From NCBI RefSeq assembly GCF_041346945.1, contig NZ_CP166850.1, positions 7,052,501-7,116,500 of the forward strand: a stretch of 64,000 nucleotides of DNA, given 5' to 3'. Shown piece by piece: positions 1 to 64,000 of the stretch. Every line of letters starts with the position of its first letter. Position 1 is the first letter of the stretch. Below the pieces are notes generated by a model. The model made no database searches, was not told where the DNA came from, and saw only the letters and a program-made list of their open reading frames with translations. Source of the DNA: Amycolatopsis sp. cg9. GTDB lineage: Bacteria; Actinomycetota; Actinomycetes; Mycobacteriales; Pseudonocardiaceae. The translations under genes and the position numbers were made by a program.

Positions 1-2
1 TC

Positions 3-95
3 GGGAGCGCCTCGGCCGATGTGCCGTCCCTGCTGACGCGGTACCGCCGGGACTCCTGGACCGCCGGCGGGTCGTTCCTGCCTCCGGTGGGCTGA
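3..95 (+). CDS. C-terminal end of an unidentified protein (partial)
   Basis: The window opens inside a reading frame that stays open from base 3 to a TGA at 93-95, giving about 30 C-terminal residues ending in PPVG. The codons have the GC-rich third positions expected here. The piece is too short to assign a family. It runs towards the oppositely oriented GalT-like gene, so the two are convergent. It could be chance read-through; frame openness and codon bias are the only support. Confidence 0.35.
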   Translation, partial: GSASADVPSLLTRYRRDSWTAGGSFLPPVG

Positions 96-145
96 CCGGA
101 ACGTCCACGCTGGCGGGAGCGCGCCGGACCGCACCGCGGGAGGGG

Positions 146-1141
146 CTACCGCGCCGATCCCGGCCCGGCCGGCCCCCGCCGGCCCGAAGCGTGCGTGCCG
201 AGGACGGTGCGGAGGCGGCCGGCGGCGTGTTCCGGCGTCACGGTCGTCACCGGGACCCCGGTCGCGAGCTCGAGCCCGGCGGGGATCTCCAGCCGGGGGA
301 CCAGCTGGAGCGACCAGGCGAGGAACGGCGCGGTCTCGTAGCCCGCCGGCGCCGTCCGCACGACGATGTTGTAGGCCGGATCGTCCAGCTCGGCGCGCAG
401 CGCGGCCGAAACCGCACGCAGGCAGCGCGCCGCGGCGTGGACCTCCCCGGCGGGAGCGGTGGCGAAGTCGGGCCGGGCGGTGCGGGGCACGATCCGGACC
501 TCGTAGGCGGCGATCGGCGCGAACGGGGCGTAGGCGACCACGTCGTCGTCGGCGAACACGATCCGCTTCCCGTCGCTCAGCGCCGCTTCGAGCAGCTCGT
601 CGGCGAGCCGGCGGCCGTGGCCGGCGTGGTGCGCGCGGGCGGTGTCCAGCTCGCGGCGGGTGGCCGCGGACAGCACCGGCAGGCCCGCCACCTGCGAATG
701 CGGGTGGGCCAGGGAGATCCCGGCCGCGTGGCCGTGGTTGCGGAACACGACGACCTGGGCGGCCGAGGGGCGCAGCGCGCGGTGCCGGTGCTGCCAGGCA
801 CCGAGCACGTCGGCCGCTTCCCGGTCGGTCCCGGTGGCCAGGTCCCAGTCGTGCCGCGGGGACTCGATGACGATCTCGTGCCGGTCCGAGAGCGCGTAGC
901 GGTTCGGGACCGCGCGCACCCGCCAGCCGGTCTCCCCGCCGGCCAGCCGCCACGTCTCGGGTGGGGTGTCTTCGGCCGGTCCGGGGCAGAACGGGCACGT
1001 GGCTCCGGCCGCGCTGTGGGGGCGGCTCCGGCGGCCGGGGGCGAGGACGGTCCAGTCCTCGCTCTCGGCGTTCCAGCGCAGCTCCCCGCCGTGCCAGGGC
1101 CGGGCCTTCACGACTGGTCCCGCAGGAACGCCGTCCGGCAT
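146..1141 (-). CDS. galT: Galactose-1-phosphate uridylyltransferase-like protein
   Basis: A 331-residue HIT-superfamily nucleotidylyltransferase of the GalT type, which swaps UMP between UDP-glucose and galactose-1-phosphate (Leloir pathway, cytoplasm). Visible are a zinc-type CPFC pair (about C49, C52) and the catalytic HPHSQ segment (about 146-150), where the second His is the expected nucleophile. The length fits short actinobacterial GalT proteins. The ATG at 1141 lies inside the end of the upstream glycosyltransferase gene (34-bp overlap), so the two are translated together. That pairing, with no galK or galE nearby, suggests it may supply or recycle a sugar nucleotide for the glycosyltransferase; this is inference. 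The family call is firm, the exact substrate is not. Confidence 0.85.
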   Translation of the reverse strand: MPDGVPAGPVVKARPWHGGELRWNAESEDWTVLAPGRRSRPHSAAGATCPFCPGPAEDTPPETWRLAGGETGWRVRAVPNRYALSDRHEIVIESPRHDWDLATGTDREAADVLGAWQHRHRALRPSAAQVVVFRNHGHAAGISLAHPHSQVAGLPVLSAATRRELDTARAHHAGHGRRLADELLEAALSDGKRIVFADDDVVAYAPFAPIAAYEVRIVPRTARPDFATAPAGEVHAAARCLRAVSAALRAELDDPAYNIVVRTAPAGYETAPFLAWSLQLVPRLEIPAGLELATGVPVTTVTPEHAAGRLRTVLGTHASGRRGPAGPGSAR

Positions 1142-2517
1142 TGGCGTGAGCAGAAGCGGTAGCGGTGACCGTCCCGCACCTCCGTCGGCGTTCCGGGACC
1201 GGGCGGGGTCGTGAGGCCGCAGACGGGGTCGCGGTGGTCGGAGCGGGTCATCAGCGCACCGGGCGGGTCGCCGTGCGCGAGACCGTCCAGCAGCGTCAGC
1301 TCGTCGAGCAGGAGCCGGGGGAGGAGGAAGTGCCGGCGGACGCGCTCGCGGCCGGCCGCGGCCAGCGCCGCCGACCGCCCAGGATCGCGCAGCAGGTCCA
1401 GGAGCGATTGCGCGCACCCGGCGGTGGAATCGACCAGGATCCCGCCCGCGTCGTCGGCGACCTGCAGCGGGATGCCGCCGGTCCGTCCGGCGACGACCGG
1501 GGTGCCCTTCCACAGCGCCTCGGACACGACGAGCCCGAACCCCTCCCGGATGGACTTCTGGATCATCACCGAGGAGAACCGCTGGAAGGCGTTGACCTCG
1601 ACGTTGCCGACGCCGGTCAGGTTGGTGAAGACGTGGATGTCCGGGTCCGTGCGGCTGGCTTCGCCGATCCGGCGGTAGACGTCCCACCCTTCGGGGTCGT
1701 CGAGCGCCATGGACCCGACCAGGGCCAGCTGGAGGCCGGGCACTTCGGGCCGCACCAGCCGGAACGCCTCGATCACGCCCAGCGGGTCCTTCCACGGGTC
1801 GAAGCGGGACACCTGAGTGACGAGCGGGCGGTCGGGCTCGATGCCGATCCAGTTGAGCACGGCGTGCGCGGTCCGGTCGTCCAGCGACATGTTCTTGGGG
1901 CTGAGCGGGTCGATCGCCGGGCTGATGATGTCGGCCCGGCCGGGGGACAGGCTCGGCGGCACGAAGCCGGCCATGGTGAACACGGTCGCGTCGTAGCCTT
2001 CGACGAACTTGCCGAGGTGGTCCCAAGCACCCGGCGCCGGCTGGGAGGTGTCGATGTGGCAGCGCCACACCGACTTCCCGCCGCGGAAGTCCGCGAAGGA
2101 CAGCACGGCGGCGGGCTGCGGGTCGTGCACGAACACGAAGTCGCACCCGGCGAAGTCCGGATCGGCCGAGAGCTGCTCGGCGTTGCGGCGCGAGGTTTCT
2201 TCGTACCGGCGGATTTCGGCGTCGGTGATCGGTTCCTTTCCGCCCTGCAGCGCGTTGTGGAGCTTCTTCGTCACGGCGAAGAAGGCCGGCTCGCCGCTGA
2301 TGATCTTCCACGTCGCCCGTACGCCGAGGTCGTTGTAGAGCGGCACCGCCGACCGCAGCAGCTCGGACACCCCACCGCCGTACGGCGTGGCGCTCAGGTG
2401 GACGACGCGGGCCCCGCGGAGCCGTTCCGCGACGGCGAGGAGGGGTTCCACGATCCAGTCCGGCGCGACCTTCCGGTACGCGGAGACGGAGAGCTCACCG
2501 ATGTCGACCGTTTGCAT
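1108..2517 (-). CDS. TreT-like trehalose synthase glycosyltransferase (GT4) with C-terminal YHS domain
   Basis: 469 residues. The first ~420 form a GT-B retaining glycosyltransferase of the trehalose synthase (TreT) group: SATPYGGGVSELL near the N terminus, VTQVSRFDPWKDP in the centre, and the donor-site segment KSIREGFGLVVSEALWKGTP. TreT makes trehalose from an NDP-glucose and glucose. The last ~45 residues are a YHS-type metal-binding module (DPVCG, then YRFCSRQC), not normally part of this enzyme. The ATG at 2517 follows GGAGAGG with good spacing. The gene overlaps the GalT-like gene. Its promoter region holds a DosR-like box. The GT family is firm; trehalose as product is likely but not proven. 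Confidence 0.82.
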   Translation of the reverse strand: MQTVDIGELSVSAYRKVAPDWIVEPLLAVAERLRGARVVHLSATPYGGGVSELLRSAVPLYNDLGVRATWKIISGEPAFFAVTKKLHNALQGGKEPITDAEIRRYEETSRRNAEQLSADPDFAGCDFVFVHDPQPAAVLSFADFRGGKSVWRCHIDTSQPAPGAWDHLGKFVEGYDATVFTMAGFVPPSLSPGRADIISPAIDPLSPKNMSLDDRTAHAVLNWIGIEPDRPLVTQVSRFDPWKDPLGVIEAFRLVRPEVPGLQLALVGSMALDDPEGWDVYRRIGEASRTDPDIHVFTNLTGVGNVEVNAFQRFSSVMIQKSIREGFGLVVSEALWKGTPVVAGRTGGIPLQVADDAGGILVDSTAGCAQSLLDLLRDPGRSAALAAAGRERVRRHFLLPRLLLDELTLLDGLAHGDPPGALMTRSDHRDPVCGLTTPPGPGTPTEVRDGHRYRFCSRQCRTAFLRDQS

Positions 2518-2578
2518 CCCGGACCTCTCCCTCGGCGGGCGGGGTTCCAGCGTCGGCCCGCCGGCGCCGGTGCCGCCA

Positions 2579-2592
2579 GGGCCCAAAGTCAC
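2579..2592. promoter_or_regulatory. DosR/DevR-like box between divergent genes
   Basis: GGGCCCAAAGTCAC resembles the DosR consensus GGGACTWWAGTCCC at 11 of 14 positions. It lies 62 bp upstream of the TreT-like start (minus strand) and about 147 bp upstream of the Rv1733c-family start (plus strand), so it could serve either. A better copy lies upstream of the alcohol dehydrogenase. Confidence 0.45.
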
Positions 2593-2738
2593 CGGAACCG
2601 CGGCCCGCGACGGCCGCAAGACCCCGGGAGCACGGGACGGGTTGCCCCGCGCCGGGTTACGTCGTGCTCTCCGGTACCCGCGCCTGCGGAGGCGATGCTG
2701 GGCGCACCCCCGATCCGGCGACGAGGAAGGCGAGGACG

Positions 2739-3359
2739 ATGGACACGAGGACGCGACTCACCCGGCTGCGGCACACACTCCTGCCCGGCCGGGGCACGGT
2801 GGCCCGTGCCTCGGACCGGATCCAGGCGGCCCTGCTGGGGTTCGTGCTGCTGCTGTCGATGGGCGCGGCGGCGGTCGCGGTCCTGTTCGGTATCGGTTTC
2901 CACGCCGGCGCGGCGGCCCGGGCCGGTGAGCAGCTGGCTTCGCGCTACACCGCGACGGCGGTCCTGCTGGCCGACGGCCCCACCCCGGCCGCGGCCGGGC
3001 CCGGTGGCGTCCCGGGGGAGTCCGGCCCGGCGGCCGCGACCTGGACGACCCGCGACGGCGAGCGGCGCACCGGCGTGGTGGCCGCGCCGCCGGGCACGGT
3101 CGCCGGCAACGAGGTGCCGATCTGGCTGGACGCCGCGGGTTCGCCGGTCGAGCGCCCCGGCACGCCGGAGTCGGCGCTCGTCGATTCCGTGGTGATCGCG
3201 GCGGGCCTGTGGGCGGGCGCGGTGTCCCTCCTGTGGCTGGCCTACCGCGCGGTTGTGCTGGTGCTGAACCGCTTCCGCCTCGCCGGCTGGCAGCGGGAGT
3301 GGGCGGACCTGCAGGCCCGCCGTACCCGGCGTGGTGACCAAAGTCCCGCGGGCTCGTGA
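2739..3359 (+). CDS. Rv1733c-family two-helix membrane protein
   Basis: 206 residues. A short basic N terminus is followed by one membrane helix (FVLLLSMGAAAVAVLFGI, about 29-46), a ~100-residue extracytoplasmic region with a WTTRDGERRTG stretch, a second helix (VVIAAGLWAGAVSLLWLAY), and a basic cytoplasmic tail. This is the architecture of mycobacterial Rv1733c, a DosR-regulon membrane antigen of unknown biochemical role. The ATG at 2739 follows GAGGAAGGCGAGG. Many GC-rich codons precede it in frame, so a longer start cannot be excluded. The gene lies between two DosR-like boxes and before the alcohol dehydrogenase, supporting a shared low-oxygen or redox response (inference). Confidence 0.75.
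   Translation: MDTRTRLTRLRHTLLPGRGTVARASDRIQAALLGFVLLLSMGAAAVAVLFGIGFHAGAAARAGEQLASRYTATAVLLADGPTPAAAGPGGVPGESGPAAATWTTRDGERRTGVVAAPPGTVAGNEVPIWLDAAGSPVERPGTPESALVDSVVIAAGLWAGAVSLLWLAYRAVVLVLNRFRLAGWQREWADLQARRTRRGDQSPAGS
3334..3347. promoter_or_regulatory. DosR/DevR-like box upstream of the alcohol dehydrogenase
   Basis: GTGACCAAAGTCCC matches GGGACTWWAGTCCC at 12 of 14 positions. It sits 80 bp upstream of the alcohol dehydrogenase ATG, overlapping the last codons of the Rv1733c-family gene. Zinc alcohol dehydrogenases are known members of actinomycete DevR regulons. Confidence 0.55.
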
Positions 3360-3426
3360 CCGGAGGCCACAGTTCGCCGGGGACGGCTGCGTGATCCTCG
3401 GGCACACCATCCTCGAAGGAGCGCAC

Positions 3427-4437
3427 ATGAAGGCAGCCGTCGTCACCGACTTCTCGTCCCCGCTGGAACTGCGGGAGGTCCCGATCCCGGAGCCCGGGCC
3501 GCGGCAGCTGCTGGTGCGGCTGGAGACCTGCGGGATCTGCCACACCGACATCCACGCGGCCCGCGGCGACTGGCCGGTCAAGCCGCCGCTGCCGCTGATC
3601 CCGGGCCACGAGGGCGTCGGGATCGTCGAACGGGTCGGCGCGGGCGTACCGGCCGGCCGGATCGGGCAGCGGGTTGCCCTGCCGTGGCTCGGATCCGCCT
3701 GTGGTGAGTGCGGCTTCTGCGTCTCCGGCTGGGAAACGTTGTGCGAGTCGCAGCAGAACACGGGCTACTCGATCGACGGCGGCTACGCGGAATACGCCGT
3801 CGCCGACGCGCACTACGCGGTACCGGTACCCGACGGCGTCCCGCCGCTCGAGGCGTCGCCGCTGACGTGCGCGGGCGTGACGACGTACAAGGCCGTGAAG
3901 GTCGGCAACGTCCGCCCGGCGGACCGCGTCGCGGTGTTCGGCGTCGGCGGCCTCGGGCACCTGGCGATCCAGTACGCCCGCATCGCCGGCGGCTTCGTCA
4001 CGGCGGTCGACATCGAGCCGGGGAAACTGGACCTGGCCCGCGAACTCGGCGCCGACGAGGTGGTCGACGCGAAGTCGGCGGACCCGGTCGCCGCCATCCA
4101 GGCCCGGGGCGGCGCCGACGTCGCGATCGTGCTCGCGGCCGCGCCGAGCGCGTTCGAGCAGGCGCTGGGCTCCCTGCGCCGCGGTGGCCGCCTGGTGTGC
4201 GTCGGGATCCCGGCGGGCGGCGTCCTGCCGGTCCCGATCTTCGAAGCGGTGATCAAGGGCATCTCGGTGCTCGGTTCGATCGTCGGCACGCGCAAGGACC
4301 TGGCGGAGGTGTTCGCCCTGCACGCGGCCGGCCGCACCACGGTGACGGCGCAGACCCGGAAGCTGGAGGACGTCAACGACGCGTTCGAGGAGGTCCTGGC
4401 CAACCGCGTCCCGGCCCGCCTGGTGATCGAGTACTGA
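3427..4437 (+). CDS. adhP: Zinc-dependent alcohol dehydrogenase, AdhP type
   Basis: 336 residues, medium-chain dehydrogenase family: NAD-dependent oxidation of primary alcohols or reduction of aldehydes. Catalytic zinc motif CGICHTD (C38, H39), then GHEGVG, a structural-zinc cluster of four cysteines (CGECGFC and a later ETLC), and the Rossmann fingerprint GVGGLGHLAIQYA. Asp in VDIEP after the second strand predicts NAD preference. The ATG at 3427 follows GAAGGAG. The 80-bp leader contains a DosR-like box, so induction under oxygen limitation is plausible, with the enzyme acting as an electron sink. Family assignment is firm. Confidence 0.9.
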   Translation: MKAAVVTDFSSPLELREVPIPEPGPRQLLVRLETCGICHTDIHAARGDWPVKPPLPLIPGHEGVGIVERVGAGVPAGRIGQRVALPWLGSACGECGFCVSGWETLCESQQNTGYSIDGGYAEYAVADAHYAVPVPDGVPPLEASPLTCAGVTTYKAVKVGNVRPADRVAVFGVGGLGHLAIQYARIAGGFVTAVDIEPGKLDLARELGADEVVDAKSADPVAAIQARGGADVAIVLAAAPSAFEQALGSLRRGGRLVCVGIPAGGVLPVPIFEAVIKGISVLGSIVGTRKDLAEVFALHAAGRTTVTAQTRKLEDVNDAFEEVLANRVPARLVIEY

Positions 4438-4450
4438 TCCCCGCGGCGGC

Positions 4451-5872
4451 TCAGAGCGCCGGCTTGCCCGGCTGGTAGAGCCAGGTGCGGAAGAACGAGC
4501 CGAGGTCGCGGTGGGTCAGCCGCTCGACGAACTGGATGAACTGCCGCGTCGAGACATTGCCGTAGCGGTGGGCCGTCGGCCACCGGGTGAGCACGTCGAA
4601 GAAGGCTCGGTCGCCGATCTTCATGCGCAGTGCCTGCAGTGCCATCGCGCCGCGGTTGTAGACCAGGTCGTCGAAGATGTGGTCACGGCCGGGGTCGGCG
4701 ACTTCGCCGCTCCAGTCCTTCTCGTCGGCGTACGCCTTCGCGAAGGACTGGGACACGGGGATGCCGTCGAACTTCTCTTGGTAGAGCCATTCCGAGTAGG
4801 TCGCGAAGCCTTCGTTGAGCCAGATGTCCGACCAGCGCACCGGGGTGAGGCTGTCGCCGAACCACTGGTGGCCGAGTTCGTGGGCGAGCAGGTCGCCGTC
4901 GACGTCGCTGGTGTCCTGGTCGTAGACCGGCCGGCTCTGGGTCTCGAGGGCGTAGCCGACGCCGACGTCGGCGAGGATGCCGCCGGTCGAGTCGAACGGG
5001 TACGGCCCGTACACCGACGATTCCCACTGGACGACCTGCGCCGTGGTCTGGTTGAACACCTTGCCCTGACCGGGTTCGGTGTCGATCGACTTGCCGATCG
5101 CGGTGATGTTCGGCAACCCGCCGGCCGCCACGCCGCGGGTGACGTCGTAGTCGCCGATCGCGAGCATGCTCAGCTCGCTGGCCATCGGCCGGTTCATGGT
5201 CCAGCGGAAGGTGGTCCGGTGGTCGCGCGTGGTGGTGGGCCCGGGTTCGCCGTTGGCCAGCACGGTGAGCCCGGCCGGGACGGTGATGGTCTGGGTGTAG
5301 GTCGCCTTGTCGGTGGTGGTGTCGTTGACCGGGTAGTAGGTCGCCGCGCCGATCGGCTGGTTGAGCGCGACCGCGCCGTCCTTGGTGGCGACCCAGCCGG
5401 AGAGGCCCAGCGCGGGGTCGTCGATCTTCCGCGGCACGCCGGCGTAGCTCACCGAGACGGCGAAGGCGCTGCCCTTCCGCAGCCCGTGCGGCGGGGTGAT
5501 CACCAGCTCCTGGGTCCCGCTGCGGGTGAAGGCGGCGTCCAGGCCGTTCACCGAGAGCCGGCTGATCGTCAGCGGCCCCTGGAAATCCAGGTCGAACCGG
5601 GACAGGTCCTGGGTGGCCGTGGCGAGGATCGTCGTGGTCGCGTCGATCGCTCCGGTTCCGGGGCTGAACGCCAGCCGGATGTCGTAGTGGCTGACGTCGT
5701 AACCGCCGTTGCCCATCTCGGGGAAGTAGGGATCCCCGGCACCCGGCGCCCCGGGGGAATAGCGCGGCGCCTGCGCCGCATCCGCTGCCGGACTCGTCGC
5801 GGCCAGCAGCCCGGCGGACAGCGCACAGCAGATGATCACCAAGCGGCCACGGCCCCGGTTGACGCCTCGCAT
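4451..5872 (-). CDS. Secreted M1-family metallopeptidase
   Basis: 473 residues. The N terminus is a Sec signal peptide (basic start, hydrophobic core VIICCALSAGLLAA, Ala-rich cleavage region near 30-34). Residues ~55-240 are the beta-rich M1 N-terminal domain. The zinc site is HELGH at 331-335 with the third ligand in NEGFATYSE (E354). It lacks the long helical C-terminal domain of full aminopeptidase N, so it belongs to the short secreted M1 proteins. The ATG at 5872 follows AGGAGG. It probably trims peptides outside the cell. It is convergent with the alcohol dehydrogenase, 13 bp apart. Confidence 0.9.
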   Translation of the reverse strand: MRGVNRGRGRLVIICCALSAGLLAATSPAADAAQAPRYSPGAPGAGDPYFPEMGNGGYDVSHYDIRLAFSPGTGAIDATTTILATATQDLSRFDLDFQGPLTISRLSVNGLDAAFTRSGTQELVITPPHGLRKGSAFAVSVSYAGVPRKIDDPALGLSGWVATKDGAVALNQPIGAATYYPVNDTTTDKATYTQTITVPAGLTVLANGEPGPTTTRDHRTTFRWTMNRPMASELSMLAIGDYDVTRGVAAGGLPNITAIGKSIDTEPGQGKVFNQTTAQVVQWESSVYGPYPFDSTGGILADVGVGYALETQSRPVYDQDTSDVDGDLLAHELGHQWFGDSLTPVRWSDIWLNEGFATYSEWLYQEKFDGIPVSQSFAKAYADEKDWSGEVADPGRDHIFDDLVYNRGAMALQALRMKIGDRAFFDVLTRWPTAHRYGNVSTRQFIQFVERLTHRDLGSFFRTWLYQPGKPAL

Positions 5873-6046
5873 CGATCCTCCTCGGCCATCATCGACGCTG
5901 AAGAGTAGGTCCGATCCGACACGCGCTTCAAGCCTGTACTGGCCGGCCCCGGGTCCGGTTCGGGCGGTTCCTGGCCGGTCGTGGCGATTTGCGGGCGTCG
6001 AGTCCGGCATGCCCCGCCGCCCGCCGGGTCGGATTCGACCGAGCCT

Positions 6047-8029
6047 TCACGCGGCCTGACCGACCGCGGCCGGCGCGGGCACCCCGAGCAGGATCCGGTA
6101 CTGCGACTCGAAAGTCGCCAGCGCGTTCTCGACGTCGTGGTGGGCGACGATCGCGCGGGACGCCTCGCCCATGCGGGCGCGCGCGCCCGGGTCGGCGGCC
6201 AGGTCGGCGATCCACCGCGTGAAGGTGGTGATCGCGCCCGGTTCGAACAGGTAGCCGTTTTCGCCGTGGTGGACCAGGTGCGGGAGGGCGAGCGCGTCGG
6301 CGGCGATGACCGGGAGGCGCGCGGCCATGGCTTCCATGGTGGCGAGGCTCTGCAGCTCGGCGGTGCCCGGCATGCAGAACACGTCGGCCTCGGCGTAGCG
6401 GTGCACCAGATCCGCGTCGGAGACGAAACCGTGGAAGGTCACCCGGTCGCCGATGCCGAGGTCTCCGGCGAGCGCTTCGAGGTCGCGGCGGCGGGTGCCG
6501 TCGCCGACGAGGTCCGCGCGGACGTGCGGCAGCGGGGCGAGGGCGCGCAGCAGCTGGTCTATGTTCTTCTCCGCGTCGAGGCGCCCGACGAACAGGACCG
6601 ACATCGGCCGGTCGGCCGGGCGGGCCGGTACGGCGTAGTGGCCGAGGTCGATGCCGCACGACACGACCTGGGCGGGCCGGTCGAGCCCGATCCGGGCGAG
6701 GACTTCGGCCGCGCGCGGGGTCGGCGTGGTGACCAGGCGCGCGTCGCGGTAGACGCGCACCAGGTCTTTCCACGCCCAGCGGGCGATCGCGGCCTTCACC
6801 CGGCGCGGGAACGGTGTGTACCCGAGGAGGTTGTCCGGCATGAAGTGGTTGGTGGCCACGCCCGGGATCCCGCGTTCGGCGGCCACTCCGAGCAGGGTGC
6901 GGCCAACGCCGAAGTGGGCTTGCACGTGGACCACGTCCGGGCGGACCTCGTCGAGGATCTCGCCGACGGCCGGGCGGGCGGCGCCGGGGGTGCAGAAGCG
7001 GTAGTCGCCGTGGAACGGGATGGCCCGCGAGCGGATCCGGTGGACCGTGTAGCCGTCGCGTTCCTCGGTGCGGGGCGGGCCGGTGTCGGACGGGCAGGCG
7101 ACGTGGACCTCGTGGCCGCGGCCGGCGAGCCCCCGGGCCAGGCGCTCGGCGAAGAACGCCGCGCCGTTGATGTCGGGCGGGAACGTGTCGGCGCCGATCA
7201 GGACGCGAAGGCCGGTCGGGTGCACGGGGCTCTCCTCGGATTTCGATGGGGCTTGCGGAACGGCACCGGCGAGTACGCGCACGCCGGCGAGAGCGGCGAC
7301 CGCGGCGAGTGCGGCCGCGGGCCGGGGGACTTCGCCGTAGGCCAGCGCGGCCACGGCGACGGCGGTCAGGGGGTCGAGCACGGTCGTCGTCCCGACGACG
7401 ACCGCGGTGGGCCCCGCGGCGTACGCGCGGTGCAGGACGACGCCGCCGGCGCCGAGCAGCAGCAGGGCCTGGCCGCCCAGCAGCGCCGCCGTGGCCGGGG
7501 ATTGGGACGCGGCCGCGTGCACGACCGACGAGCCGAGTCCGAAGAGGACAGCCGACGCCGCGGCGAGCGCGGCGCACCCCGCGCGGGCGAACCAGGTCAG
7601 CGCCGCGATCACGAACCCCGTGACGGCCACGCCTTCGGCCGTCCCCGCGCTGATCGCCTGGCCCGGGCCGGCCGACGCCGCGAGCGCGACGAAGCCGGCC
7701 ACCCCCGCGACCACGAGCACGACCGCGGTCACCACCCGGCGGGTGCGGGCGCGCCGTCCGAACAGGACGGTCAGGACGAGGCTGAACACCCCGAGCGGCT
7801 GGACGACCGGGAGCGGGGCCAGGGAAAGCGCGACGACGTGCAGCAGGCTGCCGCCGGTCGCGAGGCCGGTACCCGCCCACCAGCCGGGAGAACGCAGCAG
7901 CCGGGCGAGGGTGGGCAACCCGGGTACGCCCTCGACGGCCAGCCCGGCGACCTCGGCGTGCTGCCGGGTCGCGGCCACCGCGAACAGCGCGGCGGCGAGC
8001 AACGCGCACACGACGGCGAGAGCGGTCAT
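6047..8029 (-). CDS. DMT-type membrane domain fused in frame to a GT4 glycosyltransferase
   Basis: One uninterrupted 660-residue frame. Residues 1 to ~265 are hydrophobic with about nine membrane segments and resemble the DMT/EamA transporter fold. From ~269 a complete GT4 glycosyltransferase begins (GADTFPPDINGAAFFAERL; later FVGRLDAEKN and PGTAELQSLATMEAMAARLPV), similar to PimB/MgtA-type mannosyltransferases. At the junction GAGGAG lies six bases before an in-frame GTG (7225), so the glycosyltransferase may also be made alone as a 392-residue protein. No stop separates the halves. The ATG at 8029 overlaps the DUF998 stop (ATGA). Substrate is unknown; a lipid-linked sugar is a guess. Confidence 0.8.
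   Translation of the reverse strand: MTALAVVCALLAAALFAVAATRQHAEVAGLAVEGVPGLPTLARLLRSPGWWAGTGLATGGSLLHVVALSLAPLPVVQPLGVFSLVLTVLFGRRARTRRVVTAVVLVVAGVAGFVALAASAGPGQAISAGTAEGVAVTGFVIAALTWFARAGCAALAAASAVLFGLGSSVVHAAASQSPATAALLGGQALLLLGAGGVVLHRAYAAGPTAVVVGTTTVLDPLTAVAVAALAYGEVPRPAAALAAVAALAGVRVLAGAVPQAPSKSEESPVHPTGLRVLIGADTFPPDINGAAFFAERLARGLAGRGHEVHVACPSDTGPPRTEERDGYTVHRIRSRAIPFHGDYRFCTPGAARPAVGEILDEVRPDVVHVQAHFGVGRTLLGVAAERGIPGVATNHFMPDNLLGYTPFPRRVKAAIARWAWKDLVRVYRDARLVTTPTPRAAEVLARIGLDRPAQVVSCGIDLGHYAVPARPADRPMSVLFVGRLDAEKNIDQLLRALAPLPHVRADLVGDGTRRRDLEALAGDLGIGDRVTFHGFVSDADLVHRYAEADVFCMPGTAELQSLATMEAMAARLPVIAADALALPHLVHHGENGYLFEPGAITTFTRWIADLAADPGARARMGEASRAIVAHHDVENALATFESQYRILLGVPAPAAVGQAA
7226..7237 (-). 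promoter_or_regulatory. Internal ribosome binding site before the glycosyltransferase domain
   Basis: On the minus strand GAGGAG (7237-7232) precedes a GTG at 7225-7223 by six bases, in the frame of the fusion gene and just before the glycosyltransferase domain. It suggests a second, shorter product, or a recent loss of a stop codon between two genes. Confidence 0.5.
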
Positions 8030-8694
8030 CGGACGGGCTCCGAAGCCGGGGTGGCCGCGCGGTGCCGCGGGCCGCGGGCCGCACGCCGCAGGGCGACGGC
8101 CGTCGTGGTGACGATGAGGAACTCGGCCAGCAGCGCGGCGCGTTCGAGCAGGCCGGCCGGGAGCCAGCTGACCACCTGCGCCGTGCCGAACGCGGCCGCG
8201 GTCACGACGCCGGAGATCGCGCCGCGCCGGAGCGCCGGTGCCGTCGCCGCCCAGCGAGGTTCGCTTCGCAACCGAGCGCTCAACGTCCACGCGGCGAGGG
8301 GCAGGCTCGCGAACAGCACGGCCCCGCCGGCGCGGTGGAGCTCACCGGAGAGGGTGGGGTCGGCGGCGCTGGGGTTGCTGCGGAAGACCAGGACCACCAC
8401 GAGCCCGGCGGCCCAGAGCAGGAAGAGGGTGTTCACCAGCGGGCCACGCGGCAGGGCGGCGAGCCGGGCGGCCACCGCCAAGGCGGCCGCGGCGGCGAGC
8501 AGCAGGAGGATGGCGACGGTGAACAGGAGCCGGCCGCCGCGGTGCCAGGCGTAGTCGCTGACCGGGTCGCGCCAGGGGCTGACGTGGCCGGCGAACCCGA
8601 AGGTCAGCCCGGCGATGATCGCCTGCGCGACGACGGCCGTGACCAGCGTCACCGTCGCCGGCGGTGGTGGCGAAAGCGCGGTCCGTGGAGTCAC
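8026..8694 (-). CDS. DUF998-family membrane protein
   Basis: 222 residues with about six hydrophobic helices, including AIIAGLTFGFAGHVSP near the start and a WRDPVSDYAW loop typical of DUF998 proteins, whose function is unknown. It is first in a coupled unit with the downstream transporter-glycosyltransferase fusion (ATGA overlap). The GTG at 8694 has no clear Shine-Dalgarno, so the mRNA may be leaderless or the start may lie slightly downstream. A sequence similar to one upstream of the two-component regulator lies just before it. Confidence 0.7.
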   Translation of the reverse strand: MTPRTALSPPPPATVTLVTAVVAQAIIAGLTFGFAGHVSPWRDPVSDYAWHRGGRLLFTVAILLLLAAAAALAVAARLAALPRGPLVNTLFLLWAAGLVVVLVFRSNPSAADPTLSGELHRAGGAVLFASLPLAAWTLSARLRSEPRWAATAPALRRGAISGVVTAAAFGTAQVVSWLPAGLLERAALLAEFLIVTTTAVALRRAARGPRHRAATPASEPVR

Positions 8695-8716
8695 AAGTCA
8701 GACAGTGGTGGCCGTC

Positions 8717-8734
8717 CATGAGAGTTCGATGAAG
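8717..8734 (-). promoter_or_regulatory. Putative response-regulator site upstream of the DUF998 gene
   Basis: Minus strand CTTCATCGAACTCTCATG holds two related heptamers 11 bp apart (CTTCATC, TCTCATG), the spacing expected for OmpR-type dimers. TCATCGAA recurs at 10890-10897, beside the regulator gene. Confidence 0.3.
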
Positions 8735-8750
8735 ATCGCGCTGGGTTTGC

Positions 8751-10133
8751 TTAAGAAGCGGCCAGCGGGAAGACGAGGTCGAACCGGGCGCCCCCGCTGC
8801 CGGCGCGCGAGGCCGAAGCGTGTCCGCCGTGCTGGGTGAGGACCTGTTCGACGATGGCCAGCCCGAGCCCGGAGCCGGGGAGCGCGCGGGCGGCGTCGGC
8901 CCGGTAGAACCGCTCGAACACGTGCGGCAGATCGGCCTCGGGGATGCCCGGGCCTTCGTCGTCGACGCGCACGCGCACCGTCCCGGTCCCGGCCGACATG
9001 GTGACCAGCACCTTGCCGCCGTCAGGCGACCACTTCGCGGCGTTGTCGAGCACGTTCAGCACCGCGCGCTCGAGCGCCGCCGGGCGCGCGAGGACGTCGG
9101 CCTCGGTGAGTTCGGCGTCGAAGGTGACGTTCGGCCACCGCGACCGGGTTCGTTCGACGGCCGCGGTGACGACGTCGGCCAGCGCGAGGTGTTCCTCGGC
9201 TTCGCTCGGCCGTTCGCCGGTGGACAGGTCGACCAGCTCGCCGATCAGGGCCGTCAGCTCGACGGCTTGGGTGTCGAGGTCGGTCAGCAGCCTGGAGCGG
9301 TCTTCGGCCGGCAGCTGCCGCCCGGGGTTGGCGTCGGCGTGGATCAGCAGCTCGATGTTGGTGCGCAGGCTCGTCAACGGGGTGCGCAGTTCGTGGCCGG
9401 CGTCTTCGACCAGCCTCCGCTGCTCGTCGCGGGAGCGGCTCAGCGCGCCGAGCATCGCGTTGAACGACGTCGCCAGCCGCCCGATCTCGCCGCTCGCGGT
9501 GACGTCGATCGCCGCCGACAGCTCCTGGGTGCGGGCGATGTTTTCGGCGGCCGAGGTGAGGTCGTCGACCGGCTGGAGCGCCGAGCGGGCGATCGCCCGG
9601 CCGACCACCGTGGCGCCGAGCACGCCTGCGGCGGACACGACGAGCAGCCAGAAGCCCAGCCGGGCCAGGCTGTCCTCGACGTCTTCGGAGTCCTGGGCGA
9701 CCTGGACCGTCCCGCCGTCGGATCGCGTGGCCGTCCACATGCGGAACCGGTCCCCGTCGCGGTGGACGTTGGCCGCCCGGCTGACCGAGAACGGCGCTTC
9801 CGGTGCTGGGGGCGGGAGTTCCGGGATCGCGCCCGCGGTTCCGGTGACGGCGCCGGCGGCCGAGCGGAACTGGACGGTGAGGCCGTTGTTCCGGTCGGGC
9901 CCGGGCTTGGTCGTGGTGGAGCGCAGGGTCGAGAGGGCTTCCTCGGGCGAGGCGGCTTTCGCGGCGAGCTGGGCGTAGGACTGCAGCCGGGCGTCGAACT
10001 GGTCGTAGAGGTCGGCCCGGGTGATGCCCCAGGAGATCGCCGAGACCGTCACCACGGCGAGCGCGACCGCGACGGCCACCAGGGCGCCGAGCCGGGCGCG
10101 CAGGGACAGCGTCTTCCAGCGGGGGCGTTTCAC
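8751..10133 (-). CDS. Sensor histidine kinase of an OmpR-type two-component system
   Basis: 460 residues. TM1 at about 14-34, an extracytoplasmic sensor to ~157, TM2 at about 159-181, HAMP to ~235, then the H-box DAGHELRTP (H247), N-box VLNVLDNAAKWSP, G1 DEGPGIP and G2 GSGLGLAIVEQ. All catalytic motifs are present. It resembles mycobacterial MprB-like kinases but lacks a clear extra domain. The GTG at 10133 overlaps the response-regulator stop (GTGA), so the pair is translationally coupled. The signal is unknown; the neighbouring membrane protein genes suggest envelope stress (inference). Confidence 0.92.
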   Translation of the reverse strand: MKRPRWKTLSLRARLGALVAVAVALAVVTVSAISWGITRADLYDQFDARLQSYAQLAAKAASPEEALSTLRSTTTKPGPDRNNGLTVQFRSAAGAVTGTAGAIPELPPPAPEAPFSVSRAANVHRDGDRFRMWTATRSDGGTVQVAQDSEDVEDSLARLGFWLLVVSAAGVLGATVVGRAIARSALQPVDDLTSAAENIARTQELSAAIDVTASGEIGRLATSFNAMLGALSRSRDEQRRLVEDAGHELRTPLTSLRTNIELLIHADANPGRQLPAEDRSRLLTDLDTQAVELTALIGELVDLSTGERPSEAEEHLALADVVTAAVERTRSRWPNVTFDAELTEADVLARPAALERAVLNVLDNAAKWSPDGGKVLVTMSAGTGTVRVRVDDEGPGIPEADLPHVFERFYRADAARALPGSGLGLAIVEQVLTQHGGHASASRAGSGGARFDLVFPLAAS

Positions 10134-10816
10134 AGCGGTTCCTCGCGCAGGACGTACCCGACGCCGCGGACCGTGTGCAGCAGCCTCGGCTCGCCCCCGG
10201 CTTCCAGTTTGCGGCGCAGGTAGCTGACGTAGACGTCGAGCCCGTTGGACGCGGCCCCGAAGTCGTAGCCCCAGACGTGCTCGAACATCGCGGAGCGGGT
10301 GAGCACGATCCGGGGGTGGCGCAGGAACGTCTCGAGCATCGCGAACTCGGTCCGGGTCAGGTGCAGCGCACGATCGCCGCGGAACACTTCCCGCGTCGCC
10401 GGGTCGAGGGCCACACCGCCGAAGCGCAGCACCGCGGGGGCGGGTGGCGCGTGGTATTCGGTGCGGCGCAGCAGTGCCCGCACCCGAGCCAGCAGCTCCT
10501 GCAGCGCGAACGGCTTGACGAGGTAGTCGTCGGCCCCGGCGTCGAGGCCGGCCACCCGGTCGGTGACGGCGGTGCGCGCGGTCAGCATGAGCACGGGCAC
10601 GGTGTTGCCTCCGGCACGCAGCACCCGGCACACCTCGAGGCCGCCGAGCACCGGCATGGTGACGTCGAGCAGCACACCGTCGGGGCTCTCGTCGCGGATC
10701 ACGCTGAGCCCGGCGGCGCCGTCGCCCGCGATGGAGACGGTGTAGCCCTCGAACCGCAACGTGCGCGAAAGCGAGTCCTGCACGGCGGTCTCGTCGTCGA
10801 CGATCACCAGGTGCAC
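10130..10816 (-). CDS. OmpR-family response regulator
   Basis: 228 residues. Receiver domain with acidic pair DD at 7-8, phospho-acceptor D51 (LLDVTMP), and KPF; then a winged-helix DNA-binding domain (LTRTEFAMLETFLRHP and YVSYLRRKLE). It is closest in style to MprA/PrrA-type regulators. The GTG at 10816 follows GAGAGG. It is divergent from the DUF1707 gene; the 160-bp gap contains a candidate binding sequence shared with the DUF998 promoter, so autoregulation and control of both neighbours is plausible. Confidence 0.92.
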   Translation of the reverse strand: MHLVIVDDETAVQDSLSRTLRFEGYTVSIAGDGAAGLSVIRDESPDGVLLDVTMPVLGGLEVCRVLRAGGNTVPVLMLTARTAVTDRVAGLDAGADDYLVKPFALQELLARVRALLRRTEYHAPPAPAVLRFGGVALDPATREVFRGDRALHLTRTEFAMLETFLRHPRIVLTRSAMFEHVWGYDFGAASNGLDVYVSYLRRKLEAGGEPRLLHTVRGVGYVLREEPL

Positions 10817-10882
10817 CCGGCGTCCTCTCGTCCCGTTGCCGATGACACACGGTAACTGTAGTCGAGGTTCGCGGCGGGGCGC

Positions 10883-10905
10883 GGAACTCTCATCGAAGAT
10901 TAACG
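10883..10905. promoter_or_regulatory. Putative response-regulator site between divergent genes
   Basis: AACTCTCATCGAAGATTAAC lies between the regulator and the DUF1707 gene and shares TCATCGAA with the site before the DUF998 gene. It is also an AT-rich spot in a GC-rich region. Confidence 0.3.
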
Positions 10906-10978
10906 TTCGCCGCGGTCCCGCCCCGATTTTCGCGGTTAGCCTCGGGAGAGGCCGATTTCGAACGCAGGAGGACAATCG

Positions 10979-11437
10979 ATGAGCGAGAACGCGCCAGGAA
11001 CCACGGTGCCCGAAGGGATCCGCTGCTCGGATGCGGAACGTGAGGAAGTCCGCGCCGCCCTCTACGCGGCGGCCGGGGAAGGCCGGCTGACCATGGACGA
11101 GGTCGAGGAACGCCTCGGCCGCCTCGAGCAGATCCGCTACCGCCACGAACTGGCCGCGATGACCGCCGACCTGCCCGCCCCGGAGCCGAGCGCCGCCCCC
11201 AAGGGCTGGCGGCAGATCCTGTCCGCCGCGGCCGCGGCGCTGGCGGCGGAAGTAGCGGTCCTGCGCGGCCGCACCCCCGAACCCACACCCGGCCGCCGCC
11301 GGCTGCTGGTCATCGTCACCGTCCTCATCGGACTCCTGATCACGGCGGCAATCGCGGCGAGCGCTGTGCACGGCTTCGGCCCGGACGGCTTCGAGGCGCA
11401 CGGACCGGCCGCCCTCGAGCACCCCCACGGCGGCTGA
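10979..11437 (+). CDS. DUF1707 (SHOCT-like) domain membrane protein
   Basis: 152 residues. The N-terminal ~55 residues are a DUF1707 domain (IRCSDAEREEVRAAL, then GRLTMDEVEERLGR), usually found at the N terminus of actinobacterial membrane proteins. One helix follows near residue 105 (LLVIVTVLIGLLITAAIAAS), then a short His-rich tail. The ATG at 10979 is preceded by GCAGGAGGAC. It is divergent from the two-component regulator and may be controlled by it. Biochemical function is unknown for the family. Confidence 0.8.
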   Translation: MSENAPGTTVPEGIRCSDAEREEVRAALYAAAGEGRLTMDEVEERLGRLEQIRYRHELAAMTADLPAPEPSAAPKGWRQILSAAAAALAAEVAVLRGRTPEPTPGRRRLLVIVTVLIGLLITAAIAASAVHGFGPDGFEAHGPAALEHPHGG

Positions 11438-11494
11438 CGCCGTCTCCGGGATTGCTTGTACGGGAACAACCACGCCAGGACCAGACGTTCCCGC

Positions 11495-13402
11495 TCAGGT
11501 CCGGAGCCGGCGGTCGAACCAGGCACGGGTGCGGCGCAGGACGTCGAGTTGGTGGTTGCGTTCCCGGATCGAGTGGCCCTCTCTGGGGTAGACCACGAAC
11601 TCGTGCACAGCACCGAAGTAGCGCAATGCCCGGTGGAAGTACACGGCCTGGCCGAGCGGGACGTTGGTGTCCTCGGCACCGTGCAGTATGAGCACCGGGG
11701 TGCGGACCCGGCTGGCAAAGGAGGCCGGGCTGACCGCGTCGTGCGGGTGCGGGCCGATCCCCTCCCACCCGATACTGCCGCTTAGCGCGCCGTCGTACTG
11801 GCCGTGCTCCCCGGTCGCGGCGAGCATCCCCCAGTCGATGACACCCGCGTCGACCAGTGCGGCGCGGAACCGGTCGGTCTGCCCGATCGCCCAGGCGGCC
11901 ATGAATCCGCCGTGGCTCCCGCCGGCGATGCCCAGCCGGTCGGGGTCGGCGACGCCCTCGGCGATGAGCAGGTCGATGCCGGTCAGGATGTCGGTCCATT
12001 CCTCCCGGCCGACCCTGCCCGCGACGCTGACTGCGAACTCGTGACCGTGGCCCTGGCCGCCGCGCGGGTTGGGCAGGAACACCGCGTACCCGGCAGTGGC
12101 CAGCCACTGTGCCCGTGCGCCGGGGAACGAGAACAACTGGAGGCGATCGGCGTACCGGTCGTAGGGGCCGCCGTGCACGATCGTGACGAGCGGGAACGGG
12201 CCGTCCGAGGCGGACTTCCCGACGGGCAGCACGAGCAGACCGTCCAGATCGAGGCCGTCGGCGGCTCGATAGGCCAGCGGGCGCTGGGTGCCGAAGGTGA
12301 TGTCGTCCAGTTCGGGGCGGGTGTCCGTGATCCTGCGCAGCGGCCCGGTCGGTGGCCCCACGTGCACGTTCGTGGGTCGGTGACGGGTGCTGGTCAAGGC
12401 CGCGATCGTCGTGCCCGCGGGGGTGGTGGTGAGGGCATCGAGGTGGCCGGGGTGCTGCGACAGCGGCGTGGGGCCGTCGGGGTCGAGCCGGGACAGGGTC
12501 GTGTCCAGGCCGTTGGCGAACACCACCAGCGGAGCAGCGTCGGTCTGACACAGTTCGACGGGGCACATCGGAAGGCCGGCGGTGCGGTTGCGCCGGACGC
12601 GGCTGCCCATGGCCAGGTCGAACACGGCGGCGCCGGCGTGGAGGACCGGTGGGGTGAGGGCGAGGTAACCGAGGTGCCAACCGTCTTCGGCCGGCCACCA
12701 GGCCAGGGAACGCGGTTCGGCCTCGACCGGTCCGAGGTCCTCCGCGGTCCCGGTGGTGGGGTCGAACAGGTGCAGCTGGCCGGTGCGGGGGCCGTAGTCC
12801 TTGTCGGCGCCGGCCTGGGTGAGCACGGCGAGCGGGCCACCGTCGGGGCGTTGCCGCAGTTCCTCGACGTGCCGGTCGTCGAACACGCTCGGGGTGGTGA
12901 CGTGGCCGGTGCGCAGGTCGAGCAGGCGAAGCCGGGCACGCGGTTCGCATTCGCCGACGACAATGGCGTCGTCGCGTTCCTGGTCGCGCCGGGCGTCCTG
13001 CTCAGTGGGTTCGTCCTCGGCGAGCAGCGCGACCAGGCCGGGATCGGCGAGCGGCAGGTGGTCGGTGATGCCGGCGCGCCAGCCGGTCAACGCGATCACC
13101 ACACCGTCGGCGGGGGTGAGCCGGTATAGCTGCGGAGTGCCACGCTCATCGCGGTCGGACAGGAAGTACAGCGTGCGCGAGTCCGCGGACCAGCGAGGCC
13201 GGGACTCCGTCGCAGCGTCGGCTGTCGCCCGCCGCCACCCACCGTCGCCTTCGACGTCGGCGAGCCAGAGCGCGGTGTCGAGGTGGTCATCGATTTTGCT
13301 GACGGGGGCGAGAACGTAGCAGAGCAGACGCCCGTCCGGAGCGAGAGCCGGGACCTGCGGGACGCGCCCGTCGACCACGAGTTCGGCAGTCAGATCGGTC
13401 AT
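11495..13402 (-). CDS. S9-family prolyl oligopeptidase-like serine peptidase
   Basis: 635 residues without a signal peptide. The N-terminal ~370 residues are a WD/TolB-like beta-propeller (repeated SRPRWSADSRTLYFLSDRD-type blades). The C-terminal alpha/beta-hydrolase domain carries the nucleophile in GGSHGGF (S496), the acid in HGAEDTNVP (D578) and the base in REGHSI (H610). This is the acylaminoacyl-peptidase type of S9, which removes short peptides or acylated residues in the cytoplasm. It starts at ATG 13402. It stands alone next to the tRNA cluster. Confidence 0.9.
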   Translation of the reverse strand: MTDLTAELVVDGRVPQVPALAPDGRLLCYVLAPVSKIDDHLDTALWLADVEGDGGWRRATADAATESRPRWSADSRTLYFLSDRDERGTPQLYRLTPADGVVIALTGWRAGITDHLPLADPGLVALLAEDEPTEQDARRDQERDDAIVVGECEPRARLRLLDLRTGHVTTPSVFDDRHVEELRQRPDGGPLAVLTQAGADKDYGPRTGQLHLFDPTTGTAEDLGPVEAEPRSLAWWPAEDGWHLGYLALTPPVLHAGAAVFDLAMGSRVRRNRTAGLPMCPVELCQTDAAPLVVFANGLDTTLSRLDPDGPTPLSQHPGHLDALTTTPAGTTIAALTSTRHRPTNVHVGPPTGPLRRITDTRPELDDITFGTQRPLAYRAADGLDLDGLLVLPVGKSASDGPFPLVTIVHGGPYDRYADRLQLFSFPGARAQWLATAGYAVFLPNPRGGQGHGHEFAVSVAGRVGREEWTDILTGIDLLIAEGVADPDRLGIAGGSHGGFMAAWAIGQTDRFRAALVDAGVIDWGMLAATGEHGQYDGALSGSIGWEGIGPHPHDAVSPASFASRVRTPVLILHGAEDTNVPLGQAVYFHRALRYFGAVHEFVVYPREGHSIRERNHQLDVLRRTRAWFDRRLRT

Positions 13403-13653
13403 GAGATCAGTCTGCCAACGTCAACAGCGCACCACGTGGACAAGGCAGTGCGCTCGGACGGGAGCGTGCGACCGCATCGACGAAGCAGTACCCGAACGCG
13501 CCCGCCCAGCCAAGGTGCGGATCAGTATTGGCGAGTAAAGGTTTTAGCCGCTGAAGAAGGCGTGGGAAATGCTCCGGCATCCGCATCGTGCTGCCCAGCT
13601 TCACCTTCCCGAACCTGCGGAGGCCATCGCCGGATCGTCGCCCACCAACGACT
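13403..13653. other. Intergenic stretch with a small open frame of atypical codons
   Basis: Between the S9 peptidase and the tRNA cluster. A minus-strand frame (ATG at 13586, stop at 13407) could encode 59 residues starting MRMPEHFPRLL. Its codons include CTA, AAA and TTA, rare in this genome, and no ribosome binding site is evident. It may be a gene remnant beside the tRNA locus; no integrase or repeat was seen. Confidence 0.25.
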
Positions 13654-13687
13654 GAAGCCCTGCCCCTCCGAGGAGGGACAGGGCTTC
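13654..13687 (-). terminator. Terminator of the Gly-Cys-Val tRNA cluster
   Basis: An inverted repeat with arms GAAGCCCTGCCCCTCC and GGAGGGACAGGGCTTC (one mismatch) directly follows the last tRNA on the minus strand. Confidence 0.75.
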
Positions 13688-13696
13688 GAACTCGCG

Positions 13697-13768
13697 TGCG
13701 CGATACTGGGATTGAACCAGTGACCTCTTCCGTGTCAGGGAAGCGCTCTCCCGCTGAGCTAATCGCGC
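13697..13768 (-). tRNA. tRNA-Val (GAC)
   Basis: A 72-nt cloverleaf on the minus strand: acceptor GCGCGAT/ATCGCGC with discriminator A, D-arm with AGCTCAGC, anticodon stem CTTCC/GGAAG around loop CTGACAC (anticodon GAC), and T-loop GGTTCAATCCC. No CCA is encoded. It is last in the cluster, one base from tRNA-Cys. Confidence 0.95.
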
Positions 13769-13769
13769 G

Positions 13770-13840
13770 AGGTGGAGACGGGATTCGAACCCGTGTACAC
13801 GGCTTTGCAGGCCGTTGCCTCGCCTCTCGGCCACTCCACC
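13770..13840 (-). tRNA. tRNA-Cys (GCA)
   Basis: A 71-nt cloverleaf on the minus strand: acceptor GGTGGAG/CTCCACC, anticodon loop CTGCAAA (GCA), T-loop GGTTCGAATCC. Middle gene of the cluster. Confidence 0.95.
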
Positions 13841-13863
13841 GTGACAGGCTCGAGAGCCTACCG

Positions 13864-13936
13864 AGCGGATGACGGGATTCGAACCCGCGACCCTCACCTT
13901 GGCAAGGTGATGCGCTACCAGCTGCGCTACATCCGC
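13864..13936 (-). tRNA. tRNA-Gly (GCC)
   Basis: A 73-nt cloverleaf on the minus strand: acceptor GCGGATG/CATCCGC, anticodon loop TTGCCAA (GCC), T-loop GGTTCGAATCC. First gene of the Gly-Cys-Val cluster, an order common in actinomycetes. Confidence 0.95.
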
Positions 13937-14048
13937 ACTCCGCGGTTCCGGGAAGGTGTTCCCCCGTCGCCGTGGTGTGGGAAAACCATATCGGACCCCG
14001 AAAACGGCGGCGACACCGGGGTGTCACTCCGCCGTTGCAAGCCCGTCA

Positions 14049-14474
14049 TCAGGCCAGATCGTGGGGGATGAGGTGCGTGAGGGCGTCGTCGACGTCGACC
14101 CAGAGGTGCTCGTTGCCCGGGAGGACGACGTCGTACGTGCGGTCGAGGAAGTCGGCCAGCTCCTGGGCCGAGGCCTCGAACATGGCGTGCCCGGACGGCG
14201 AGTTCAGCTCGATCAGCACGGACTCGGGGTCTTCGACGGACGGGCGGATGCGGACGTCCCCGTCACCCGCGTCGGCCAGGAGGCCGTCCGCGAGGAGGTC
14301 GCGTGCGTACACCCACTCGACCCAGCCGGCGCGGCCGGTGCGGAAGGCGGCGACGACCGCGTACGGGTCGCGTGTGTCGTAGCGCAGCTCCACCTTGACC
14401 GGAACCGCGGGAGTCCGCGGCGCCAGCAGGTCGAAGACCGCCGTCGAGCGGAGCGTCACGTGATCGTTGCGCAT
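14049..14474 (-). CDS. ssgB: SsgB-like sporulation and cell-division protein (SsgA family)
   Basis: 141 residues, all within the SsgA-like fold: N-terminal VELRYDTRDPYAVVAAF, then WVEWVYARDLLADGL and a C-terminal ALTHLIPHDLA. Family members exist only in morphologically complex actinomycetes; SsgB guides FtsZ rings to sporulation septa. The length is close to Streptomyces SsgB. The ATG at 14474 is preceded by GGGTAGGAC. It stands alone between tRNA genes. Single-copy SsgB outside Streptomyces is the usual pattern, which favours this name over other SsgA-like proteins. Confidence 0.85.
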   Translation of the reverse strand: MRNDHVTLRSTAVFDLLAPRTPAVPVKVELRYDTRDPYAVVAAFRTGRAGWVEWVYARDLLADGLLADAGDGDVRIRPSVEDPESVLIELNSPSGHAMFEASAQELADFLDRTYDVVLPGNEHLWVDVDDALTHLIPHDLA

Positions 14475-14866
14475 CGTCCTACCCTTCGTCTCCCTTCCCG
14501 GCCCGGCCCGGCCGAGGGCGTCACCAGTGGGACGCATCAGGAGGCCCGTTCCGTCGCGGGTGCGCCGCAGATCACCCGTCCGGGCTCATGAAGCCCCCGT
14601 CTGCCGTCCGTGACCACCCCACGGCGCGCGTGTGACCGCGCGCCCCGCGGGGGCCCACGCCTCCATACTGCGCGGTTTAGTCGCCGGGCGATAGCACCGT
14701 CGCACGGATGTCGAACGTGGCGTCGGGCGGCCCCCGGGCCGGACAACCCCGGCTAGCTCGGGGTTGTTCGTTCCGTACTCGCCGGTAAGCGGAGTGTGGT
14801 CGGCGAGGACCACCCGTTTGCAGGCGCCCGGAAGTCGTACGCTAAAGTTTCGGCAACACCGCGAGC
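14475..14866. other. Intergenic region upstream of ssgB and tRNA-Val
   Basis: About 390 bp between divergent ssgB and tRNA-Val. It holds the ssgB promoter region and a hairpin at 14743-14767 with arms ACAACCCCG/CGGGGTTGT around a seven-base loop, followed by a mildly T-rich tail. No coding frame with convincing codon use was seen. Confidence 0.5.
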
Positions 14867-14938
14867 GGGCGATTAGCTCAGCGGGAGAGCGCTTCGTTCA
14901 CACCGAAGAGGTCACTGGTTCGATCCCAGTATCGCCCA
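14867..14938 (+). tRNA. tRNA-Val (CAC)
   Basis: A 72-nt cloverleaf on the plus strand: acceptor GGGCGAT/ATCGCCC with discriminator A, anticodon stem CTTCG/CGAAG around loop TTCACAC (CAC), and T-loop GGTTCGATCCC. A long perfect terminator follows 11 bases later. It reads the major Val codon GTG. Confidence 0.95.
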
Positions 14939-14949
14939 CCGAAGCTCGA

Positions 14950-14989
14950 CGCCGAAGGCCCCGGACGAATCCGTCCGGGGCCTTCGGCG
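14950..14989 (+). terminator. Terminator of tRNA-Val (CAC)
   Basis: A perfect 18-bp inverted repeat (left arm CGCCGAAGGCCCCGGACG) with loop AATC, followed by TTTCG. Confidence 0.9.
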
Positions 14990-15681
14990 TTTCGCGCGCT
15001 CCCAGGTCGGCCCGGCTTTCTCCGCCGGGGCGCCGGCCGGCTGAACCGGAGTGAACGGTCCGTTCGGATCGGCCGTATACGGCAACGAGGGCGGCCCGCA
15101 TCCCGGCCGGGAAGCGGCGCCGGAACTACCTCCGCAACTTGTCGCTGCGACGGATTTCTGTCGAACGGGAGGCTCCTGTGATCCTCGGCACGTGCGGGCG
15201 CCCGGTCCGGCGGGGCACGTGCGACAAAAACCGGGGTGCGTGACGGTCCGGTGGCGAACGTAACCGTCCGCGCACGCGTCGTCCGCGCGACGCCGGCCGG
15301 GCCCCGCCCTGGTCCACTGTGGACCACGACCCGGCCGCAGTGTCCACAGTAGATTTCCGGGGGCTGTTCGGCCGTTCGGCGGTGCCTGGTCCACCCGGGT
15401 GCGGGCATCGCCATTTTCGGCTACGGATTGTAATTTTCGCGGGGATACGCCCTATTACCCATCGTCATCATCTTGTTATCTTGCGGCCATTTTCTGGCGG
15501 GGAAGACGCGCAGCATGTGGCTGGAAATCCTTGTAACGATGCTGAGAGAGTCGCCGATACCTTGCCGTGTGAAGCCTCTCCGGGCACTGCGCGACAACCG
15601 AGTTGTGATGACTCTCCGAAATCACCAAGGGTGACGCAGCGTGCCTGTGAGATCAACCGAATCCTGTTCCCGGGAGGTCAG
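14990..15681 (+). other. Long untranslated region with an AT-rich core upstream of the sugar transferase
   Basis: About 690 bp without a convincing gene. Two copies of a TCCACAGT-type near-palindrome lie at 15313-15323 and 15343-15353. Bases 15421-15480 are only about 43% GC by hand count, against roughly 70% around them, and the AT-enrichment fades towards the start codon. This may be the promoter and leader of the sugar transferase gene, possibly structured or bound by an AT-preferring nucleoid protein. I could not match it to a known riboswitch. Confidence 0.45.
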
Positions 15682-17208
15682 ATGGAAGAGTCGGTGCGGC
15701 CTTCGTACACGGTGAGCCAGCCACCGCCGCACATCGACCTTCAGGCCATCCCGCGTCCCGCCAAGAGGGACGAGCACCCGGCGGAGCCGGCCGCGACGCC
15801 GTCCCCCAAGGCGTTGCCCGCGGCTTGGGAAGCGAGATACAGAGCCTGGGTCATCGGCAGCGACGTGTTCATCGCGCTGCTGGTGATCGCGATCAGCGCG
15901 TTCGTCATCGATCGCGTTGCCCCGCACGACATGCACGCCTTCGGCACCATGCTCGCCGTGTTCGTCTCGCTGCCGGTCAGCCGGGCCTGGAGCCCGCGCG
16001 TCCTCGGCGAAGGCGCGGAGGAGTACCGCACCCTGGGCCGGGGCTTCCTCACCGCCGCCGTCCTGGTCGCGCTGGGCGGTCTGCTGTTCGGCGCGCTCGA
16101 GGTCCAGGTCTGGGTGTTCGTCGTGGTGCCGGCCATCGCGCTCGTCGCGTTCCCGCAGCGGTACCTGCTGCGCCAGGTGCTGCACCGCAAGCGCGCAAAG
16201 GGGCTCTGCCTGCTGCCGGTGATGGCCGCGGGCAGCCCGGAGACGGTCGCCGACCTGATCGCCCGCACCCGCTCGGAGGTGCACGTCGGCTGGCGCGTCG
16301 AGGCCGCCTGCACCTTCAGCGGCCACGGCGAGGAGCGCGACAGCGGCGAGATCGACGGCGTCCCGGTCGTGGGACGGCTCGAGGAGCTGTCCCGCCACGT
16401 GCGCCGCGGCGGCTACCGGGTCGTGGCGATCACCGCGGACCAGTACTGGACGCCGAAGCGCCTGCAGCGGCTGGCCTGGGACATGGAGGGGACCGGCGCG
16501 GAGATGGTCGTGGCGCCGGTGCTGATGGAGGTCGCCGGCCCGCGGCTCAACGTCACCGGCGTGCTCGGGATGCCCCTGCTGCGCGTCACGGCGCCGATGT
16601 TCACCGGCGGGCGCCGGGTGGTGAAGGAGGTCGTCGACCGCTGCGGCTCGGCCTTCCTGCTGGCCGTGCTCTCGCCGCTGCTGCTGGTGATCGCCCTCGC
16701 GATCAAGCTGAACGACCGCGGCCCGGTGATCTATCGCCAGCGCCGCGTCGGCCGTGACGGCGCCGCCTTCACGATGCTGAAGTTCCGCACGATGGTCACC
16801 AACGCGGACGAGATCAAGCAGGCCCTGGCCGCGGACAACGAGGGCGCGGGCCCGCTGTTCAAGATGAAGCGCGACCCGCGGATCACCCGCGTGGGTGGTT
16901 TCCTGCGCCGGTATTCGCTCGACGAGGTGCCCCAGCTGTTCAACGTCGTGTCCGGGAAGATGTCGCTCGTCGGCCCGCGCCCGCCGCTGCCGGAGGAGAC
17001 GGCGCAGTACGCGCCCGACGCCCGCCGCCGGCTGCTGGTGAAGCCGGGGCTCACCGGCCTGTGGCAGGTGAGCGGCCGCAGCGACCTGACGTGGGCGGAG
17101 AGCATCCGGCTCGACCTGCGCTACGTCGAGGACTGGTCGCTGGCGCTGGACCTGGTGATCCTCTGGAAGACCTTCCGCGCGGTGATGGGCGGCCAGGGCG
17201 CCTACTGA
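15682..17208 (+). CDS. Polyprenyl-phosphate sugar phosphotransferase (WcaJ/CpsE type)
   Basis: 508 residues. A cytoplasmic N-terminal tail precedes four membrane helices (about 56-165), a CoA-binding-like soluble region, a fifth helix (SAFLLAVLSPLLLVIALAIKL), and the catalytic bacterial sugar transferase domain with KFRTM, ITRVGGFLRRYSLDEVPQL and VGPRP. It transfers a sugar-1-phosphate to undecaprenyl phosphate, the first step of exopolysaccharide or glycan assembly. The ATG at 15682 follows GGGAGG. No other polysaccharide genes adjoin it, so it may serve a distant cluster. The long AT-rich leader suggests special regulation. Confidence 0.92.
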   Translation: MEESVRPSYTVSQPPPHIDLQAIPRPAKRDEHPAEPAATPSPKALPAAWEARYRAWVIGSDVFIALLVIAISAFVIDRVAPHDMHAFGTMLAVFVSLPVSRAWSPRVLGEGAEEYRTLGRGFLTAAVLVALGGLLFGALEVQVWVFVVVPAIALVAFPQRYLLRQVLHRKRAKGLCLLPVMAAGSPETVADLIARTRSEVHVGWRVEAACTFSGHGEERDSGEIDGVPVVGRLEELSRHVRRGGYRVVAITADQYWTPKRLQRLAWDMEGTGAEMVVAPVLMEVAGPRLNVTGVLGMPLLRVTAPMFTGGRRVVKEVVDRCGSAFLLAVLSPLLLVIALAIKLNDRGPVIYRQRRVGRDGAAFTMLKFRTMVTNADEIKQALAADNEGAGPLFKMKRDPRITRVGGFLRRYSLDEVPQLFNVVSGKMSLVGPRPPLPEETAQYAPDARRRLLVKPGLTGLWQVSGRSDLTWAESIRLDLRYVEDWSLALDLVILWKTFRAVMGGQGAY

Positions 17209-17233
17209 CCCGACCCGCCGCGCGCTGCGCACC

Positions 17234-17270
17234 ACGGCCGCCGACCCCGCTGGAGGGGGTCGGCGGCCGT
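17234..17270 (+). terminator. Terminator after the sugar transferase
   Basis: A perfect 15-bp stem (left arm ACGGCCGCCGACCCC) with a seven-base loop begins 26 bp after the stop codon. Confidence 0.85.
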
Positions 17271-17332
17271 GTCCGTTCCAGGTACTCGATCGGGTGACTG
17301 CCGGTCGCTCCCGGCTGTGATCCACGCAACTG

Positions 17333-17354
17333 GTTGAACGCGAAATAGTTCAAC
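17333..17354. promoter_or_regulatory. Inverted-repeat operator upstream of the nitroreductase
   Basis: GTTGAAC and GTTCAAC form a perfect inverted repeat with an 8-bp spacer, nested within further TCAACC/GGTTGA half-sites up to 17362. It lies 50-70 bp before the nitroreductase ATG. A related TTGAGTGTTCAA precedes the marR gene at 20781, so that regulator is the prime candidate to bind here. Confidence 0.55.
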
Positions 17355-17403
17355 GCTCAACCTAGTTGCACCGGGTACCGACCAACGGAAGGAACCCAGC
17401 CCC

Positions 17404-18018
17404 ATGACCACCTTTGCCGAGCAGACCGAAGGCCTCCAGGTCCCCGCGGACGTCCAGAACCTCCTCTTCCGCGAGGCCCGCACGGCCAACAGTTTCAGCT
17501 CCGAGCCGGTGACCGAGGAGCAGGTCCGCGCGATCTACGACCTCGTCAAGTGGGCCCCGACGTCGATGAACACCCAGCCGCTGCGCGCGCTGGTGCTCCG
17601 GACCGCCGAGGCGAAGGCCCGCCTGCTGCCGCACCTGGCCCCGGGCAACCGGGACAAGACCGAAGCCGCGCCGCTGACCGTCGTGCTCGCCGCGGACGTC
17701 GACTTCCACGAAAACATCCCGCAGGTCTTCCCGCACGCCCCGCAGGTCAAGGACAACTTCTCCGACGAGCAGGGCCGCGTCGAGTTCTCGAAGCTCAACT
17801 CGCTGCTGCAGGTCGGCTACTTCATCATCGGCGTCCGCGCCGCCGGCCTGGCCGCCGGCCCGATGACCGGCTTCGACGCCCAGGGCGTCGACGACGAGTT
17901 CTTCGCGGACAAGAAGTGGCGCTCGCTGGTCGTCGTCAACGTCGGCAAGCCGGGCGAGAACCCGTGGTTCGACCGCCTGCCGCGGCTGGACTTCGACCAG
18001 GTCGTCGAGACCCTCTGA
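17404..18018 (+). CDS. Nitroreductase-family protein, RutE-like (malonic semialdehyde reductase)
   Basis: 204 residues covering the FMN-dependent nitroreductase fold. FREARTANSF at the N terminus, VKWAPTSMNTQPLRAL (FMN phosphate and nicotinamide contacts) and a C-terminal NPWFDRLPRL match the HadB/RutE branch, whose member RutE reduces malonic semialdehyde to 3-hydroxypropionate in uracil breakdown. No other rut genes are nearby, so the physiological substrate is open; quinone or nitro-compound reduction is equally possible. The gene is monocistronic, with an inverted-repeat operator before it and a strong terminator after it. The ATG at 17404 follows GGAAGGAACC. Confidence 0.82.
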   Translation: MTTFAEQTEGLQVPADVQNLLFREARTANSFSSEPVTEEQVRAIYDLVKWAPTSMNTQPLRALVLRTAEAKARLLPHLAPGNRDKTEAAPLTVVLAADVDFHENIPQVFPHAPQVKDNFSDEQGRVEFSKLNSLLQVGYFIIGVRAAGLAAGPMTGFDAQGVDDEFFADKKWRSLVVVNVGKPGENPWFDRLPRLDFDQVVETL

Positions 18019-18029
18019 CGCCGGTCGGG

Positions 18030-18059
18030 CGGGCCGCTCCGGGCACCCGGAGCGGCCCG
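18030..18059 (+). terminator. Terminator after the nitroreductase
   Basis: A perfect 14-bp stem CGGGCCGCTCCGGG/CCCGGAGCGGCCCG starts 11 bp after the stop codon. Confidence 0.85.
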
Positions 18060-18150
18060 TTCCGCGTTCCCGGACGCGCGTGAGGCGCCCGCGAGCCGCC
18101 GACTAGCATCGACGGGGTCGTCTTTGTCACTCCAGCTTGAGGAGCCGATC

Positions 18151-20178
18151 GTGTCCCAGTCGCCCCCCGTTTCCCCCGTGGCCGCCTCCCGTGTGGTGGT
18201 ACCGGCGGGCACTACGGCGGGCGCGGCGGTCCGCGAAGCCGGCCTGCCGACCAAGGGCGAGGACACGATCGTCGTCGTGCGCGACGCCGAGGGGAAGCTG
18301 CGCGACCTCGCCTGGGCCCCCGAGGCCGACGCCGAGGTCGAGCCGGTCGCCGCGAACACCGAGGACGGGCGCAGCGTCATCCGCCATTCGGCGGCCCACG
18401 TGCTCGCCCAAGCCGTCCAGCAGCAATTCCCGGACGCCAAGCTCGGCATCGGCCCGCCGGTGAAAGACGGCTTCTACTACGACTTCGCCGTCGACACTCC
18501 GTTCACCCCGGAGGACCTCCAGGCGCTCGAAAAGCGCATGAAACAGATCGTGAAGGGCGCCCAGCAGTTCTCCCGGCGCGTTTTCGACTCCGTCGACGAG
18601 GCCAAGAAGGAGCTCGCGGACGAGCCGTTCAAGCTCGAACTGGTCGACCTCAAGTCCGAAGTGGACACCTCGGAGGTCATGGAGGTGGGCGAGGGCGAGC
18701 TCACCATCTACGACAATCTCGACCCGCGCACCAAGGAACGTGTCTGGAGTGACCTCTGCCGCGGTCCGCACGTGCCGACCACGAAGTTCATCCCCGCGTT
18801 CAAGCTGACCCGCGTCGCCGCCGCGTACTGGCGGGGCAGCGAGAAGAACCCGCAGCTGCAGCGGATCTACGGCACCGCGTGGGAATCCACCGAGGCGCAG
18901 GACGCCCACCTCGAGCGCATCGCCGAGGCCGAGCGCCGCGACCACCGCAAGCTCGGCGCCGAGCTCGACCTGTTCTCCTTCCCGGAGGAGATCGGCTCGG
19001 GCCTGCCGGTGTTCCACCCGAAGGGCGGCATCATCCGCCGCGAGCTGGAGAACTACTCGCGCCGCCGCCACGAAGAGGCCGGCTACGAGTTCGTGAACAC
19101 CCCGCACATCAGCAAGGGCGAGCTGTTCCACACCTCCGGCCACCTGCCGTACTACGCGGACACGATGTTCCCGCCGGTGCAGTTCGACGAGGAGAACTAC
19201 TACCTCAAGGCCATGAACTGCCCGATGCACAACCTGATCTTCCGCTCGCGCGGGCGGTCCTACCGCGAGCTGCCGCTGCGGCTGTTCGAGTTCGGCACCG
19301 TCTACCGCTACGAGAAGTCGGGCGTGGTGCACGGCCTCACCCGCGTGCGCGGCCTGACGATGGACGACTCGCACATCTACTGCACCAAGGAGCAGATGCC
19401 GGGCGAGCTGCGGTCGCTGCTGAAGTTCGTCCTCGACCTGCTCGCCGACTACGGCCTTTCCGACTTCTACCTCGAGCTGTCCACCCGCGGGGACTCCGAC
19501 AAGTTCATCGGCGAGGACTGGGAGTGGGAGGAGGCCACCGAGACGCTGCGGCAGGCCGCCGTCGACTCCGGCCTCGAGCTGGTCCCGGACCCGGGCGGCG
19601 CCGCCTTCTACGGCCCCAAGATCTCCGTGCAGGCGAAGGACGCCATCGGCCGCACCTGGCAGATGTCGACCATCCAGCTGGACTTCAACCAGAACAAGCG
19701 GTTCGAGCTCGAGTACACCGCGCCGGACGGTTCCCGCCAGCGCCCGGTGATGATCCACCGCGCGCTGTTCGGCTCGATCGAGCGGTTCTTCGGCGTGCTG
19801 ACCGAGCACTACGCGGGCGCGTTCCCGGCGTGGCTCGCGCCGGTGCAGGTGGTCGGCATCCCGATCACCGCCGACCAGGTCGAGCACCTCCAGGGCATCG
19901 AGAAGGCGTTGCGCGCCAAGGGGATCCGCGCCGAGGTCGACGCGAGCGACGACCGCATGCAGAAGAAGATCCGCACGCACACCACGCAGAAGGTGCCTTT
20001 CATGCTGCTGGCCGGCGCGAAGGACGTCGAGGCCGGCGCGGTGTCGTTCCGCTTCCGCGACGGCGGCCAGATCAACGGCGTGCCGGTGGCCAAGGCGGTC
20101 GAGGCGATCGCGGAGTGGGTCGAGCGCCGCGAGAACGCGTCGCCGTCGGCCGAGGCGCTGGAGACGGTCGTTCGGTGA
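18151..20178 (+). CDS. thrS: Threonyl-tRNA synthetase
   Basis: 675 residues, class II synthetase charging tRNA-Thr. N-terminal TGS domain (about 1-70), editing domain with [10 protein letters not shown] and later CRGPHV, catalytic core with motif 2 in the FRYE-like VYRYEKSG and zinc ligand C in MNCPMHN, motif 3 in [13 protein letters not shown], and an anticodon-binding C-terminal domain. The GTG at 18151 follows GAGGAG at 18139-18144; a TTG 27 bp upstream is less likely. The stop overlaps the HIT-protein start (GTGA), as in mycobacteria, where thrS leads into the PIM genes. Confidence 0.97.
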
Positions 20179-20717
20179 GTGACGGTCCCGAGCTCGTCGA
20201 GCAGCAGGGCGTCGGGGTCCAGGACGCGTTCCAGCGCCTCTGGACCCCGCACCGGATGGCCTACATCAAGGGCCAGGACAAACCGGACGGCGACGAAGAC
20301 ACCGGCTGCCCGTTCTGCCGCATCCCTTCGCTGGACGACAAAACGGGGCTGATCGTCGCGCGCGGCGAGACGGTGTACGCGGTGCTGAACCTGTACCCGT
20401 ACAACCCCGGGCACCTGATGGTGGTGCCGTACCGGCACGTCGCGGACTACACCGAGCTGACGGTCGAGGAGACCCGCGAGGTCGCGGAGTTCACCCAGCA
20501 CGCGATGAAGGTGATCCGCGCGGTGTCGGGCGCGCACGGGTTCAACATCGGCCTGAACCAGGGCGTGATCGCGGGCGCGGGCATCGCGGCGCACCTGCAC
20601 CAGCACCTGGTGCCGCGGTGGGGCGGGGACGCGAACTTCATGCCGGTGCTCGGGCAGACGAAGGTGCTCCCGCAATTGCTGGGCGAAACGCGGGACCTGC
20701 TGGCCGACGCTTGGTGA
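20175..20717 (+). CDS. HIT-family hydrolase/phosphorylase (Rv2613c-like)
   Basis: 180 residues. HIT-fold protein with C-x-x-C (CPFC, about 41-44), [17 protein letters not shown], and the catalytic [10 protein letters not shown] triad near 137-146. The mycobacterial counterpart between thrS and pgsA (Rv2613c) is a diadenosine tetraphosphate (Ap4A) phosphorylase, which fits both sequence and position; Ap4A is a by-product of aminoacyl-tRNA synthetases. Start GTG at 20175 overlaps the thrS stop by four bases. Activity here is inferred from the homologue. Confidence 0.88.
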
Positions 20718-20749
20718 AACGCTCGAATGCCGTAACCGGCAAACCCTGA

Positions 20750-20761
20750 TTGAGTGTTCAA
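20750..20761. promoter_or_regulatory. Candidate MarR operator
   Basis: TTGAGTGTTCAA (TTGA-N4-TCAA) ends 19 bp before the marR ATG and resembles TTGAGCGTTGAA on the minus strand within the operator upstream of the nitroreductase. Confidence 0.45.
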
Positions 20762-20780
20762 CCGAGGGTATGATGGGGTT

Positions 20781-21302
20781 ATGTCCGAAACCCGATGGCT
20801 CAGCGACGACGAGCAGCGCGTCTGGCGTGAGTTCAACGCGGCCACCCGCATGCTCAGCGCGCACCTCGAGGGCCAGCTGCAGCACGACTCGGGCATGCCG
20901 CACACCTACTACGAAGTCCTCGTTTCGCTCTCCGAAGCACCCGGCCGCCGGTTGCGGATGAGCGAGCTCGCCGACGCGCGGCAGGCGTCGCGCAGCCGGC
21001 TCTCGCACGCCGTCGCCCGGCTGGAAGCCAACGGCTGGGTGCGCCGCGAGGCCTGCCCGACCGACAAGCGCGGCGCGTGGGCCGTTCTGACGCAGGAGGG
21101 CTTCGCCGCGCTCGAAGCGGCCGCGCCCGGGCACGTCGAGGCCGTCCGCGAGAGCCTTTTCGACCCGCTGACGCCGGAGCAGGTCACCGCGCTCGGGGAA
21201 ATCAGCGCCGCGATCCGGCAGCGCCTCTCGCCGAAGTGCGCCGCCGCGCAGGCCGCCGAAGAAGCGCGGGAGCACGAGAGCGAACTCTCGAAATCGGGCT
21301 GA
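20781..21302 (+). CDS. MarR-family transcriptional regulator
   Basis: 173 residues. Winged helix-turn-helix with the MarR core: HTYYEVLVSLSEAPGRRLRM, then SELADARQASRSRLSHAVARLEANGWV (recognition helix) and the wing with D-KR-GAW. A helical C-terminal tail ends with a Glu-rich stretch. The ATG at 20781 lies 19 bp after an inverted repeat that is probably its own operator. It sits between the HIT gene and pgsA, which are adjacent in mycobacteria. The likely second target is the nitroreductase gene 3.4 kb upstream, whose promoter carries a related repeat. Confidence 0.9.
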   Translation: MSETRWLSDDEQRVWREFNAATRMLSAHLEGQLQHDSGMPHTYYEVLVSLSEAPGRRLRMSELADARQASRSRLSHAVARLEANGWVRREACPTDKRGAWAVLTQEGFAALEAAAPGHVEAVRESLFDPLTPEQVTALGEISAAIRQRLSPKCAAAQAAEEAREHESELSKSG

Positions 21303-21391
21303 GTCGGGGCGGCGCGTCGGTGCCGCGGTACCGGGTGGATAGGCTGCATTCGCCCACCCGACCCTCGTAGCCAGGTGCCTCTGACGAACCG

Positions 21392-22018
21392 ATGCTCAAC
21401 ATCTTCGCGCGTGCCTCCGTTTCCCGCGTCACCGATCCGATCGGCCAGGCGCTGGTCCGCGCCGGGCTGACCCCGAACGCGATGACCGTGCTCGGCACCG
21501 CCGGCGCCGTCATCTGCGCCCTGGCCTTCTTCCCGAACGGCTACCTGCTCTGGGGCACCTTCACGGTGTGGGGCTTCGCCATGCTCGACCTGCTCGACGG
21601 CGCCATGGCCCGCGCCCGCGGCTACGGCACCCCGTTCGGCGCGGTGCTCGACGCCACCTGCGACCGGCTGGTCGACGGCGCGCTCTTCGCCGCCATCGCC
21701 TGGTGGTGCTTCGTCGTCGACGACAACCACCCGGCCGCCGCCGCGGCGCTGCTGTGCCTGGTGCTCGCCCAGGTCATCTCCTACGTCAAGGCCCGCGCCG
21801 ACGCCTCCGGCCTGCCGGTGGACGGCGGGCTCGTCGAACGCGCCGAGCGGCTGATCATCGCACTGGTCGGCACCGGCCTGCACGGCTTCGGCATCCCGTA
21901 CACCGTGGACGTGACGCTCTGGCTGCTGGCCGTCCTGTCGGTCATCACCCTGCTGCAGCGCTTCGCGGCCGTGGCGAAGGCGGCCCGCGAGGCCGCGGCG
22001 GGGGAGCAACCGGCATGA
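21392..22018 (+). CDS. pgsA: Phosphatidylinositol phosphate synthase
   Basis: 208 residues, CDP-alcohol phosphatidyltransferase with about six membrane helices. The signature D-G-x2-A-R-x8-G-x3-D-x3-D is complete (DGAMARARGYGTPFGAVLDATCD). In actinobacteria this protein joins CDP-diacylglycerol and inositol-1-phosphate to form phosphatidylinositol phosphate, the base for PIMs and lipomannan. The operon with PatA- and PimA-like genes supports that over phosphatidylglycerol phosphate synthesis. The stop overlaps the next ATG (ATGA). Confidence 0.93.
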   Translation: MLNIFARASVSRVTDPIGQALVRAGLTPNAMTVLGTAGAVICALAFFPNGYLLWGTFTVWGFAMLDLLDGAMARARGYGTPFGAVLDATCDRLVDGALFAAIAWWCFVVDDNHPAAAAALLCLVLAQVISYVKARADASGLPVDGGLVERAERLIIALVGTGLHGFGIPYTVDVTLWLLAVLSVITLLQRFAAVAKAAREAAAGEQPA

Positions 22019-22932
22019 GCAAGCTGTCGGAACGGCTCAGCGCGTTCGGCTACTCCGCCGGGTGGCGGCTGGCCGGCTGGCTGCCCGCCGGGTTCGGCAG
22101 CACGGTGTTCTCGCTCGGCGCCGACCTCGCCGTCCGCCGCGACGGCGGGGGCGTGCGGCAGCTGCGCGCCAACCTCGCCCGCGTCGTCCCGCAGGCCGAC
22201 CCGGTCGAGCTCGACGAGCTGACCCGGCGCGCGATGCGCTCGTACGCCCGGTACTGGCACGAGACGTTCCGGCTGCCGTCGATGGACCAGAAGGAGGTCA
22301 GCGAGAAGGTCGCGGCCTCCATCACCGGCGTCGAGAACCTGGACGCGGCGCTGGCCGAAGGCAACGGCGCGGTGATGGCGCTGCCGCACAGCGGCAACTG
22401 GGACATCGCCGGCGTCTGGCTGGCCGACTACCTCGGCGGGTTCACCACCGTCGCCGAGCGCCTGAAGCCGGAGTCGCTCTACCGCCGGTTCGTCGAGTAC
22501 CGCGAGTCGCTCGGCTTCGAGATCGTGCCGCTGACCGGCGACAGCTCGGCGATGCGCGTGCTGCTGAAGCGGCTGCGCGAGAACAAGGCCGTGTGCCTGG
22601 TCGGCGACCGCGACCTCACCACCAGTGGCGTCCCGGTGAAGTTCTTCGGCGAGCAAGCCCGCTTCCCGGGCGGCCCGGCGCGGCTGGCCGCCACGACCGG
22701 CGCGGCGCTGATCCCGGCCGGCTGCTGGTTCACCGAGGACGGCTGGCAGATCCGGCTGCACCCGCGCATCCGCGTCACCGCGCGCGCCGAGGTCCCGGCC
22801 GCCACGCAGGCGCTCGCCGACATCTTCGCCGGCGACATCGCCGCGCACCCGGCCGACTGGCACATGCTGCAGAAGTTCTGGCCCGCCGACCTCGAGGCCG
22901 GCGAGCGGGTCAGCCTCGAAGAAGCGAGCTGA
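22015..22932 (+). CDS. patA: Phosphatidylinositol mannoside acyltransferase, PatA-like
   Basis: 305 residues of the lysophospholipid acyltransferase family (LpxL/HtrB type). The HxxxxD-type catalytic motif is LPHSGNWD (H-S-G-N-W-D, near 124-129), followed by GDRDLTTSGVPVKFFG. In mycobacteria Rv2611c acylates the mannose added by PimA on the inner membrane leaflet. Start ATG at 22015 overlaps the pgsA stop; pimA begins 4 bp after its stop. Function follows from family and operon. Confidence 0.92.
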   Translation: MSKLSERLSAFGYSAGWRLAGWLPAGFGSTVFSLGADLAVRRDGGGVRQLRANLARVVPQADPVELDELTRRAMRSYARYWHETFRLPSMDQKEVSEKVAASITGVENLDAALAEGNGAVMALPHSGNWDIAGVWLADYLGGFTTVAERLKPESLYRRFVEYRESLGFEIVPLTGDSSAMRVLLKRLRENKAVCLVGDRDLTTSGVPVKFFGEQARFPGGPARLAATTGAALIPAGCWFTEDGWQIRLHPRIRVTARAEVPAATQALADIFAGDIAAHPADWHMLQKFWPADLEAGERVSLEEAS

Positions 22933-22935
22933 GGC

Positions 22936-24096
22936 GTGGCCGCGCGCCCGCTGCGGGTCGGGATCGTCTGCCCCTACTCGTTCGACGTGCCCGGCGGGGT
23001 CCAGGGCCACGTGATCGACCTGACGAAGGCCCTGCTCGCCCGCGGGCACCACGTCTCCGTGCTCGCCCCCGCCGACGACGACGCCGACCTGCCGCCGTTC
23101 GTCCACCCGGCGGGCAAGGCGCTCGGCATCCCGTACAACGGCTCGGTCGCGCGGCTGCAGTTCGGTCCGGTGTCCTACGCCCGGGTGCGCCGCTGGATCC
23201 GCGAGGGCGACTTCGACGTCCTGCACCTGCACGAACCGGCCGCGCCGAGCCTTTCGCTGCTCGCGCTGCTCATCGCCGACGGCCCGATCGTGGCGACCTT
23301 CCACACCGCGACCACGCGCTCGCGGACGCTGTCGGCCTTCCAGCCGGTGCTGCGGCCGCTCCTGGAGAAGATCACCGCGCGGATCGCGGTGTCCGCGCTC
23401 GCCCGCCGGGTCCAGGTCGAGCACGCGGGCGGCGACGCCGTGGAGATCCCCAACGGCGTCGACGTCGAGTTCTTCTCCTCCGCCACGCCGCTGCCGGGCT
23501 ACCCGCGGGCCGGCGGGACGGTCGGGTTCGTCGGCCGCTTCGGCGAGCCGCGCAAGGGGATGGGCGTGCTGCTGGAGGCGCTGCGGCGGATCCTCCCGGA
23601 GTTCGAAGACCTGCGGCTGGTCGTCGTCGGCCGCGGGGACGAGGACCAGCTGCGCCGCGACGCCGGCCCGGAGCTGGCGCCGCACCTCGAGCTGCTCGGG
23701 CAGGCCGACGACGACGTGAAGGCCAGCGCGCTGCGCAGCGTCGACGTCTACTGCGCGCCCAACACCGGTGGCGAGAGCTTCGGGATGATCCTGACCGAGG
23801 CCATGGCGGCGGGCACCCCGGTGCTGGCCAGCGACCTCGACTCGTTCCGGCGGGTGCTCGACGACGGCCACGCCGGGATGCTCGCCACGACCGGCGACCC
23901 CGGGGCGCTCGCGGACGGCCTGCGCGAGCTGCTCGGCGACCCGGCGCGCCGGGCGTCGCTGGCCGCGGCGGCGGGGGAGCACGTGACGGTGTTCGACTGG
24001 TCGGTGGTGGCCACCCAGGTGCTGCGCGTCTACGAGACGGCGATCGCCGCCGATCCGCGGCGGGTAGCGGCGCCGGAGCGGGAGTTCGCCCGGTGA
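22936..24096 (+). CDS. pimA: Phosphatidylinositol alpha-mannosyltransferase
   Basis: 386 residues, GT4 retaining mannosyltransferase with the PimA N-terminal signature VCPYSFDVPGGVQGHV (GGV loop binds the donor), the interfacial basic segment, and FVGRFGEPRKGMGVLL, then ESFGMILTEAMAAGTPV near the C terminus (Glu contacts GDP-mannose). It adds the first mannose to phosphatidylinositol from GDP-mannose, at the cytoplasmic membrane face. The GTG at 22936 lies 4 bp after patA; the stop overlaps the next GTG. Confidence 0.95.
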   Translation: MAARPLRVGIVCPYSFDVPGGVQGHVIDLTKALLARGHHVSVLAPADDDADLPPFVHPAGKALGIPYNGSVARLQFGPVSYARVRRWIREGDFDVLHLHEPAAPSLSLLALLIADGPIVATFHTATTRSRTLSAFQPVLRPLLEKITARIAVSALARRVQVEHAGGDAVEIPNGVDVEFFSSATPLPGYPRAGGTVGFVGRFGEPRKGMGVLLEALRRILPEFEDLRLVVVGRGDEDQLRRDAGPELAPHLELLGQADDDVKASALRSVDVYCAPNTGGESFGMILTEAMAAGTPVLASDLDSFRRVLDDGHAGMLATTGDPGALADGLRELLGDPARRASLAAAAGEHVTVFDWSVVATQVLRVYETAIAADPRRVAAPEREFAR

Positions 24097-24575
24097 GCGT
24101 GCTCGCGTGGCTGCTGCCGCTGCTGGCACTGGTCGTCGTGGCGGGCGGGCTGTTCCTGGTGGCGACGGCGAACCGGCTCGACCGGCTGCACGTCCGGACG
24201 GACGCGGGCTGGGCCGCCCTCGACGCGGCGCTGGCCCGGCGGGCGGTGGTGGCGCGCGCGGTCGCGGTCGTGCTGGGCGACACGGGGCTGCGGACGTCGG
24301 CCGAACGCGCCGAAGCGGCCCCGCGCGCCGACCGCGAGACCGAGGAGAACGACCTGACGCTGCTCCTGAGCCGCGTCGACCGGGCGGGCCTGCCCGCCGA
24401 GCTGGCCGAGGAGCTCACCGACGCCGAGCACCGGGTGGTGATCGCCCGCCGCGTCCACAACGACGCCGTCCGGGACACGCTGCGGCTGCGGCGGCGGCGC
24501 AAGGTCCGGTACTTCAAGCTCGCGGGCACGGCGCCGCTGCCGGAGTACTTCGAGTTCGCCGAGCCGGAGGTCTGA
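24093..24575 (+). CDS. LemA-like membrane-anchored protein
   Basis: 160 residues. An N-terminal membrane helix (LAWLLPLLALVVVAGGLFLVAT) is followed by a helical region whose spacing resembles LemA proteins (NRLDRLHVRTDAGWAALDAALARR, then VHNDAVRDTLRLRRRRKV, and a C-terminal PLPEYFEFAEPE). LemA function is not known. The GTG at 24093 overlaps the pimA stop (GTGA), so it belongs to the PIM operon. In mycobacteria a different gene follows pimA at this place. The LemA relation is distant. Confidence 0.65.
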   Translation: MSVLAWLLPLLALVVVAGGLFLVATANRLDRLHVRTDAGWAALDAALARRAVVARAVAVVLGDTGLRTSAERAEAAPRADRETEENDLTLLLSRVDRAGLPAELAEELTDAEHRVVIARRVHNDAVRDTLRLRRRRKVRYFKLAGTAPLPEYFEFAEPEV

Positions 24576-24576
24576 C

Positions 24577-24846
24577 GTGTGGTGGGTGGTCGTCGAAGAA
24601 CAGCACGGCGGCGGGGACGCACGCACCTGGAACGTCACCAAGACCAAGCCGGCGGGCGGGGACCGGGAGCACGCCGACGAGGTGGCGCGGCGGCTCGCGT
24701 TCGAGCACCGGCCGGTGCACCCGTCGGCGGTCAAGGAGCGGAAGGTGCTGCGGGTCGGCGACGGCTACCTCGTCATCGCGGCCGGCCGGACCGCGACGTT
24801 CCACTTCCGCGTCACGCTCGGCGAGACCGTGCCGGAGCCGGCGTGA
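24577..24846 (+). CDS. Small WWVV-type protein, tandem paralogue 1 of 3
   Basis: 89 residues, family not recognised. It starts WWVVVEEQ after the initiator and ends with a DGYLVIAAGRTATFHFRV segment; the middle carries VHPSAVKERKVLR. The GTG at 24577 is one base after the LemA-like stop, and its own stop overlaps the second paralogue (GTGA). It is cytoplasmic by appearance, with no membrane segment. The pattern of alternating hydrophobic residues suggests a small beta-rich domain. Two diverged copies follow directly. Confidence 0.75.
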   Translation: MWWVVVEEQHGGGDARTWNVTKTKPAGGDREHADEVARRLAFEHRPVHPSAVKERKVLRVGDGYLVIAAGRTATFHFRVTLGETVPEPA

Positions 24847-25100
24847 GCTGGTGGGTGGTGGTCGAGGAGCAGCGCGGTGCCGGTGACGGCCGGAGCTGGT
24901 CGCTGTCGGAGACGTTCCCCTACGCCGACCAGGCCGCCGCCGAAGCCGGGGCGGAGCAGCTCGCGCGGGAGTACCAGCCGGTCTACCCGTGGTCGCCGAA
25001 GTCGCGGAAGGTCCTGCGCGGCGCCGGCGGGTACCTGGTGATCGTCGAGGGCCGGACCTCGACGTTCCACTTCCGGCTCAGCGTGCTCGAAGAGATCTGA
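24843..25100 (+). CDS. Small WWVV-type protein, tandem paralogue 2 of 3
   Basis: 85 residues. It shares with copy 1 the N-terminal WWVVVEEQ-x-G-x-GD-x-R-x-W and the C-terminal GYLVI-x-x-GRT-x-TFHFR. A WSPKSRKVLR segment matches KERKVLR in copy 1. Start GTG at 24843 overlaps copy 1 by four bases, so the two are coupled. No function can be assigned; duplication with conserved ends and variable centres is what the sequence shows. Confidence 0.75.
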   Translation: MSWWVVVEEQRGAGDGRSWSLSETFPYADQAAAEAGAEQLAREYQPVYPWSPKSRKVLRGAGGYLVIVEGRTSTFHFRLSVLEEI

Positions 25101-25132
25101 AACCACCGCGGGCGCCGCCGCGTCGGAGCGGC

Positions 25133-25402
25133 ATGGCATCGACGTGGTGGGTGGTCATCGAAGAGCAGGGCGGCACGGGCGACGGCCGGGGCTGGGGCGT
25201 CGCCGACGCGGCGGGGTACGCCGACCGCGACACCGCGTTCGGGGAGGCGTACCTGCTGGCCAAGCAGCACCGGCCGCCGCGGCCGTCGTCGCCGCGGAAC
25301 CGGGTCGTGCTGCGCGTGACCGACGGGTACCTGGTGCTCGTGAAGGGCAAGACGGACGTGTGGCAGTTCCGCGTGACGGTGGGCGAACAGGGCGGCGGCT
25401 GA
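25133..25402 (+). CDS. Small WWVV-type protein, tandem paralogue 3 of 3
   Basis: 89 residues, the most diverged copy: WWVVIEEQ-GGTGDGRGW at the start and DGYLVLVKGKTDVWQFRV at the end, so TFHFR became VWQFR. It begins at ATG 25133, 32 bp after copy 2, a small gap that breaks the strict coupling. Function unknown. It is followed 13 bp later by the XdhC-like gene. Confidence 0.72.
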   Translation: MASTWWVVIEEQGGTGDGRGWGVADAAGYADRDTAFGEAYLLAKQHRPPRPSSPRNRVVLRVTDGYLVLVKGKTDVWQFRVTVGEQGGG

Positions 25403-25415
25403 CAGACTGGGCGGC

Positions 25416-25919
25416 ATGAGTGAGACCTGCGACGTCGCCCACGGCACCGCGGCGCCGGACCCGGACGCGCGGACCCTGGTGGCGGTGTTCGCGTCGCCGG
25501 TTTCGCGGCACCTGCTGACGTTCGCGCGGGAGCTGGGCTACCACGTCGCGCTGTACGAGCCCGACCCCGCGCGGGCGACCGACGGGCCCGAGGGCGTCGA
25601 GGCGGGCACGACGCTGCCGCCGCTGGACGGCACGGCGGACGTCGTGGTGACCGACCACCACCGGCCGGAGCTCGGCGAGGTGCTGAAGGCCGCGCTCGGC
25701 GGGAACCCGCGCTGGATCGGCGTGCTGGGCAACCCGCGGCACCCCGGTCCGCACGTGGCCGCGCTGCAGGGACTGGGCGTGCCCGACTCCGACATCGCCC
25801 GCGTGCACCGGCCGGTCGGGCTGAACATCGGCTCGCGCACGCCGCCGGAGATCGCCGTAGCGACGCTCGCCGGCCTGCTGGCCGACCGCAACGGCCGCCC
25901 GGGCGGCTTCGACTTCTGA
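25416..25919 (+). CDS. XdhC/CoxI-family protein, Rossmann domain only
   Basis: 167 residues matching the C-terminal Rossmann half of XdhC: FASPVSRHLLTFARELGYHVALYEPD, then VVVTDHHRPELGEVL, and the signature GLNIGSRTPPEIAVATLAGLLADRNGR. XdhC proteins insert sulfurated molybdenum cofactor into xanthine dehydrogenase-type enzymes. The N-terminal XdhC domain is absent and no molybdoenzyme gene is nearby, so the role is uncertain; stand-alone versions are common in actinomycetes. It ends the plus-strand run, with a perfect inverted repeat after it. Confidence 0.78.
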   Translation: MSETCDVAHGTAAPDPDARTLVAVFASPVSRHLLTFARELGYHVALYEPDPARATDGPEGVEAGTTLPPLDGTADVVVTDHHRPELGEVLKAALGGNPRWIGVLGNPRHPGPHVAALQGLGVPDSDIARVHRPVGLNIGSRTPPEIAVATLAGLLADRNGRPGGFDF

Positions 25920-25931
25920 CGTGCTCCGGTC

Positions 25932-25971
25932 GTGAGTGGGAAACAGGGTTGGAACCCTGTTTCCCACTCAC
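25932..25971. terminator. Bidirectional terminator with a perfect 19-bp stem
   Basis: Left arm GTGAGTGGGAAACAGGGTT at 25932-25950 and its exact complement at 25953-25971, separated by GG. It lies between convergent genes (XdhC-like and EF-G2-like), 12 bp and 7 bp from their stops. It is AT-richer than its surroundings. Confidence 0.8.
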
Positions 25972-25978
25972 AACCGGT

Positions 25979-28087
25979 TCAGTGGACCGCCATCCCTTCC
26001 GGCATCGGCTCGAAGCGGGCGTGGCGGCGGGTGAACGTCGCCGTGCCCGAGGTCATCGAGCGCAGGTCGATCAGGTACCGCACCAGCTCCGTGGCCGGGA
26101 CCTCCGCGCGGATCACCGTGCGGCCGCCTTCTCCGGCCTCGGTGCCCAGGACCCGGCCGCGCCGGGACGACAGGTCGCCCAGCACCGTGCCGAGGTGCTC
26201 GTCCGGGAGCCGGATCGCCACCTCCTCCAACGGCTCGAGCATCGTGATGTGCCCGCTCGCCGCAGCCTCCCGCAGCGCCAGCGCCCCGGCCGTCTGGAAC
26301 GCCGCGTCCGAGGAGTCGACGCTGTGCGCCTTGCCGTCGACCAGCGTCACCTTGACGTCGACCACCGGGTGCCCGTCGGCCAGCCCGCGCTCCAGCTGGG
26401 CCCGCACGCCCTTCTCCACACTCGGGATGAACTGGTGGGGCACCGAGCCGCCGACGACCTTGTCGACGAACTGGAACCCGCCGCCGCGCGGGAGCGGTTC
26501 GACCTCGATGTCGCAGACGGCGAACTGGCCGTGCCCACCGGACTGCTTCACGTGCCGCCCGTGTCCCTTGGCCGGCTTGGCGAACGTCGAGCGCAGGCTG
26601 ATCTTCACCGGTTCGGTGTCGACGTCCGCGCCGCCCGCCCGCAGCCGCGACAGCACGACGTCGGCGTGGGCCTCGCCCATGCACCACAGCACCAGCTGGG
26701 CGGTCTCGGCGTTGCGGTCCAGCCGCAGCGTCGGGTCGCCGGCGACCAGCCGGGAGAGGTTGCGGGCGAGGGTGTCCTCGTCGCTGCGGGTCTTCGCGAC
26801 CACCGCCACCGGCAGCAGCGGTTCCGGCATCGCCCACGGCTCCATCAGCAGCGGGTCGTCGGGGGAGGAGACGGTGTCGCCGGTTTCGGCCGAGCCGACC
26901 TTCGTCAGCGCGCACAGGTCGCCCGCGACGCAGTAGGGCACTTCCCGCAGGTTCGCGCCGAGTGGGGAGTAGAGGTGCGCGACGCGCTCGTCGGCGTCGT
27001 GGTCCTCGTGGCCGCGTTCGGCGAGGCCGTGCCCGGACACGTGCACCGGTCGCTCGGGGCGCAGCGTCCCGGAGAACACCCGGACCAGCGACACCCGGCC
27101 GACGTAGGAGTCGACCGCCGTCCGGACGACCTCCGCGGCGAGGGGGCCCGCGGGGTCGGCGGTGATGGCGGCGTGCGTCCCGCCGTCGGGCGTGGTGACG
27201 TCGGGCGGCTGGTGCTCCAGCGGCGAGGGGAACGCGCGGACGATCCCGTCGAGCACCTCGGTCAGGCCGATCCCGCTGGTCGCGCAGACCGGGATGACGG
27301 GGTGGAAGGAGCCGCGCGCGACCGCGGTTTCCAGGTCGGCGATGAGGGTTTCCTCGGCGATCTCCTCCCCGGCGAGGTAGCGGTCCATCAGGGACTCGTC
27401 CTCGCTCTCGGCGATCACCCCTTCGATCAGCTCGTTGCGGGCCTCGGCCATCCGTTCGAGCTCCGCCGGGTCGGGTTCGCCGATCTCGGGCGGTGGCCCG
27501 CCGGAGTAGTCGAAGTACCGCTGCGTGATCAGCCCGACCAGGCCGTCGCCGGCGGGCAGGTACAGCGGCAGCACGCCGTCGCCGAACGCGGCCCGGCAGG
27601 CGGCGATCTCGGCCATCGCGTCGGCCCGGTGGTGGTCGAGCCGGGAGACGACGACCGCGCGCGGCATCCCGACCGCGGCGCACTCTTCCCACACCGCGAT
27701 CGTCGCCGCGTCCACCCCTTCGGCGGCGCTGACGACGAACAGCGCCGCGTCGGCCGCGCGCAGCCCGGCCCGCAGCTCCCCGACGAAGTCCGCGTACCCC
27801 GGCGTGTCGATCAGGTTGATCTTGTGGCCCTGGTGCAGCACCGGTGCGACCGAGAGGCCGACCGAGCGCTGCTGGCGGACCGCCGCGGGGTCGTGGTCGC
27901 ACACCGTGGTCCCGTCGACGACCGAACCCGCGCGCGGCACCGTGCCGGAGGCGGCGAGCAGGGCCTCGGTGAGGGTCGTCTTCCCCGAGCCGGACGGGCC
28001 GACGAGCACGACGTTGCGGACCTTCGCGGGGTCGTCCACAGCGACGGCGGCCCCGGTGTCGGCGTTCTTGGCTTGTTTGTCTGCCAT
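25979..28087 (-). CDS. fusA2: Elongation factor G-like protein EF-G2
   Basis: 702 residues with the five-domain EF-G plan. G1 P-loop GPSGSGKTTL (about 28-37), G3 DTPGYADF, then domain II, domain IV with SGGHGQFAVCDIE and VPHQFIPSVEKG, and domain V. G4 appears as SRLDHH rather than NKxD, so guanine recognition is unusual. Members of this branch (Rv0120c-like) coexist with true EF-G and do not fully replace it; their role is unsettled. The ATG at 28087 follows GAGGAG. It is divergent from the flavin oxidase gene. Confidence 0.88.
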   Translation of the reverse strand: MADKQAKNADTGAAVAVDDPAKVRNVVLVGPSGSGKTTLTEALLAASGTVPRAGSVVDGTTVCDHDPAAVRQQRSVGLSVAPVLHQGHKINLIDTPGYADFVGELRAGLRAADAALFVVSAAEGVDAATIAVWEECAAVGMPRAVVVSRLDHHRADAMAEIAACRAAFGDGVLPLYLPAGDGLVGLITQRYFDYSGGPPPEIGEPDPAELERMAEARNELIEGVIAESEDESLMDRYLAGEEIAEETLIADLETAVARGSFHPVIPVCATSGIGLTEVLDGIVRAFPSPLEHQPPDVTTPDGGTHAAITADPAGPLAAEVVRTAVDSYVGRVSLVRVFSGTLRPERPVHVSGHGLAERGHEDHDADERVAHLYSPLGANLREVPYCVAGDLCALTKVGSAETGDTVSSPDDPLLMEPWAMPEPLLPVAVVAKTRSDEDTLARNLSRLVAGDPTLRLDRNAETAQLVLWCMGEAHADVVLSRLRAGGADVDTEPVKISLRSTFAKPAKGHGRHVKQSGGHGQFAVCDIEVEPLPRGGGFQFVDKVVGGSVPHQFIPSVEKGVRAQLERGLADGHPVVDVKVTLVDGKAHSVDSSDAAFQTAGALALREAAASGHITMLEPLEEVAIRLPDEHLGTVLGDLSSRRGRVLGTEAGEGGRTVIRAEVPATELVRYLIDLRSMTSGTATFTRRHARFEPMPEGMAVH

Positions 28088-28217
28088 GACGACTCCTCGG
28101 CGAACGGCTGGTGTACGGGATGTGTCCTCGATCACACACCCGCTACCCTGGTCACGGCAAGGCAGGGCCCCCGGGACCAGCCGAATGCCCGGGGGGATAC
28201 GGGGCAGCGGGAGTGAC

Positions 28218-29660
28218 GTGGACGGGCGGGCTTTCTTGCGGGTTTCCGGAGCGGTGCCGGTGGCGGGCCTGGCGGGGTGGCCGCCCCCGGACGACTGGGA
28301 GCGGCTCCGGAAGCGGCTCTCGGGGCCGTTGTTCCGCCCGGGCGACCCGGGCTACCCGGAGGCCAAGCAGGGTTTCTTCACGATGTACGACGACCGGGTG
28401 CCGGCCGCGGTGGTCGGCGCCGCGCGCGTCGAAGACGTCCAGGCGGCCGCCGGTTTCGCGGCCCGGCACGGGCTGCCCGTCGCGGCCCGCAGCGGCGGGC
28501 ACGGCTACCCCGGCTATTCCACAGTGGACGGCGGGATCGTCGTGGACCTGAGCCGCTTTTCGGGCGTCGAAGTGCGCCCGGACGGCCGCGCGGTGATCGG
28601 CGCCGGTGCCCGGCTGGGGCCGATCGCCACGACGCTCGCCGCGGCCGGGCGGGTGCTCCCGGCGGGCAGCTGCGACACGGTGGGCATCGCCGGGCTCGCC
28701 CTCGGCGGCGGCGTCGGCCTGCTCGACCGGAAGTACGGGCTGACGTGCGACCACCTGGAGGCGGCGCGGATCGTCACCGCCGACGGCCGGGCGCGCACGG
28801 TGTCCCGCTCGGCGGAGCCGGACCTGTTCTGGGCGCTGCGCGGCGGAGGCGGCGGCAACTTCGGGATCGTCACCGGCTTCACGTTCCGGACGGTGCCGAT
28901 CGCGGACGTCACCACCTTCAAGCTCACTTTCCCGGACGGCACCCAGGCCGGGTTGTTCGCCGCGTGGCAGGAGTGGCTGCCGTCGACGCCGGACGAGCTG
29001 TGGTGCGGGGTGAACATCGACGCGGTCACCGCCGTCGCCAGTGGCACCTTCCTCGGCCCCGAATCCCGGCTGAAGGAGCTGCTCGACGACCTGGTCCGCC
29101 GCGTCGGCACGCCGCCCGCCGAGCGGGGCACACGGGTGCTGGACCACCTGAGCGCGATGCGGTCGTTCGACGAGCCGGAGTCCCGGCCCGGGGCGGCCGC
29201 GGCGCGCGCGGCGTACGTCGGGACGTCGCGGATGCTGCTGCGGGCCGCCCCCGACCCGGCCGCGGTCGTCGAGGCGCTGGTCCGCGATCCGGGCGTGGGC
29301 ACGCTCATCGACTCCGCCGGCGGCGCGATCGCCCGCGTCGGCGCGCGCGAGACGGCGTTCCCGCACCGCGGCGCGCTGGCCAGCTTCCAGTTCCTGCACG
29401 GCGCCGCACCCGCGGACGGCGGTGAAGCGGGGGCGCGGCGGGCGCTCGCCGCGGTGCGCGACGGGCTCGGCCCGGAGTTCGGCACCACCGGGTACGTCAA
29501 CTACCTCGACCCGGAGCTGCCGGACTGGGCCGAGGCGTACTACGGGGTGAACCTGCCGCGGCTGCGCGCGGTCGCCCGGAAGTACGACCCGCGAGGAATC
29601 TTCGCTTTCCCGCAAGGACTCTCCGAGCCCCGCTCGACTGTCCACATCGGAGCGACTTAG
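28218..29660 (+). CDS. FAD-binding oxidoreductase, berberine-bridge (BBE) type
   Basis: 480 residues. PCMH/BBE flavin fold: ARSGGHGYPGYS carries the His used for 8-alpha FAD linkage, and AGSCDTVGIAGLALGGGVG carries a Cys at the usual 6-S-cysteinyl position, so bicovalent flavin is likely. The BBE C-terminal motif is YYGVNLPRLRAVARKYDPRGIF. Such enzymes oxidise sugars or secondary metabolites. The GTG at 28218 follows GGGAG; an in-frame ATG at 28185 is an alternative. The N terminus GRAFLRVSGAVPVAGLAG looks like a degraded Tat signal lacking the second Arg. Confidence 0.85.
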   Translation: MDGRAFLRVSGAVPVAGLAGWPPPDDWERLRKRLSGPLFRPGDPGYPEAKQGFFTMYDDRVPAAVVGAARVEDVQAAAGFAARHGLPVAARSGGHGYPGYSTVDGGIVVDLSRFSGVEVRPDGRAVIGAGARLGPIATTLAAAGRVLPAGSCDTVGIAGLALGGGVGLLDRKYGLTCDHLEAARIVTADGRARTVSRSAEPDLFWALRGGGGGNFGIVTGFTFRTVPIADVTTFKLTFPDGTQAGLFAAWQEWLPSTPDELWCGVNIDAVTAVASGTFLGPESRLKELLDDLVRRVGTPPAERGTRVLDHLSAMRSFDEPESRPGAAAARAAYVGTSRMLLRAAPDPAAVVEALVRDPGVGTLIDSAGGAIARVGARETAFPHRGALASFQFLHGAAPADGGEAGARRALAAVRDGLGPEFGTTGYVNYLDPELPDWAEAYYGVNLPRLRAVARKYDPRGIFAFPQGLSEPRSTVHIGAT

Positions 29661-29690
29661 ACTGCGCGGAATTCCGCAGAGAGGCAGCGC

Positions 29691-30674
29691 GTGCTCGATC
29701 TGGCATTCTCCACAGAGGACCTGGCGCACACCCGGTTCGCGTTCTCCCCGGCGTGGGAGATAGTCGCGAGCGTCCGGGTCCTCAACCAGCCGGGCGCGCA
29801 CGCGCTGCACCTGCCGTGGGTCAAGCGCGCCACCGCGGCGCTCGACGGGGCCGGCCTGGACATCGGGCTGCTGCGCGACCTCGTCCCGCTGCGGCACCTG
29901 CCCGGCTTCCTGGCCGGCACGCCCGCGACACCCCTGCCCGACCTGGCCGACGAGCTCGCCGACCTGCGCGACGTCCCCGCCCGCCTGGTCCGGCGCGAGC
30001 TGGACGCGATGGCCGGGCCGCGGTCGCCGGCGCTGAACCGCTTCCACCGCGACCCCGAGGCCGGCCTCGAGCGGCTCGCCACGGTCATGGAGCGGTACTG
30101 GGACCTCGTGCTGGCGCCCGACTGGCCGCGGATCCGGGCGCTGCTCGAAGCCGACGTGCTGCACCGCTCGCGGCTGCTCGCCCAGGGCGGGGCGGCCGAG
30201 CTGTTCAACGACCTCACCCCGCTGGTCCGCTGGGAGGGCGGCACGCTCACGGTCGCGCACCGCCACCTGCACGCCGCCGTACCGCTGGACGGGCGTGGGC
30301 TCGTGCTCGTGCCGTCGGCGTTCGTCTGGCCGCGGGTGTTCTCCAAGACCGACCCGCGGTGGCAGCCGGTGCTGCGCTACCCGCCGCGCGGGATCGCGAC
30401 GCTGTGGGAGACCGGCACGGCCGCCGCGCCCGCCGCGCTGGCCGGGGTCGTCGGCCGCGGCCGGGCGATGCTGCTGACCGAGCTCGCCGCGCCGGCGTCG
30501 ACCGCGGAGCTGGCCCGCCGGACCGGGCTGAGCGCCGGGGCGGTGTCCCAGCACCTCGGCGCCCTCAAGGCCGCGGGCCTGGTCAGCGGCCACCGTGCCG
30601 GACGTCACGTGCTCTACGCACGCACCCGGGCGGCGGAAGTCCTGGTCGGCGGCGTGCCGGAAGTGGACTGCTGA
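29691..30674 (+). CDS. ArsR-type winged-helix regulator with DUF5937-like N-terminal domain
   Basis: 327 residues. The first ~240 form an all-helical/mixed domain found in large ArsR-like regulators of Streptomyces and relatives (AHTRFAFSPAWEIVASVRVL at the start). The C-terminal ~70 are the helix-turn-helix: AELARRTGLSAGAVSQHLGALKAAGLVSGHRAGRHVLYARTR. No cysteine metal motif of classical ArsR is visible. The GTG at 29691 follows AGAGAGGCAG. It lies 30 bp after the flavin oxidase gene on the same strand, so the oxidase may be its target or operon partner. Confidence 0.85.
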   Translation: MLDLAFSTEDLAHTRFAFSPAWEIVASVRVLNQPGAHALHLPWVKRATAALDGAGLDIGLLRDLVPLRHLPGFLAGTPATPLPDLADELADLRDVPARLVRRELDAMAGPRSPALNRFHRDPEAGLERLATVMERYWDLVLAPDWPRIRALLEADVLHRSRLLAQGGAAELFNDLTPLVRWEGGTLTVAHRHLHAAVPLDGRGLVLVPSAFVWPRVFSKTDPRWQPVLRYPPRGIATLWETGTAAAPAALAGVVGRGRAMLLTELAAPASTAELARRTGLSAGAVSQHLGALKAAGLVSGHRAGRHVLYARTRAAEVLVGGVPEVDC

Positions 30675-30764
30675 GATAGCCGCGCACTGGCCTGCTTGAA
30701 GGGTCCACCGCCGACCTACGCTCGGACTCGTCACCTCCCGTTCTCCTTGTGGAAAGGCCCCGTC

Positions 30765-31685
30765 GTGTCCGAGCAGCAGACCACCCCCAGTGGCACCGTC
30801 CAGTCCGTCACCGGCACCGCCAAGGTGAAGCGCGGCATGGCCGAGATGCTCAAGGGCGGCGTGATCATGGACGTGGTCACCGCCGACCAGGCCAAGATCG
30901 CCGAAGACGCCGGCGCGGTCGCGGTGATGGCGCTCGAGCGCGTGCCCGCCGACATCCGCGCCCAGGGCGGCGTCGCCCGGATGAGCGACCCCGACCTCAT
31001 CGACGGCATCATCGAGGCCGTTTCGATCCCGGTCATGGCGAAGGCCCGCATCGGCCACTTCGTCGAGGCGCAGGTCCTGCAGTCCCTCGGCGTCGACTAC
31101 ATCGACGAGTCCGAGGTCCTGACCCCGGCCGACTACGCCAACCACATCGACAAGTGGGCGTTCACCGTCCCCTTCGTCTGCGGCGCGACCAACCTCGGCG
31201 AGGCCCTGCGCCGGATCACCGAGGGCGCGGCCATGATCCGCTCCAAGGGCGAGGCCGGCACCGGCGACGTCTCCAACGCCACCACGCACATGCGGCAGAT
31301 CCGCGCCGAGATCCGGAAGCTGACCTCGCTGCCCGAGGACGAGCTGTTCGTCGCGGCCAAGGAGCTGCAGGCGCCGTACGAGCTGGTGCGCGAGGTCGCG
31401 CGGGCCGGCAAGCTCCCGGTGGTCCTGTTCACGGCGGGCGGCATCGCCACCCCGGCCGACGCGGCGATGATGATGCAGCTCGGCGCCGAGGGCGTCTTCG
31501 TCGGCTCGGGGATCTTCAAGTCCGGCAACCCGGCCCAGCGCGCCGAGGCGATCGTCAAGGCGACGACGTTCTACGACGACCCGGACGTGCTGGCGAAGGT
31601 GTCGCGCGGGTTGGGTGAGGCGATGGTGGGCATCAACGTGGAGGAGCTCCCGGAGCCGCACCGCTTGGCCGAGCGCGGCTGGTGA
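30765..31685 (+). CDS. pdxS: Pyridoxal 5'-phosphate synthase subunit PdxS
   Basis: 306 residues, (beta-alpha)8 lyase making pyridoxal phosphate from ribose 5-phosphate, glyceraldehyde 3-phosphate and ammonia supplied by PdxT. Highly conserved segments [29 protein letters not shown] (catalytic Lys), SEVLTPADY and the phosphate-binding [15 protein letters not shown] are intact. The GTG at 30765 follows GGAAAGG. PdxT is encoded 2.8 kb away, past a TIR gene and the azlCD regulon; in mycobacteria the two lie closer. Confidence 0.97.
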
Positions 31686-31702
31686 GCTAGGTCGACCGAC
31701 GA

Positions 31703-31739
31703 CGAGATGCCCCGGGCCGATCGGCTCCGGGGCTTCTCG
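31703..31739 (+). terminator. Terminator after pdxS
   Basis: Stem CGAGATGCCCCGG/CCGGGGCTTCTCG (one mismatch) with an 11-base loop, 17 bp after the stop. The converging TIR gene ends at 31756. Confidence 0.8.
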
Positions 31740-31755
31740 CTGTCTCGCGTCAGGG

Positions 31756-32673
31756 CTACGAGACCTCGACGACTCGCCAGGTGAAGGTGACGTGCGGCGC
31801 GATGTAGGGGCCTTCGGTCTGCTCTCGCTGCACGTCCAGGATTTCGACCACAGCAAGCTTGCCGTCGTTGTTCATGAGGACCACGATCTGCCCGACTCGG
31901 GCGACGATAGTGCGTCCCGGCGTGAGGTGCTGCGCCAAGTCCGAATCGTCGAATTCCGCGGATCTGACCACCCCCACGGCCTTGATCGGGTCTTTGTACA
32001 CATAGATCGAGTCGGCCCCGCATCCGCTGACGCTGAAGGCGAATTCAGCTGTGCCCAGGCCCCAGCGGAACACCTTCTCGGACGCGTCGGCGAACCTGAA
32101 GCAGGTCCGTCCCGTTAGCGCAGGGCTCCGGTACTGCGAGAGGTCGCACCTCAGCGCATGTCTCTCAAGGCGCGCCGCACGCTCGCGCAGAGTGGCGATC
32201 GGCGTAGCGTTGTCGCGGTTCGCCGGCAGTCCCTCGATCCAGCGCCAGAGGTCTTCGACCTGTTCCGAGCCGGGGAAGTTGTCCGTCGACTCATCGTGGT
32301 CGAACGGGAACCCCTTCGGTTCTTTGTCCGCCAGCCAAGCGGGAAGCCGCTTGCCGAGGTTGTCCTTGAACAGCACGGAGAGCCATGTCGGTGGACGGTC
32401 GCCGTAGACCTCGGAGATCCAGCGATTCTCCGTTCCGACGCCGGAAGTCGGCAGGGTGTCCGCGCGTTCGACGTAGTTTTCATCGACAATCAGGAGCACA
32501 TGCGCGGCTTCGGTGACGCGCCGCATGAAACCGGTCAGGCTGTCGCCGTAGTCGACGTCGGCGTCGACGAGGACGTCGTACCCCAGCGCCTTCACGTGGG
32601 CGGCGAGCAGGCGTACCCACTCCCGGTGCGGGTCCGAGGTCCGCGCGTACGAAATGAACAGATCCGCGCCCAA
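31756..32673 (-). CDS. TIR-domain protein with an uncharacterised C-terminal domain
   Basis: 305 residues. Residues ~1-140 form a TIR domain: box 1 LFISYARTSDPHREWV, then LGYDVLVDADVDYGDSL, VTEAAHVLLIVDENYVER, and ENRWISEVYG (W85, E88), placing a Glu where NAD-cleaving TIRs carry the catalytic residue. The C-terminal ~130 residues are unrecognised. GC is about 60% in lines counted by hand, well below neighbours, suggesting acquisition. The TTG at 32673 follows GGAGAG. TIR NADases act in anti-phage immunity; this is a lone gene with no partner such as ThsA, so defence is a hypothesis. Confidence 0.78.
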   Translation of the reverse strand: MGADLFISYARTSDPHREWVRLLAAHVKALGYDVLVDADVDYGDSLTGFMRRVTEAAHVLLIVDENYVERADTLPTSGVGTENRWISEVYGDRPPTWLSVLFKDNLGKRLPAWLADKEPKGFPFDHDESTDNFPGSEQVEDLWRWIEGLPANRDNATPIATLRERAARLERHALRCDLSQYRSPALTGRTCFRFADASEKVFRWGLGTAEFAFSVSGCGADSIYVYKDPIKAVGVVRSAEFDDSDLAQHLTPGRTIVARVGQIVVLMNNDGKLAVVEILDVQREQTEGPYIAPHVTFTWRVVEVS

Positions 32674-32695
32674 ATCTCTCCGATCGGCAGTATGG

Positions 32696-33259
32696 CTAGA
32701 CGTACTCCGAGATCTCGACGCCGTACGTCCCCGGCTCCAGGGCTTCGAAGATGTGCGGCACGTCCCCCGGGTAAGAAATGTAGTCCCCGGGCAGGAGCTC
32801 CTCCGGCTCGTCCGACACCCCGACGCGCGCCCGGCCCGCGCAGAGCACGATGTGCTCGACCACCCCCGTCATGTGCGGGTCGGAGCGCCTCGGGGTGCCC
32901 GGTTCGCCGCGGACGACGTAGATGTCGCGGCGGGCGCCGGTGGGGCACGCCGAGAGGAGCGTGCACGCGTAGTCGGCGTGCTCGGCGAACACCGTCGGGC
33001 CCTTGCCCGCGCGGACCACCCGCACCTTCGGGCGCTCCGGCTCGACCAGCCGGGAAAACGGCACGTCGAGGGCGACGCCGAGGGCCCACAGCGTCTCGAC
33101 GCTGGGGTTGCCGGTGCCGGATTCGAGCTGCGACAGCGTCGACTTGGCCAGGCCGGCGCGCTTCGCGACCTCGGTCAGGGACAACCCGGCGCGGGTGCGC
33201 TCGCGGCGCAGCGACGCGGCGATGATGTCGAGGGGTGCGCCCGTGGGTGCTGGTGCCAT
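32696..33259 (-). CDS. XRE-family regulator with C-terminal cupin domain
   Basis: 187 residues. Helix-turn-helix at about 9-65 (LRRERTRAGLSLTEVAKRAGLAKSTLSQLESG), then a cupin sensor domain (GVVEHIVLCAGRARV and LLPGDYISYPGDVPHIFEAL). The family usually controls an adjacent transporter and senses a small metabolite. It is divergent from azlCD across a gap holding two inverted repeats, so it most likely represses or activates those genes and itself. The ATG at 33259 follows GGAGCG; in-frame ATGs further upstream (33289) lie within the operator. Confidence 0.88.
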   Translation of the reverse strand: MAPAPTGAPLDIIAASLRRERTRAGLSLTEVAKRAGLAKSTLSQLESGTGNPSVETLWALGVALDVPFSRLVEPERPKVRVVRAGKGPTVFAEHADYACTLLSACPTGARRDIYVVRGEPGTPRRSDPHMTGVVEHIVLCAGRARVGVSDEPEELLPGDYISYPGDVPHIFEALEPGTYGVEISEYV

Positions 33260-33282
33260 TCCGTTCGCTCCATCGGTCTGTC

Positions 33283-33326
33283 TGTTCATCTTGACGAACA
33301 TCGGCCGGGTGTTCACTATAGAACAC
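33283..33326. promoter_or_regulatory. Divergent operator/promoter region of azlCD
   Basis: Two inverted repeats share a half-site: TGTTC-N8-GAACA at 33283-33300 and GTGTTC-N6-GAACAC at 33309-33326. TTGACG (33291-33296) and a TATA-containing element near 33315-33322 fit a plus-strand promoter. The azlC ATG follows at 33327, so its mRNA may be leaderless. Confidence 0.6.
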
Positions 33327-34019
33327 ATGCGTTCGATGTGGCGAACACTCGACCGGGGCCTCGCCCGGGACATCGGCCTGGTCTGCGTCGCCGATTGTCT
33401 CGTGGGCGTGTCCTACGGTGCCATCGCGGTGAGTTCGGGCTTCCCGCTGTGGCTGCCGATGCTGATGTCGCTCCTGGTGTTCGCCGGGGCGTCCCAGTTC
33501 ATGTTCATCGGGATCGTGGCGGCCGGCGGCAACCCGTTCGCCGCCGTGCTGGCCGGGCTGCTGGCCAACGCGCGGCACCTGCCGTTCGGGTTCGCGATCG
33601 GGGACGTCCTGGGCAAGCGGTGGCCCGGCCGGCTCGTGGGCAGCCACCTGATGATCGACGAATCCGTCGCGTTCGCGCTGGCCCAGCGCGAGGCGCACCA
33701 GCGCCGGGCGGCCTACTGGGTGTGCGGGATCGGCCTGTTCGCCTGCTGGAACCTCGGCGTGGTCGCGGGCGCGTTCGCGGGCACGGCGATCAGCGACACC
33801 GACGTCTTCGGCCTGGACGCGGCGTTCCCGGCGGTGCTGCTGGCGCTGGTCCTGCCGGCGTTGCGCGACCGGGCGGCGCGGCTGCCGGTGCTGGCCGGGG
33901 TGGTGGTCGCGCTGGCCGCCACGCCGTTCCTGCCCGCGGGGCTGCCGGTGCTGCTGGCGCTGGCGGGGGTCCTGGCCGGCGTCGCCGCCAAAGAGCCCGA
34001 GCTGCAGGAGGCGCGCTGA
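33327..34019 (+). CDS. azlC: AzlC-family branched-chain amino acid exporter subunit
   Basis: 230 residues with about seven membrane helices and the AzlC signature DIGLVCVADCLVGVSYGAIAV near the N terminus and LVFAGASQFMFIGIVAAGGNP. AzlC and AzlD together form an export system for branched-chain amino acids. The ATG at 33327 (a second at 33336) has no Shine-Dalgarno and sits just after a TATA-like element, so leaderless translation is likely. The stop overlaps the azlD ATG (TGATG). The divergent XRE-cupin gene is the probable regulator. Confidence 0.92.
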   Translation: MRSMWRTLDRGLARDIGLVCVADCLVGVSYGAIAVSSGFPLWLPMLMSLLVFAGASQFMFIGIVAAGGNPFAAVLAGLLANARHLPFGFAIGDVLGKRWPGRLVGSHLMIDESVAFALAQREAHQRRAAYWVCGIGLFACWNLGVVAGAFAGTAISDTDVFGLDAAFPAVLLALVLPALRDRAARLPVLAGVVVALAATPFLPAGLPVLLALAGVLAGVAAKEPELQEAR

Positions 34020-34339
34020 TGGACGGCGTGGAGCTGCTGGCCGGCACGGTGGTGCTGGCGCTGGGGACGTTCGCCTTCCGGTTCGCCGGGCCGGTGCTGC
34101 GCAGCCGGGTGAAGCTGTCGCCGAAGGCCCAGCGGCTGATGGCGCTGGCGGCGGTGGTGCTGCTCGCGGCGCTGGTCGCGGTCAGCGCGCTGACCGAAGG
34201 GCACGGGTTCGCGGGCTTCGCCCGGCCGGCCGGGGTGCTCGTGGCAGGGGTGCTGGCGTGGCGGAAGGCGCCGTTCGCGCTGGTGGTCGTCGCGGCCGCG
34301 GCGACGGCGGCCCTCCTGCGCCTGGCCGGGATCCCCTGA
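34019..34339 (+). CDS. azlD: AzlD-family transporter subunit
   Basis: 106 residues with four hydrophobic helices, AzlD-type: LAGTVVLALGTFAFRFAGPVL, then LSPKAQRLMALAAVVLLAALVAVSAL. It is the small partner of AzlC. The ATG shares a base with the azlC stop, so the two are translated together. Size and order match the family. Confidence 0.9.
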   Translation: MDGVELLAGTVVLALGTFAFRFAGPVLRSRVKLSPKAQRLMALAAVVLLAALVAVSALTEGHGFAGFARPAGVLVAGVLAWRKAPFALVVVAAAATAALLRLAGIP

Positions 34340-34357
34340 CCGGAGCGCACCGATGAC

Positions 34358-34402
34358 GTGAACGACTCTTTCCTGTCGTCGGACGCGGTGAACGACCCTT
34401 TC
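34358..34402 (+). repeat. Short direct repeat between azlD and pdxT
   Basis: GTGAACGACTCTTTC (34358-34372) and GTGAACGACCCTTTC (34388-34402), 30 bp apart with one mismatch. The first lies 18 bp after the azlD stop. It resembles the short intergenic repeats seen elsewhere in this window after operons. Confidence 0.5.
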
Positions 34403-34492
34403 ACGACGGTCGGGGGCGGGACGGGGCTGGCCTGCCGGGACGGTGGTGGGGGAGTGCGTCTAGGCTGGTGGGAAGGTCTTTCGGGAGGTCGG

Positions 34493-35113
34493 GTGTCGTC
34501 GGAACCGGTCATCGGTGTGCTCGCCATGCAGGGTGCCGTGCGCGAGCACGTCGCCATGCTGGCCGAAGCCGGGGCGCGGGCCGTGCCCGTGCGCCGCGCC
34601 GCCGAGCTGTCCGAAGTGGACGGTCTGGTGTTGCCCGGTGGCGAGTCGACCACGATGTCGCGGCTGCTGGAGACGTTCGAGCTGCTCGAGCCGCTGCGCG
34701 CGCGGATCGCCGAGGGCATGCCCGCCTTCGGCTCGTGCGCGGGGATGATCCTGCTGGCGCGGCAGACCCTCGACGGGCGGCCCGACCAGCAGCAGCTCGG
34801 CGGGCTCGACGTCGTCGTCCGGCGCAACGCCTTCGGCAGGCAGGTCGACTCCTTCGAGGCCGACCTCGACTTCGCCGAGGTCGAGGGCGGGCCGGTGCGC
34901 GCGGTGTTCATCCGGGCGCCGTGGGTCGAGAAGGCCGGGGACGGCGTCGAGGTGCTGGCCACGGTCAGCGGCGTGCCCGGCGTGGCGGACGAGACCGCTA
35001 GGATCGTCGCGGTCCGGCAAGGGGCGGTGCTGGCGACCGCGTTCCACCCGGAACTGACGCCCGACGTGCGGGTGCACCGGCTGTTCGTCGACCTCGTGCG
35101 GAAGGCAGCCTGA
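34493..35113 (+). CDS. pdxT: Pyridoxal 5'-phosphate synthase glutaminase subunit PdxT
   Basis: 206 residues, class I glutamine amidotransferase that releases ammonia for PdxS. Motifs: [22 protein letters not shown] (oxyanion strand), nucleophile Cys in [10 protein letters not shown] (about C83), and FHPEL with the catalytic His and Glu. The GTG at 34493 follows GGGAGG. yebC begins 41 bp after its stop, as in mycobacteria. Confidence 0.96.
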
Positions 35114-35154
35114 GACGCGGTGCCCGGCCGGGGTACGGAACAGATGGAGGAGAG

Positions 35155-35910
35155 ATGAGCGGCCACTCCAAGTGGGCCACCACGAAGCACAAGAAGGCCA
35201 ACCTCGACGCGAAGCGCGGCAAGCTCTTCGCGCGGTTGATCAAGAACATCGAGGTGGCCGCCCGCACGGGCACCGGTGGTGGCGACCCGGATGGCAACCC
35301 GACGCTCTACGACGCCATCCAGAAGGCGAAGAAGAACTCGGTCCCGCAGGACAACATCGAGCGCGCCCGCAAGCGCGGCGCCGGTGAAGAGGCGGGCGGC
35401 GCCGACTGGCAGAACATCACGTACGAGGGCTACGGCCCCAACGGTGTGGCCGTGCTGATCGAGTGCCTGACCGACAACAAGAACCGCGCCGCGATGGAGG
35501 TCCGCACCGCGCTCACGCGCAACAACGGCTCCCTCGCCGACCCGGGTTCGGTCGCCTACATGTTCACCCGCAAGGGTGTCGTGATCATGCCGAAGGGTGA
35601 CGCGACCGAGGACGACGTCCTGATGGCGGTCCTGGACGCGGGCGCCGAAGAGGTCAACGACCTCGACGAGAGCTTCGAGATCGTCTCCGAGGGCGGCGAC
35701 CTGGTCCCGGTGCGCAAGGCGCTGCAGGAGGCCGGCTTCGAGTACGAGTCGGCGGAACTGACGTTCCTCCCGTCGGTCAGCGTCCCCCTGGACGCCGACG
35801 GCGCGAAGAAGGTCTTCAAGCTCATCGACGCCCTCGAGGACTGCGACGACGTCCAGAACGTCTACGCGAACTTCGATGTGTCGGACGAGGTGCTCGCCGA
35901 AGTCGGCTGA
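35155..35910 (+). CDS. yebC: YebC/PmpR-family protein
   Basis: 251 residues, three-domain YebC protein with the universal start [14 protein letters not shown], the [24 protein letters not shown] segment and [19 protein letters not shown]. Members were described as transcription regulators and more recently as translation factors that help ribosomes at proline stretches. ATG 35155 follows GGAGGAG. It lies between pdxT and a strong terminator, with ruvCAB further down, a classic arrangement. Confidence 0.95.
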
Positions 35911-35938
35911 GTTTTCCCCGTCACCGCAACGCATTCGG

Positions 35939-35967
35939 GCCCGGGCCGGAAACTTTCCGGCCCGGGC
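35939..35967 (+). terminator. Terminator after yebC
   Basis: Perfect 14-bp arms GCCCGGGCCGGAAA/TTTCCGGCCCGGGC almost without a spacer, 29 bp after the stop. Confidence 0.85.
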
Positions 35968-36005
35968 ACTGGGCTCTCGGGAGCTTGTCAGGCAGAATGT
36001 GCGCC

Positions 36006-36548
36006 GTGACCTCGACGACCCCCGCCGCCTCCGCCGATCTCGCCGCCGAACTGACGCCCGACGAACAGCGTCTGGTCGAATGGATCGAGGGGCAGGCGAA
36101 GGAACGCGGGAACGCCGTCGTCACCGTCGCCGCGGACGACGAGGGGGCCGGCTACTGCTTCACCGCCTGCGCGTGGGCGCTGCACCACGTGCCCGAGGCC
36201 GTCGTCATCGGGCTGCCGGACCACATGGGCGCGGTCCTGCTCGACGCCTACGTCGACCGCGCGGCCAACGGTGAGATCTTCGAGGTCGGCCGGCGCTACG
36301 ACGACTTCTTCGACGGCGTCCCGGTCGTCCTCGAGCGGGTCAACAAGGGGCACTACCCCGAGTACTTCGGCACCGCGTTCCTCATCTACCCGGACGGCGA
36401 CTTCCCGGCCCTGCAGCTGATCGTCGCGACGCCGGAGGGCAAGTTCCCCTGGCACCCGGACGCGCCCGAGGGCTTCGCGCGGTGGCAGCCGGTGCTGACC
36501 GAGAGCGGCGACCCCGAAAGCTGGACCCCCGGCGTCGACGGCCCTTAG
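36006..36548 (+). CDS. DUF4262-like hypothetical protein
   Basis: 180 residues, soluble and acidic. Features include FTACAWALHHVPEAVVIGLPDHMGAVLLDAY, EVGRRYDDFFDGVPVVLERVNKGHYPEYFGTA and LQLIVATPEGKFPWHPDAPEGF, which resemble DUF4262 proteins of unknown function. Two starts are possible: ATG 35997 or GTG 36006. No Shine-Dalgarno is present, and CAGAAT just upstream may be a -10 element for a leaderless mRNA from the GTG. Its last four bases overlap the convergent DUF985 gene. Confidence 0.7.
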   Translation: MTSTTPAASADLAAELTPDEQRLVEWIEGQAKERGNAVVTVAADDEGAGYCFTACAWALHHVPEAVVIGLPDHMGAVLLDAYVDRAANGEIFEVGRRYDDFFDGVPVVLERVNKGHYPEYFGTAFLIYPDGDFPALQLIVATPEGKFPWHPDAPEGFARWQPVLTESGDPESWTPGVDGP

Positions 36549-36985
36549 AACTTCCGCAGGTCGGCGGCCGCTTCCGGGTACCGCAGCGCCAGGTCCGCCG
36601 CGGCCGCGAACTCCACGCAGTCGTCGGTGTAGGGCGGCACGACGACGGTCCCCAGCAAGCTCCACACACCCCGGGTCACGGTCGCCTGCCACGTCCCGGC
36701 GGGCACGACCACCTGCGGGCGCTCGCCGGCGGCGACGTCGGTTCCCAGCACCGGCCGCTCCACCGAGCCGTCCGGGTGCAGCAGCAGCATCGCGGCCGGC
36801 GCCCCCGCGTGGTGCGCGTACACCTCGACCCGGTCCAGCCGGTGCGGTGCGGAGAACTCGGGCGCGACGAGCAGGTAGTAGATCGCGGACCCGGTGTCCG
36901 ATCGCCAGCTCTGCGCCCACCGCCCCCCTTCGACGGGCAGCGGCTGAAGACCCAGGTGGGTGACGAAATCCGACGGCTCCGGCAT
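36545..36985 (-). CDS. Cupin_5 (DUF985) family protein
   Basis: 146 residues, single cupin domain: [17 protein letters not shown] at the start, [29 protein letters not shown] and [12 protein letters not shown], the DUF985 pattern. No activity is established for the family; sugar-derivative binding is a guess. The start ATG at 36985 has AGGA about 8 bases upstream. It lies opposite to ruvC, whose start is 76 bp away, so the gap holds divergent promoters. Confidence 0.8.
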
Positions 36986-37060
36986 GTCACCCATCCTGCC
37001 GCACCCCGCGCCCAGTAGCCTGCGAACTCGAACGGATGTTCGCGGCGGAGGGAAAAGCGG

Positions 37061-37645
37061 GTGCGGGTGCTCGGGGTCGACCCCGGTCTGACCAGGTGCG
37101 GCCTGGGGGTGGTCGACGGCGGCAAGGGCCGGGCCGTCCGCTGCGTCGCCGTCGACGTGGTGCGGACGCCGCCCGACGCCGACCTGGCGCACCGGCTGCT
37201 CGGCATCTCCGACGAGGTCGAACGCTGGCTGGACAAGTACAAGCCGGCCGCCGTCGCGGTCGAGCGCGTGTTCGCCCAGCACAACGTCCGGACGGCGATG
37301 GGCACCGCGCAGGCGGGCGGGGTGGTCGCGCTCGCGGCCGCGCGCCGCGGCCTGCCCGTCGTGTTCCACACGCCCAGCGAGGTCAAGGCCGCCGTCAGCG
37401 GGTCGGGCCGCGCGGACAAGGCGCAGGTCACCGCCATGGTGATGCGGCTGCTCAACCTCGAAGTCGCCCCGCACCCCGCCGACGCCGCGGACGCCCTCGC
37501 GCTGGCCATCTGCCACCTCTGGCGGGAGCCGATGCGCGCGCGGCTCGCCGAGGCCGAAGCCCGCGCCGCCGAAATGGCCCGCACCCACAAGGCCCGCCTC
37601 GCCGCCGCGGCGAAGCAGGCGAAGAACCCAGGAGCAGCACGATGA
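37061..37645 (+). CDS. ruvC: Holliday junction resolvase RuvC
   Basis: 194 residues. Endonuclease with catalytic acidic residues in [12 protein letters not shown] (D7), VAVERVF (E~68) and [15 protein letters not shown] near the C terminus. It cuts Holliday junctions with RuvAB. The C-terminal ~30 residues are an Ala/Lys-rich helix ([25 protein letters not shown]), an extension beyond E. coli RuvC. The GTG at 37061 starts the ruvCAB operon; the stop overlaps ruvA (ATGA). Confidence 0.96.
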
Positions 37646-38235
37646 TCTCGTCGGTACGCGGAGAAGTCCTCTCGGTCGGGCTGGACCACGTCGTGGTCGA
37701 GGTCGGCGGGGTCGGCTTCGCCGTGCAGGCCACCCCGGCGACGCTGGCGACCCTGCGCCGCGGCGAAGAAGCCCGGCTGCACACCGCGCTGGTCGTGCGC
37801 GAAGACTCGCTGACGCTGTTCGGGTTCGCCGACGCCGACGCGCGCGAGCTGTTCGGGCTGCTGCAGACGGTGTCCGGGATCGGGCCGCGGCTCGCGCTGG
37901 CCACCCTCGCCGTGCTCGACCCCGACAAACTGCGCGGCGCCCTGGTCGAAGGCAACATCACGGTGCTCACGTCGGTGCCCGGCATCGGCCGCAAGGGCGC
38001 CGAACGGCTCACCCTCGAACTGCGCGACAAGGTCACCGCCCTCGGCTCCGGCGACGCGCCGGCCACCACCGCGCCCGGCGCGCTGCGGGCCGAGGTCGTC
38101 GAGGCGCTGGCCGGGCTCGGGTTCCCGGCGAAGCAGGCCGAGCAGGCCGTCGACAAGGTGCTCGCCGACGGTGACGGCCACACGACGGCCAGCGTGCTGC
38201 GCGCGTCACTGGCCACCCTCGGCCGGAAACGGTAG
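37642..38235 (+). CDS. ruvA: Holliday junction branch-migration protein RuvA
   Basis: 197 residues: OB-fold N-terminal domain ([12 protein letters not shown]), two helix-hairpin-helix motifs ([15 protein letters not shown] and [19 protein letters not shown]), and domain III that contacts RuvB ([22 protein letters not shown]). It binds the four-way junction as tetramers. The ATG at 37642 overlaps the ruvC stop by four bases; ruvB follows 8 bp after its stop. Confidence 0.96.
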
Positions 38236-38243
38236 GCCGGGCC

Positions 38244-39311
38244 GTGGAGTATGAAGCCGTGGAGGAAGACGAGGCCCTCTCGGCGTGGGCCCAGACCGGC
38301 GAGGAAAACGTCGAGGGCACCCTGCGGCCGCGCAAGCTCGACGAGTTCGTCGGCCAGCCGCGCGTGCGCGAGCAGCTGGAGCTGGTGCTGGAGAGCGCCC
38401 GCCGCCGCGGTGTGCCGCCCGACCACGTCCTGCTCTCCGGCCCGCCCGGGCTGGGCAAGACCTCAATGGCGATGATCGTCGCGGCCGAGCTCGGCGCGGC
38501 CATCCGGATCACCTCGGGCCCGGCCCTCGAACGGGCCGGCGACCTCGCCGCGATGCTGTCCAACCTCGCGCCCGGCGACGTCCTGTTCATCGACGAGATC
38601 CACCGGATCGCCCGCCCGGCCGAGGAGATGCTCTACCTCGCGATGGAGGACTTCCGGGTCGACGTCGTGGTCGGCAAGGGTCCGGGCGCCACCAGCATCC
38701 CGCTCGAAATCGCGCCGTTCACGCTGGTCGGGGCGACCACGCGGTCGGGCTCGCTGACCGGGCCGCTGCGCGACCGGTTCGGCTTCACCGGCCAGATGGA
38801 GTTCTACACCGACACCGAGCTGGAGCTGGTCGTCCGCCGCGCCGCGACGATCCTCGACATCCCGATCGACCGCGACGGCTGCCAGGAGATCGCCGGCCGC
38901 TCGCGGGGCACGCCCCGGATCGCGAACCGGCTGCTGCGGCGCGTCCGCGACTACGCCGAGGTCCGCGCGGACGGCAAGGTGACCCTCGCGGTCGCCCGCG
39001 CCGCGCTGGCCGTCTACGACGTCGACGAGCTCGGCCTCGACCGGCTCGACCGCGCCGTCCTCACCGCGCTGACCAGGTCGTTCGGTGGCGGGCCGGTGGG
39101 CATTTCGACGCTCGCGGTCGCCGTGGGGGAGGAGGCGACGACCGTGGAAGAGGTGTGTGAGCCCTACCTCGTGCGCGCCGGTATGCTCGCCCGCACCCCG
39201 CGGGGCCGGGTCGCCACGGCGGCCGCCTGGGAGCACCTCGGCCTGGTGCCGCCCGCCGACCACCCGGGGCGCCCCGACCCGGGCGGGCTCTCGCCGTTCG
39301 AGCAGGACTGA
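38244..39311 (+). CDS. ruvB: Holliday junction helicase motor RuvB
   Basis: 355 residues, AAA+ ATPase. Walker [13 protein letters not shown], Walker B FIDEIHR, sensor 1 GATTRSGSL, arginine finger LRDRFGF, and winged helix domain III with [17 protein letters not shown]. It drives branch migration on RuvA-bound junctions. GTG 38244 is preceded by a weak ribosome site, consistent with coupling to ruvA. It has a ~20-residue acidic N-terminal extension before [12 protein letters not shown]. Confidence 0.97.
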
Positions 39312-39430
39312 GCGGCCGGAACCGGCGGGTGGGTGCTGGCGTCCGCGCTGGTACCTGGCACACTTGACAGGAGCACATACCCAAAAACCGGACATTTCGG
39401 CTGGGCCCGGTGTCCGTCGAACGGAGAATC

Positions 39431-39835
39431 ATGCAACAGCTATTGCTGCCCCTGCTGCTCGTGCTCGTCCTCGCCGTGCCGCTGGTGATGAGCACGCGGA
39501 AGCAGAAGAAGCAGCAGGCCGCGCAGCAGGAACTGCAGAGCAGCCTGGCGCCCGGTGACCGCGTGATGACCACCTCGGGTCTCTACGGCACCGTGGCCGA
39601 CGCCACCGGCGACACCACGATCGACATCGAGATCGCGCCCGGCGTCGTCACCACCTGGCTGCGGCTCGCGGTCCGCGAGAAGGTCGAGCCGGTCGTCGAG
39701 ACCGACGAGGACACCGCCGACGAGGTGGCGGCCCCCGCCGAGGAGTCGATCATCGAGTCGGACGCCGGCGTCAAGACCGAAGAGCCGCAGACCACCGCGC
39801 AGGTGGCGCCGCCGCTGGAGCACGGCAAGAAGTAA
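39431..39835 (+). CDS. yajC: Sec translocon accessory protein YajC
   Basis: 134 residues. N-terminal membrane helix (LLLPLLLVLVLAVPLVM), then RKQKKQQAAQQELQSSLAPGDRVMTTSGLYGTV, the YajC core. The acidic C-terminal ~50 residues are disordered. It assembles with SecDF. The ATG at 39431 follows CGGAGAATC. The secD gene lies 218 bp further on past a hairpin. Confidence 0.93.
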   Translation: MQQLLLPLLLVLVLAVPLVMSTRKQKKQQAAQQELQSSLAPGDRVMTTSGLYGTVADATGDTTIDIEIAPGVVTTWLRLAVREKVEPVVETDEDTADEVAAPAEESIIESDAGVKTEEPQTTAQVAPPLEHGKK

Positions 39836-39905
39836 CCCCGCGCTCGCTCCCGGGCACGCGGCGAAAGCCCCGACGAAAGTCGGTGTGGCCTGCAACGCCG
39901 GGCTC

Positions 39906-39937
39906 ACGCAGCACCGAGTAGTGTCTCGGTGCTGCGT
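39906..39937 (+). terminator. Hairpin between yajC and secD
   Basis: Perfect 13-bp stem ACGCAGCACCGAG/CTCGGTGCTGCGT with loop TAGTGT. It lacks a T tract, so it may be a terminator, attenuator or mRNA-stability element inside the operon. Confidence 0.6.
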
Positions 39938-40053
39938 GCGTGTCCGCCGTCATACCCGTGCCCGGGAGTGAATCGCACACAGTCCCTCCCGGTAACCCTC
40001 CGGGCGGGCACCGCAACGTTGGGGTCCACCCCGTCCGAGGAGACCGAAGCACT

Positions 40054-41850
40054 GTGGCAGCTTCAGCCGGGCATCTCCGCCCGGGACGCTATCTCGCCCT
40101 GTTCGCCCTGATCGTGATCGTGCTGTACGCGCTGGTGTTCCTCACCGGCAACCACAAGCCGACCCCGAAGCTGGGCATCGACCTGCAGGGCGGCACCCGG
40201 GTCACGCTCACCGCCCGCACCCCCGACGGCGGCCAGCCGACCCGGGAGTCCCTGAACCAGGCGCGCCAGATCATCGAACGGCGCGTCAACGGGATCGGCG
40301 TCAGCGGCACCGAGGTCCTCCTCGACGGCAACAACGTCGTCATCACCGTCCCCGGTGAGCAGGGCGACCAGGCGAAGAACCTGGGCAAGACCGCGAAGCT
40401 GGGCTTCCGGAAGGTCGTCGCGAACGCGACCCAGCCGGTCGTGCCGCCGCAGACGACGACCCCGCCGCCGGCCACCGGCACGCCGACGTCGGGCGCACCG
40501 ACCTCCGGTGCGCCGAGCAGCTCCGCGCCGCCCGCTTCGTCGAGCGCGCCGCCGTCGAGCCCGGCCGCCGGTGGTGGCGGGGCCGCCGCCGCGCCCGCGC
40601 AGCAGCCGAGCACCCCGGCCGCCCCGAGCAGCAGCGCCACGCCGCCGCCGTCGTCGAGCCAGGCGCCGGCCCCGTCGGACGGCTCGGTCGACGCCGAGAC
40701 CGCGAAGCAGATCCAGGCCGCGAAGGCGGTGCGCCAGGACCCGAAGCTGATCGGCGCCGACGGCCAGGCGAACCAGGAGCTCGTCGCGAAGGCGATGGCG
40801 TCGCTGACCTGCGCGCCCAACGCCAAGGACCCCCTCGAGGGCAACGACGACCCGAAGCTGCCGCTGGTCGCCTGCGGTGACCACGACACGTACAAGTACC
40901 TGCTGGAGCCGGAGTTCCTGCCGGGCACCGAGATCGCCGACTCGACCTCGGGCTACGACTCGCAGCGCGGCCAGTGGGTGGTGAACCTCAGCTTCAAGAG
41001 CGAGGGCACCAAGACCTGGGCCGACTTCACCTCGAAGAACACCGGCCAGCAGGCCGCGTTCGTCCTCGACACGCAGGTCGTGTCCGCGCCGAACATCCAG
41101 GTGGCCATCCTCGACGGCAACACCCAGATCACCGGCAAGTTCACGCAGACCGAGGCGAAGGATCTCTCGGACATCCTCAAGTACGGCTCGCTGCCGCTGT
41201 CGTTCGCCTCGTCGGACGCGACCACGGTATCGGCGACCCTCGGCCTCGCGTCGCTGCAGGCCGGCCTCATCGCCGGCGGCATCGGCCTGCTGGTCGTGTT
41301 CGTCTACTGCCTGTTCTACTACCGGCTGCTCGGCGTGCTCACCATCCTGTCGCTGGCCCTGTCCGGCGCGCTGGTGTTCGCGGTGCTGGTGCTGCTCGGC
41401 CGCTGGATCGGCTACACGCTGGACCTCGCGGGCATCGCCGGCCTGATCATCGCCATCGGGATCACGGCGGACTCGTTCGTCATCTACTTCGAACGGCTCA
41501 AGGACGAGATCCGGGAGGGCCGGACGTTCCGGTCCGCGGTGCCGCGCGGCTGGGTCCGCGCCCGGCGCACCATCCTGGCTTCGGACGCGGTGAGCTTCCT
41601 GGCCGCGGCCATCCTGTACGTCATCGCGGTCGGCGACGTCCAGGGCTTCGCGTTCACCCTCGGCATGTCCACGGTGCTCGACCTGGTGGTCGTGTACCTG
41701 GTGACGCACCCGCTGGTGGCCATCGTGTCCACGTCGAAGAACGCGTTCCTGTCCAATCCGAGGCACCTGGGTCTCGGCGCCGTGCAGCAATTGGGTTCGC
41801 AGCGGAAGAAGGCGACCTCGGTCGGCCGCGCGAACGTGAAGGAGGCCTGA
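40054..41850 (+). CDS. secD: Protein translocase subunit SecD
   Basis: 598 residues. TM1 at about 14-31, the periplasmic GIDLQGGTRVTL motif, a Pro/Ser/Ala-rich insert at about 129-212, a second periplasmic part, and a five-helix bundle with GITADSFVIYFERLKDEIREGR and SFLAAAILYVIAVGDVQGFAFTLG. SecD with SecF uses the proton gradient to pull exported proteins across. The GTG at 40054 has GAGGAG somewhat far upstream (10 bases). secF starts one base after the stop codon. Confidence 0.95.
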   Translation: MAASAGHLRPGRYLALFALIVIVLYALVFLTGNHKPTPKLGIDLQGGTRVTLTARTPDGGQPTRESLNQARQIIERRVNGIGVSGTEVLLDGNNVVITVPGEQGDQAKNLGKTAKLGFRKVVANATQPVVPPQTTTPPPATGTPTSGAPTSGAPSSSAPPASSSAPPSSPAAGGGGAAAAPAQQPSTPAAPSSSATPPPSSSQAPAPSDGSVDAETAKQIQAAKAVRQDPKLIGADGQANQELVAKAMASLTCAPNAKDPLEGNDDPKLPLVACGDHDTYKYLLEPEFLPGTEIADSTSGYDSQRGQWVVNLSFKSEGTKTWADFTSKNTGQQAAFVLDTQVVSAPNIQVAILDGNTQITGKFTQTEAKDLSDILKYGSLPLSFASSDATTVSATLGLASLQAGLIAGGIGLLVVFVYCLFYYRLLGVLTILSLALSGALVFAVLVLLGRWIGYTLDLAGIAGLIIAIGITADSFVIYFERLKDEIREGRTFRSAVPRGWVRARRTILASDAVSFLAAAILYVIAVGDVQGFAFTLGMSTVLDLVVVYLVTHPLVAIVSTSKNAFLSNPRHLGLGAVQQLGSQRKKATSVGRANVKEA

Positions 41851-41851
41851 C

Positions 41852-43069
41852 GTGGGGGTCGAAGAACTGGGCACGGACGCCGAGGGCAACGCCAAGGTGG
41901 CGGCCAAGCCCGGCAAGAAGGAAAGCGTCTTCCACCGGCTGTACGTCGGCACCGGCGCGTTCGACGTCGTCGGCAAGCGCAAGCGCTGGTACATGTTCTT
42001 CGCCGCGCTGGTGCTGGTCTGCCTCGCGTCGATGGTGTTCCGCGGCTTCAACCTCGGCATCGAGTTCGAGGGCGGCACGCAGATCCAGATGCCGGCCAAC
42101 GGCATCCACGGCGTGATCACCGAGGAGCAGGCGAAGGAGTCGTTCCAGAAGGCGCTCGGCCGCCCGGCCTCGGAGGCGCAGAAGGTCGGCACCGGCAACG
42201 CGGCGACCATCCAGATCCGAACCGACACGCTGAACGCGGCCGACGTCGCCAAGCTCAAGCAGGGCCTGTTCACCGACCTCGGGCCGAAGGCGGGCAACGG
42301 CCAGCCCAGCGCGCAGACGATCAGCGACAGCGCGGTGAGCGCGTCGTGGGGCGGGGAGATCTCGCAGAAGGCGCTGATCGCGCTCGGGGTCTTCCTCGTC
42401 GCGGTCGTCATCTTCCTGGCGATCTACTTCGACGCGCGGATGGCGGTGGCGGCGCTCGTCTCGCTGCTGCACGACATCCTGGTCACCGCGGGCGTGTACT
42501 CGCTGATCGGCTTCGAGGTCACGCCGGCGACGGTGATCGGCCTCCTGACGATCCTCGGGTTCTCGCTCTACGACACGGTGGTGGTGTTCGACAAGGTCCG
42601 CGAGAACACGCGCGGCCTGCTCGGGCTGACCCGCCGCACGTACGGCGAGGCCGCGAACCTGGCGCTGAACCAGACCCTGATGCGGTCGTTCAACACGGCG
42701 TTCATCGCGCTGCTGCCGATCCTGGGCCTGCTGATCGTCGGGTACGTGCTGCTCGGCTCGGGCACGCTGCAGGACCTGGCGCTGGTGCAGCTGACCGGTA
42801 CCCTCGTCGGCGTCCTGTCGTCGGTCGCGCTGGCCACGCCGCTGCTGGTCGACTTCAAGATGCGCGACCCGAAGTACGCGCAGCAGGCCGAGCGCGTCCG
42901 CCAGCGCCGCCTCAACCAGGAGCGCAAGGCCGCGGGCGGCGAGGACTTCGACGCCTCGGACGACGACGCCCTGGCCAAGGAGCTGCGCAAGGAGAAGGCG
43001 TACGCGGCCGCGGCCAGCGTCCCCGCCCGGATCCAGAAGCAGCGCCCGGCGGGCAAGCGGAAGCGCTGA
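41852..43069 (+). CDS. secF: Protein translocase subunit SecF
   Basis: 405 residues. TM1 (WYMFFAALVLVCLASMVFRG), LGIEFEGGTQIQM, and the C-terminal helices with YSLIGFEVTPATVIGLLTILGFSLYDTVVVFDKVREN, the SecF signature. The basic C-terminal tail of ~70 residues is cytoplasmic. The GTG at 41852 lies one base after the secD stop, so they are translated together; apt starts one base after its own stop. Confidence 0.96.
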   Translation: MGVEELGTDAEGNAKVAAKPGKKESVFHRLYVGTGAFDVVGKRKRWYMFFAALVLVCLASMVFRGFNLGIEFEGGTQIQMPANGIHGVITEEQAKESFQKALGRPASEAQKVGTGNAATIQIRTDTLNAADVAKLKQGLFTDLGPKAGNGQPSAQTISDSAVSASWGGEISQKALIALGVFLVAVVIFLAIYFDARMAVAALVSLLHDILVTAGVYSLIGFEVTPATVIGLLTILGFSLYDTVVVFDKVRENTRGLLGLTRRTYGEAANLALNQTLMRSFNTAFIALLPILGLLIVGYVLLGSGTLQDLALVQLTGTLVGVLSSVALATPLLVDFKMRDPKYAQQAERVRQRRLNQERKAAGGEDFDASDDDALAKELRKEKAYAAAASVPARIQKQRPAGKRKR

Positions 43070-43070
43070 C

Positions 43071-43589
43071 GTGGAGCTGGACGAGGCCCTCGGCCTGATC
43101 GCCGAGGTGCCGGACTTCCCCGAGCCCGGCGTGCTGTTCCGCGACCTGAGCCCGCTCTTCGCGGACGCGGGCGGGTTCAAGGCGGTCACCGACGCGCTGG
43201 CCGGCACGCTCGACCCGGGCGTCGAGGCGCTCGCGGGCGTGGAAGCCCGCGGGTTCCTCCTCGCCGCGGCTGTCGGGTACGCCCGCGGCCTCGGCGTGGT
43301 GCTGATCCGCAAGCCGGGCAAGCTCCCGCAGGTCGCGGGCCGCGTCGACTACGCGCTGGAGTACGGCACGGCGACGGTCGAGCTGCCGGCCGGCGTGGTC
43401 CGGCCGGGCCAGCGGATCGCGATCCTGGACGACGTCCTGGCCACCGGCGGCACGGTGGCCGCGACCGGCAAGCTCCTGGAGGACGCCGGCGCGGTCGTCG
43501 ACGGCGTTTCGGTGGTCCTCGAGCTGGGTGCGCTGGGCGGCCGCGGGGTCCTCGGCGACCGGAAGGTCCACGCCCTCCGGACCTGCTGA
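43071..43589 (+). CDS. apt: Adenine phosphoribosyltransferase
   Basis: 172 residues. Converts adenine and PRPP to AMP. Conserved IAEVPDFPEPGVLFRDLSPLFAD, ALAGVEARGFLLAAAVGYARGLGVVLIRKPGKLP and the PRPP loop ILDDVLATGGTVAATG. The GTG at 43071 is one base after secF, so purine salvage is cotranscribed with secDF, as in mycobacteria. A two-part hairpin follows the stop. Confidence 0.95.
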   Translation: MELDEALGLIAEVPDFPEPGVLFRDLSPLFADAGGFKAVTDALAGTLDPGVEALAGVEARGFLLAAAVGYARGLGVVLIRKPGKLPQVAGRVDYALEYGTATVELPAGVVRPGQRIAILDDVLATGGTVAATGKLLEDAGAVVDGVSVVLELGALGGRGVLGDRKVHALRTC

Positions 43590-43594
43590 CGTGC

Positions 43595-43643
43595 CATGAG
43601 GGGCACCTTCCCGGCTTTCGAAGCCAGGAAGGTGCCCCTCATG
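43595..43643 (+). terminator. Two-tier hairpin terminator after apt
   Basis: Outer arms CATGAGGGGCACCTTCC and GGAAGGTGCCCCTCATG pair perfectly (17 bp); inside them GGCTT/AAGCC forms a second small stem. It begins 5 bp after the apt stop. Confidence 0.85.
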
Positions 43644-43779
43644 ACTTTCGTCACCGCCGTGGTGGCGAACCCGCTGGTCGGGGCCTCGGCATCCCCCTGA
43701 ACGGGCGCACCCGACAGGGCTACGAGGCGCAACGGCTACCCTGGTGGTCCGAAGGCCGCACGAGCAGCAGGAGGTGCGG

Positions 43780-46134
43780 GTGAGCCAGGAGCTCGACGCC
43801 GCGGTGCCCGCGCAAGAGGGCGCCCAGCAGAACGGGCAGGCGGCGGCACAGCCCGCGCCGCCGAAGCCGAACGGCGCGGCGCCGAACCCGTCCGCGACCC
43901 GCCGCGTCCGGGCCCGCCTGGCCCGGCGGATCACCGCGCAGCGCGCCGCCCCGGTCAAGCAGGTCCTCGAACCCCTCGCCGTCATCCACCGCGAGCTGCA
44001 CCCCAACGCCGACCTCGGGCTGCTCCAGCGCGCCTACGACGTCGCCGAGGAGCTGCACCGGAACCAGCGGCGCAAGTCCGGTGACCCCTACATCACCCAC
44101 CCGCTCGCCGTCGCCACCATCCTCGCCGAGCTGGGCATGGACACCACCACCCTGGTCGCGGCGCTGCTGCACGACACGGTCGAGGACACCGGCTACGCCG
44201 TCGAGAGCCTGAAGGCCGACTTCGGGGAGAAGGTCGCCGAACTCGTCGACGGCGTCACGAAGCTGGACAAGGTCAAGCTCGGCACGTCCGCCGAGGCCGA
44301 GACCATCCGCAAGATGGTCATCGCGATGGCCAAGGACCCGCGCGTCCTGGTCATCAAGCTCGCCGACCGGCTGCACAACATGCGCACCATGCGCTTCCTG
44401 CCGCCGGAGAAGCAGGCCCGCAAGGCCCGCGAAACGCTCGAAGTGCTCGCCCCGCTGGCCCACCGCCTGGGCATGGCCACGGTCAAGTGGGAGCTGGAAG
44501 ACCTCGCGTTCGCGATCCTGCAGCCCAAGAAGTACGACGAAATCGTCCGCCTGGTCGCCGACCGCGCGCCCTCGCGGGACATCTACCTGCGGTCGGTCAT
44601 CACCGACCTGACCAGCAACCTCGTCTCGTCGCGGATCACCGCGAAGGTCGAGGGCCGGCCGAAGCACTACTACTCGATCCACCAGAAGATGATCGTCCGC
44701 GGCCGCGACCTGGACGACATCCACGACCTGGTCGGCGTGCGGATTCTGGTCGAGGACGTCCGCGACTGCTACGCGGCGATGGGCGTCGTGCACGCGCTGT
44801 GGCAGCCGGTGCCCGGCCGGTTCAAGGACTACATCGCGCAACCGCGCTTCGGCGTCTACCAGTCGCTGCACACGACGGTGATCGGCCCGGACGGCAAGCC
44901 CCTCGAGGTGCAGATCCGCACCTACGAGATGCACCGCACCGCCGAGTACGGCATCGCCGCGCACTGGCGCTACAAGGAAACCAAGGGCACGCACAACGGC
45001 AACGCCATGGACGTCGACGAGATGGCGTGGATGCGCCAGCTCCTCGACTGGCAGCGGGAAGCCGCGGACCCGGGCGACTTCCTCGAGTCCCTGCGCTACG
45101 AACTGGCCTCCCGCGAGATCTTCGTGTTCACGCCGAAGGGCGACGTGATCACGCTGCCGGTGGAGTCCACGCCGGTCGACTTCGCCTACGCGGTGCACAC
45201 CGAGGTCGGGCACCGCTGCATCGGCGCCCGCGTCAACGGCCGCCTGGTCGCGCTCGAACGCAAGCTGGAAAACGGCGAAGTCGTCGAGATCTTCACGTCG
45301 AAGGCGGAGAACGCCGGGCCGTCGCGCGACTGGCTGCAGTTCGCCGGCTCGCCGAAGGCCCGCGCGAAGATCCGGCAGTGGTTCGCCAAGGAACGCCGCG
45401 ACGAGGCGATCGAAGGCGGCAAGGAAGCCATCACCAAGGAGATCCGCAAGGTCGGCCTGCCGATCCAGCGGCTGGTCTCCGCGGAGTCGATGGGCGCGGT
45501 CGCCACCGAGCTGCGCCACGCCGACATCTCGTCGCTCTACGCGGCGGTCGGGGAGGGCCACACCAGCGCGAAGCACGTCGTGCAGCGGCTGGTCGCCCTC
45601 ATCGGCGGGGTCGACGCGGCGGAGGAGGAGCTCGCCGAGCGTGCGACGCCCTCGACCGTCACCCGGCGCCGCGGCTCCAACGACGTCGGTGTGGTGGTCA
45701 AGGGCGCCAGCGACGTCTGGGCGAAGCTCGCGCGCTGCTGCACCCCGGTGCCGGGCGACGAGATCCTCGGGTTCGTGACCCGCGGCGGCGGCGTTTCGGT
45801 GCACCGCACGGACTGCACGAACGCCGGTGACCTGCAGTCCCAGCCCGAGCGGCTGGTCGAGGTCGAGTGGGCGCCGTCGGCGTCGTCGGTGTTCCTGGTG
45901 GCCATCCAGGTCGAGGCGCTCGACCGGCACCGGCTCCTCTCCGACGTCACCAAGGTGCTGGCCGACGAAAAGGTCAACATCCTGTCCGCGTCGGTGACCA
46001 CGTCCCGCGACCGGGTCGCGGTCAGCCGCTTCTCGTTCGAGATGGGCGACCCGAAGCACCTCGGCCACGTCCTCAAGGTGGTCCGCGGCGTGGAAGGCGT
46101 CTACGACGTCTACCGCGTGACGTCGGCTTCCTAG
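43780..46134 (+). CDS. relA: Bifunctional (p)ppGpp synthetase/hydrolase RelA/SpoT
   Basis: 784 residues. A ~65-residue low-complexity N terminus, then the HD hydrolase domain ([24 protein letters not shown]), the synthetase domain ([21 protein letters not shown] and [26 protein letters not shown]), TGS ([32 protein letters not shown]), and a C-terminal zinc-finger/ACT region ([12 protein letters not shown], then [10 protein letters not shown]). Both active sites look intact, so it both makes and degrades the alarmone. The GTG at 43780 follows CAGGAGG. Its stop overlaps the convergent amidohydrolase gene by four bases. Confidence 0.97.
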
Positions 46135-47396
46135 GGCACCCACGAACCGTCGACGGCGATCCCGGCGGCGGCGGCGATCCGGTCTCGCGACGCCAGGAGC
46201 CGGGCGCGCAGGGCCGGCAGGTCGACGCCGAGCAGCCGGCCGTCGCGCTTGACGGCCTTTCCGGCGACGAAGACGCTGTCCACGATGCCGGGGTGACCGG
46301 CGGAGACGATCGTGCCGGCCGGATCGCCGACGGGGAAGACCGACAGGTCCTGGGCGTCGAGCAGGACCAGGTCGGCGTCCTTGCCGACGGTCAGGCTGCC
46401 GGTCCGGGAACCCCGCCCGCAGGCACGGGCACCGTCCACGGTGGCGAACGCGAGGATGTCCCGCGGCGGGATGCCGCGGTCCACCGCGAACACCGTGCGC
46501 ATGGCCCCGAACAGGTCGCCGCCCGCGGACGGGCAGTCGTCGATCGACAGCGACGGCCGCAGCCCGGCGGCCAGCGCCCGGCCGGTGATGAGCGGCTCGA
46601 AGCCCATCTTCAGCTCGGCGTCCGGGCTGATCGACACCGAAGCACCCGCGTCGGCGAGCATCGCCAGCTGGTCGTCGGAGAGCCCGTTGCCGTGCACGAC
46701 GGTCGTGCGGTCGTCGAGCAGCCCGCGCTCCGCCAGGCCGGCGATCGGCCGGTCGCCGTGCGGCCAGCCGCCGGTGCCGTGGACGTGCGTGCTCACCGGG
46801 AGCCCGAGTTCCCGCGCCAGCGCGACATCCGCCGCCGTTTCGTCCATTGTGGACATCACCGGCCCGCGCAGGCCCAGTGCCATGTCGTCGCCCGGCAGCA
46901 GCTTCCGGACGCGCCGGATCTCCGGCTCGATGTCCGGCCCGTCGGCGCCGTAGCAGAAGATCGAGTGGCCGGGCGCCTCGCGCAGCCCGGCGATCGCGGC
47001 GTCGGCGTGCTCCGGGCCGGTGGCGCAGTGGAACCAGTCGAGCATGGTCGTGACGCCGGAGCTGAGGGCTTCGAGGCGGCCGAGGAGGTTGCCCAGGTGG
47101 ACGTCCTCCGGCCGGTAGTGCGGCTTGAGTGTGCCGTGCACGGCGGTGCGGTACTGGCCGAACGTCCAGCCGGCGCCGAGCCCGCGGAACGCCGTTTGCC
47201 AGGTGTGGCGGTGGGTGTCCACGAAACCCGGCAGGACGATCTTGCCGGTGGCGTCGACGATCTCGGCGCCGGTGCCGTCGATCGCCGGGGCGACGGCGGC
47301 GATCCGGCCGTCTTCGATGAGCACGTCCCCGCGCGGGAGCGTGCCCACGACGGGATCCACGCTGAGCACCACGCCGCCCTGAACCAGAGTCTTCAT
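46131..47396 (-). CDS. Amidohydrolase of the ATZ/TRZ (SsnA-like) family
   Basis: 421 residues. Metal-dependent hydrolase with DTHRHTWQT near residue 60 (the usual HxH region, here with an Arg between), STHVHGTGG (metal His), VVHGNGLSD, and [13 protein letters not shown] (Asp). Relatives deaminate or dechlorinate heterocycles such as guanine-like or triazine compounds. The ATG at 47396 lies 15 bp from a perfect palindrome shared with the divergent MarR gene, so substrate-induced expression is likely. The exact substrate cannot be told from sequence. Confidence 0.85.
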
Positions 47397-47411
47397 CGGT
47401 GTCCTTCCCCA

Positions 47412-47431
47412 AGAGTTGACGTGTCAACTCT
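47412..47431. promoter_or_regulatory. Palindromic MarR operator between divergent genes
   Basis: AGAGTTGAC and GTCAACTCT form a perfect inverted repeat with a 2-bp centre, between the amidohydrolase and MarR starts (15 bp and 16 bp away). It would occlude both promoters. Confidence 0.75.
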
Positions 47432-47447
47432 AGCGTAGACTGGCGGC

Positions 47448-47885
47448 ATGGCGGAGCTGAGCACCGAGGACTGGGCGTTCTGGGACACCTGGATGCGCGC
47501 CCAGCGCCTGCTCGTCCGCGAACTCGACCGGGGGCTGCAACGCGACTGCGGCATCTCGAAGGCCGAGTTCAGCGTGCTGATGAGGCTGAGCGCGCCGATG
47601 CGCGTCGGCGAGCTCGCCGACGCGCTCGACTGGGAGAAGAGCCGTGTCTCGCACCTGCTGACGCGCATGGAGAACCGCGGCCTGGTGGCGCGGGCCGAGG
47701 ACGGGGCGACCGGCCGCCGCACCGGCGTCGAGCTGACCGCCGAAGGCCGCCGGACGGCGGAGCGGGCCACCCGGGCCCACGGCGGCAACGTCCGCAGGCT
47801 CGTCCTCGACCGGCTCACGCCCGGGCAGGCCGCGGCCATCCGGGAGTGGAGCGAGCAGCTGATCGAGCGCGTCGAGCCCGGTTAG
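47448..47885 (+). CDS. MarR-family transcriptional regulator
   Basis: 145 residues, single MarR domain: LVRELDRGLQRDCGISKAEFSVLMRLSAPMRVGELADALDWEKSRVSHLLTRMENRGLV with the wing GATGRRTGVELTAEGR. The ATG at 47448 follows a perfect palindrome that is almost certainly its operator, and it is divergent from the amidohydrolase gene, the standard layout for a ligand-relieved repressor of a catabolic enzyme. The last three bases overlap the convergent frameshifted gene. Confidence 0.93.
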   Translation: MAELSTEDWAFWDTWMRAQRLLVRELDRGLQRDCGISKAEFSVLMRLSAPMRVGELADALDWEKSRVSHLLTRMENRGLVARAEDGATGRRTGVELTAEGRRTAERATRAHGGNVRRLVLDRLTPGQAAAIREWSEQLIERVEPG

Positions 47886-48108
47886 AAGAGGGCGGCCACC
47901 AGTGCCCCCAGCGGCGCCGGGGCCGAGGTCGTGCAGTTCGCCGTCGACGTAGACGGTGATCCGCCCGTGCGGCACGTAGAAGGCCCTCGCCCAGGGTTCG
48001 GCGTGCGGCGGGACCGTGGGCTCGCGGGGTGCGTCGACTTCGGACACCTCGAAGGGCTCTCCGGTGTCGGGTTCCGGGCCGACCCCCGGGGGAGCTGAAG
48101 TGGGTCAT
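47882..48108 (-). pseudogene. Small gene interrupted by two G-run frameshifts
   Basis: From ATG 48108 the frame reads MTHFSSPG, then shifts at a GGGGG run near 48085-48089; the next frame continues VGPEPDTGEPFEVSEVDAPREP to VYVDGELHDLGPGA, and a second GGGGG run near 47911-47915 must also lose one G to reach GALVAALF and the TAA at 47882. Correcting both gives a coherent protein of about 74 residues. Either two homopolymer base-call errors or a decayed gene explains this. An internal GTG at 48047 with GGAGAG upstream is also possible. The product family is not recognised. Confidence 0.5.
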
Positions 48109-48176
48109 GCCGCCGACGCTGGGAACCGGGGGAGCGGCGGGGTATCCCCGGATTCCGGGATATCCGCGGCCGCGCG

Positions 48177-48443
48177 GTGCGCGCATACTGCGTCCATGGG
48201 GAGGGCCGGGCGCAGGGCGTGCGGCGCGAGGTCGCCGAGCTGCCGAGCGTGCTGTTCGCGGCCTACGGCCTGACCGCCCGCGAGCGTGCCGTCTGCCGCG
48301 AGGTGCTGGCCGGTTTGTCCACAGTGGACATCGCGGAGCGGCCGGCCATCTCGGCCCACACGGTGCAGGACCACCTCAAGTCGGTGTTCGGCAAGACGGG
48401 CGTCCGCAGTCGCGGGGAACTGACGGCGAAGCTGTTGTCTTGA
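48177..48443 (+). CDS. LuxR-type helix-turn-helix fragment
   Basis: 88 residues. The C-terminal ~60 are a LuxR (GerE) DNA-binding domain: LTARERAVCREVLAGLSTVDIAE and SAHTVQDHLKSVFGKTGVRSRGELTAKLL. Full regulators of this type carry 200 or more residues of sensor domain, absent here, and the helix 2-3 turn reads RPAIS instead of the usual RLFIS. This looks like the surviving end of a larger gene. GTG 48177 is the start giving most residues, without a clear ribosome site. Confidence 0.5.
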   Translation: MRAYCVHGEGRAQGVRREVAELPSVLFAAYGLTARERAVCREVLAGLSTVDIAERPAISAHTVQDHLKSVFGKTGVRSRGELTAKLLS

Positions 48444-48582
48444 CGTGTCCGGGAATTGTCCTTCGACGATTCCCGGAACCGCGGTACCAGGGCGAAAATG
48501 CCGTCCCCGGAATCGACGATGGCATGCTACGGTCTGCAAATTGCAGGTGCCGGAAATGCGCGGTTGCGCCGGAGGGAGCAGC

Positions 48583-50247
48583 ATGTCCGACGACACCACG
48601 CGGTACCTGTGCGCGGCGGCCTACCTCGACCCCGGCTACAGCACGCGGGCGATCAAGGAATTCCTCGTCGAACCCACCCGGCCGGTCCCGGCGACGCCGG
48701 GGATCGACGCGGGCCGCGTGCTCACCGAGGCGGTGCGGGCCCGGGCGCGCCGGAAGAACTACGACGTGATCCTGGTGCTGCTGATGGCCGTCGTCGCCTC
48801 GCTGTCGTGGGACAACGTGCTGCTGTACGCCTGGATCGTCGTCTCGGTCCTGTTCGTGGCGGCGCGGGCGGGCAAGACCGCCTACGCGACGCAGCGCACC
48901 TTCAACCCCAAGACGCTCGTCGCGATCGGCTTTTCCATCGTGACCGTCTGGCTGCTGCTGACCTTCTCGGACGACCTCTTCGCCGACGACCGCAGCCGGT
49001 ACGCCGCGAGGTACGAGGACTACTACGACGAGACCTCGGGCGGCGACACGGCCCGGCTCGTCGTCGGCATCGTGCTCGCCGTGGTGGTGCTCGTGGTGGT
49101 GACGATCGAGCGGTGGTCGCTGTGGAACCTGCTGACGACCCGCTTCCGGCGCCTCGCCCCGCCGGCGCCCGACACCGGCCGGCTCACCGGGGCGTTCACC
49201 GAAGACTTCCGCGAGCAGCTCGGCCGGTACCGGCGGGAAGACGAATTCGCCGGTGCGCCCGGCGCGCCCCTGGTGGTGTACCGCGGCTACAACCCCTTCG
49301 TGGGCGCCGGGTTCCGGCGCGCGGCCTGGTCCATGGCGATCCCGCTGGAGCGGGTCGAAGACGGCGAAGACGCCCCGGAGACCCGGCCGGAGCTCACCAC
49401 CGAGGCGCTGTACGAAGGGATCCGCGCGGCGATCGGGAACCTCCGCAACTCGAGCGCGCTGTCGCCGGACCGCCGGCTGGCCGGGCTGACCGTGACGGAG
49501 GCGGTGTTCACCCCGGCCGCGGAGCTCATCGACCACCTGGCGGAGCCGGAAGCCGCGGCCTACCTGCCGGACATCGAGTACCCGCCGCACACGCGGCTGA
49601 CCGAGGCGCACGTCGAGCAGCTGCGGACCGAGCCGAAGGAATGGGCGCGCTACTACCTGTGCTTCCAGGTCGAAACCTGGGACCGGGAGCTGGTGCTGAC
49701 GACGTTCCTGCACGTCGCGGTGGACGACACGACGCTGTACGTCGAATGGACGCCGTTCATGCTGCCGCCGGTCAAGGCCGAGTACCGCGCGGTGGACAAG
49801 ATGCGGCCGGACTCGCTGCGCCCGTTCGGCCAGGGACTGCTGGCGTGGCTGGAGATGCCGGCGAGCCTGCCGGGCCGGGTCGCGAACCTCGCCTCGTGGA
49901 TCCGCCGGCCCGGCCGCGAGCCCGGGGTCCTCGACCCGGACCGTTACGGCACCGCGCGCACGTTGCGCGAACTGGGGTCGGTGAACAAGTTCACCGACTA
50001 CTTCCAGCTCGTCGACATCGAACGCTACGAGAAGATCATCGAAAGCCGGCTCCTGCCGGCGATCGGCAAGCTCCTCGGCGACGCCGGGTTCTCCACGGCC
50101 AAGTTCGACGAGCAGGCGGCGGTCGTGATCAACAACGACATCACCATCGAGGGCGACAACCGCGCCCCGATCAGCCAGACCGGGGTGCGCGGCCAGCGCC
50201 GGCGCCCGCCCGGCAAGCCCGACGACGCGACCAGGACGGAGACCTGA
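48583..50247 (+). CDS. Four-helix membrane protein of unknown function with C-terminal GDN motif
   Basis: 554 residues, family not recognised. An N-terminal soluble segment begins DDTTRYLCAAAYLDPGYSTR and contains EFLVEPTRPVPATPGID; membrane helices lie at about 61-76, 78-95, 111-129 and 157-175; a ~345-residue cytoplasmic domain follows (VVYRGYNPFVGAG, then WARYYLCFQVETWDREL). Near the C terminus is ITIEGDNRAPISQTG (520-534), repeated in similar form in the next protein. The ATG at 48583 follows GGAGGGAG. Its stop overlaps the partner start by one base (TGATG). A membrane-anchored sensor or effector is possible but unproven. Confidence 0.8.
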   Translation: MSDDTTRYLCAAAYLDPGYSTRAIKEFLVEPTRPVPATPGIDAGRVLTEAVRARARRKNYDVILVLLMAVVASLSWDNVLLYAWIVVSVLFVAARAGKTAYATQRTFNPKTLVAIGFSIVTVWLLLTFSDDLFADDRSRYAARYEDYYDETSGGDTARLVVGIVLAVVVLVVVTIERWSLWNLLTTRFRRLAPPAPDTGRLTGAFTEDFREQLGRYRREDEFAGAPGAPLVVYRGYNPFVGAGFRRAAWSMAIPLERVEDGEDAPETRPELTTEALYEGIRAAIGNLRNSSALSPDRRLAGLTVTEAVFTPAAELIDHLAEPEAAAYLPDIEYPPHTRLTEAHVEQLRTEPKEWARYYLCFQVETWDRELVLTTFLHVAVDDTTLYVEWTPFMLPPVKAEYRAVDKMRPDSLRPFGQGLLAWLEMPASLPGRVANLASWIRRPGREPGVLDPDRYGTARTLRELGSVNKFTDYFQLVDIERYEKIIESRLLPAIGKLLGDAGFSTAKFDEQAAVVINNDITIEGDNRAPISQTGVRGQRRRPPGKPDDATRTET

Positions 50248-50588
50248 TGGGACACCGGATTTCGAACAAGGTCAGCATCGGCGGCGACAACTCGGGCGAC
50301 ATCAGCCAGACGGGCATCGACGGCGGCGGGGGCGAGGCCGCGGTCTCGTCGCTGCTGGACCTCGTCGAGCGTCTGACGGCCGAGGTGCGCGGCAAGGAGC
50401 TGGCCAAGCAGGAGGTGCTGGAGGACACGCTGACGGACCTGGCCGCGGACCTGCGCGCGGGCGACGCCGCCGAGCCGGCGGTGGTGCGCAGCCGGTGGGA
50501 GAAGGTGAAGGGCCTGCTGGGCGGGCTCGTGCAGTTCTCGGAACTGGTGGCGAAGATCTCCGACCAGGTGCAGAAGATCTTCACCTGA
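50247..50588 (+). CDS. Small partner protein with N-terminal GDN motif and coiled coil
   Basis: 113 residues, family not recognised. Residues 9-23 read VSIGGDNSGDISQTG, nine of fifteen identical to a segment near the end of the upstream protein. The rest is helical and charged (LLDLVERLTAEVRGKELAKQ, then a C-terminal LVQFSELVAKISDQVQKIF), likely a coiled coil. The ATG shares one base with the upstream stop, so the two are made together. Short polar motifs of this style occur in small proteins near bacterial conflict genes, but no named family fits. Confidence 0.78.
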   Translation: MGHRISNKVSIGGDNSGDISQTGIDGGGGEAAVSSLLDLVERLTAEVRGKELAKQEVLEDTLTDLAADLRAGDAAEPAVVRSRWEKVKGLLGGLVQFSELVAKISDQVQKIFT

Positions 50589-50618
50589 GTCCATTCCGGA
50601 CGGCCCGGCTGCTCGGGC

Positions 50619-51458
50619 TCACCGCTGGAGGAACTTGCGCAGCAGTGCGGTGACCTCGGCCGGGCGTTCCATCGACGGCAGGTGCCCGGTGCCGGCGAGT
50701 TCGACGAACTCCGCGTCCGGCAGCGACGCCGCCAGGTGCTCGGACAGCTCGACCAGGCCGGGCGCGTCGGCCGTCCCGATCACCACCAGCGCGGGGGGCG
50801 TGATCTCGGCCAGCCGGTGCCGGGTGTCCGGGATCCGCTCCGTCCACTGTGGAGCCGTCCAGTCGTGGCGGTACACCTGCTCGCACATTTCCCGCACCAG
50901 CGCCACCATTTCCACCGGCAGCACCGACACGTCCCGCGCCGGGCCGGCGACCAGGTAGCGGATGTTGGCCTCCGCCATCGCCCGCACGTCCGCCGGGTCG
51001 ACGTCGCCTTCGCGGGCGCGGTAGCGGGCGAGCCGGTCGGCCGGCAGCACCTCGGCCGTCAGGCGCGCGATGTCCGCCTGCATGTGGTCCGGCCACTCGT
51101 GCCCGGTGAGGCCGGAGCCGAGCAGGGCGATCCGGGTGATCCGCTCCGGTGCGGCGAGGGCGGCGTCCAGCGCGCACGCCCCGCCCATGGACGCCCCGAC
51201 GAGCGCGGCCTGCTCGATCCCCCGGGCATCGAGCAGGGCCAGCAGGTCCTCGTAGTGGGCGAACTCGCCGGGGCCGTCGGCGGTTTCGCCGAACCCGCGG
51301 CGGTCGTAGCGGATCACCCGGTGCGTGGCGGCGAGCGCGGTGAACTGGGCGTCCCACATCCGGCGGTCGCCGATCGCCGCGTGCAGCAGCACGACCGCGG
51401 GCCCCTCGCCCGCTTCGTCGTAGCCGAACGCCGCGCCGCCCACCTCGATCATCGCCAT
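50619..51458 (-). CDS. Alpha/beta-fold hydrolase
   Basis: 279 residues. Catalytic Ser in the elbow GASMGG (about S90), Asp in GTADAPGLVE and His in GTGHLPSMERP, with the oxyanion segment VLLHAAIGDRRMWDAQ. This is the broad lipase/esterase or haloperoxidase-like group; the substrate is unknown. The ATG at 51458 (a second at 51452) has no strong ribosome site, and the gene is divergent from the crotonase gene. It stands 30 bp from the convergent small partner gene. Confidence 0.88.
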   Translation of the reverse strand: MAMIEVGGAAFGYDEAGEGPAVVLLHAAIGDRRMWDAQFTALAATHRVIRYDRRGFGETADGPGEFAHYEDLLALLDARGIEQAALVGASMGGACALDAALAAPERITRIALLGSGLTGHEWPDHMQADIARLTAEVLPADRLARYRAREGDVDPADVRAMAEANIRYLVAGPARDVSVLPVEMVALVREMCEQVYRHDWTAPQWTERIPDTRHRLAEITPPALVVIGTADAPGLVELSEHLAASLPDAEFVELAGTGHLPSMERPAEVTALLRKFLQR

Positions 51459-51518
51459 GGCCCCAAGCTAGCGACACGACCACGTCACACACCGCAGGTT
51501 TCGCTGAGGGCGAGAAGC

Positions 51519-51524
51519 TAGGGT
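51519..51524 (+). promoter_or_regulatory. -10 element of a likely leaderless crotonase mRNA
   Basis: TAGGGT (TANNNT) lies 7 bp upstream of the ATG at 51532 and no Shine-Dalgarno is present, the arrangement of leaderless actinobacterial transcripts. Confidence 0.5.
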
Positions 51525-51531
51525 GCGGTTC

Positions 51532-52311
51532 ATGACCGACGGATTCGACCTGACGCGCGACGGCGAAGTCGCCCGCCTCACGCTGACCCGGCCGGAGAAG
51601 ATGAACGCGATCACCTACGGCATGTGGTCGGCGGTCCCGGACGTGGTGGCCGAGGTGGAGGCCGACCCGGCGCTGAAGGTGCTGCTGATCGCCGGGGCCG
51701 GCAAGCACTTCTCGGCGGGCGCCGACATCAGCGAGTTCGGCGAGCTGCGCACGACGGCGGAGGGCGCGGCGAGCTACGACAAGGCGGTCGAGGGCGCGGT
51801 GGCGGCGCTGACCTCGATGCGCAAGCCCTCGGTGGCGATGATCCAGGGCAACTGCATCGGCGGCGGCTGCCAGGTCTCGGTCGCCTGCGACTTCCGGTTC
51901 GCCGCCGAAGGTTCCCGGTTCGGCATCACCCCGGCGAAGCTCGGCATCGTCTACCACTTCGATTCGACGCGCCAGCTGGTGTCCCTGGTCGGCCCGGCGC
52001 ACGCCAAGTACTTCCTGCTCTCGGGCGAGCTGATCACCGCGGGCCGCGCGCGCGAGATCGGCCTCCTCGACGACGTCTTCCCGGCGGATTCGCTGGAGGC
52101 TTCGACGGCGGAGTTCATCGCGACGCTGTGCTCGCGTTCGCAGGCCTCGATCCGCGGGATGAACCGGATCATCGAGAAGATCGTCGCCGGCCAGGAGACC
52201 CCGGACGCGGAGGTCGAGGAGATCCGGTCGGAGGCCCTGCACGGCGAGGACTACGCGGAGGGCGTCGCCGCGTTCCTCGAGCGCCGCCCGCCGCGCTTCA
52301 CCTTCCGCTGA
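51532..52311 (+). CDS. Enoyl-CoA hydratase/isomerase family protein
   Basis: 259 residues, crotonase fold. Oxyanion loops GKHFSAGADISEF (about 60-72) and IQGNCIGGGCQ (about 103-113), then the FGITPAKLGIVYHFDSTRQL segment. In true hydratases two Glu residues lie near the second loop; the Gly-rich GGGCQVSVA has no obvious Glu, so hydratase activity is uncertain and isomerase or other crotonase chemistry is possible. Likely translated from a leaderless mRNA. It has no beta-oxidation neighbours. Confidence 0.87.
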   Translation: MTDGFDLTRDGEVARLTLTRPEKMNAITYGMWSAVPDVVAEVEADPALKVLLIAGAGKHFSAGADISEFGELRTTAEGAASYDKAVEGAVAALTSMRKPSVAMIQGNCIGGGCQVSVACDFRFAAEGSRFGITPAKLGIVYHFDSTRQLVSLVGPAHAKYFLLSGELITAGRAREIGLLDDVFPADSLEASTAEFIATLCSRSQASIRGMNRIIEKIVAGQETPDAEVEEIRSEALHGEDYAEGVAAFLERRPPRFTFR

Positions 52312-52333
52312 AGTCCCCGCACCGCGGGGAAAG

Positions 52334-52897
52334 TCAGGCGCCGAGGTACTCGCGGAAGTGCTCGGCGACCACGTCGGTGACGCCCGCGGGGTCGAGCCTG
52401 CCGTCGATTTCGATGACCCGGATACCGCGGGCCCGTGCGGCGCGGACCGCCTGCGCGGCCAGCATCCGGTCGCGCGTCAGCCGGCTGCGCTGCTCCGGGA
52501 TGGTCGGCTCGTCCGGCCGGTGGCGCAGCTGGTGCTGGCGGAACAGCTCGGTCGGCACCAGCACCACCATCCGGCGCGGCGAATCCACCAGCGGGGCCAC
52601 CAGTTCCGGGTGCAGGCCCCCGCCTTCGGCGACGATCGGGCGCGGGGATTCCCACGCGCGCAGCTCGTCCAGCGCCCGCTGGAACCGCTGCTCGAACTCG
52701 GCCAGCACCGCGGTCAGCTGCTCGCCGGCCGGGATGTCGCCGCCCGGCGCGGTCTCGGGGCGCGCGCGGTCGTCGTGGTGGTAGGTGGTCAGCCCGTGGC
52801 GGTCGGCCAGCAGGCGCGCGACCGTGGACTTCCCGGTCCACGGGGCGCCGCCGATCCACAGCGCCTTGCGCAGGGTCCCGAACGGATCCGAGGTCAT
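52334..52897 (-). CDS. P-loop kinase-like protein
   Basis: 187 residues. Walker A is GGAPWTGKST (about 16-25), followed by YHHDDRARP, which resembles the acceptor-binding part of small-molecule or shikimate/gluconate-type kinases, and a lid-like RHRPDEPTIPEQRSRLTRDR with several Arg. It may phosphorylate a small molecule or act on nucleotides; the substrate is unknown. It starts at ATG 52897 and converges on the crotonase gene. Confidence 0.75.
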   Translation of the reverse strand: MTSDPFGTLRKALWIGGAPWTGKSTVARLLADRHGLTTYHHDDRARPETAPGGDIPAGEQLTAVLAEFEQRFQRALDELRAWESPRPIVAEGGGLHPELVAPLVDSPRRMVVLVPTELFRQHQLRHRPDEPTIPEQRSRLTRDRMLAAQAVRAARARGIRVIEIDGRLDPAGVTDVVAEHFREYLGA

Positions 52898-52972
52898 CGT
52901 TCGACTATTGCGGCACCGGCGGGCCGAAGGCCAGAGTTCCGGCGCCGGTTGAGCCGTTCAGCGCAGGGCCGG

Positions 52973-53755
52973 TCACCGCCCGTCGTCGTCGACGACGAGC
53001 ACGGTCGAGCCGTCGGCGAAATCGGGTGGCCCGCCCAGCTTGAAGTGGAACCGCGAGCCCGGCCGGACCGCGGCGATCACCTGCGTCTCGGCGGTGTCGA
53101 GCACGATGATCGAGTGCTCGGCGGTGATCGGTTCCGGCCGCAGCACCTCCGGCACGACCGGGATCGGCAGCGTGCCGGAGACCGAGCCGCTGCCGTCGTC
53201 TTCCGGGCCCGGCGGTTCGAGCGGTTCGAACGGCGGCGGCGGGACGAGCTGCGGGCGCCGCCGCCACCAGAGCCCGGCGAGCAGGCCGGTCAGCAGGCCA
53301 CCGGAGCCGCTGACGGCCGACGCCAGCCCGGCGCTGATCCCGGCCGGCGCTTCGGCCGCCACCGGGGGCGCCACCGGCGCGGGCACGGCCGGCAACGGGC
53401 CGAACCGCACGGCGGGGTCCTTGGCGTCCTCCGGCAGCTGAAGCACCTGGCCCGGCTCGATCCGGGTGGCGTCGGTGAACGGCGTGCCGTCGGGCCGCGG
53501 CCTGCCCTGGTTGAGCCGGAAGATCTCCGCGAACCGGTTCCCGTCGCCGAGCGCGCGTTCGGCGATCTTGAACAGCGTGATGTCGTCCGGGTTGTCGGCG
53601 TGCGGCACGATGTAGTACTTGACCGACGGCGGGGGCGGCGCGGTCTGCGCGAGCGCCGGGCCCCCGGCGAGCATCGCGAAGAGGACACCGGCGGCACCGG
53701 CTTGCCCGGCCCGCCCGAGGACGCGGCGCACCGCGGAAGCCCGGTTTTCGGCCAT
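52973..53755 (-). CDS. LysM-domain protein with a signal peptide and a membrane segment
   Basis: 260 residues. Signal-like N terminus (about 1-37, ending PALAQ), a LysM domain at about 46-105 (YYIVPHADNPDDITLFKIAERALGDGNRFAEIFRLNQGR), then a Pro/Ala-rich stretch and a Gly-rich membrane segment ending WWRRR near 155, and a soluble C-terminal region. It likely binds peptidoglycan from the membrane. The ATG at 53755 follows GGAGAGG with good spacing; an upstream GTG overlaps that ribosome site. Confidence 0.78.
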   Translation of the reverse strand: MAENRASAVRRVLGRAGQAGAAGVLFAMLAGGPALAQTAPPPPSVKYYIVPHADNPDDITLFKIAERALGDGNRFAEIFRLNQGRPRPDGTPFTDATRIEPGQVLQLPEDAKDPAVRFGPLPAVPAPVAPPVAAEAPAGISAGLASAVSGSGGLLTGLLAGLWWRRRPQLVPPPPFEPLEPPGPEDDGSGSVSGTLPIPVVPEVLRPEPITAEHSIIVLDTAETQVIAAVRPGSRFHFKLGGPPDFADGSTVLVVDDDGR

Positions 53756-53828
53756 GGTCGGCACCTCTCCCCGGCGACCCCGGCGGGTTCCGGTGTTGCC
53801 CCCTACACGGGGCCGGTGCGGACGCGGT

Positions 53829-54608
53829 TCAGATCTCGTCCCAGGGAACGGTTTCGTAGGCCTTCGCGAGCAACGCCACCGCGCCGTCCGCGGGCGGCAG
53901 GACGAGGTCGTCCACGGCGGCGACCGGGCGGCCGGGCGTTTCCGAGTTCGTCACGAACACCGCGTCGAAATCGCGGAGGTCGGCGGGCCGGACTTCGCGC
54001 GTCTCCTGCGGGACGCCGAGGCGCCGCAGGGCTTCCTGCTGCACCAGCATCGTGATCCCGGGCAGCACCGCGGCTTCCGGCCACACGATCGTGTCGCCGG
54101 CCAGGAAACCGGTGTTCCAGATCGACGCTTCGCTGATCCGTCCGGCGTGGTCGACGAACAACGCGTCGTCGAACCCGGCCAGCGCGGCTTGGCGGGAGTG
54201 GTGGATCAGCCCGAACGTGCCCAGATGCTTCACCTGGGGCAGATCCCGCTCGTAGCGGACCGTCCGCAGGCGCAGCGGCGCCGGGTCGGGCGCGTGCGGC
54301 GGGAGCGTGCGAACCAGGATTTCCGGCGTCATCGGTTCGGCGAACGAGCGCGTGAGCACCAGAACCCGCACCGAAAGCGCCGGTTCGCCGTCGATCGCCT
54401 GCCGGACGTAGGAGCGCACCTGGTCGACGTCGAGGTCGGTGCCGAACAGCAGCCGGGTGCTCGCCGCGAGCCGTTCGAGGTGGAACGCGAGCCCGCGGAC
54501 CCGCCCGTCCCGGACCTGCATCGCGGTGAAGTGGCCGTAGGAGACCATTCCCGCGAGCGCGGCGTCCGGGCCGAGCGGATCCCCGTTCAGCTCGTAGCGG
54601 GGCGGCAC
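53829..54608 (-). CDS. Aminotransferase class IV protein
   Basis: 259 residues, PLP-dependent fold type IV. The Lys in VKHLGTFG (about 126) is the expected Schiff-base residue and EASIWNTGF is the cofactor-binding segment. Family members include branched-chain aminotransferase, D-amino acid aminotransferase and aminodeoxychorismate lyase; the sequence does not decide. The GTG at 54608 overlaps the cyclophilin stop by one base (TAGTG), so the two are coupled. Confidence 0.82.
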   Translation of the reverse strand: MPPRYELNGDPLGPDAALAGMVSYGHFTAMQVRDGRVRGLAFHLERLAASTRLLFGTDLDVDQVRSYVRQAIDGEPALSVRVLVLTRSFAEPMTPEILVRTLPPHAPDPAPLRLRTVRYERDLPQVKHLGTFGLIHHSRQAALAGFDDALFVDHAGRISEASIWNTGFLAGDTIVWPEAAVLPGITMLVQQEALRRLGVPQETREVRPADLRDFDAVFVTNSETPGRPVAAVDDLVLPPADGAVALLAKAYETVPWDEI

Positions 54609-55483
54609 TACTGGACGGTGACGCCCGTGAACTTGACCTGCTTGGTCGGCGTCCCGGTGCCGTCCTGCGGGTTCGGGTTCGCGATGCCCGCCTTGGCGAC
54701 CGCGTCGAGCACCTTCAGGCCCTCGTCGCTGATGCTGCCGAACACCGAGTAGTCCGCCGGGAGGCCTTCGGCGTTGCCGTAGACCATGAAGAACTGGCTG
54801 CCGCCGGAGTTCGGGGCGGACGTCTTCGCCATGGCGAGGATGCCGCGGCCGTACTTGATCTCCGGGAACGCCTCGTCCGGCATCGTGTAGCCGGGGCCGC
54901 CCTGGCCGTCGGTCGTCGGGTCACCGGTGGCCGACGGGTCACCGCACTGCAGCATCTGCAGGCCTTCGGTGCCGAGCCGGTGGCACATGGTGTCGTTGTA
55001 GAAGTTCTGCTTCGCGAGGCTGATGAAGCTCTGCACGGCGCAGGGCGCGAGGGCCCGGTCGAGCGTCAGCGGGATGTCGCCCGCGGTGCTCTTGAGCGTC
55101 ACGTTCACCGTGCCGGTCGACGGGACGTTCTTGCCGTCGGGCGTGTTCACCTTCTTCGGCGCCTTGCTGCCCGTCGTGTCGGCCTTGAAGTCGCACGTCG
55201 TCGGGTTCGGCAGCGCCGTGGCCCGCTTCGGCAGCGCGGTGCGCTGCGTCGGGATCTGGACTTCGGTCGGCGGCGGCGTGGCCGACGACGACGCCGCGGT
55301 GTCGGTGTTTTCCCCGCCGTTGGCGCTGACGATCCACACCACCACGCCCGCGACGACGAGGACCGCCACGCCGACGACACCGGCGCCGATCCTCCGGCGT
55401 CGCTTCTGCTGCTCCAATCGGCGCTCGAGCTGCCTCTCGAGCTTGCGCTTCGCAGCTTCGCGGCGCTGCTGGTTGGTCGCCAC
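54608..55483 (-). CDS. ppiB: Membrane-anchored cyclophilin-type peptidyl-prolyl isomerase
   Basis: 291 residues. A highly charged cytoplasmic N terminus (KRKLERQLERRLEQQKRRRR), one membrane helix at about 32-52, then a Pro/Thr-rich linker and a cyclophilin domain (STAGDIPLTLDRALAPCAVQSFISL, MPDEAF, GILAMAKT, GGSQFFMVYG, VFGSI). The FHR active-site motif reads MCHRL here, so catalysis may be weakened. The same protein follows relA in mycobacteria (Rv2582). It is encoded opposite to relA here with other genes between. Confidence 0.9.
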   Translation of the reverse strand: MATNQQRREAAKRKLERQLERRLEQQKRRRRIGAGVVGVAVLVVAGVVVWIVSANGGENTDTAASSSATPPPTEVQIPTQRTALPKRATALPNPTTCDFKADTTGSKAPKKVNTPDGKNVPSTGTVNVTLKSTAGDIPLTLDRALAPCAVQSFISLAKQNFYNDTMCHRLGTEGLQMLQCGDPSATGDPTTDGQGGPGYTMPDEAFPEIKYGRGILAMAKTSAPNSGGSQFFMVYGNAEGLPADYSVFGSISDEGLKVLDAVAKAGIANPNPQDGTGTPTKQVKFTGVTVQ

Positions 55484-55630
55484 CCCGTACCCTCCAGGTT
55501 TCCGCTCGTGTCACACGTCTGAGGTAGCGGCAGTGTATGGGCACAGCCTGTGAGGACCATGTACAGGGCCCGCTAGTCTCAACCCGATCGTGATCGGCGC
55601 CATCCGGCGCGGATGTCCGGGAGGCGTTCG

Positions 55631-56197
55631 GTGCTCGTCGTCGGGTTCGGCAGCGGCCCGCTGCAGGCCAACTGCTACCTGCTGGCGGAGGCCGCCGGCG
55701 GGCCGTGCGTGGTCGTGGATCCGGGGCAGGACGTGGCCGGTCCGCTGGCCGCCGCGCTGGCCGAGCACCGGCTGGTCCCGGCGGCCCTCGTGGCCACCCA
55801 CGGGCACCCGGACCACGTCGCTTCGGCCGCCTCGCTGTCGGCCGGGCACGGCGTCCCGCTGCACCTGCACCCCGCCGACGCCCAGCTCCACGACGGTGCC
55901 AGCGTCCCGCTCGAGACCGGGACGTTCGCCGGGCTGGACATCGACGTCCGGCCCGCGCCCGGGCACACCCCGGGGTCGGTGGTGCTCGTCCTGGAGACGG
56001 CGGAGGGCGGCCGGCTCGCGCTGACCGGCGACACGCTGTTCGCCGGGTCGGTGGGCCGCGGCGACGTGGCGGGAGCGGTGCGGGAGCTGCTGGTGAGCCT
56101 GCCGGACGACACGGTGGTGCTGCCGGGCCACGGCCCGGCGACGACGATCGGCCGGGAACGCGCGGGCAACCCGTTCCTCGCCGGGACGGGGGCGTGA
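55631..56197 (+). CDS. Metallo-beta-lactamase-fold hydrolase (glyoxalase II-like)
   Basis: 188 residues. MBL-fold with the metal motif THGHPDHV (about 57-64), APGHTPGS, GDTLFAGSVGR and the last ligand in LPGHGPAT. The size and GDTLFAGSVGR motif match glyoxalase II-type thioesterases; mycobacteria encode one in this neighbourhood (Rv2581c). The GTG at 55631 has GGGAGG six bases upstream and is preferred to the ATG at 55613. Substrate unproven. Confidence 0.88.
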   Translation: MLVVGFGSGPLQANCYLLAEAAGGPCVVVDPGQDVAGPLAAALAEHRLVPAALVATHGHPDHVASAASLSAGHGVPLHLHPADAQLHDGASVPLETGTFAGLDIDVRPAPGHTPGSVVLVLETAEGGRLALTGDTLFAGSVGRGDVAGAVRELLVSLPDDTVVLPGHGPATTIGRERAGNPFLAGTGA

Positions 56198-56199
56198 AC

Positions 56200-56841
56200 A
56201 TGGCCGGGGAGACGACCGAGCGGATCGCGCTCTTCGAGGAGGACCCGCGCGGGCGGCGGCGCCGGGGGATCTCGGGCCTGATCGGCGTGGTCATCGTGGC
56301 CGCGGCGTTCGGCGGCATCGCCGGGCTGATCGGCGGCACGGTGACCGGGCTGGTCGTCGCGCTGGTGATCGCCCTGCCGCTGCTGTACGTGATGGCGGTC
56401 AGCATCCGGCGCCGCGTCTGGCTGGAGGGCTCGACGCTGCTCGTGCGCACCTGGGGCCTGCGCCGGGTCGACCTGGTCACCGCGACCCGGCTCGACCTCG
56501 TCGTCGGCGACGTCCGGGGCAGCCGCACGGTCAGCCTGCTGGTCAACGCCGGTCAGCGCGGCAAGGTCGCGAAGGTCGACCTCGCGGTGTTCTCCGGCAC
56601 CGGCGGGCGCGAGCTGGGCATCCTGCAGCTGCGGAAGCTGGCGAACGCGCTGATGAACAACACCGAGGCGAACGGCCTCGTCTTCGGCGAGCTGCTGGTC
56701 GCCGAGCTGAAGGCCGAAGCGCGCGGCTCCGGCGTGGCGGAGCGCCCGCTCTACCGGCTGGCGTCGGTGGCGCCGTCGGGGAAGTACGTGCAGCGCTTCA
56801 CGATGGAAGCCGTCAGCCGGTTCGTGGCGACTCTCGACTGA
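56200..56841 (+). CDS. Membrane protein with a PH-like C-terminal domain
   Basis: 213 residues. Two adjacent membrane helices (about 22-68, Gly-rich) after a short acidic N terminus, then a beta-rich domain (RRRVWLEGSTLLVRTWGLRRVDL, then LQLRKLANALMNNTEANGL) reminiscent of bacterial PH-like folds. Function unknown. ATG 56200 or the in-frame GTG 56194, which overlaps the hydrolase stop; either way it follows the metallo-hydrolase gene closely. Its last 29 bases overlap the convergent small gene. Confidence 0.7.
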   Translation: MAGETTERIALFEEDPRGRRRRGISGLIGVVIVAAAFGGIAGLIGGTVTGLVVALVIALPLLYVMAVSIRRRVWLEGSTLLVRTWGLRRVDLVTATRLDLVVGDVRGSRTVSLLVNAGQRGKVAKVDLAVFSGTGGRELGILQLRKLANALMNNTEANGLVFGELLVAELKAEARGSGVAERPLYRLASVAPSGKYVQRFTMEAVSRFVATLD

Positions 56842-57052
56842 CGTCCGCTTCGCGCAGCTGCTCGAGCTGGTAGACGAGCTCCGGCACCTCCTGCGCGATG
56901 TAGGCGGCGAGGCGCTCGACGTGGTGCAGCGTGGCGCGGACGTCCTCCAGAGCGGCCGCGATGCGCGGCAGGGATTCCACGGCCTGGACGGCGCCCGTGA
57001 CCACCCGCAACGCGCCTCGCACGAGGCACCGCGGTCCGGCGAACAGGAACAT
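56813..57052 (-). CDS. Small helical protein of unknown function
   Basis: 79 residues: a hydrophobic start (MFLFAGPRCLVRGALRVVTG), then a heptad-like helical run (AALEDVRATLHHVERLAAYIAQEVPELVYQLEQL). The family is not recognised. The ATG at 57052 has GGAAAG upstream. It is encoded on the minus strand beside the YibE/F gene and overlaps the end of the PH-like gene. It may be a membrane-associated or coiled-coil partner, or a fortuitous frame. Confidence 0.5.
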   Translation of the reverse strand: MFLFAGPRCLVRGALRVVTGAVQAVESLPRIAAALEDVRATLHHVERLAAYIAQEVPELVYQLEQLREADVSRESPRTG

Positions 57053-57105
57053 GGGGCTTTCCTACCCCGTTCTCGCCGGTGCGACCAGGCCGGGGTACGC
57101 CGGTG

Positions 57106-59121
57106 TTACGGGTGGGACGGAACGGCTTTCGTGGTGCTGCTGAGGTGGGCGGCCGGCTCGCGGGAGGCGATCAGCGCGGCCAGGACCGTCGTCACCGGGA
57201 CGGCCGCGACGATGCCGACGCTGCCGGCGAGCGTGCGGATTATCTCCTGCGCGATTTCCTCGCTGCCGAGCAGCGCGCCCAGGCCGACCCCGGAGATCGA
57301 CGAGTACAGCAGCACCGGCAGCGCGGCCCCGGCGTAGGCCATGACGAGCGTGTTGACCGCGGAGCCGACGTGGTCGCGGCCGATCCGCAGGCCGGAGCGG
57401 TACAGCTCCCGCCAGGTCAGGTCCGGGTTGGCGCGGCGCAGTTCCCAGACGGCGCTGGTCTGGGTGACGGTGACGTCGTCGAGCACGCCGAGCGCCCCGA
57501 TCACCACCCCGGCGAGCAGCAGCCCGCGCGCGTCGATGCCGTGGCCGAGCGAGCCGATCAGGGTCGACGTGCTGTCGTCCAGGCCGGTGAGCGAGGCCGC
57601 GGCGGAGAAGATGGCGGAGAGGACACCGATGAGGGCGAGGCTGACGAGCGTGCCGAGCACGGCCGCGGACGTTCTCGCGGAGAGCCCGTGGGTCAGGTAG
57701 AGCGCGATGAACATGATCGCGCCCGCCCCGGCGATCGCCACGACCAGCGGGTTCTCGCCGGCGAGGATGGCCGGGAGGATGAACAGCGCGATGACGGCGA
57801 AGGACAGCCCGAGCGCGACCAGCGCGGCGACCCCCTGCCAGCGGCCGAGCACGAGCACCGCGACCGCGAACAACGCGGCCAGCACGAACAGCGGCGTCCC
57901 GCGCTGGAAGTCGACCAGCTGGAAACTGGCCGGATCACCGGCGTTCCCGCCGTTGTAGGCGAGCACGACGGCGTCCCCGGCGGCGAACCGCGGGGTGCTC
58001 GGCTCGATCGGGACGGTCAGCTTGAGCGGCTTCCCGTTCGCCGGGCCGTCGGTCATGGTGAGGTCGACGGTCAGGCACGGTTTCGCGTCCGGGTCGGCCT
58101 GGTCGCCGACCTGCACCTGGCCCTGGGCGAGGCAGGGACCGGTGTTCGTGGCGGAGATGCTCGCGTGCACGGGCGTGCCCTGCGGGACGACGCTCGTCGG
58201 GGAGGCCTTGCCCCAGGGGTAGAGGACGATCATCCCGACGACGGTGGCCAGCGCCAGCGGCGCGAGGAGCCAGATCAGGAGCAGCTTGACGCGCCGGGAC
58301 GCGGGGGCGGCGGGGCCGTGGCCGTGCCCGTGGCCGTGTCCGTGGCCGGTTTCGGCTGTGGTGGCGTGGGTGGGTTCCGCCGGTGTGCGCGGCTTGGCCC
58401 CGGCCGTGACCCGCTGGGGCCCGGTGTCGCCGCGGCGGGTGGCCCGCTGGGGTCCGGTGTCGCCGCGGCGGGGCCTGCGGGTGGCCGCGGGGTCGGCTTG
58501 GTCGGTGGCCGGGACCCGCTGTGTGCCGGTGGTGCCGGGGCGGAGTGCGGCAGGGTCGGCTTGGTCGGTGGCCGGGACCCGTTGCGGGCCGGTGTCGCCG
58601 CGGCGGGGCCTGCGGGTGGCTGCGGGGTCGGCTGGGTCGGCGGCCGGGACTCGCTGTGCGCCGGACCGGGGTGCGGCAGCGTCGGCTTGGTCGGCGGCCG
58701 GGACCTGCTGGGGCCCGGTGTCGCCTCGGCGCGGCTTGCGGTTGGCTGCGGGGTCGGCTGGGTCGCCGGTCGGGACTCGCGGTGCGCCGGTCGCGCCCCG
58801 GCGAGGCGGCGCAGCGTCGGCCTGCTCGCCGGCGGGGACCCGCTGCGGGCCGGTGTCGGCTCGGCGGACGGGCCGGGGGGCCGCGGTGGCGGCCGGGATC
58901 CGGTGCGAGCCCGTCTCCGCCGGGACTCGTTGCGGGCCGGTGGCCGGACGGCGGCGGGCGGGGTCGGGCGATCGGCGAGCTGCCTCAGGCGGGGTGTGGC
59001 GGGCCGGTTTCCCGGGCGTTCCCGGCGTTCCGGACGTCCCGGGCCCCGGCGAAGGGGACACCTCGTCCCGGACCCGGCGAATCGGTCCGGTGTCGTCGTC
59101 GGCGAGGTCGGGGCGGTCCAC
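57106..59121 (-). CDS. YibE/F-family membrane protein with a repeat-rich N-terminal tail
   Basis: 671 residues. Residues 1-278 are a cytoplasmic tail: GPQRVPA-type repeats at about 61-240, then five His-Gly pairs (259-268). From ~279 the YibE/F domain has about eight membrane helices, with VVIGALGVLDDVTVTQTSAVWELRRANP, the family signature. The tail is absent from ordinary YibE/F proteins, whose function is unknown. The GTG at 59121 follows AGGA with a 7-base spacer; a GTG six bases upstream is too close to it. Confidence 0.83.
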   Translation of the reverse strand: MDRPDLADDDTGPIRRVRDEVSPSPGPGTSGTPGTPGKPARHTPPEAARRSPDPARRRPATGPQRVPAETGSHRIPAATAAPRPVRRADTGPQRVPAGEQADAAPPRRGATGAPRVPTGDPADPAANRKPRRGDTGPQQVPAADQADAAAPRSGAQRVPAADPADPAATRRPRRGDTGPQRVPATDQADPAALRPGTTGTQRVPATDQADPAATRRPRRGDTGPQRATRRGDTGPQRVTAGAKPRTPAEPTHATTAETGHGHGHGHGHGPAAPASRRVKLLLIWLLAPLALATVVGMIVLYPWGKASPTSVVPQGTPVHASISATNTGPCLAQGQVQVGDQADPDAKPCLTVDLTMTDGPANGKPLKLTVPIEPSTPRFAAGDAVVLAYNGGNAGDPASFQLVDFQRGTPLFVLAALFAVAVLVLGRWQGVAALVALGLSFAVIALFILPAILAGENPLVVAIAGAGAIMFIALYLTHGLSARTSAAVLGTLVSLALIGVLSAIFSAAASLTGLDDSTSTLIGSLGHGIDARGLLLAGVVIGALGVLDDVTVTQTSAVWELRRANPDLTWRELYRSGLRIGRDHVGSAVNTLVMAYAGAALPVLLYSSISGVGLGALLGSEEIAQEIIRTLAGSVGIVAAVPVTTVLAALIASREPAAHLSSTTKAVPSHP
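58402..58941 (-). repeat. Degenerate repeats coding GPQRVPA motifs
   Basis: Imperfect tandem copies of a unit encoding GDTGPQRVPA and a short Asp/Ala-rich linker cover residues 61-240 of the YibE/F protein, with about ten recognisable copies. Copies differ by base changes and small length changes, so they are old or frequently rearranged. Confidence 0.75.
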
Positions 59122-59192
59122 CCGCACATCCTGACAGCGGGATCCCGGCGCCCGCGTCAGGGGCCGCTGTCGGACCGGTTCGTCCGGATGCG

Positions 59193-60170
59193 TCAGCCGT
59201 ACGCCTGGCGCAGGTGCACCCGCCGGTAGGCCGACGGCGGGGTGTCGAAGTGGTCGAGGAACGCCTGCCGCAGGGTTTCCGTCGAGCCGAAACCGCAACG
59301 GCGGGCGATCGTGGCCAGCGGGAGGTCGGTCCCGGACAGCAGCCGGGCCGCCTGCTCGGTGCGGATCGTCCGGACGTACCGGCCCGGCGTCGTGCCGAGG
59401 TGGGCGTCGAACAGCCGGGTGAGCTGGCGGGTGCTGATGCCCGCCCGGGCCGCGAGCGCCGGCGTGCCCAGGTCCTCGTCGAGGTGCTCGGCGATGTACG
59501 CGGTGAGGTCGCGGACCTCGCGGTGCTCCGGCGGGGGACCGGACAGGAACAGGCTCACCTGGGCCTGGTTCCCCGGCCGCTGCAGGTACGTGACCAGCGC
59601 GCGGGCCGCCTCGCGGGCCAGCGACGGGCCGTGGTCGGCCTCCACCAGCGACAGCGTCAGGTCGAGCCCGCTCGTCACGCCCGCCGCCGTGTAGACGTTG
59701 CCGTGGCGGACGTACAGCGGCACCGGGTCCACCGTCACCGCCGGGTAGTCCCGGGCGAGCCGGGCCGCGTAGCGCCAGTGCGTGGTCGCGCGACGGCCGT
59801 TGAGCAGGCCGGCCGCGGCGAGCACCTCGGCGCCCGTGCACACCGACGCGACCCGGCGGCTGGTGCGGGCGAGCCGCCGGACGTGGGCGAGGACGCGCTC
59901 GTCGGCCGCTGCGGCCGGGCTGCCCCAGCCGCCCGCGACGACCAGCGTGTCGAGGTCGCCGGTCACCTGGTCGAGCCGCAGGTGCGGCTGCAGCACCAGC
60001 CCGGCGCAGGTGCGGATGCCGTGCCCGTCGACCGAGGCGAGCTGGATCTCGTACGGCGGCCGCGCGCCGAGCCGGTTGGCCGCGTCGAACACATCGGCGG
60101 GACAGGCGATGTCCAGCAGCTCGGCGTCGGCGTACCCGACGATCACGACCCGTCTGGGTGACCCTGGCAT
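59193..60170 (-). CDS. GlxA-family transcriptional regulator (DJ-1 domain plus AraC helix-turn-helix)
   Basis: 325 residues. N-terminal DJ-1/PfpI-like domain (GYADAELLDIACPADVFDAANRL, nucleophile-elbow SVCTGAEVLAAAGLL, GRRATTHW), and a C-terminal AraC pair of helix-turn-helices (ALAARAGISTRQLTRLFDAHLGTTPGRYVR, IARRCGFGSTETLRQAFLDHF). GlxA-type proteins sense metabolites and activate neighbouring genes. The ATG at 60170 is divergent from a second DJ-1 gene at 60270, its most likely target. The SVCTG elbow is shared by both. Confidence 0.93.
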   Translation of the reverse strand: MPGSPRRVVIVGYADAELLDIACPADVFDAANRLGARPPYEIQLASVDGHGIRTCAGLVLQPHLRLDQVTGDLDTLVVAGGWGSPAAAADERVLAHVRRLARTSRRVASVCTGAEVLAAAGLLNGRRATTHWRYAARLARDYPAVTVDPVPLYVRHGNVYTAAGVTSGLDLTLSLVEADHGPSLAREAARALVTYLQRPGNQAQVSLFLSGPPPEHREVRDLTAYIAEHLDEDLGTPALAARAGISTRQLTRLFDAHLGTTPGRYVRTIRTEQAARLLSGTDLPLATIARRCGFGSTETLRQAFLDHFDTPPSAYRRVHLRQAYG

Positions 60171-60269
60171 GATCGAACGCTAGCAGCCGGACCGGGCACT
60201 CGGACGCGGTTCGCAGGAATCCGGACATCGGCGGCCCGTCCGGCGCGGCGGCCCGCCATGGTCGGGGAC

Positions 60270-60974
60270 ATGACCGATGAGCAGAAGACCATCGCCTTCG
60301 TCGTTTACCCCGGGCTGACGCCGCTCGACCTCGTGGGCCCGCTCCAGGTGCTCAGCGCGCTCGCGCAGCTGGACGCCGGGTACCGGACCGTCGTGGTCGG
60401 CGCGAGCAAGGACACCGTCGGCACGGACACGCCGTTGCGCGTCGCCCCGAGCCACACCTTCGACGAGGTCCCGGCGCCGTACGCGCTGCTGGTCCCCGGG
60501 GGCACCGTGCCGACGCTGCGGGCGATGGCCGACGAGCGCCTCCTCGCCTGGCTGCGCACCGCGGCCGCGGGGGCGGAGCTGGTGACGTCGGTCTGCACCG
60601 GGTCGCTGGTCCTCGGCGCGGCGGGCCTCCTCGAAGGCAAGGAGGCGACCACGCACTGGATGTTCCGCGACGTCCTCGCCGGGCTCGGCGCCACGCCGGT
60701 CGCGCGGCGGTGGGTGGAGGACGGCGCGGTGATCACCGCCGCCGGGGTGTCGGCGGGCATCGACCTCGCGCTGCACCTGGTCGAACGGCTGGCCGGGCGG
60801 CAGCTGGCGACGAACGTCCAGTTCGGCATCGAGTACGACCCGGAGCCGCCGCAGGGCGCGCTGGACTGGGCGAACCCGCCCTACGGCGACCTCAAGCCGC
60901 TGCGCGAGCACACCCTGCGGGCGGGGCTGGCCGATCACCCGGCGTTGCTGGAGAAGCTGCTCGCGCACACCTGA
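60270..60974 (+). CDS. DJ-1/PfpI-family protein, isonitrile hydratase-like
   Basis: 234 residues. FVVYPGLTPLDLVGPLQVLS at the N terminus, LLVPGGTVPT, and the Cys-containing elbow SVCTGSLVLGAAGLLEGKEATTHWM, as in isonitrile hydratase and related DJ-1 proteins, which act on isonitriles or as glyoxalase-like enzymes. ATG 60270 follows GGGGAC; an upstream ATG at 60258 is also in frame. Divergent to the GlxA-type regulator, forming a likely regulator-enzyme pair. Confidence 0.85.
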   Translation: MTDEQKTIAFVVYPGLTPLDLVGPLQVLSALAQLDAGYRTVVVGASKDTVGTDTPLRVAPSHTFDEVPAPYALLVPGGTVPTLRAMADERLLAWLRTAAAGAELVTSVCTGSLVLGAAGLLEGKEATTHWMFRDVLAGLGATPVARRWVEDGAVITAAGVSAGIDLALHLVERLAGRQLATNVQFGIEYDPEPPQGALDWANPPYGDLKPLREHTLRAGLADHPALLEKLLAHT

Positions 60975-61077
60975 CCGACGTCGTCGGCCATCCGGGTGAT
61001 CGGCGGACGCGCCGCGCGCCCGGCGGTTAGATTCAGCTCGCTCGATCAGGTGATCTCGCGGGTGGGGTGTTGTAGCC

Positions 61078-64000
61078 GTGCGGTTCCAGGTGCTCGGCCC
61101 GATGACGGCCTCCGTCCCGCTGCCCTCGGCGGCCCAGCCGCGGCGGCTGCTCGCCGTCCTGCTCGCCCGCGCCGGCCAGTACGTCGGCCGCGACACGCTG
61201 GTCGACGAGCTGTGGCCGGACGGCGCGCCGTCGAGCGCCGCGGCCATCGTGCAGGTCACCGTGTCGAAGCTGCGCAAGACGCTCTCACCCGGCCTCGGCG
61301 CCGCCGAGGCCGGGCAGCGGCTGCGGTCCGGGCCGCGGGGGTACGCGCTGACCGTCGAGCCGGGGGAGCTGGACGCGGACGAGTTCCTGACGTGGGTGTC
61401 GGCGGGCGCCGACGACCGCGCCCAGCGCCGGCGCGCCCTCGAACGGGCGCTGGCCTGCTGGCGGGGCGACGCGTTCGCCGACGTCGCCGGCGGGCCGCTG
61501 CTGGAGGCGCACAAGCTGTGGCTGGAGGACCGGCGCTCGGCGGCGCTGCTCCAGCTGGTCGAGCTGGAGCTCGCCGACGGCGACGGCCGGTCCGTGGTCG
61601 AACGGCTCGGCCCGGTGGTCGCGGCCCGGCCCGCCGACGAGCGGTTCGCCGCCCGGCTCGCGGCCGCCCTCGGCGCGGTCGGCCGCCGCGAATCGGCGCT
61701 GGAGGTGCTCCGCCGGACGCGGCGGGCGCTCTGGGAGGAGGCGGGGGTGTGGCCGGGCGCGGACCTCGTCGCGGTGTACCGCCGGATCGCCGGCACCGAG
61801 TGGACGACGCCGGGCCCGCCCGCCCAGCTCCCGCCCGCCGTGCCCGACTTCACCGGCCGCGCGGCCGAACTCGCCGACGTCACCCGCGCGCTGCGGGGAC
61901 CGGCGCCGGTCGTGCTGCACGGCGCCGCCGGGGCCGGGAAGTCCGCTCTCGCCGTGCAAGCCGCCTGGCGCGTCCGCCGCCGCTTCCCCGACGGCCAGCT
62001 GATGGCGTCGCTGCGCGGCCCGGACGGGACGCCCGCCGAACCCGCGGCCGTGCTGGCGGGGTTCCTGCGCGTGCTCGGGGCGACCCCGGCCGAACTGGCC
62101 GACCGCGCGGGGCTGCCGGGGCTGTGGCGCGGCTACACCGCCGACCGCCGGTTGCTGGTGCTGCTGGAAGACGCCGCGTCCGAGGCCCAGGTGCGCGCCC
62201 TGCTGCCGAGCGGCCCCGGCTGCGCGGCGCTGGTCACGGCCCGCCGCGAGCTGCCCGGTCTTTGCGGCGCGCACCCGGTTCCGGTGCGCGATCTGTCCAC
62301 AGAGGACGCTGGAGCGCTGCTGGCCGCGATCGCGGGGGAGTCCCGGCTGCGCGCGGAACCCGAAGCCGCGCAACGGCTTCTCGGCCACTGCGGCGGCCTC
62401 GCCCTGGCCGTCCGGATCGCCGGTACCCGGCTCGCGGCGCGCCCGAACCTGCCGGTCGCCGAGCTCGCCGCGAGACTGTCCGACGACCGGCGGCGGCTCG
62501 ACGAGCTGACGGCGGGGGACCTGAGCGTCCGGGCCGCGGTGGCCTCGGCGCTGCGCGAGCGCCCCGCCGCGGACATCGCACTGGTGAGACTGCTCGCCGC
62601 CTTCGACGGCGCGGTCCCGGACTGGTCGGCTGCGGCGTTGCTCGACCGGCCGACCGCGGAAGCCCGCGACCGCCTCGACGCACTGGCCGCCGCACACCTG
62701 CTGGACCCGTCCGGAACGGTCCCGCCCTTCGTGCGGCTGGTGTTGGCGGAGGGCCGGCCGGGGGAGGTCGACCCGGCCGCGCTGCGCCGCGCTTGCGAGG
62801 CCGCGCTGGCGCTGGCCGAGCACGCGTTGGGCCGCCAGGCACACCGGCCGGCTGGGGTGGCTGGTGCTGCGGCGGTGGCCGAGCCGGATGCGGTGGTGGA
62901 GGGGTGGCGTTCGGCGGGAACGTCGGGTGGCGCGGCGGTGGCCGAGTCCGACCGAGCGGTGCGGGGGCGGCGGTCGGCGGGGGTGGCCGAGCCGGATCCG
63001 GTGGGGCAGGGGTGGCGGTCGTCGGGTGCCGGGGCGGTGGCCGACGACCGAGCGGTGCGGGGGCGGCGTCCGGCGGGGGTGGCTGGTGTTGCGGCGCTGG
63101 CCGAGCCGGATCCCGTGGCGCAGGGGCGGCGGTGGGCGGAAGCGGCCGGCGCTCCCATCCCGGCCCAGCCCGACCTGGCGGCGCGGCGGCGGCCGGCTGA
63201 TGGTGCGGCGGTGGCCGAGCCCGACCCGACGGTGCCCGGGCGGCGGTCGGCGGACGCCCCTGATACTCCCGCGGCCGCCAAGCCCGACCCCGCCGTCCTG
63301 CGCCGGATCGCGGCTGACCCCGCTGCCTGGGCCGCCGCCGAAACCGGGCACCTCGCGGCCGCCGTCCGGCTGGCTGGGGCTCGGGGGTGGCACGAGCTGA
63401 CCGAGCAGCTCGCGGATGCCTGCACCGCGCTCGCCGGCACGCCGTGGCTCGGGCATGCCGCTCGCGCCGTCACCGTGGCCGGGCTGGCTGCGGCCCGGCG
63501 CCGTCGTGATCCGCACGCCGAGGCCGAGAAGCTCTTCACCCTCGGCTCGGTGCACTGGCAGCACGGCCGGTGGCGGCAGGCGCGGAACTACTTCGTGATG
63601 GCCGAGCACCGCTTCCGGCTCCTGGACGATCCGCGGGGTACCGGGACCGCGCTGGCCGCGCTCGCCGACGTCCACCTCGACGGTGGTGATCCGCGGGCCG
63701 CCGAGGCCGAACTGCGGGAAGCCCTCGACCTGCTGCGTGCCTGCGGGGACCGGCGGGGGCAGGCGGCCGCGGCGGCTCAGCTGGGCTCGCTCGCCGAAGA
63801 CGTCGGGGACGTGCGGGGTGCGGTCGAGAGCTTCGAAGTCAGCATGCTGCTCGCCCGCGAATGCGACGACGGTCGCTGGCACGACCAGGCCGCGAAGCGC
63901 TACGCCGACGTCCTGCGCCGCCACGGCGGGCACGACCAGGCGGCCGACCTGCTCACCGGTGCGCTCGGCGGTGCCGTCCGGACGCGGGAGCGGCACTGGG
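61078..64000 (+). CDS. SARP/BTAD-type regulator with NB-ARC and TPR regions (partial, runs off the window)
   Basis: At least 974 residues, cut by the window end. Residues 1-90 are an OmpR-like winged helix (VRFQVLGPM, then AAIVQVTVSKLRKTL), ~95-240 the bacterial transcriptional activation domain (DEFLTWV, ALACWRGDAF), ~281-290 the P-loop GAAGAGKSAL, ~356 the Walker-B-like RLLVLLEDAAS, then helix-rich NB-ARC parts, an Ala/Pro-rich in-frame repeat block at ~590-741, and TPR repeats from ~790 (ALADVHLDGGDPRAAEAELREAL). Such proteins switch on secondary-metabolite or stress genes. GTG 61078 is the start; no strong ribosome site precedes it. Confidence 0.85.
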   Translation, partial: MRFQVLGPMTASVPLPSAAQPRRLLAVLLARAGQYVGRDTLVDELWPDGAPSSAAAIVQVTVSKLRKTLSPGLGAAEAGQRLRSGPRGYALTVEPGELDADEFLTWVSAGADDRAQRRRALERALACWRGDAFADVAGGPLLEAHKLWLEDRRSAALLQLVELELADGDGRSVVERLGPVVAARPADERFAARLAAALGAVGRRESALEVLRRTRRALWEEAGVWPGADLVAVYRRIAGTEWTTPGPPAQLPPAVPDFTGRAAELADVTRALRGPAPVVLHGAAGAGKSALAVQAAWRVRRRFPDGQLMASLRGPDGTPAEPAAVLAGFLRVLGATPAELADRAGLPGLWRGYTADRRLLVLLEDAASEAQVRALLPSGPGCAALVTARRELPGLCGAHPVPVRDLSTEDAGALLAAIAGESRLRAEPEAAQRLLGHCGGLALAVRIAGTRLAARPNLPVAELAARLSDDRRRLDELTAGDLSVRAAVASALRERPAADIALVRLLAAFDGAVPDWSAAALLDRPTAEARDRLDALAAAHLLDPSGTVPPFVRLVLAEGRPGEVDPAALRRACEAALALAEHALGRQAHRPAGVAGAAAVAEPDAVVEGWRSAGTSGGAAVAESDRAVRGRRSAGVAEPDPVGQGWRSSGAGAVADDRAVRGRRPAGVAGVAALAEPDPVAQGRRWAEAAGAPIPAQPDLAARRRPADGAAVAEPDPTVPGRRSADAPDTPAAAKPDPAVLRRIAADPAAWAAAETGHLAAAVRLAGARGWHELTEQLADACTALAGTPWLGHAARAVTVAGLAAARRRRDPHAEAEKLFTLGSVHWQHGRWRQARNYFVMAEHRFRLLDDPRGTGTALAALADVHLDGGDPRAAEAELREALDLLRACGDRRGQAAAAAQLGSLAEDVGDVRGAVESFEVSMLLARECDDGRWHDQAAKRYADVLRRHGGHDQAADLLTGALGGAVRTRERHW
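62845..63299 (+). repeat. In-frame repeat block inside the SARP regulator
   Basis: About eight imperfect copies of a ~18-residue unit (VAEPDPV-x-x-GRRSAG) interrupt the protein between its NB-ARC and TPR parts. The DNA shows repeated GTGGCCGAGCCGGATCC-like blocks with slightly lower third-position GC bias than flanks. Confidence 0.75.

Follow-up and report, generated by a model that had tools for sequence, protein, structure and literature searches.

A gene pair situated in a window of 64,000 nucleotides from Amycolatopsis sp. cg9 (the whole stretch of DNA that was analysed) encodes a membrane protein, A, of an unannotated family and a small partner, B, which share a short motif in the C-terminal tail of the former and at the N terminus of the latter. 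The comparative data presented below suggest that the two motif copies act as a homotypic address tag. A and B together probably constitute (we would put the probability at roughly 55 %) a signalling unit of two components held together by a homotypic amyloid-type motif, in which A would serve as the receptor or platform and the partner as the output. An earlier note on this DNA had proposed an undescribed system, and a search of open-licence papers (a body outside of which most subscription papers lie) yielded no earlier account of the A/B pair, which accords with that proposal.

Table 1. Coordinates of the features of the A/B locus, numbered from the first base of the window
Feature	Coordinates	Strand	Remarks
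GGAGGGA, ribosome-binding-site-like, 5' of gene A	48571-48577	+	read from sequence
Gene A: membrane protein, unannotated family	48583-50247	+	554 aa
Four-transmembrane-helix region of A	48757-49107	+	residues ~59-175; hydropathy windows, loop charges, structure model
Cytosolic alpha/beta domain of A	49195-50142	+	residues 205-520; weakly like helix-grip (START/Bet v 1) folds
Motif copy of A, C-terminal tail	50140-50184	+	residues 520-534
Gene B: partner of A	50247-50588	+	113 aa
Motif copy of B, N terminus	50271-50315	+	residues 9-23
Small helical (DUF5955-related) domain of B	50340-50585	+	limits set by eye

The features of the locus are listed in Table 1. The two genes overlap by one base, the single A of TGATG, and the motif of 15 residues contains nine positions that are identical in A and B (I, G, D, N, I, S, Q, T and G); on both points the earlier note was exact. 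Local alignment of A against B likewise picks out the motif as the highest-scoring stretch (63, over 22 ungapped columns), and none of 3000 shuffled A/B pairs reached that score (mean 31, maximum 55). When all ORFs of at least 100 aa in the window (n=328) were compared with B, the frame of B itself scored 553 and that of A 63, and the next frames scored 57 and 53, so that the window pair taken singly is only moderately striking; its security comes from the comparative evidence. The same codons are used at seven of the nine identical residues, in a GC-rich genome that restricts codon choice. A motif profile built with the A and B copies retrieved A and B from the source genome (10.6 Mb), with no other match at E <=10. 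The closest non-self matches of A and B were those of Amycolatopsis lexingtonensis (96% and 94%, respectively).

Protein A had been described in the earlier note as a four-helix membrane protein, and hydrophobic windows at residues 62-97 (two helices), 111-129 and 157-175 agree in this respect with four long helices of a structure model (residues 43-74, 79-103, 109-127 and 153-187). The cytosolic domain, of 316 residues, was confidently modelled; its resemblance to helix-grip (START/Bet v 1) folds is weak and lies under the level to be trusted, and sequence searches of solved structures, with the whole of A and with its domain, returned nothing usable. Residues 521-554 have pLDDT values below 50, and the tail is disordered in the model. 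Matches of A to Pfam and NCBIfam were all far under the cut-offs and PADLOC gave none, while B matched nothing in any of the three, which bears out the claim that no known family is represented. The motif is conserved among 52 close relatives of A (P0001 and P0041-P0091, mostly Amycolatopsis by name and one named Streptomyces): all 52 fit a pattern, written from these same sequences, that fixes I, Q and G of I-x-Q-x-G. G-D-N, left free in the pattern, is invariant in all 52 too, and the residues past the motif are more variable.

Co-variation of the two motif copies was assessed by comparing each A tail with every ORF of at least 70 aa able to start between -45 and +250 nt of the stop codon of A. 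No selection by score was made, all downstream ORFs being candidates for own and cross pairs alike. A threshold score of 45 for own pairs was our choice, and shuffles of the window pair reach 55, so that single scores of about 45 mean little. Within the family, own pairs scored at least 45 in 91 of 114 cases, versus 1.75% of 10,154 cross pairs (A bodies <40% identical). For 57 family representatives (<60% identical) the mean own score was 66.9, compared with 30.3 after permutation (sd 1.5, maximum 37.4 in 20,000 permutations), and the own partner was best or tied in 34. Addition of 38 A genes from distant loci, 35 of them scoring at least 45, gave an extended set in which own pairs reached the threshold in 126 of 152 A genes, versus 3.3% of 19,960 cross pairs; 34 representatives with A <40% identical had an own mean of 68.0, against a permuted mean of 30.8 (sd 1.86, maximum 41.0 of 20,000), with the own partner best or tied in 24. 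The motif matches had a median length of 27 residues and 55% identity, and 100 of the 126 were ungapped. In comparison with the rest of A they were rich in Asn (8.2x), Gly (2.6x) and Ile (2.4x) and poor in Leu, Arg and Glu.

As judged from these alignments, motif types differ widely between lineages, and the tag appears to change in A and in its partner together. Among close relatives (A bodies 60-95% identical, in a selected set), the own partner was no better than that of the relative, which indicates that specificity lies in the motif type and that the tags drift slowly. A score-selected set of 45 representatives gave 76.5 for own pairs versus 31.6, figures that are inflated because the pairs had been chosen at scores of at least 45. 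A criterion of ORF-start adjacency, which gave 43 of 117, was dropped, since stop-to-stop ORFs begin upstream of the stop codon of A; it was replaced by a criterion based on where the motif match lies (93 of 117), which in turn gave way to the selection-free design.

Genomes that contain more than one pair provide a further comparison. For the two or three pairs present in each of seven genomes, own scores ranged from 51 to 132 (15 pairs) and cross scores from 18 to 44 (18 comparisons); the A bodies are 24-42% identical, and each tail fits its own partner best. These seven (G588 included) are all of the genomes with at least two fetched A genes in which each had a match of at least 45, the multi-A genomes covered being those with all A copies fetched. 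In three more genomes from which two A genes were fetched, one or both copies fail this comparison, with own scores of 39 and 18 (G223), 21 and 72 (G327) and 23 and 24 (G184). On the evidence of these scores, parallel pairs appear to be insulated by tag sequence. At one locus (L141) the gene order is reversed, with B upstream of A, and the motifs match: the N terminus of this B scored 68 with the tail of its own A, the first of 152 tails, the next being 45. A metagenome protein of 708 aa (P0133) is a natural A-B fusion that has kept both motif copies. The assembly of A and B on the shared motif, as suggested in the earlier note, is thus supported at the level of sequence by the co-variation, by the reversed order with the motif kept and by the fusion with both copies.

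No match at 45 was found for 26 of the 152 A genes, and these include whole clades without an adjacent partner. The exceptions are of the Saccharothrix/Umezawaea type (L055, L058, L059, L062, L064 and L094) and the Crossiella type (L054, L056, L097, L098 and both A genes of L099), together with L051, L053, L063, L121, L135, L136, L145, the frame-affected L067, and L141, which, its order being reversed, has no downstream match. Scores of 36-43, under the threshold, were obtained for L103, L108, L178, L182 and L186, which look alike by eye. The A genes of L099 lie in tandem in one genome, both without a motif-bearing downstream partner.

In the A genes of the Saccharothrix/Umezawaea type the tail is conserved and the adjacent partner absent. 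A tail profile applied to six such genomes recovered all six tails; at E <=10 it gave another 40 weak matches, eight of them at E <=0.3 (best 0.005, 0.031 and 0.047). A reversed-profile control gave 27 matches at E <=10, three of them at E <=0.3 (best 0.115), and the excess is therefore modest. A motif of the type G-x-V-x-G-x-V-V-Q-x-G was seen by eye in 11 of 14 further matches read, ahead of the rest of the protein in nine of those 11 and at the C terminus in one (L207, an ORF of 198 aa). When 10 of the further matches were submitted to Pfam, seven matched NB-ARC, NACHT or other STAND profiles, five of these above a cut-off. As a search for a trans-encoded partner in genomes of this type, these scans gave only weak matches. 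Resemblances of this kind suggest that the A tails may belong to the same broad class as the NLR-associated signalling motifs. Several STAND/NLR-like proteins of Saccharothrix-type genomes (L203-L209 and L213-L216) carry a GxVxGxVVQxG-type motif before the NTPase part.

The A profile matched 132 of 390 genomes of the family of the window (Pseudonocardiaceae) and 51 of 394 genomes sampled from its class, some of the latter matches being partial or weak. A scan of named genomes identified 35 loci, from Amycolatopsis, Actinokineospora, Kibdelosporangium, Lentzea, Saccharothrix, Crossiella, Actinophytocola, Solihabitans and Umezawaea. Strong B-type matches (E <=1.1e-15) lay within 450 nt of an A match in 116 of 120 cases. 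The outcome that the earlier note had set against its own proposal, independent occurrence of the genes with an unconserved motif, was accordingly not observed, given this adjacency and the fit of all 52 A relatives to the pattern. At E <=0.001 the B profile was matched in 199 of the 390 family genomes, more than the 132 with A; the weaker of these matches are often partial, and weaker B-type matches are also present in genomes without A, so that the helical domain of B, by profile match, is found apart from A as well.

The partner was called a small coiled-coil protein in the earlier note. It is small, at 113 aa, but the alignment points to a small all-helical domain related to DUF5955, a better description than a coiled coil. 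PF19380 (DUF5955) was matched by 21 of 56 aligned B-type sequences at E <=0.1 (best 6.7e-8); the B of the window gave no PF19380 match, nor was PF19380 found in its genome at E <=0.1. No paper naming DUF5955 was found among the open-licence papers searched. Partner starts were picked on motif score, nearer ones being slightly favoured; they lie at most 20 nt from the stop codon of A in 118 of 126 cases and overlap it in 81 of 126. The small-helical-domain profile matched 112 of the 126 partners, and the 56 sequences used to train it largely coincide with those matched. The other 14 comprise two SEFIR proteins (L047 and L048; 1.3e-15 and 1.6e-16), one TIR-like protein (L102; TIR_2 at 8.4e-6, under the cut-off of Pfam), three EAD1 proteins (L170, L176 and L193; 1e-13, 8.4e-15 and 4.5e-12), two with an unassigned domain of ~220 aa (L057 and L061) and six that look by eye like diverged helical domains. 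SEFIR and TIR-like domains are effector or adaptor domains, and EAD1 is of the effector/adaptor type according to excerpts of PMC7159879. Because SEFIR, TIR-like or EAD1 domains fill the same slot in related loci, an output or adaptor role is the most likely one for B.

Two kinds of partner have further features. The domain of ~200-220 aa in L057 and L061 starts with LGFVxDIVxxG, and a similar sequence occurs in L113; these ~220-aa partners have a cyclase-like look, for which no search gave support. The partners of L171, L172, L175 and L179, of ~180-190 aa, have by eye two motif copies ahead of the helical part.

The neighbours of the pair in the window are a RelA/SpoT enzyme, an amidohydrolase, a MarR regulator, a LuxR-type helix-turn-helix ORF, an alpha/beta hydrolase and an enoyl-CoA hydratase, and its surroundings are not a defence island. 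The connection with bacterial conflict raised in the earlier note is indirect: it is favoured by the SEFIR, TIR-like and EAD1 partners at other loci and by the weakly NLR-like tail of one clade, and disfavoured by the housekeeping neighbours and by the silence of PADLOC. The LuxR-type ORF (88 aa; 48177-48443, + strand), just 5' of A, contains little beyond the DNA-binding domain (GerE, 8.6e-12) and may be what is left of a longer regulator, or else a small orphan one. No general third gene was found among 82 representative loci; the widest cluster of flanking ORFs was the antisense shadow of A (38 of the 82 loci), and the others covered at most 14 loci. One such cluster, in 12 of the 82 loci, is a third gene that comes after the pair at some distant loci (L159:6998-7993, with similar ORFs in L157 and L161), which encodes a proline-rich protein that starts MSGG-RYWNE-TQRWED and has one hydrophobic segment. 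A scan for promoters and terminators gave nothing useful.

The binding of A to B, the amyloid structure, the direction of signalling, its trigger and its effect are what we infer from these data, and the proposed mechanism would run as follows. The four helices would hold A in the membrane. Its cytosolic domain, which may have a helix-grip fold that binds a ligand or lipid, would face inward, and the disordered tail would end in the motif. A stimulus would expose or cluster the A tails, and the clustered tails might form a small in-register cross-beta (beta-arch) nucleus. That nucleus could template the corresponding N-terminal motif of B and so recruit B to the membrane, where clustering of its helical domain would pass the signal on; divergence of the tags would insulate parallel pairs within one cell. 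The length, the Gly/Asn content, the disorder, the scarcity of gaps and the position of the motif suggest an NLR-free relative of the amyloid signalling sequences, and bacterial amyloid signalling sequences of comparable length, composition and position are described in the available excerpts of PMC8086366, PMC7889193, PMC9815663 and PMC12261475. A more far-reaching version of this reading is that A, as a membrane sensor, is the constant receptor of an undescribed, NLR-independent form of prion-like signalling in actinomycetes, the hypervariable tail being an orthogonal amyloid address tag by which each paralogue recruits only its own partner (helical, SEFIR, TIR-like or EAD1). We advance this version tentatively, as somewhat less probable than the general one.

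Other explanations of the motif pair must be weighed against the signalling unit proposed here. It is very improbable that the motifs are alike by chance, through low complexity or gene conversion, or as a by-product of the gene overlap. The identical codons at seven of nine residues of the window pair would fit such an origin, although codon choice is restricted anyway in a GC-rich genome; the permutation tests, the locus of reversed order and the persistence of the likeness across A bodies <40% identical all argue against it. Gene conversion and overlap constraint in particular were rejected on account of L141 and of the unlikeness of the remaining parts of the proteins. A fairly unlikely reading, which every co-variation result would suit as it would any specific contact, is that the motif docks the two proteins through beta-strands, homotypically or heterotypically, and so serves as a subunit address in a constitutive A-B complex with neither prion-like templating nor a triggered signal. 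Two motif copies in one chain, as in the fusion and, by eye, in the four partners mentioned above, would also be compatible with docking. What speaks for templating instead is that the length and Gly/Asn richness resemble, by eye, the tested BASS3 and sigma peptides in excerpts of PMC8086366, and that the tail of one clade is weakly like the motifs of NLR-like proteins.

Amyloid-type coupling might also operate in the opposite direction, with A as a membrane executioner in the place of Bell/HeLo and the partner as the triggering sensor. In the available text of PMC7889193, the C-terminal motif of BASS lies on the membrane-acting protein and the N-terminal one on the receptor, and A, a membrane protein, has that polarity. 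This arrangement nevertheless seems rather unlikely, given that some partners carry SEFIR, TIR-like or EAD1 domains, that B is too small for an obvious sensor and that A has a large conserved domain of 316 residues, unlike Bell, which is a small bundle (PMC7889193, in excerpt).

If the tentative version of the signalling reading is true, several templating channels would operate side by side in one cell, each insulated from the others. The available part of a review (PMC7889193) raises the question of whether bacterial pathways that are independent of NLRs also employ signalling amyloids. The A family offers 126 matched motif pairs outside the NLR/Bell setting, and the different tags within one genome are built-in specificity controls, so that this question becomes testable. 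A role is also suggested for an unannotated membrane family and for the relatives of DUF5955.

Among known families and systems, DUF5955 (PF19380) is similar to B in being a small helical domain and differs in that the B of the window has no match to it. Neither A nor B gave an EACC1 or caspase match in Pfam, which presumably holds an EACC1 model, and no caspase match was among those listed for the partners given to Pfam; the exclusion of EACC1 rests on the number of helices. In excerpts of PMC7159879, the EACC1 membrane two-gene conflict system, common in actinobacteria, similarly has a membrane component that stays constant and, after it, a partner gene that varies, but it has one transmembrane helix and a caspase-type partner, whereas A is a four-helix protein whose cytosolic domain is large. 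The EADs of NTP-dependent conflict systems, as presented in excerpts of PMC7159879 and PMC8195603, are likewise non-enzymatic coupling elements duplicated in adjacent genes, the two adjacent copies being more alike than others, and EAD1 itself occurs in the three partners noted above. They differ in that the coupling element of the present pair is a motif of 20-30 residues in a disordered tail rather than a globular domain, and in that the window contains no MoxR-vWA, GAP1 or STAND core. Pfam (E <=5) gave no EAD match in A or B, EAD1 being present only in the partners of three distant loci.

BASS, the NLR/Bell amyloid signalosomes of multicellular bacteria, were reportedly described by Dyrka et al. 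2020. As they appear in the available excerpts of PMC7889193, PMC8086366 and PMC9815663, BASS resemble the A/B pair in several respects: two adjacent or overlapping genes, many unlike motif families, occurrence in actinomycetes, and a short motif carried C-terminally by a membrane-acting protein and N-terminally by its partner. Here, too, the C-terminal end of A and the N-terminal end of the neighbouring gene product were found to share a motif of 20-40 residues. The published survey of BASS, according to excerpts of PMC9815663, sought motifs repeated between Bell and NLR genes, whereas the locus of the pair has neither an NLR nor a recognised Bell domain (a small helical bundle with a membrane helix): an NLR partner would be an NB-ARC/NACHT STAND NTPase, whereas B has 113 aa and no Pfam match, and the partners were classified as helical, SEFIR, TIR-like, EAD1 or unassigned, with no NLR. 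In comparison with BASS as so presented, the C-terminal carrier of the motif is here a four-helix membrane protein of 554 aa with a conserved domain of its own, and its partner is a small helical protein, replaced at other loci by SEFIR, TIR-like or EAD1 proteins.
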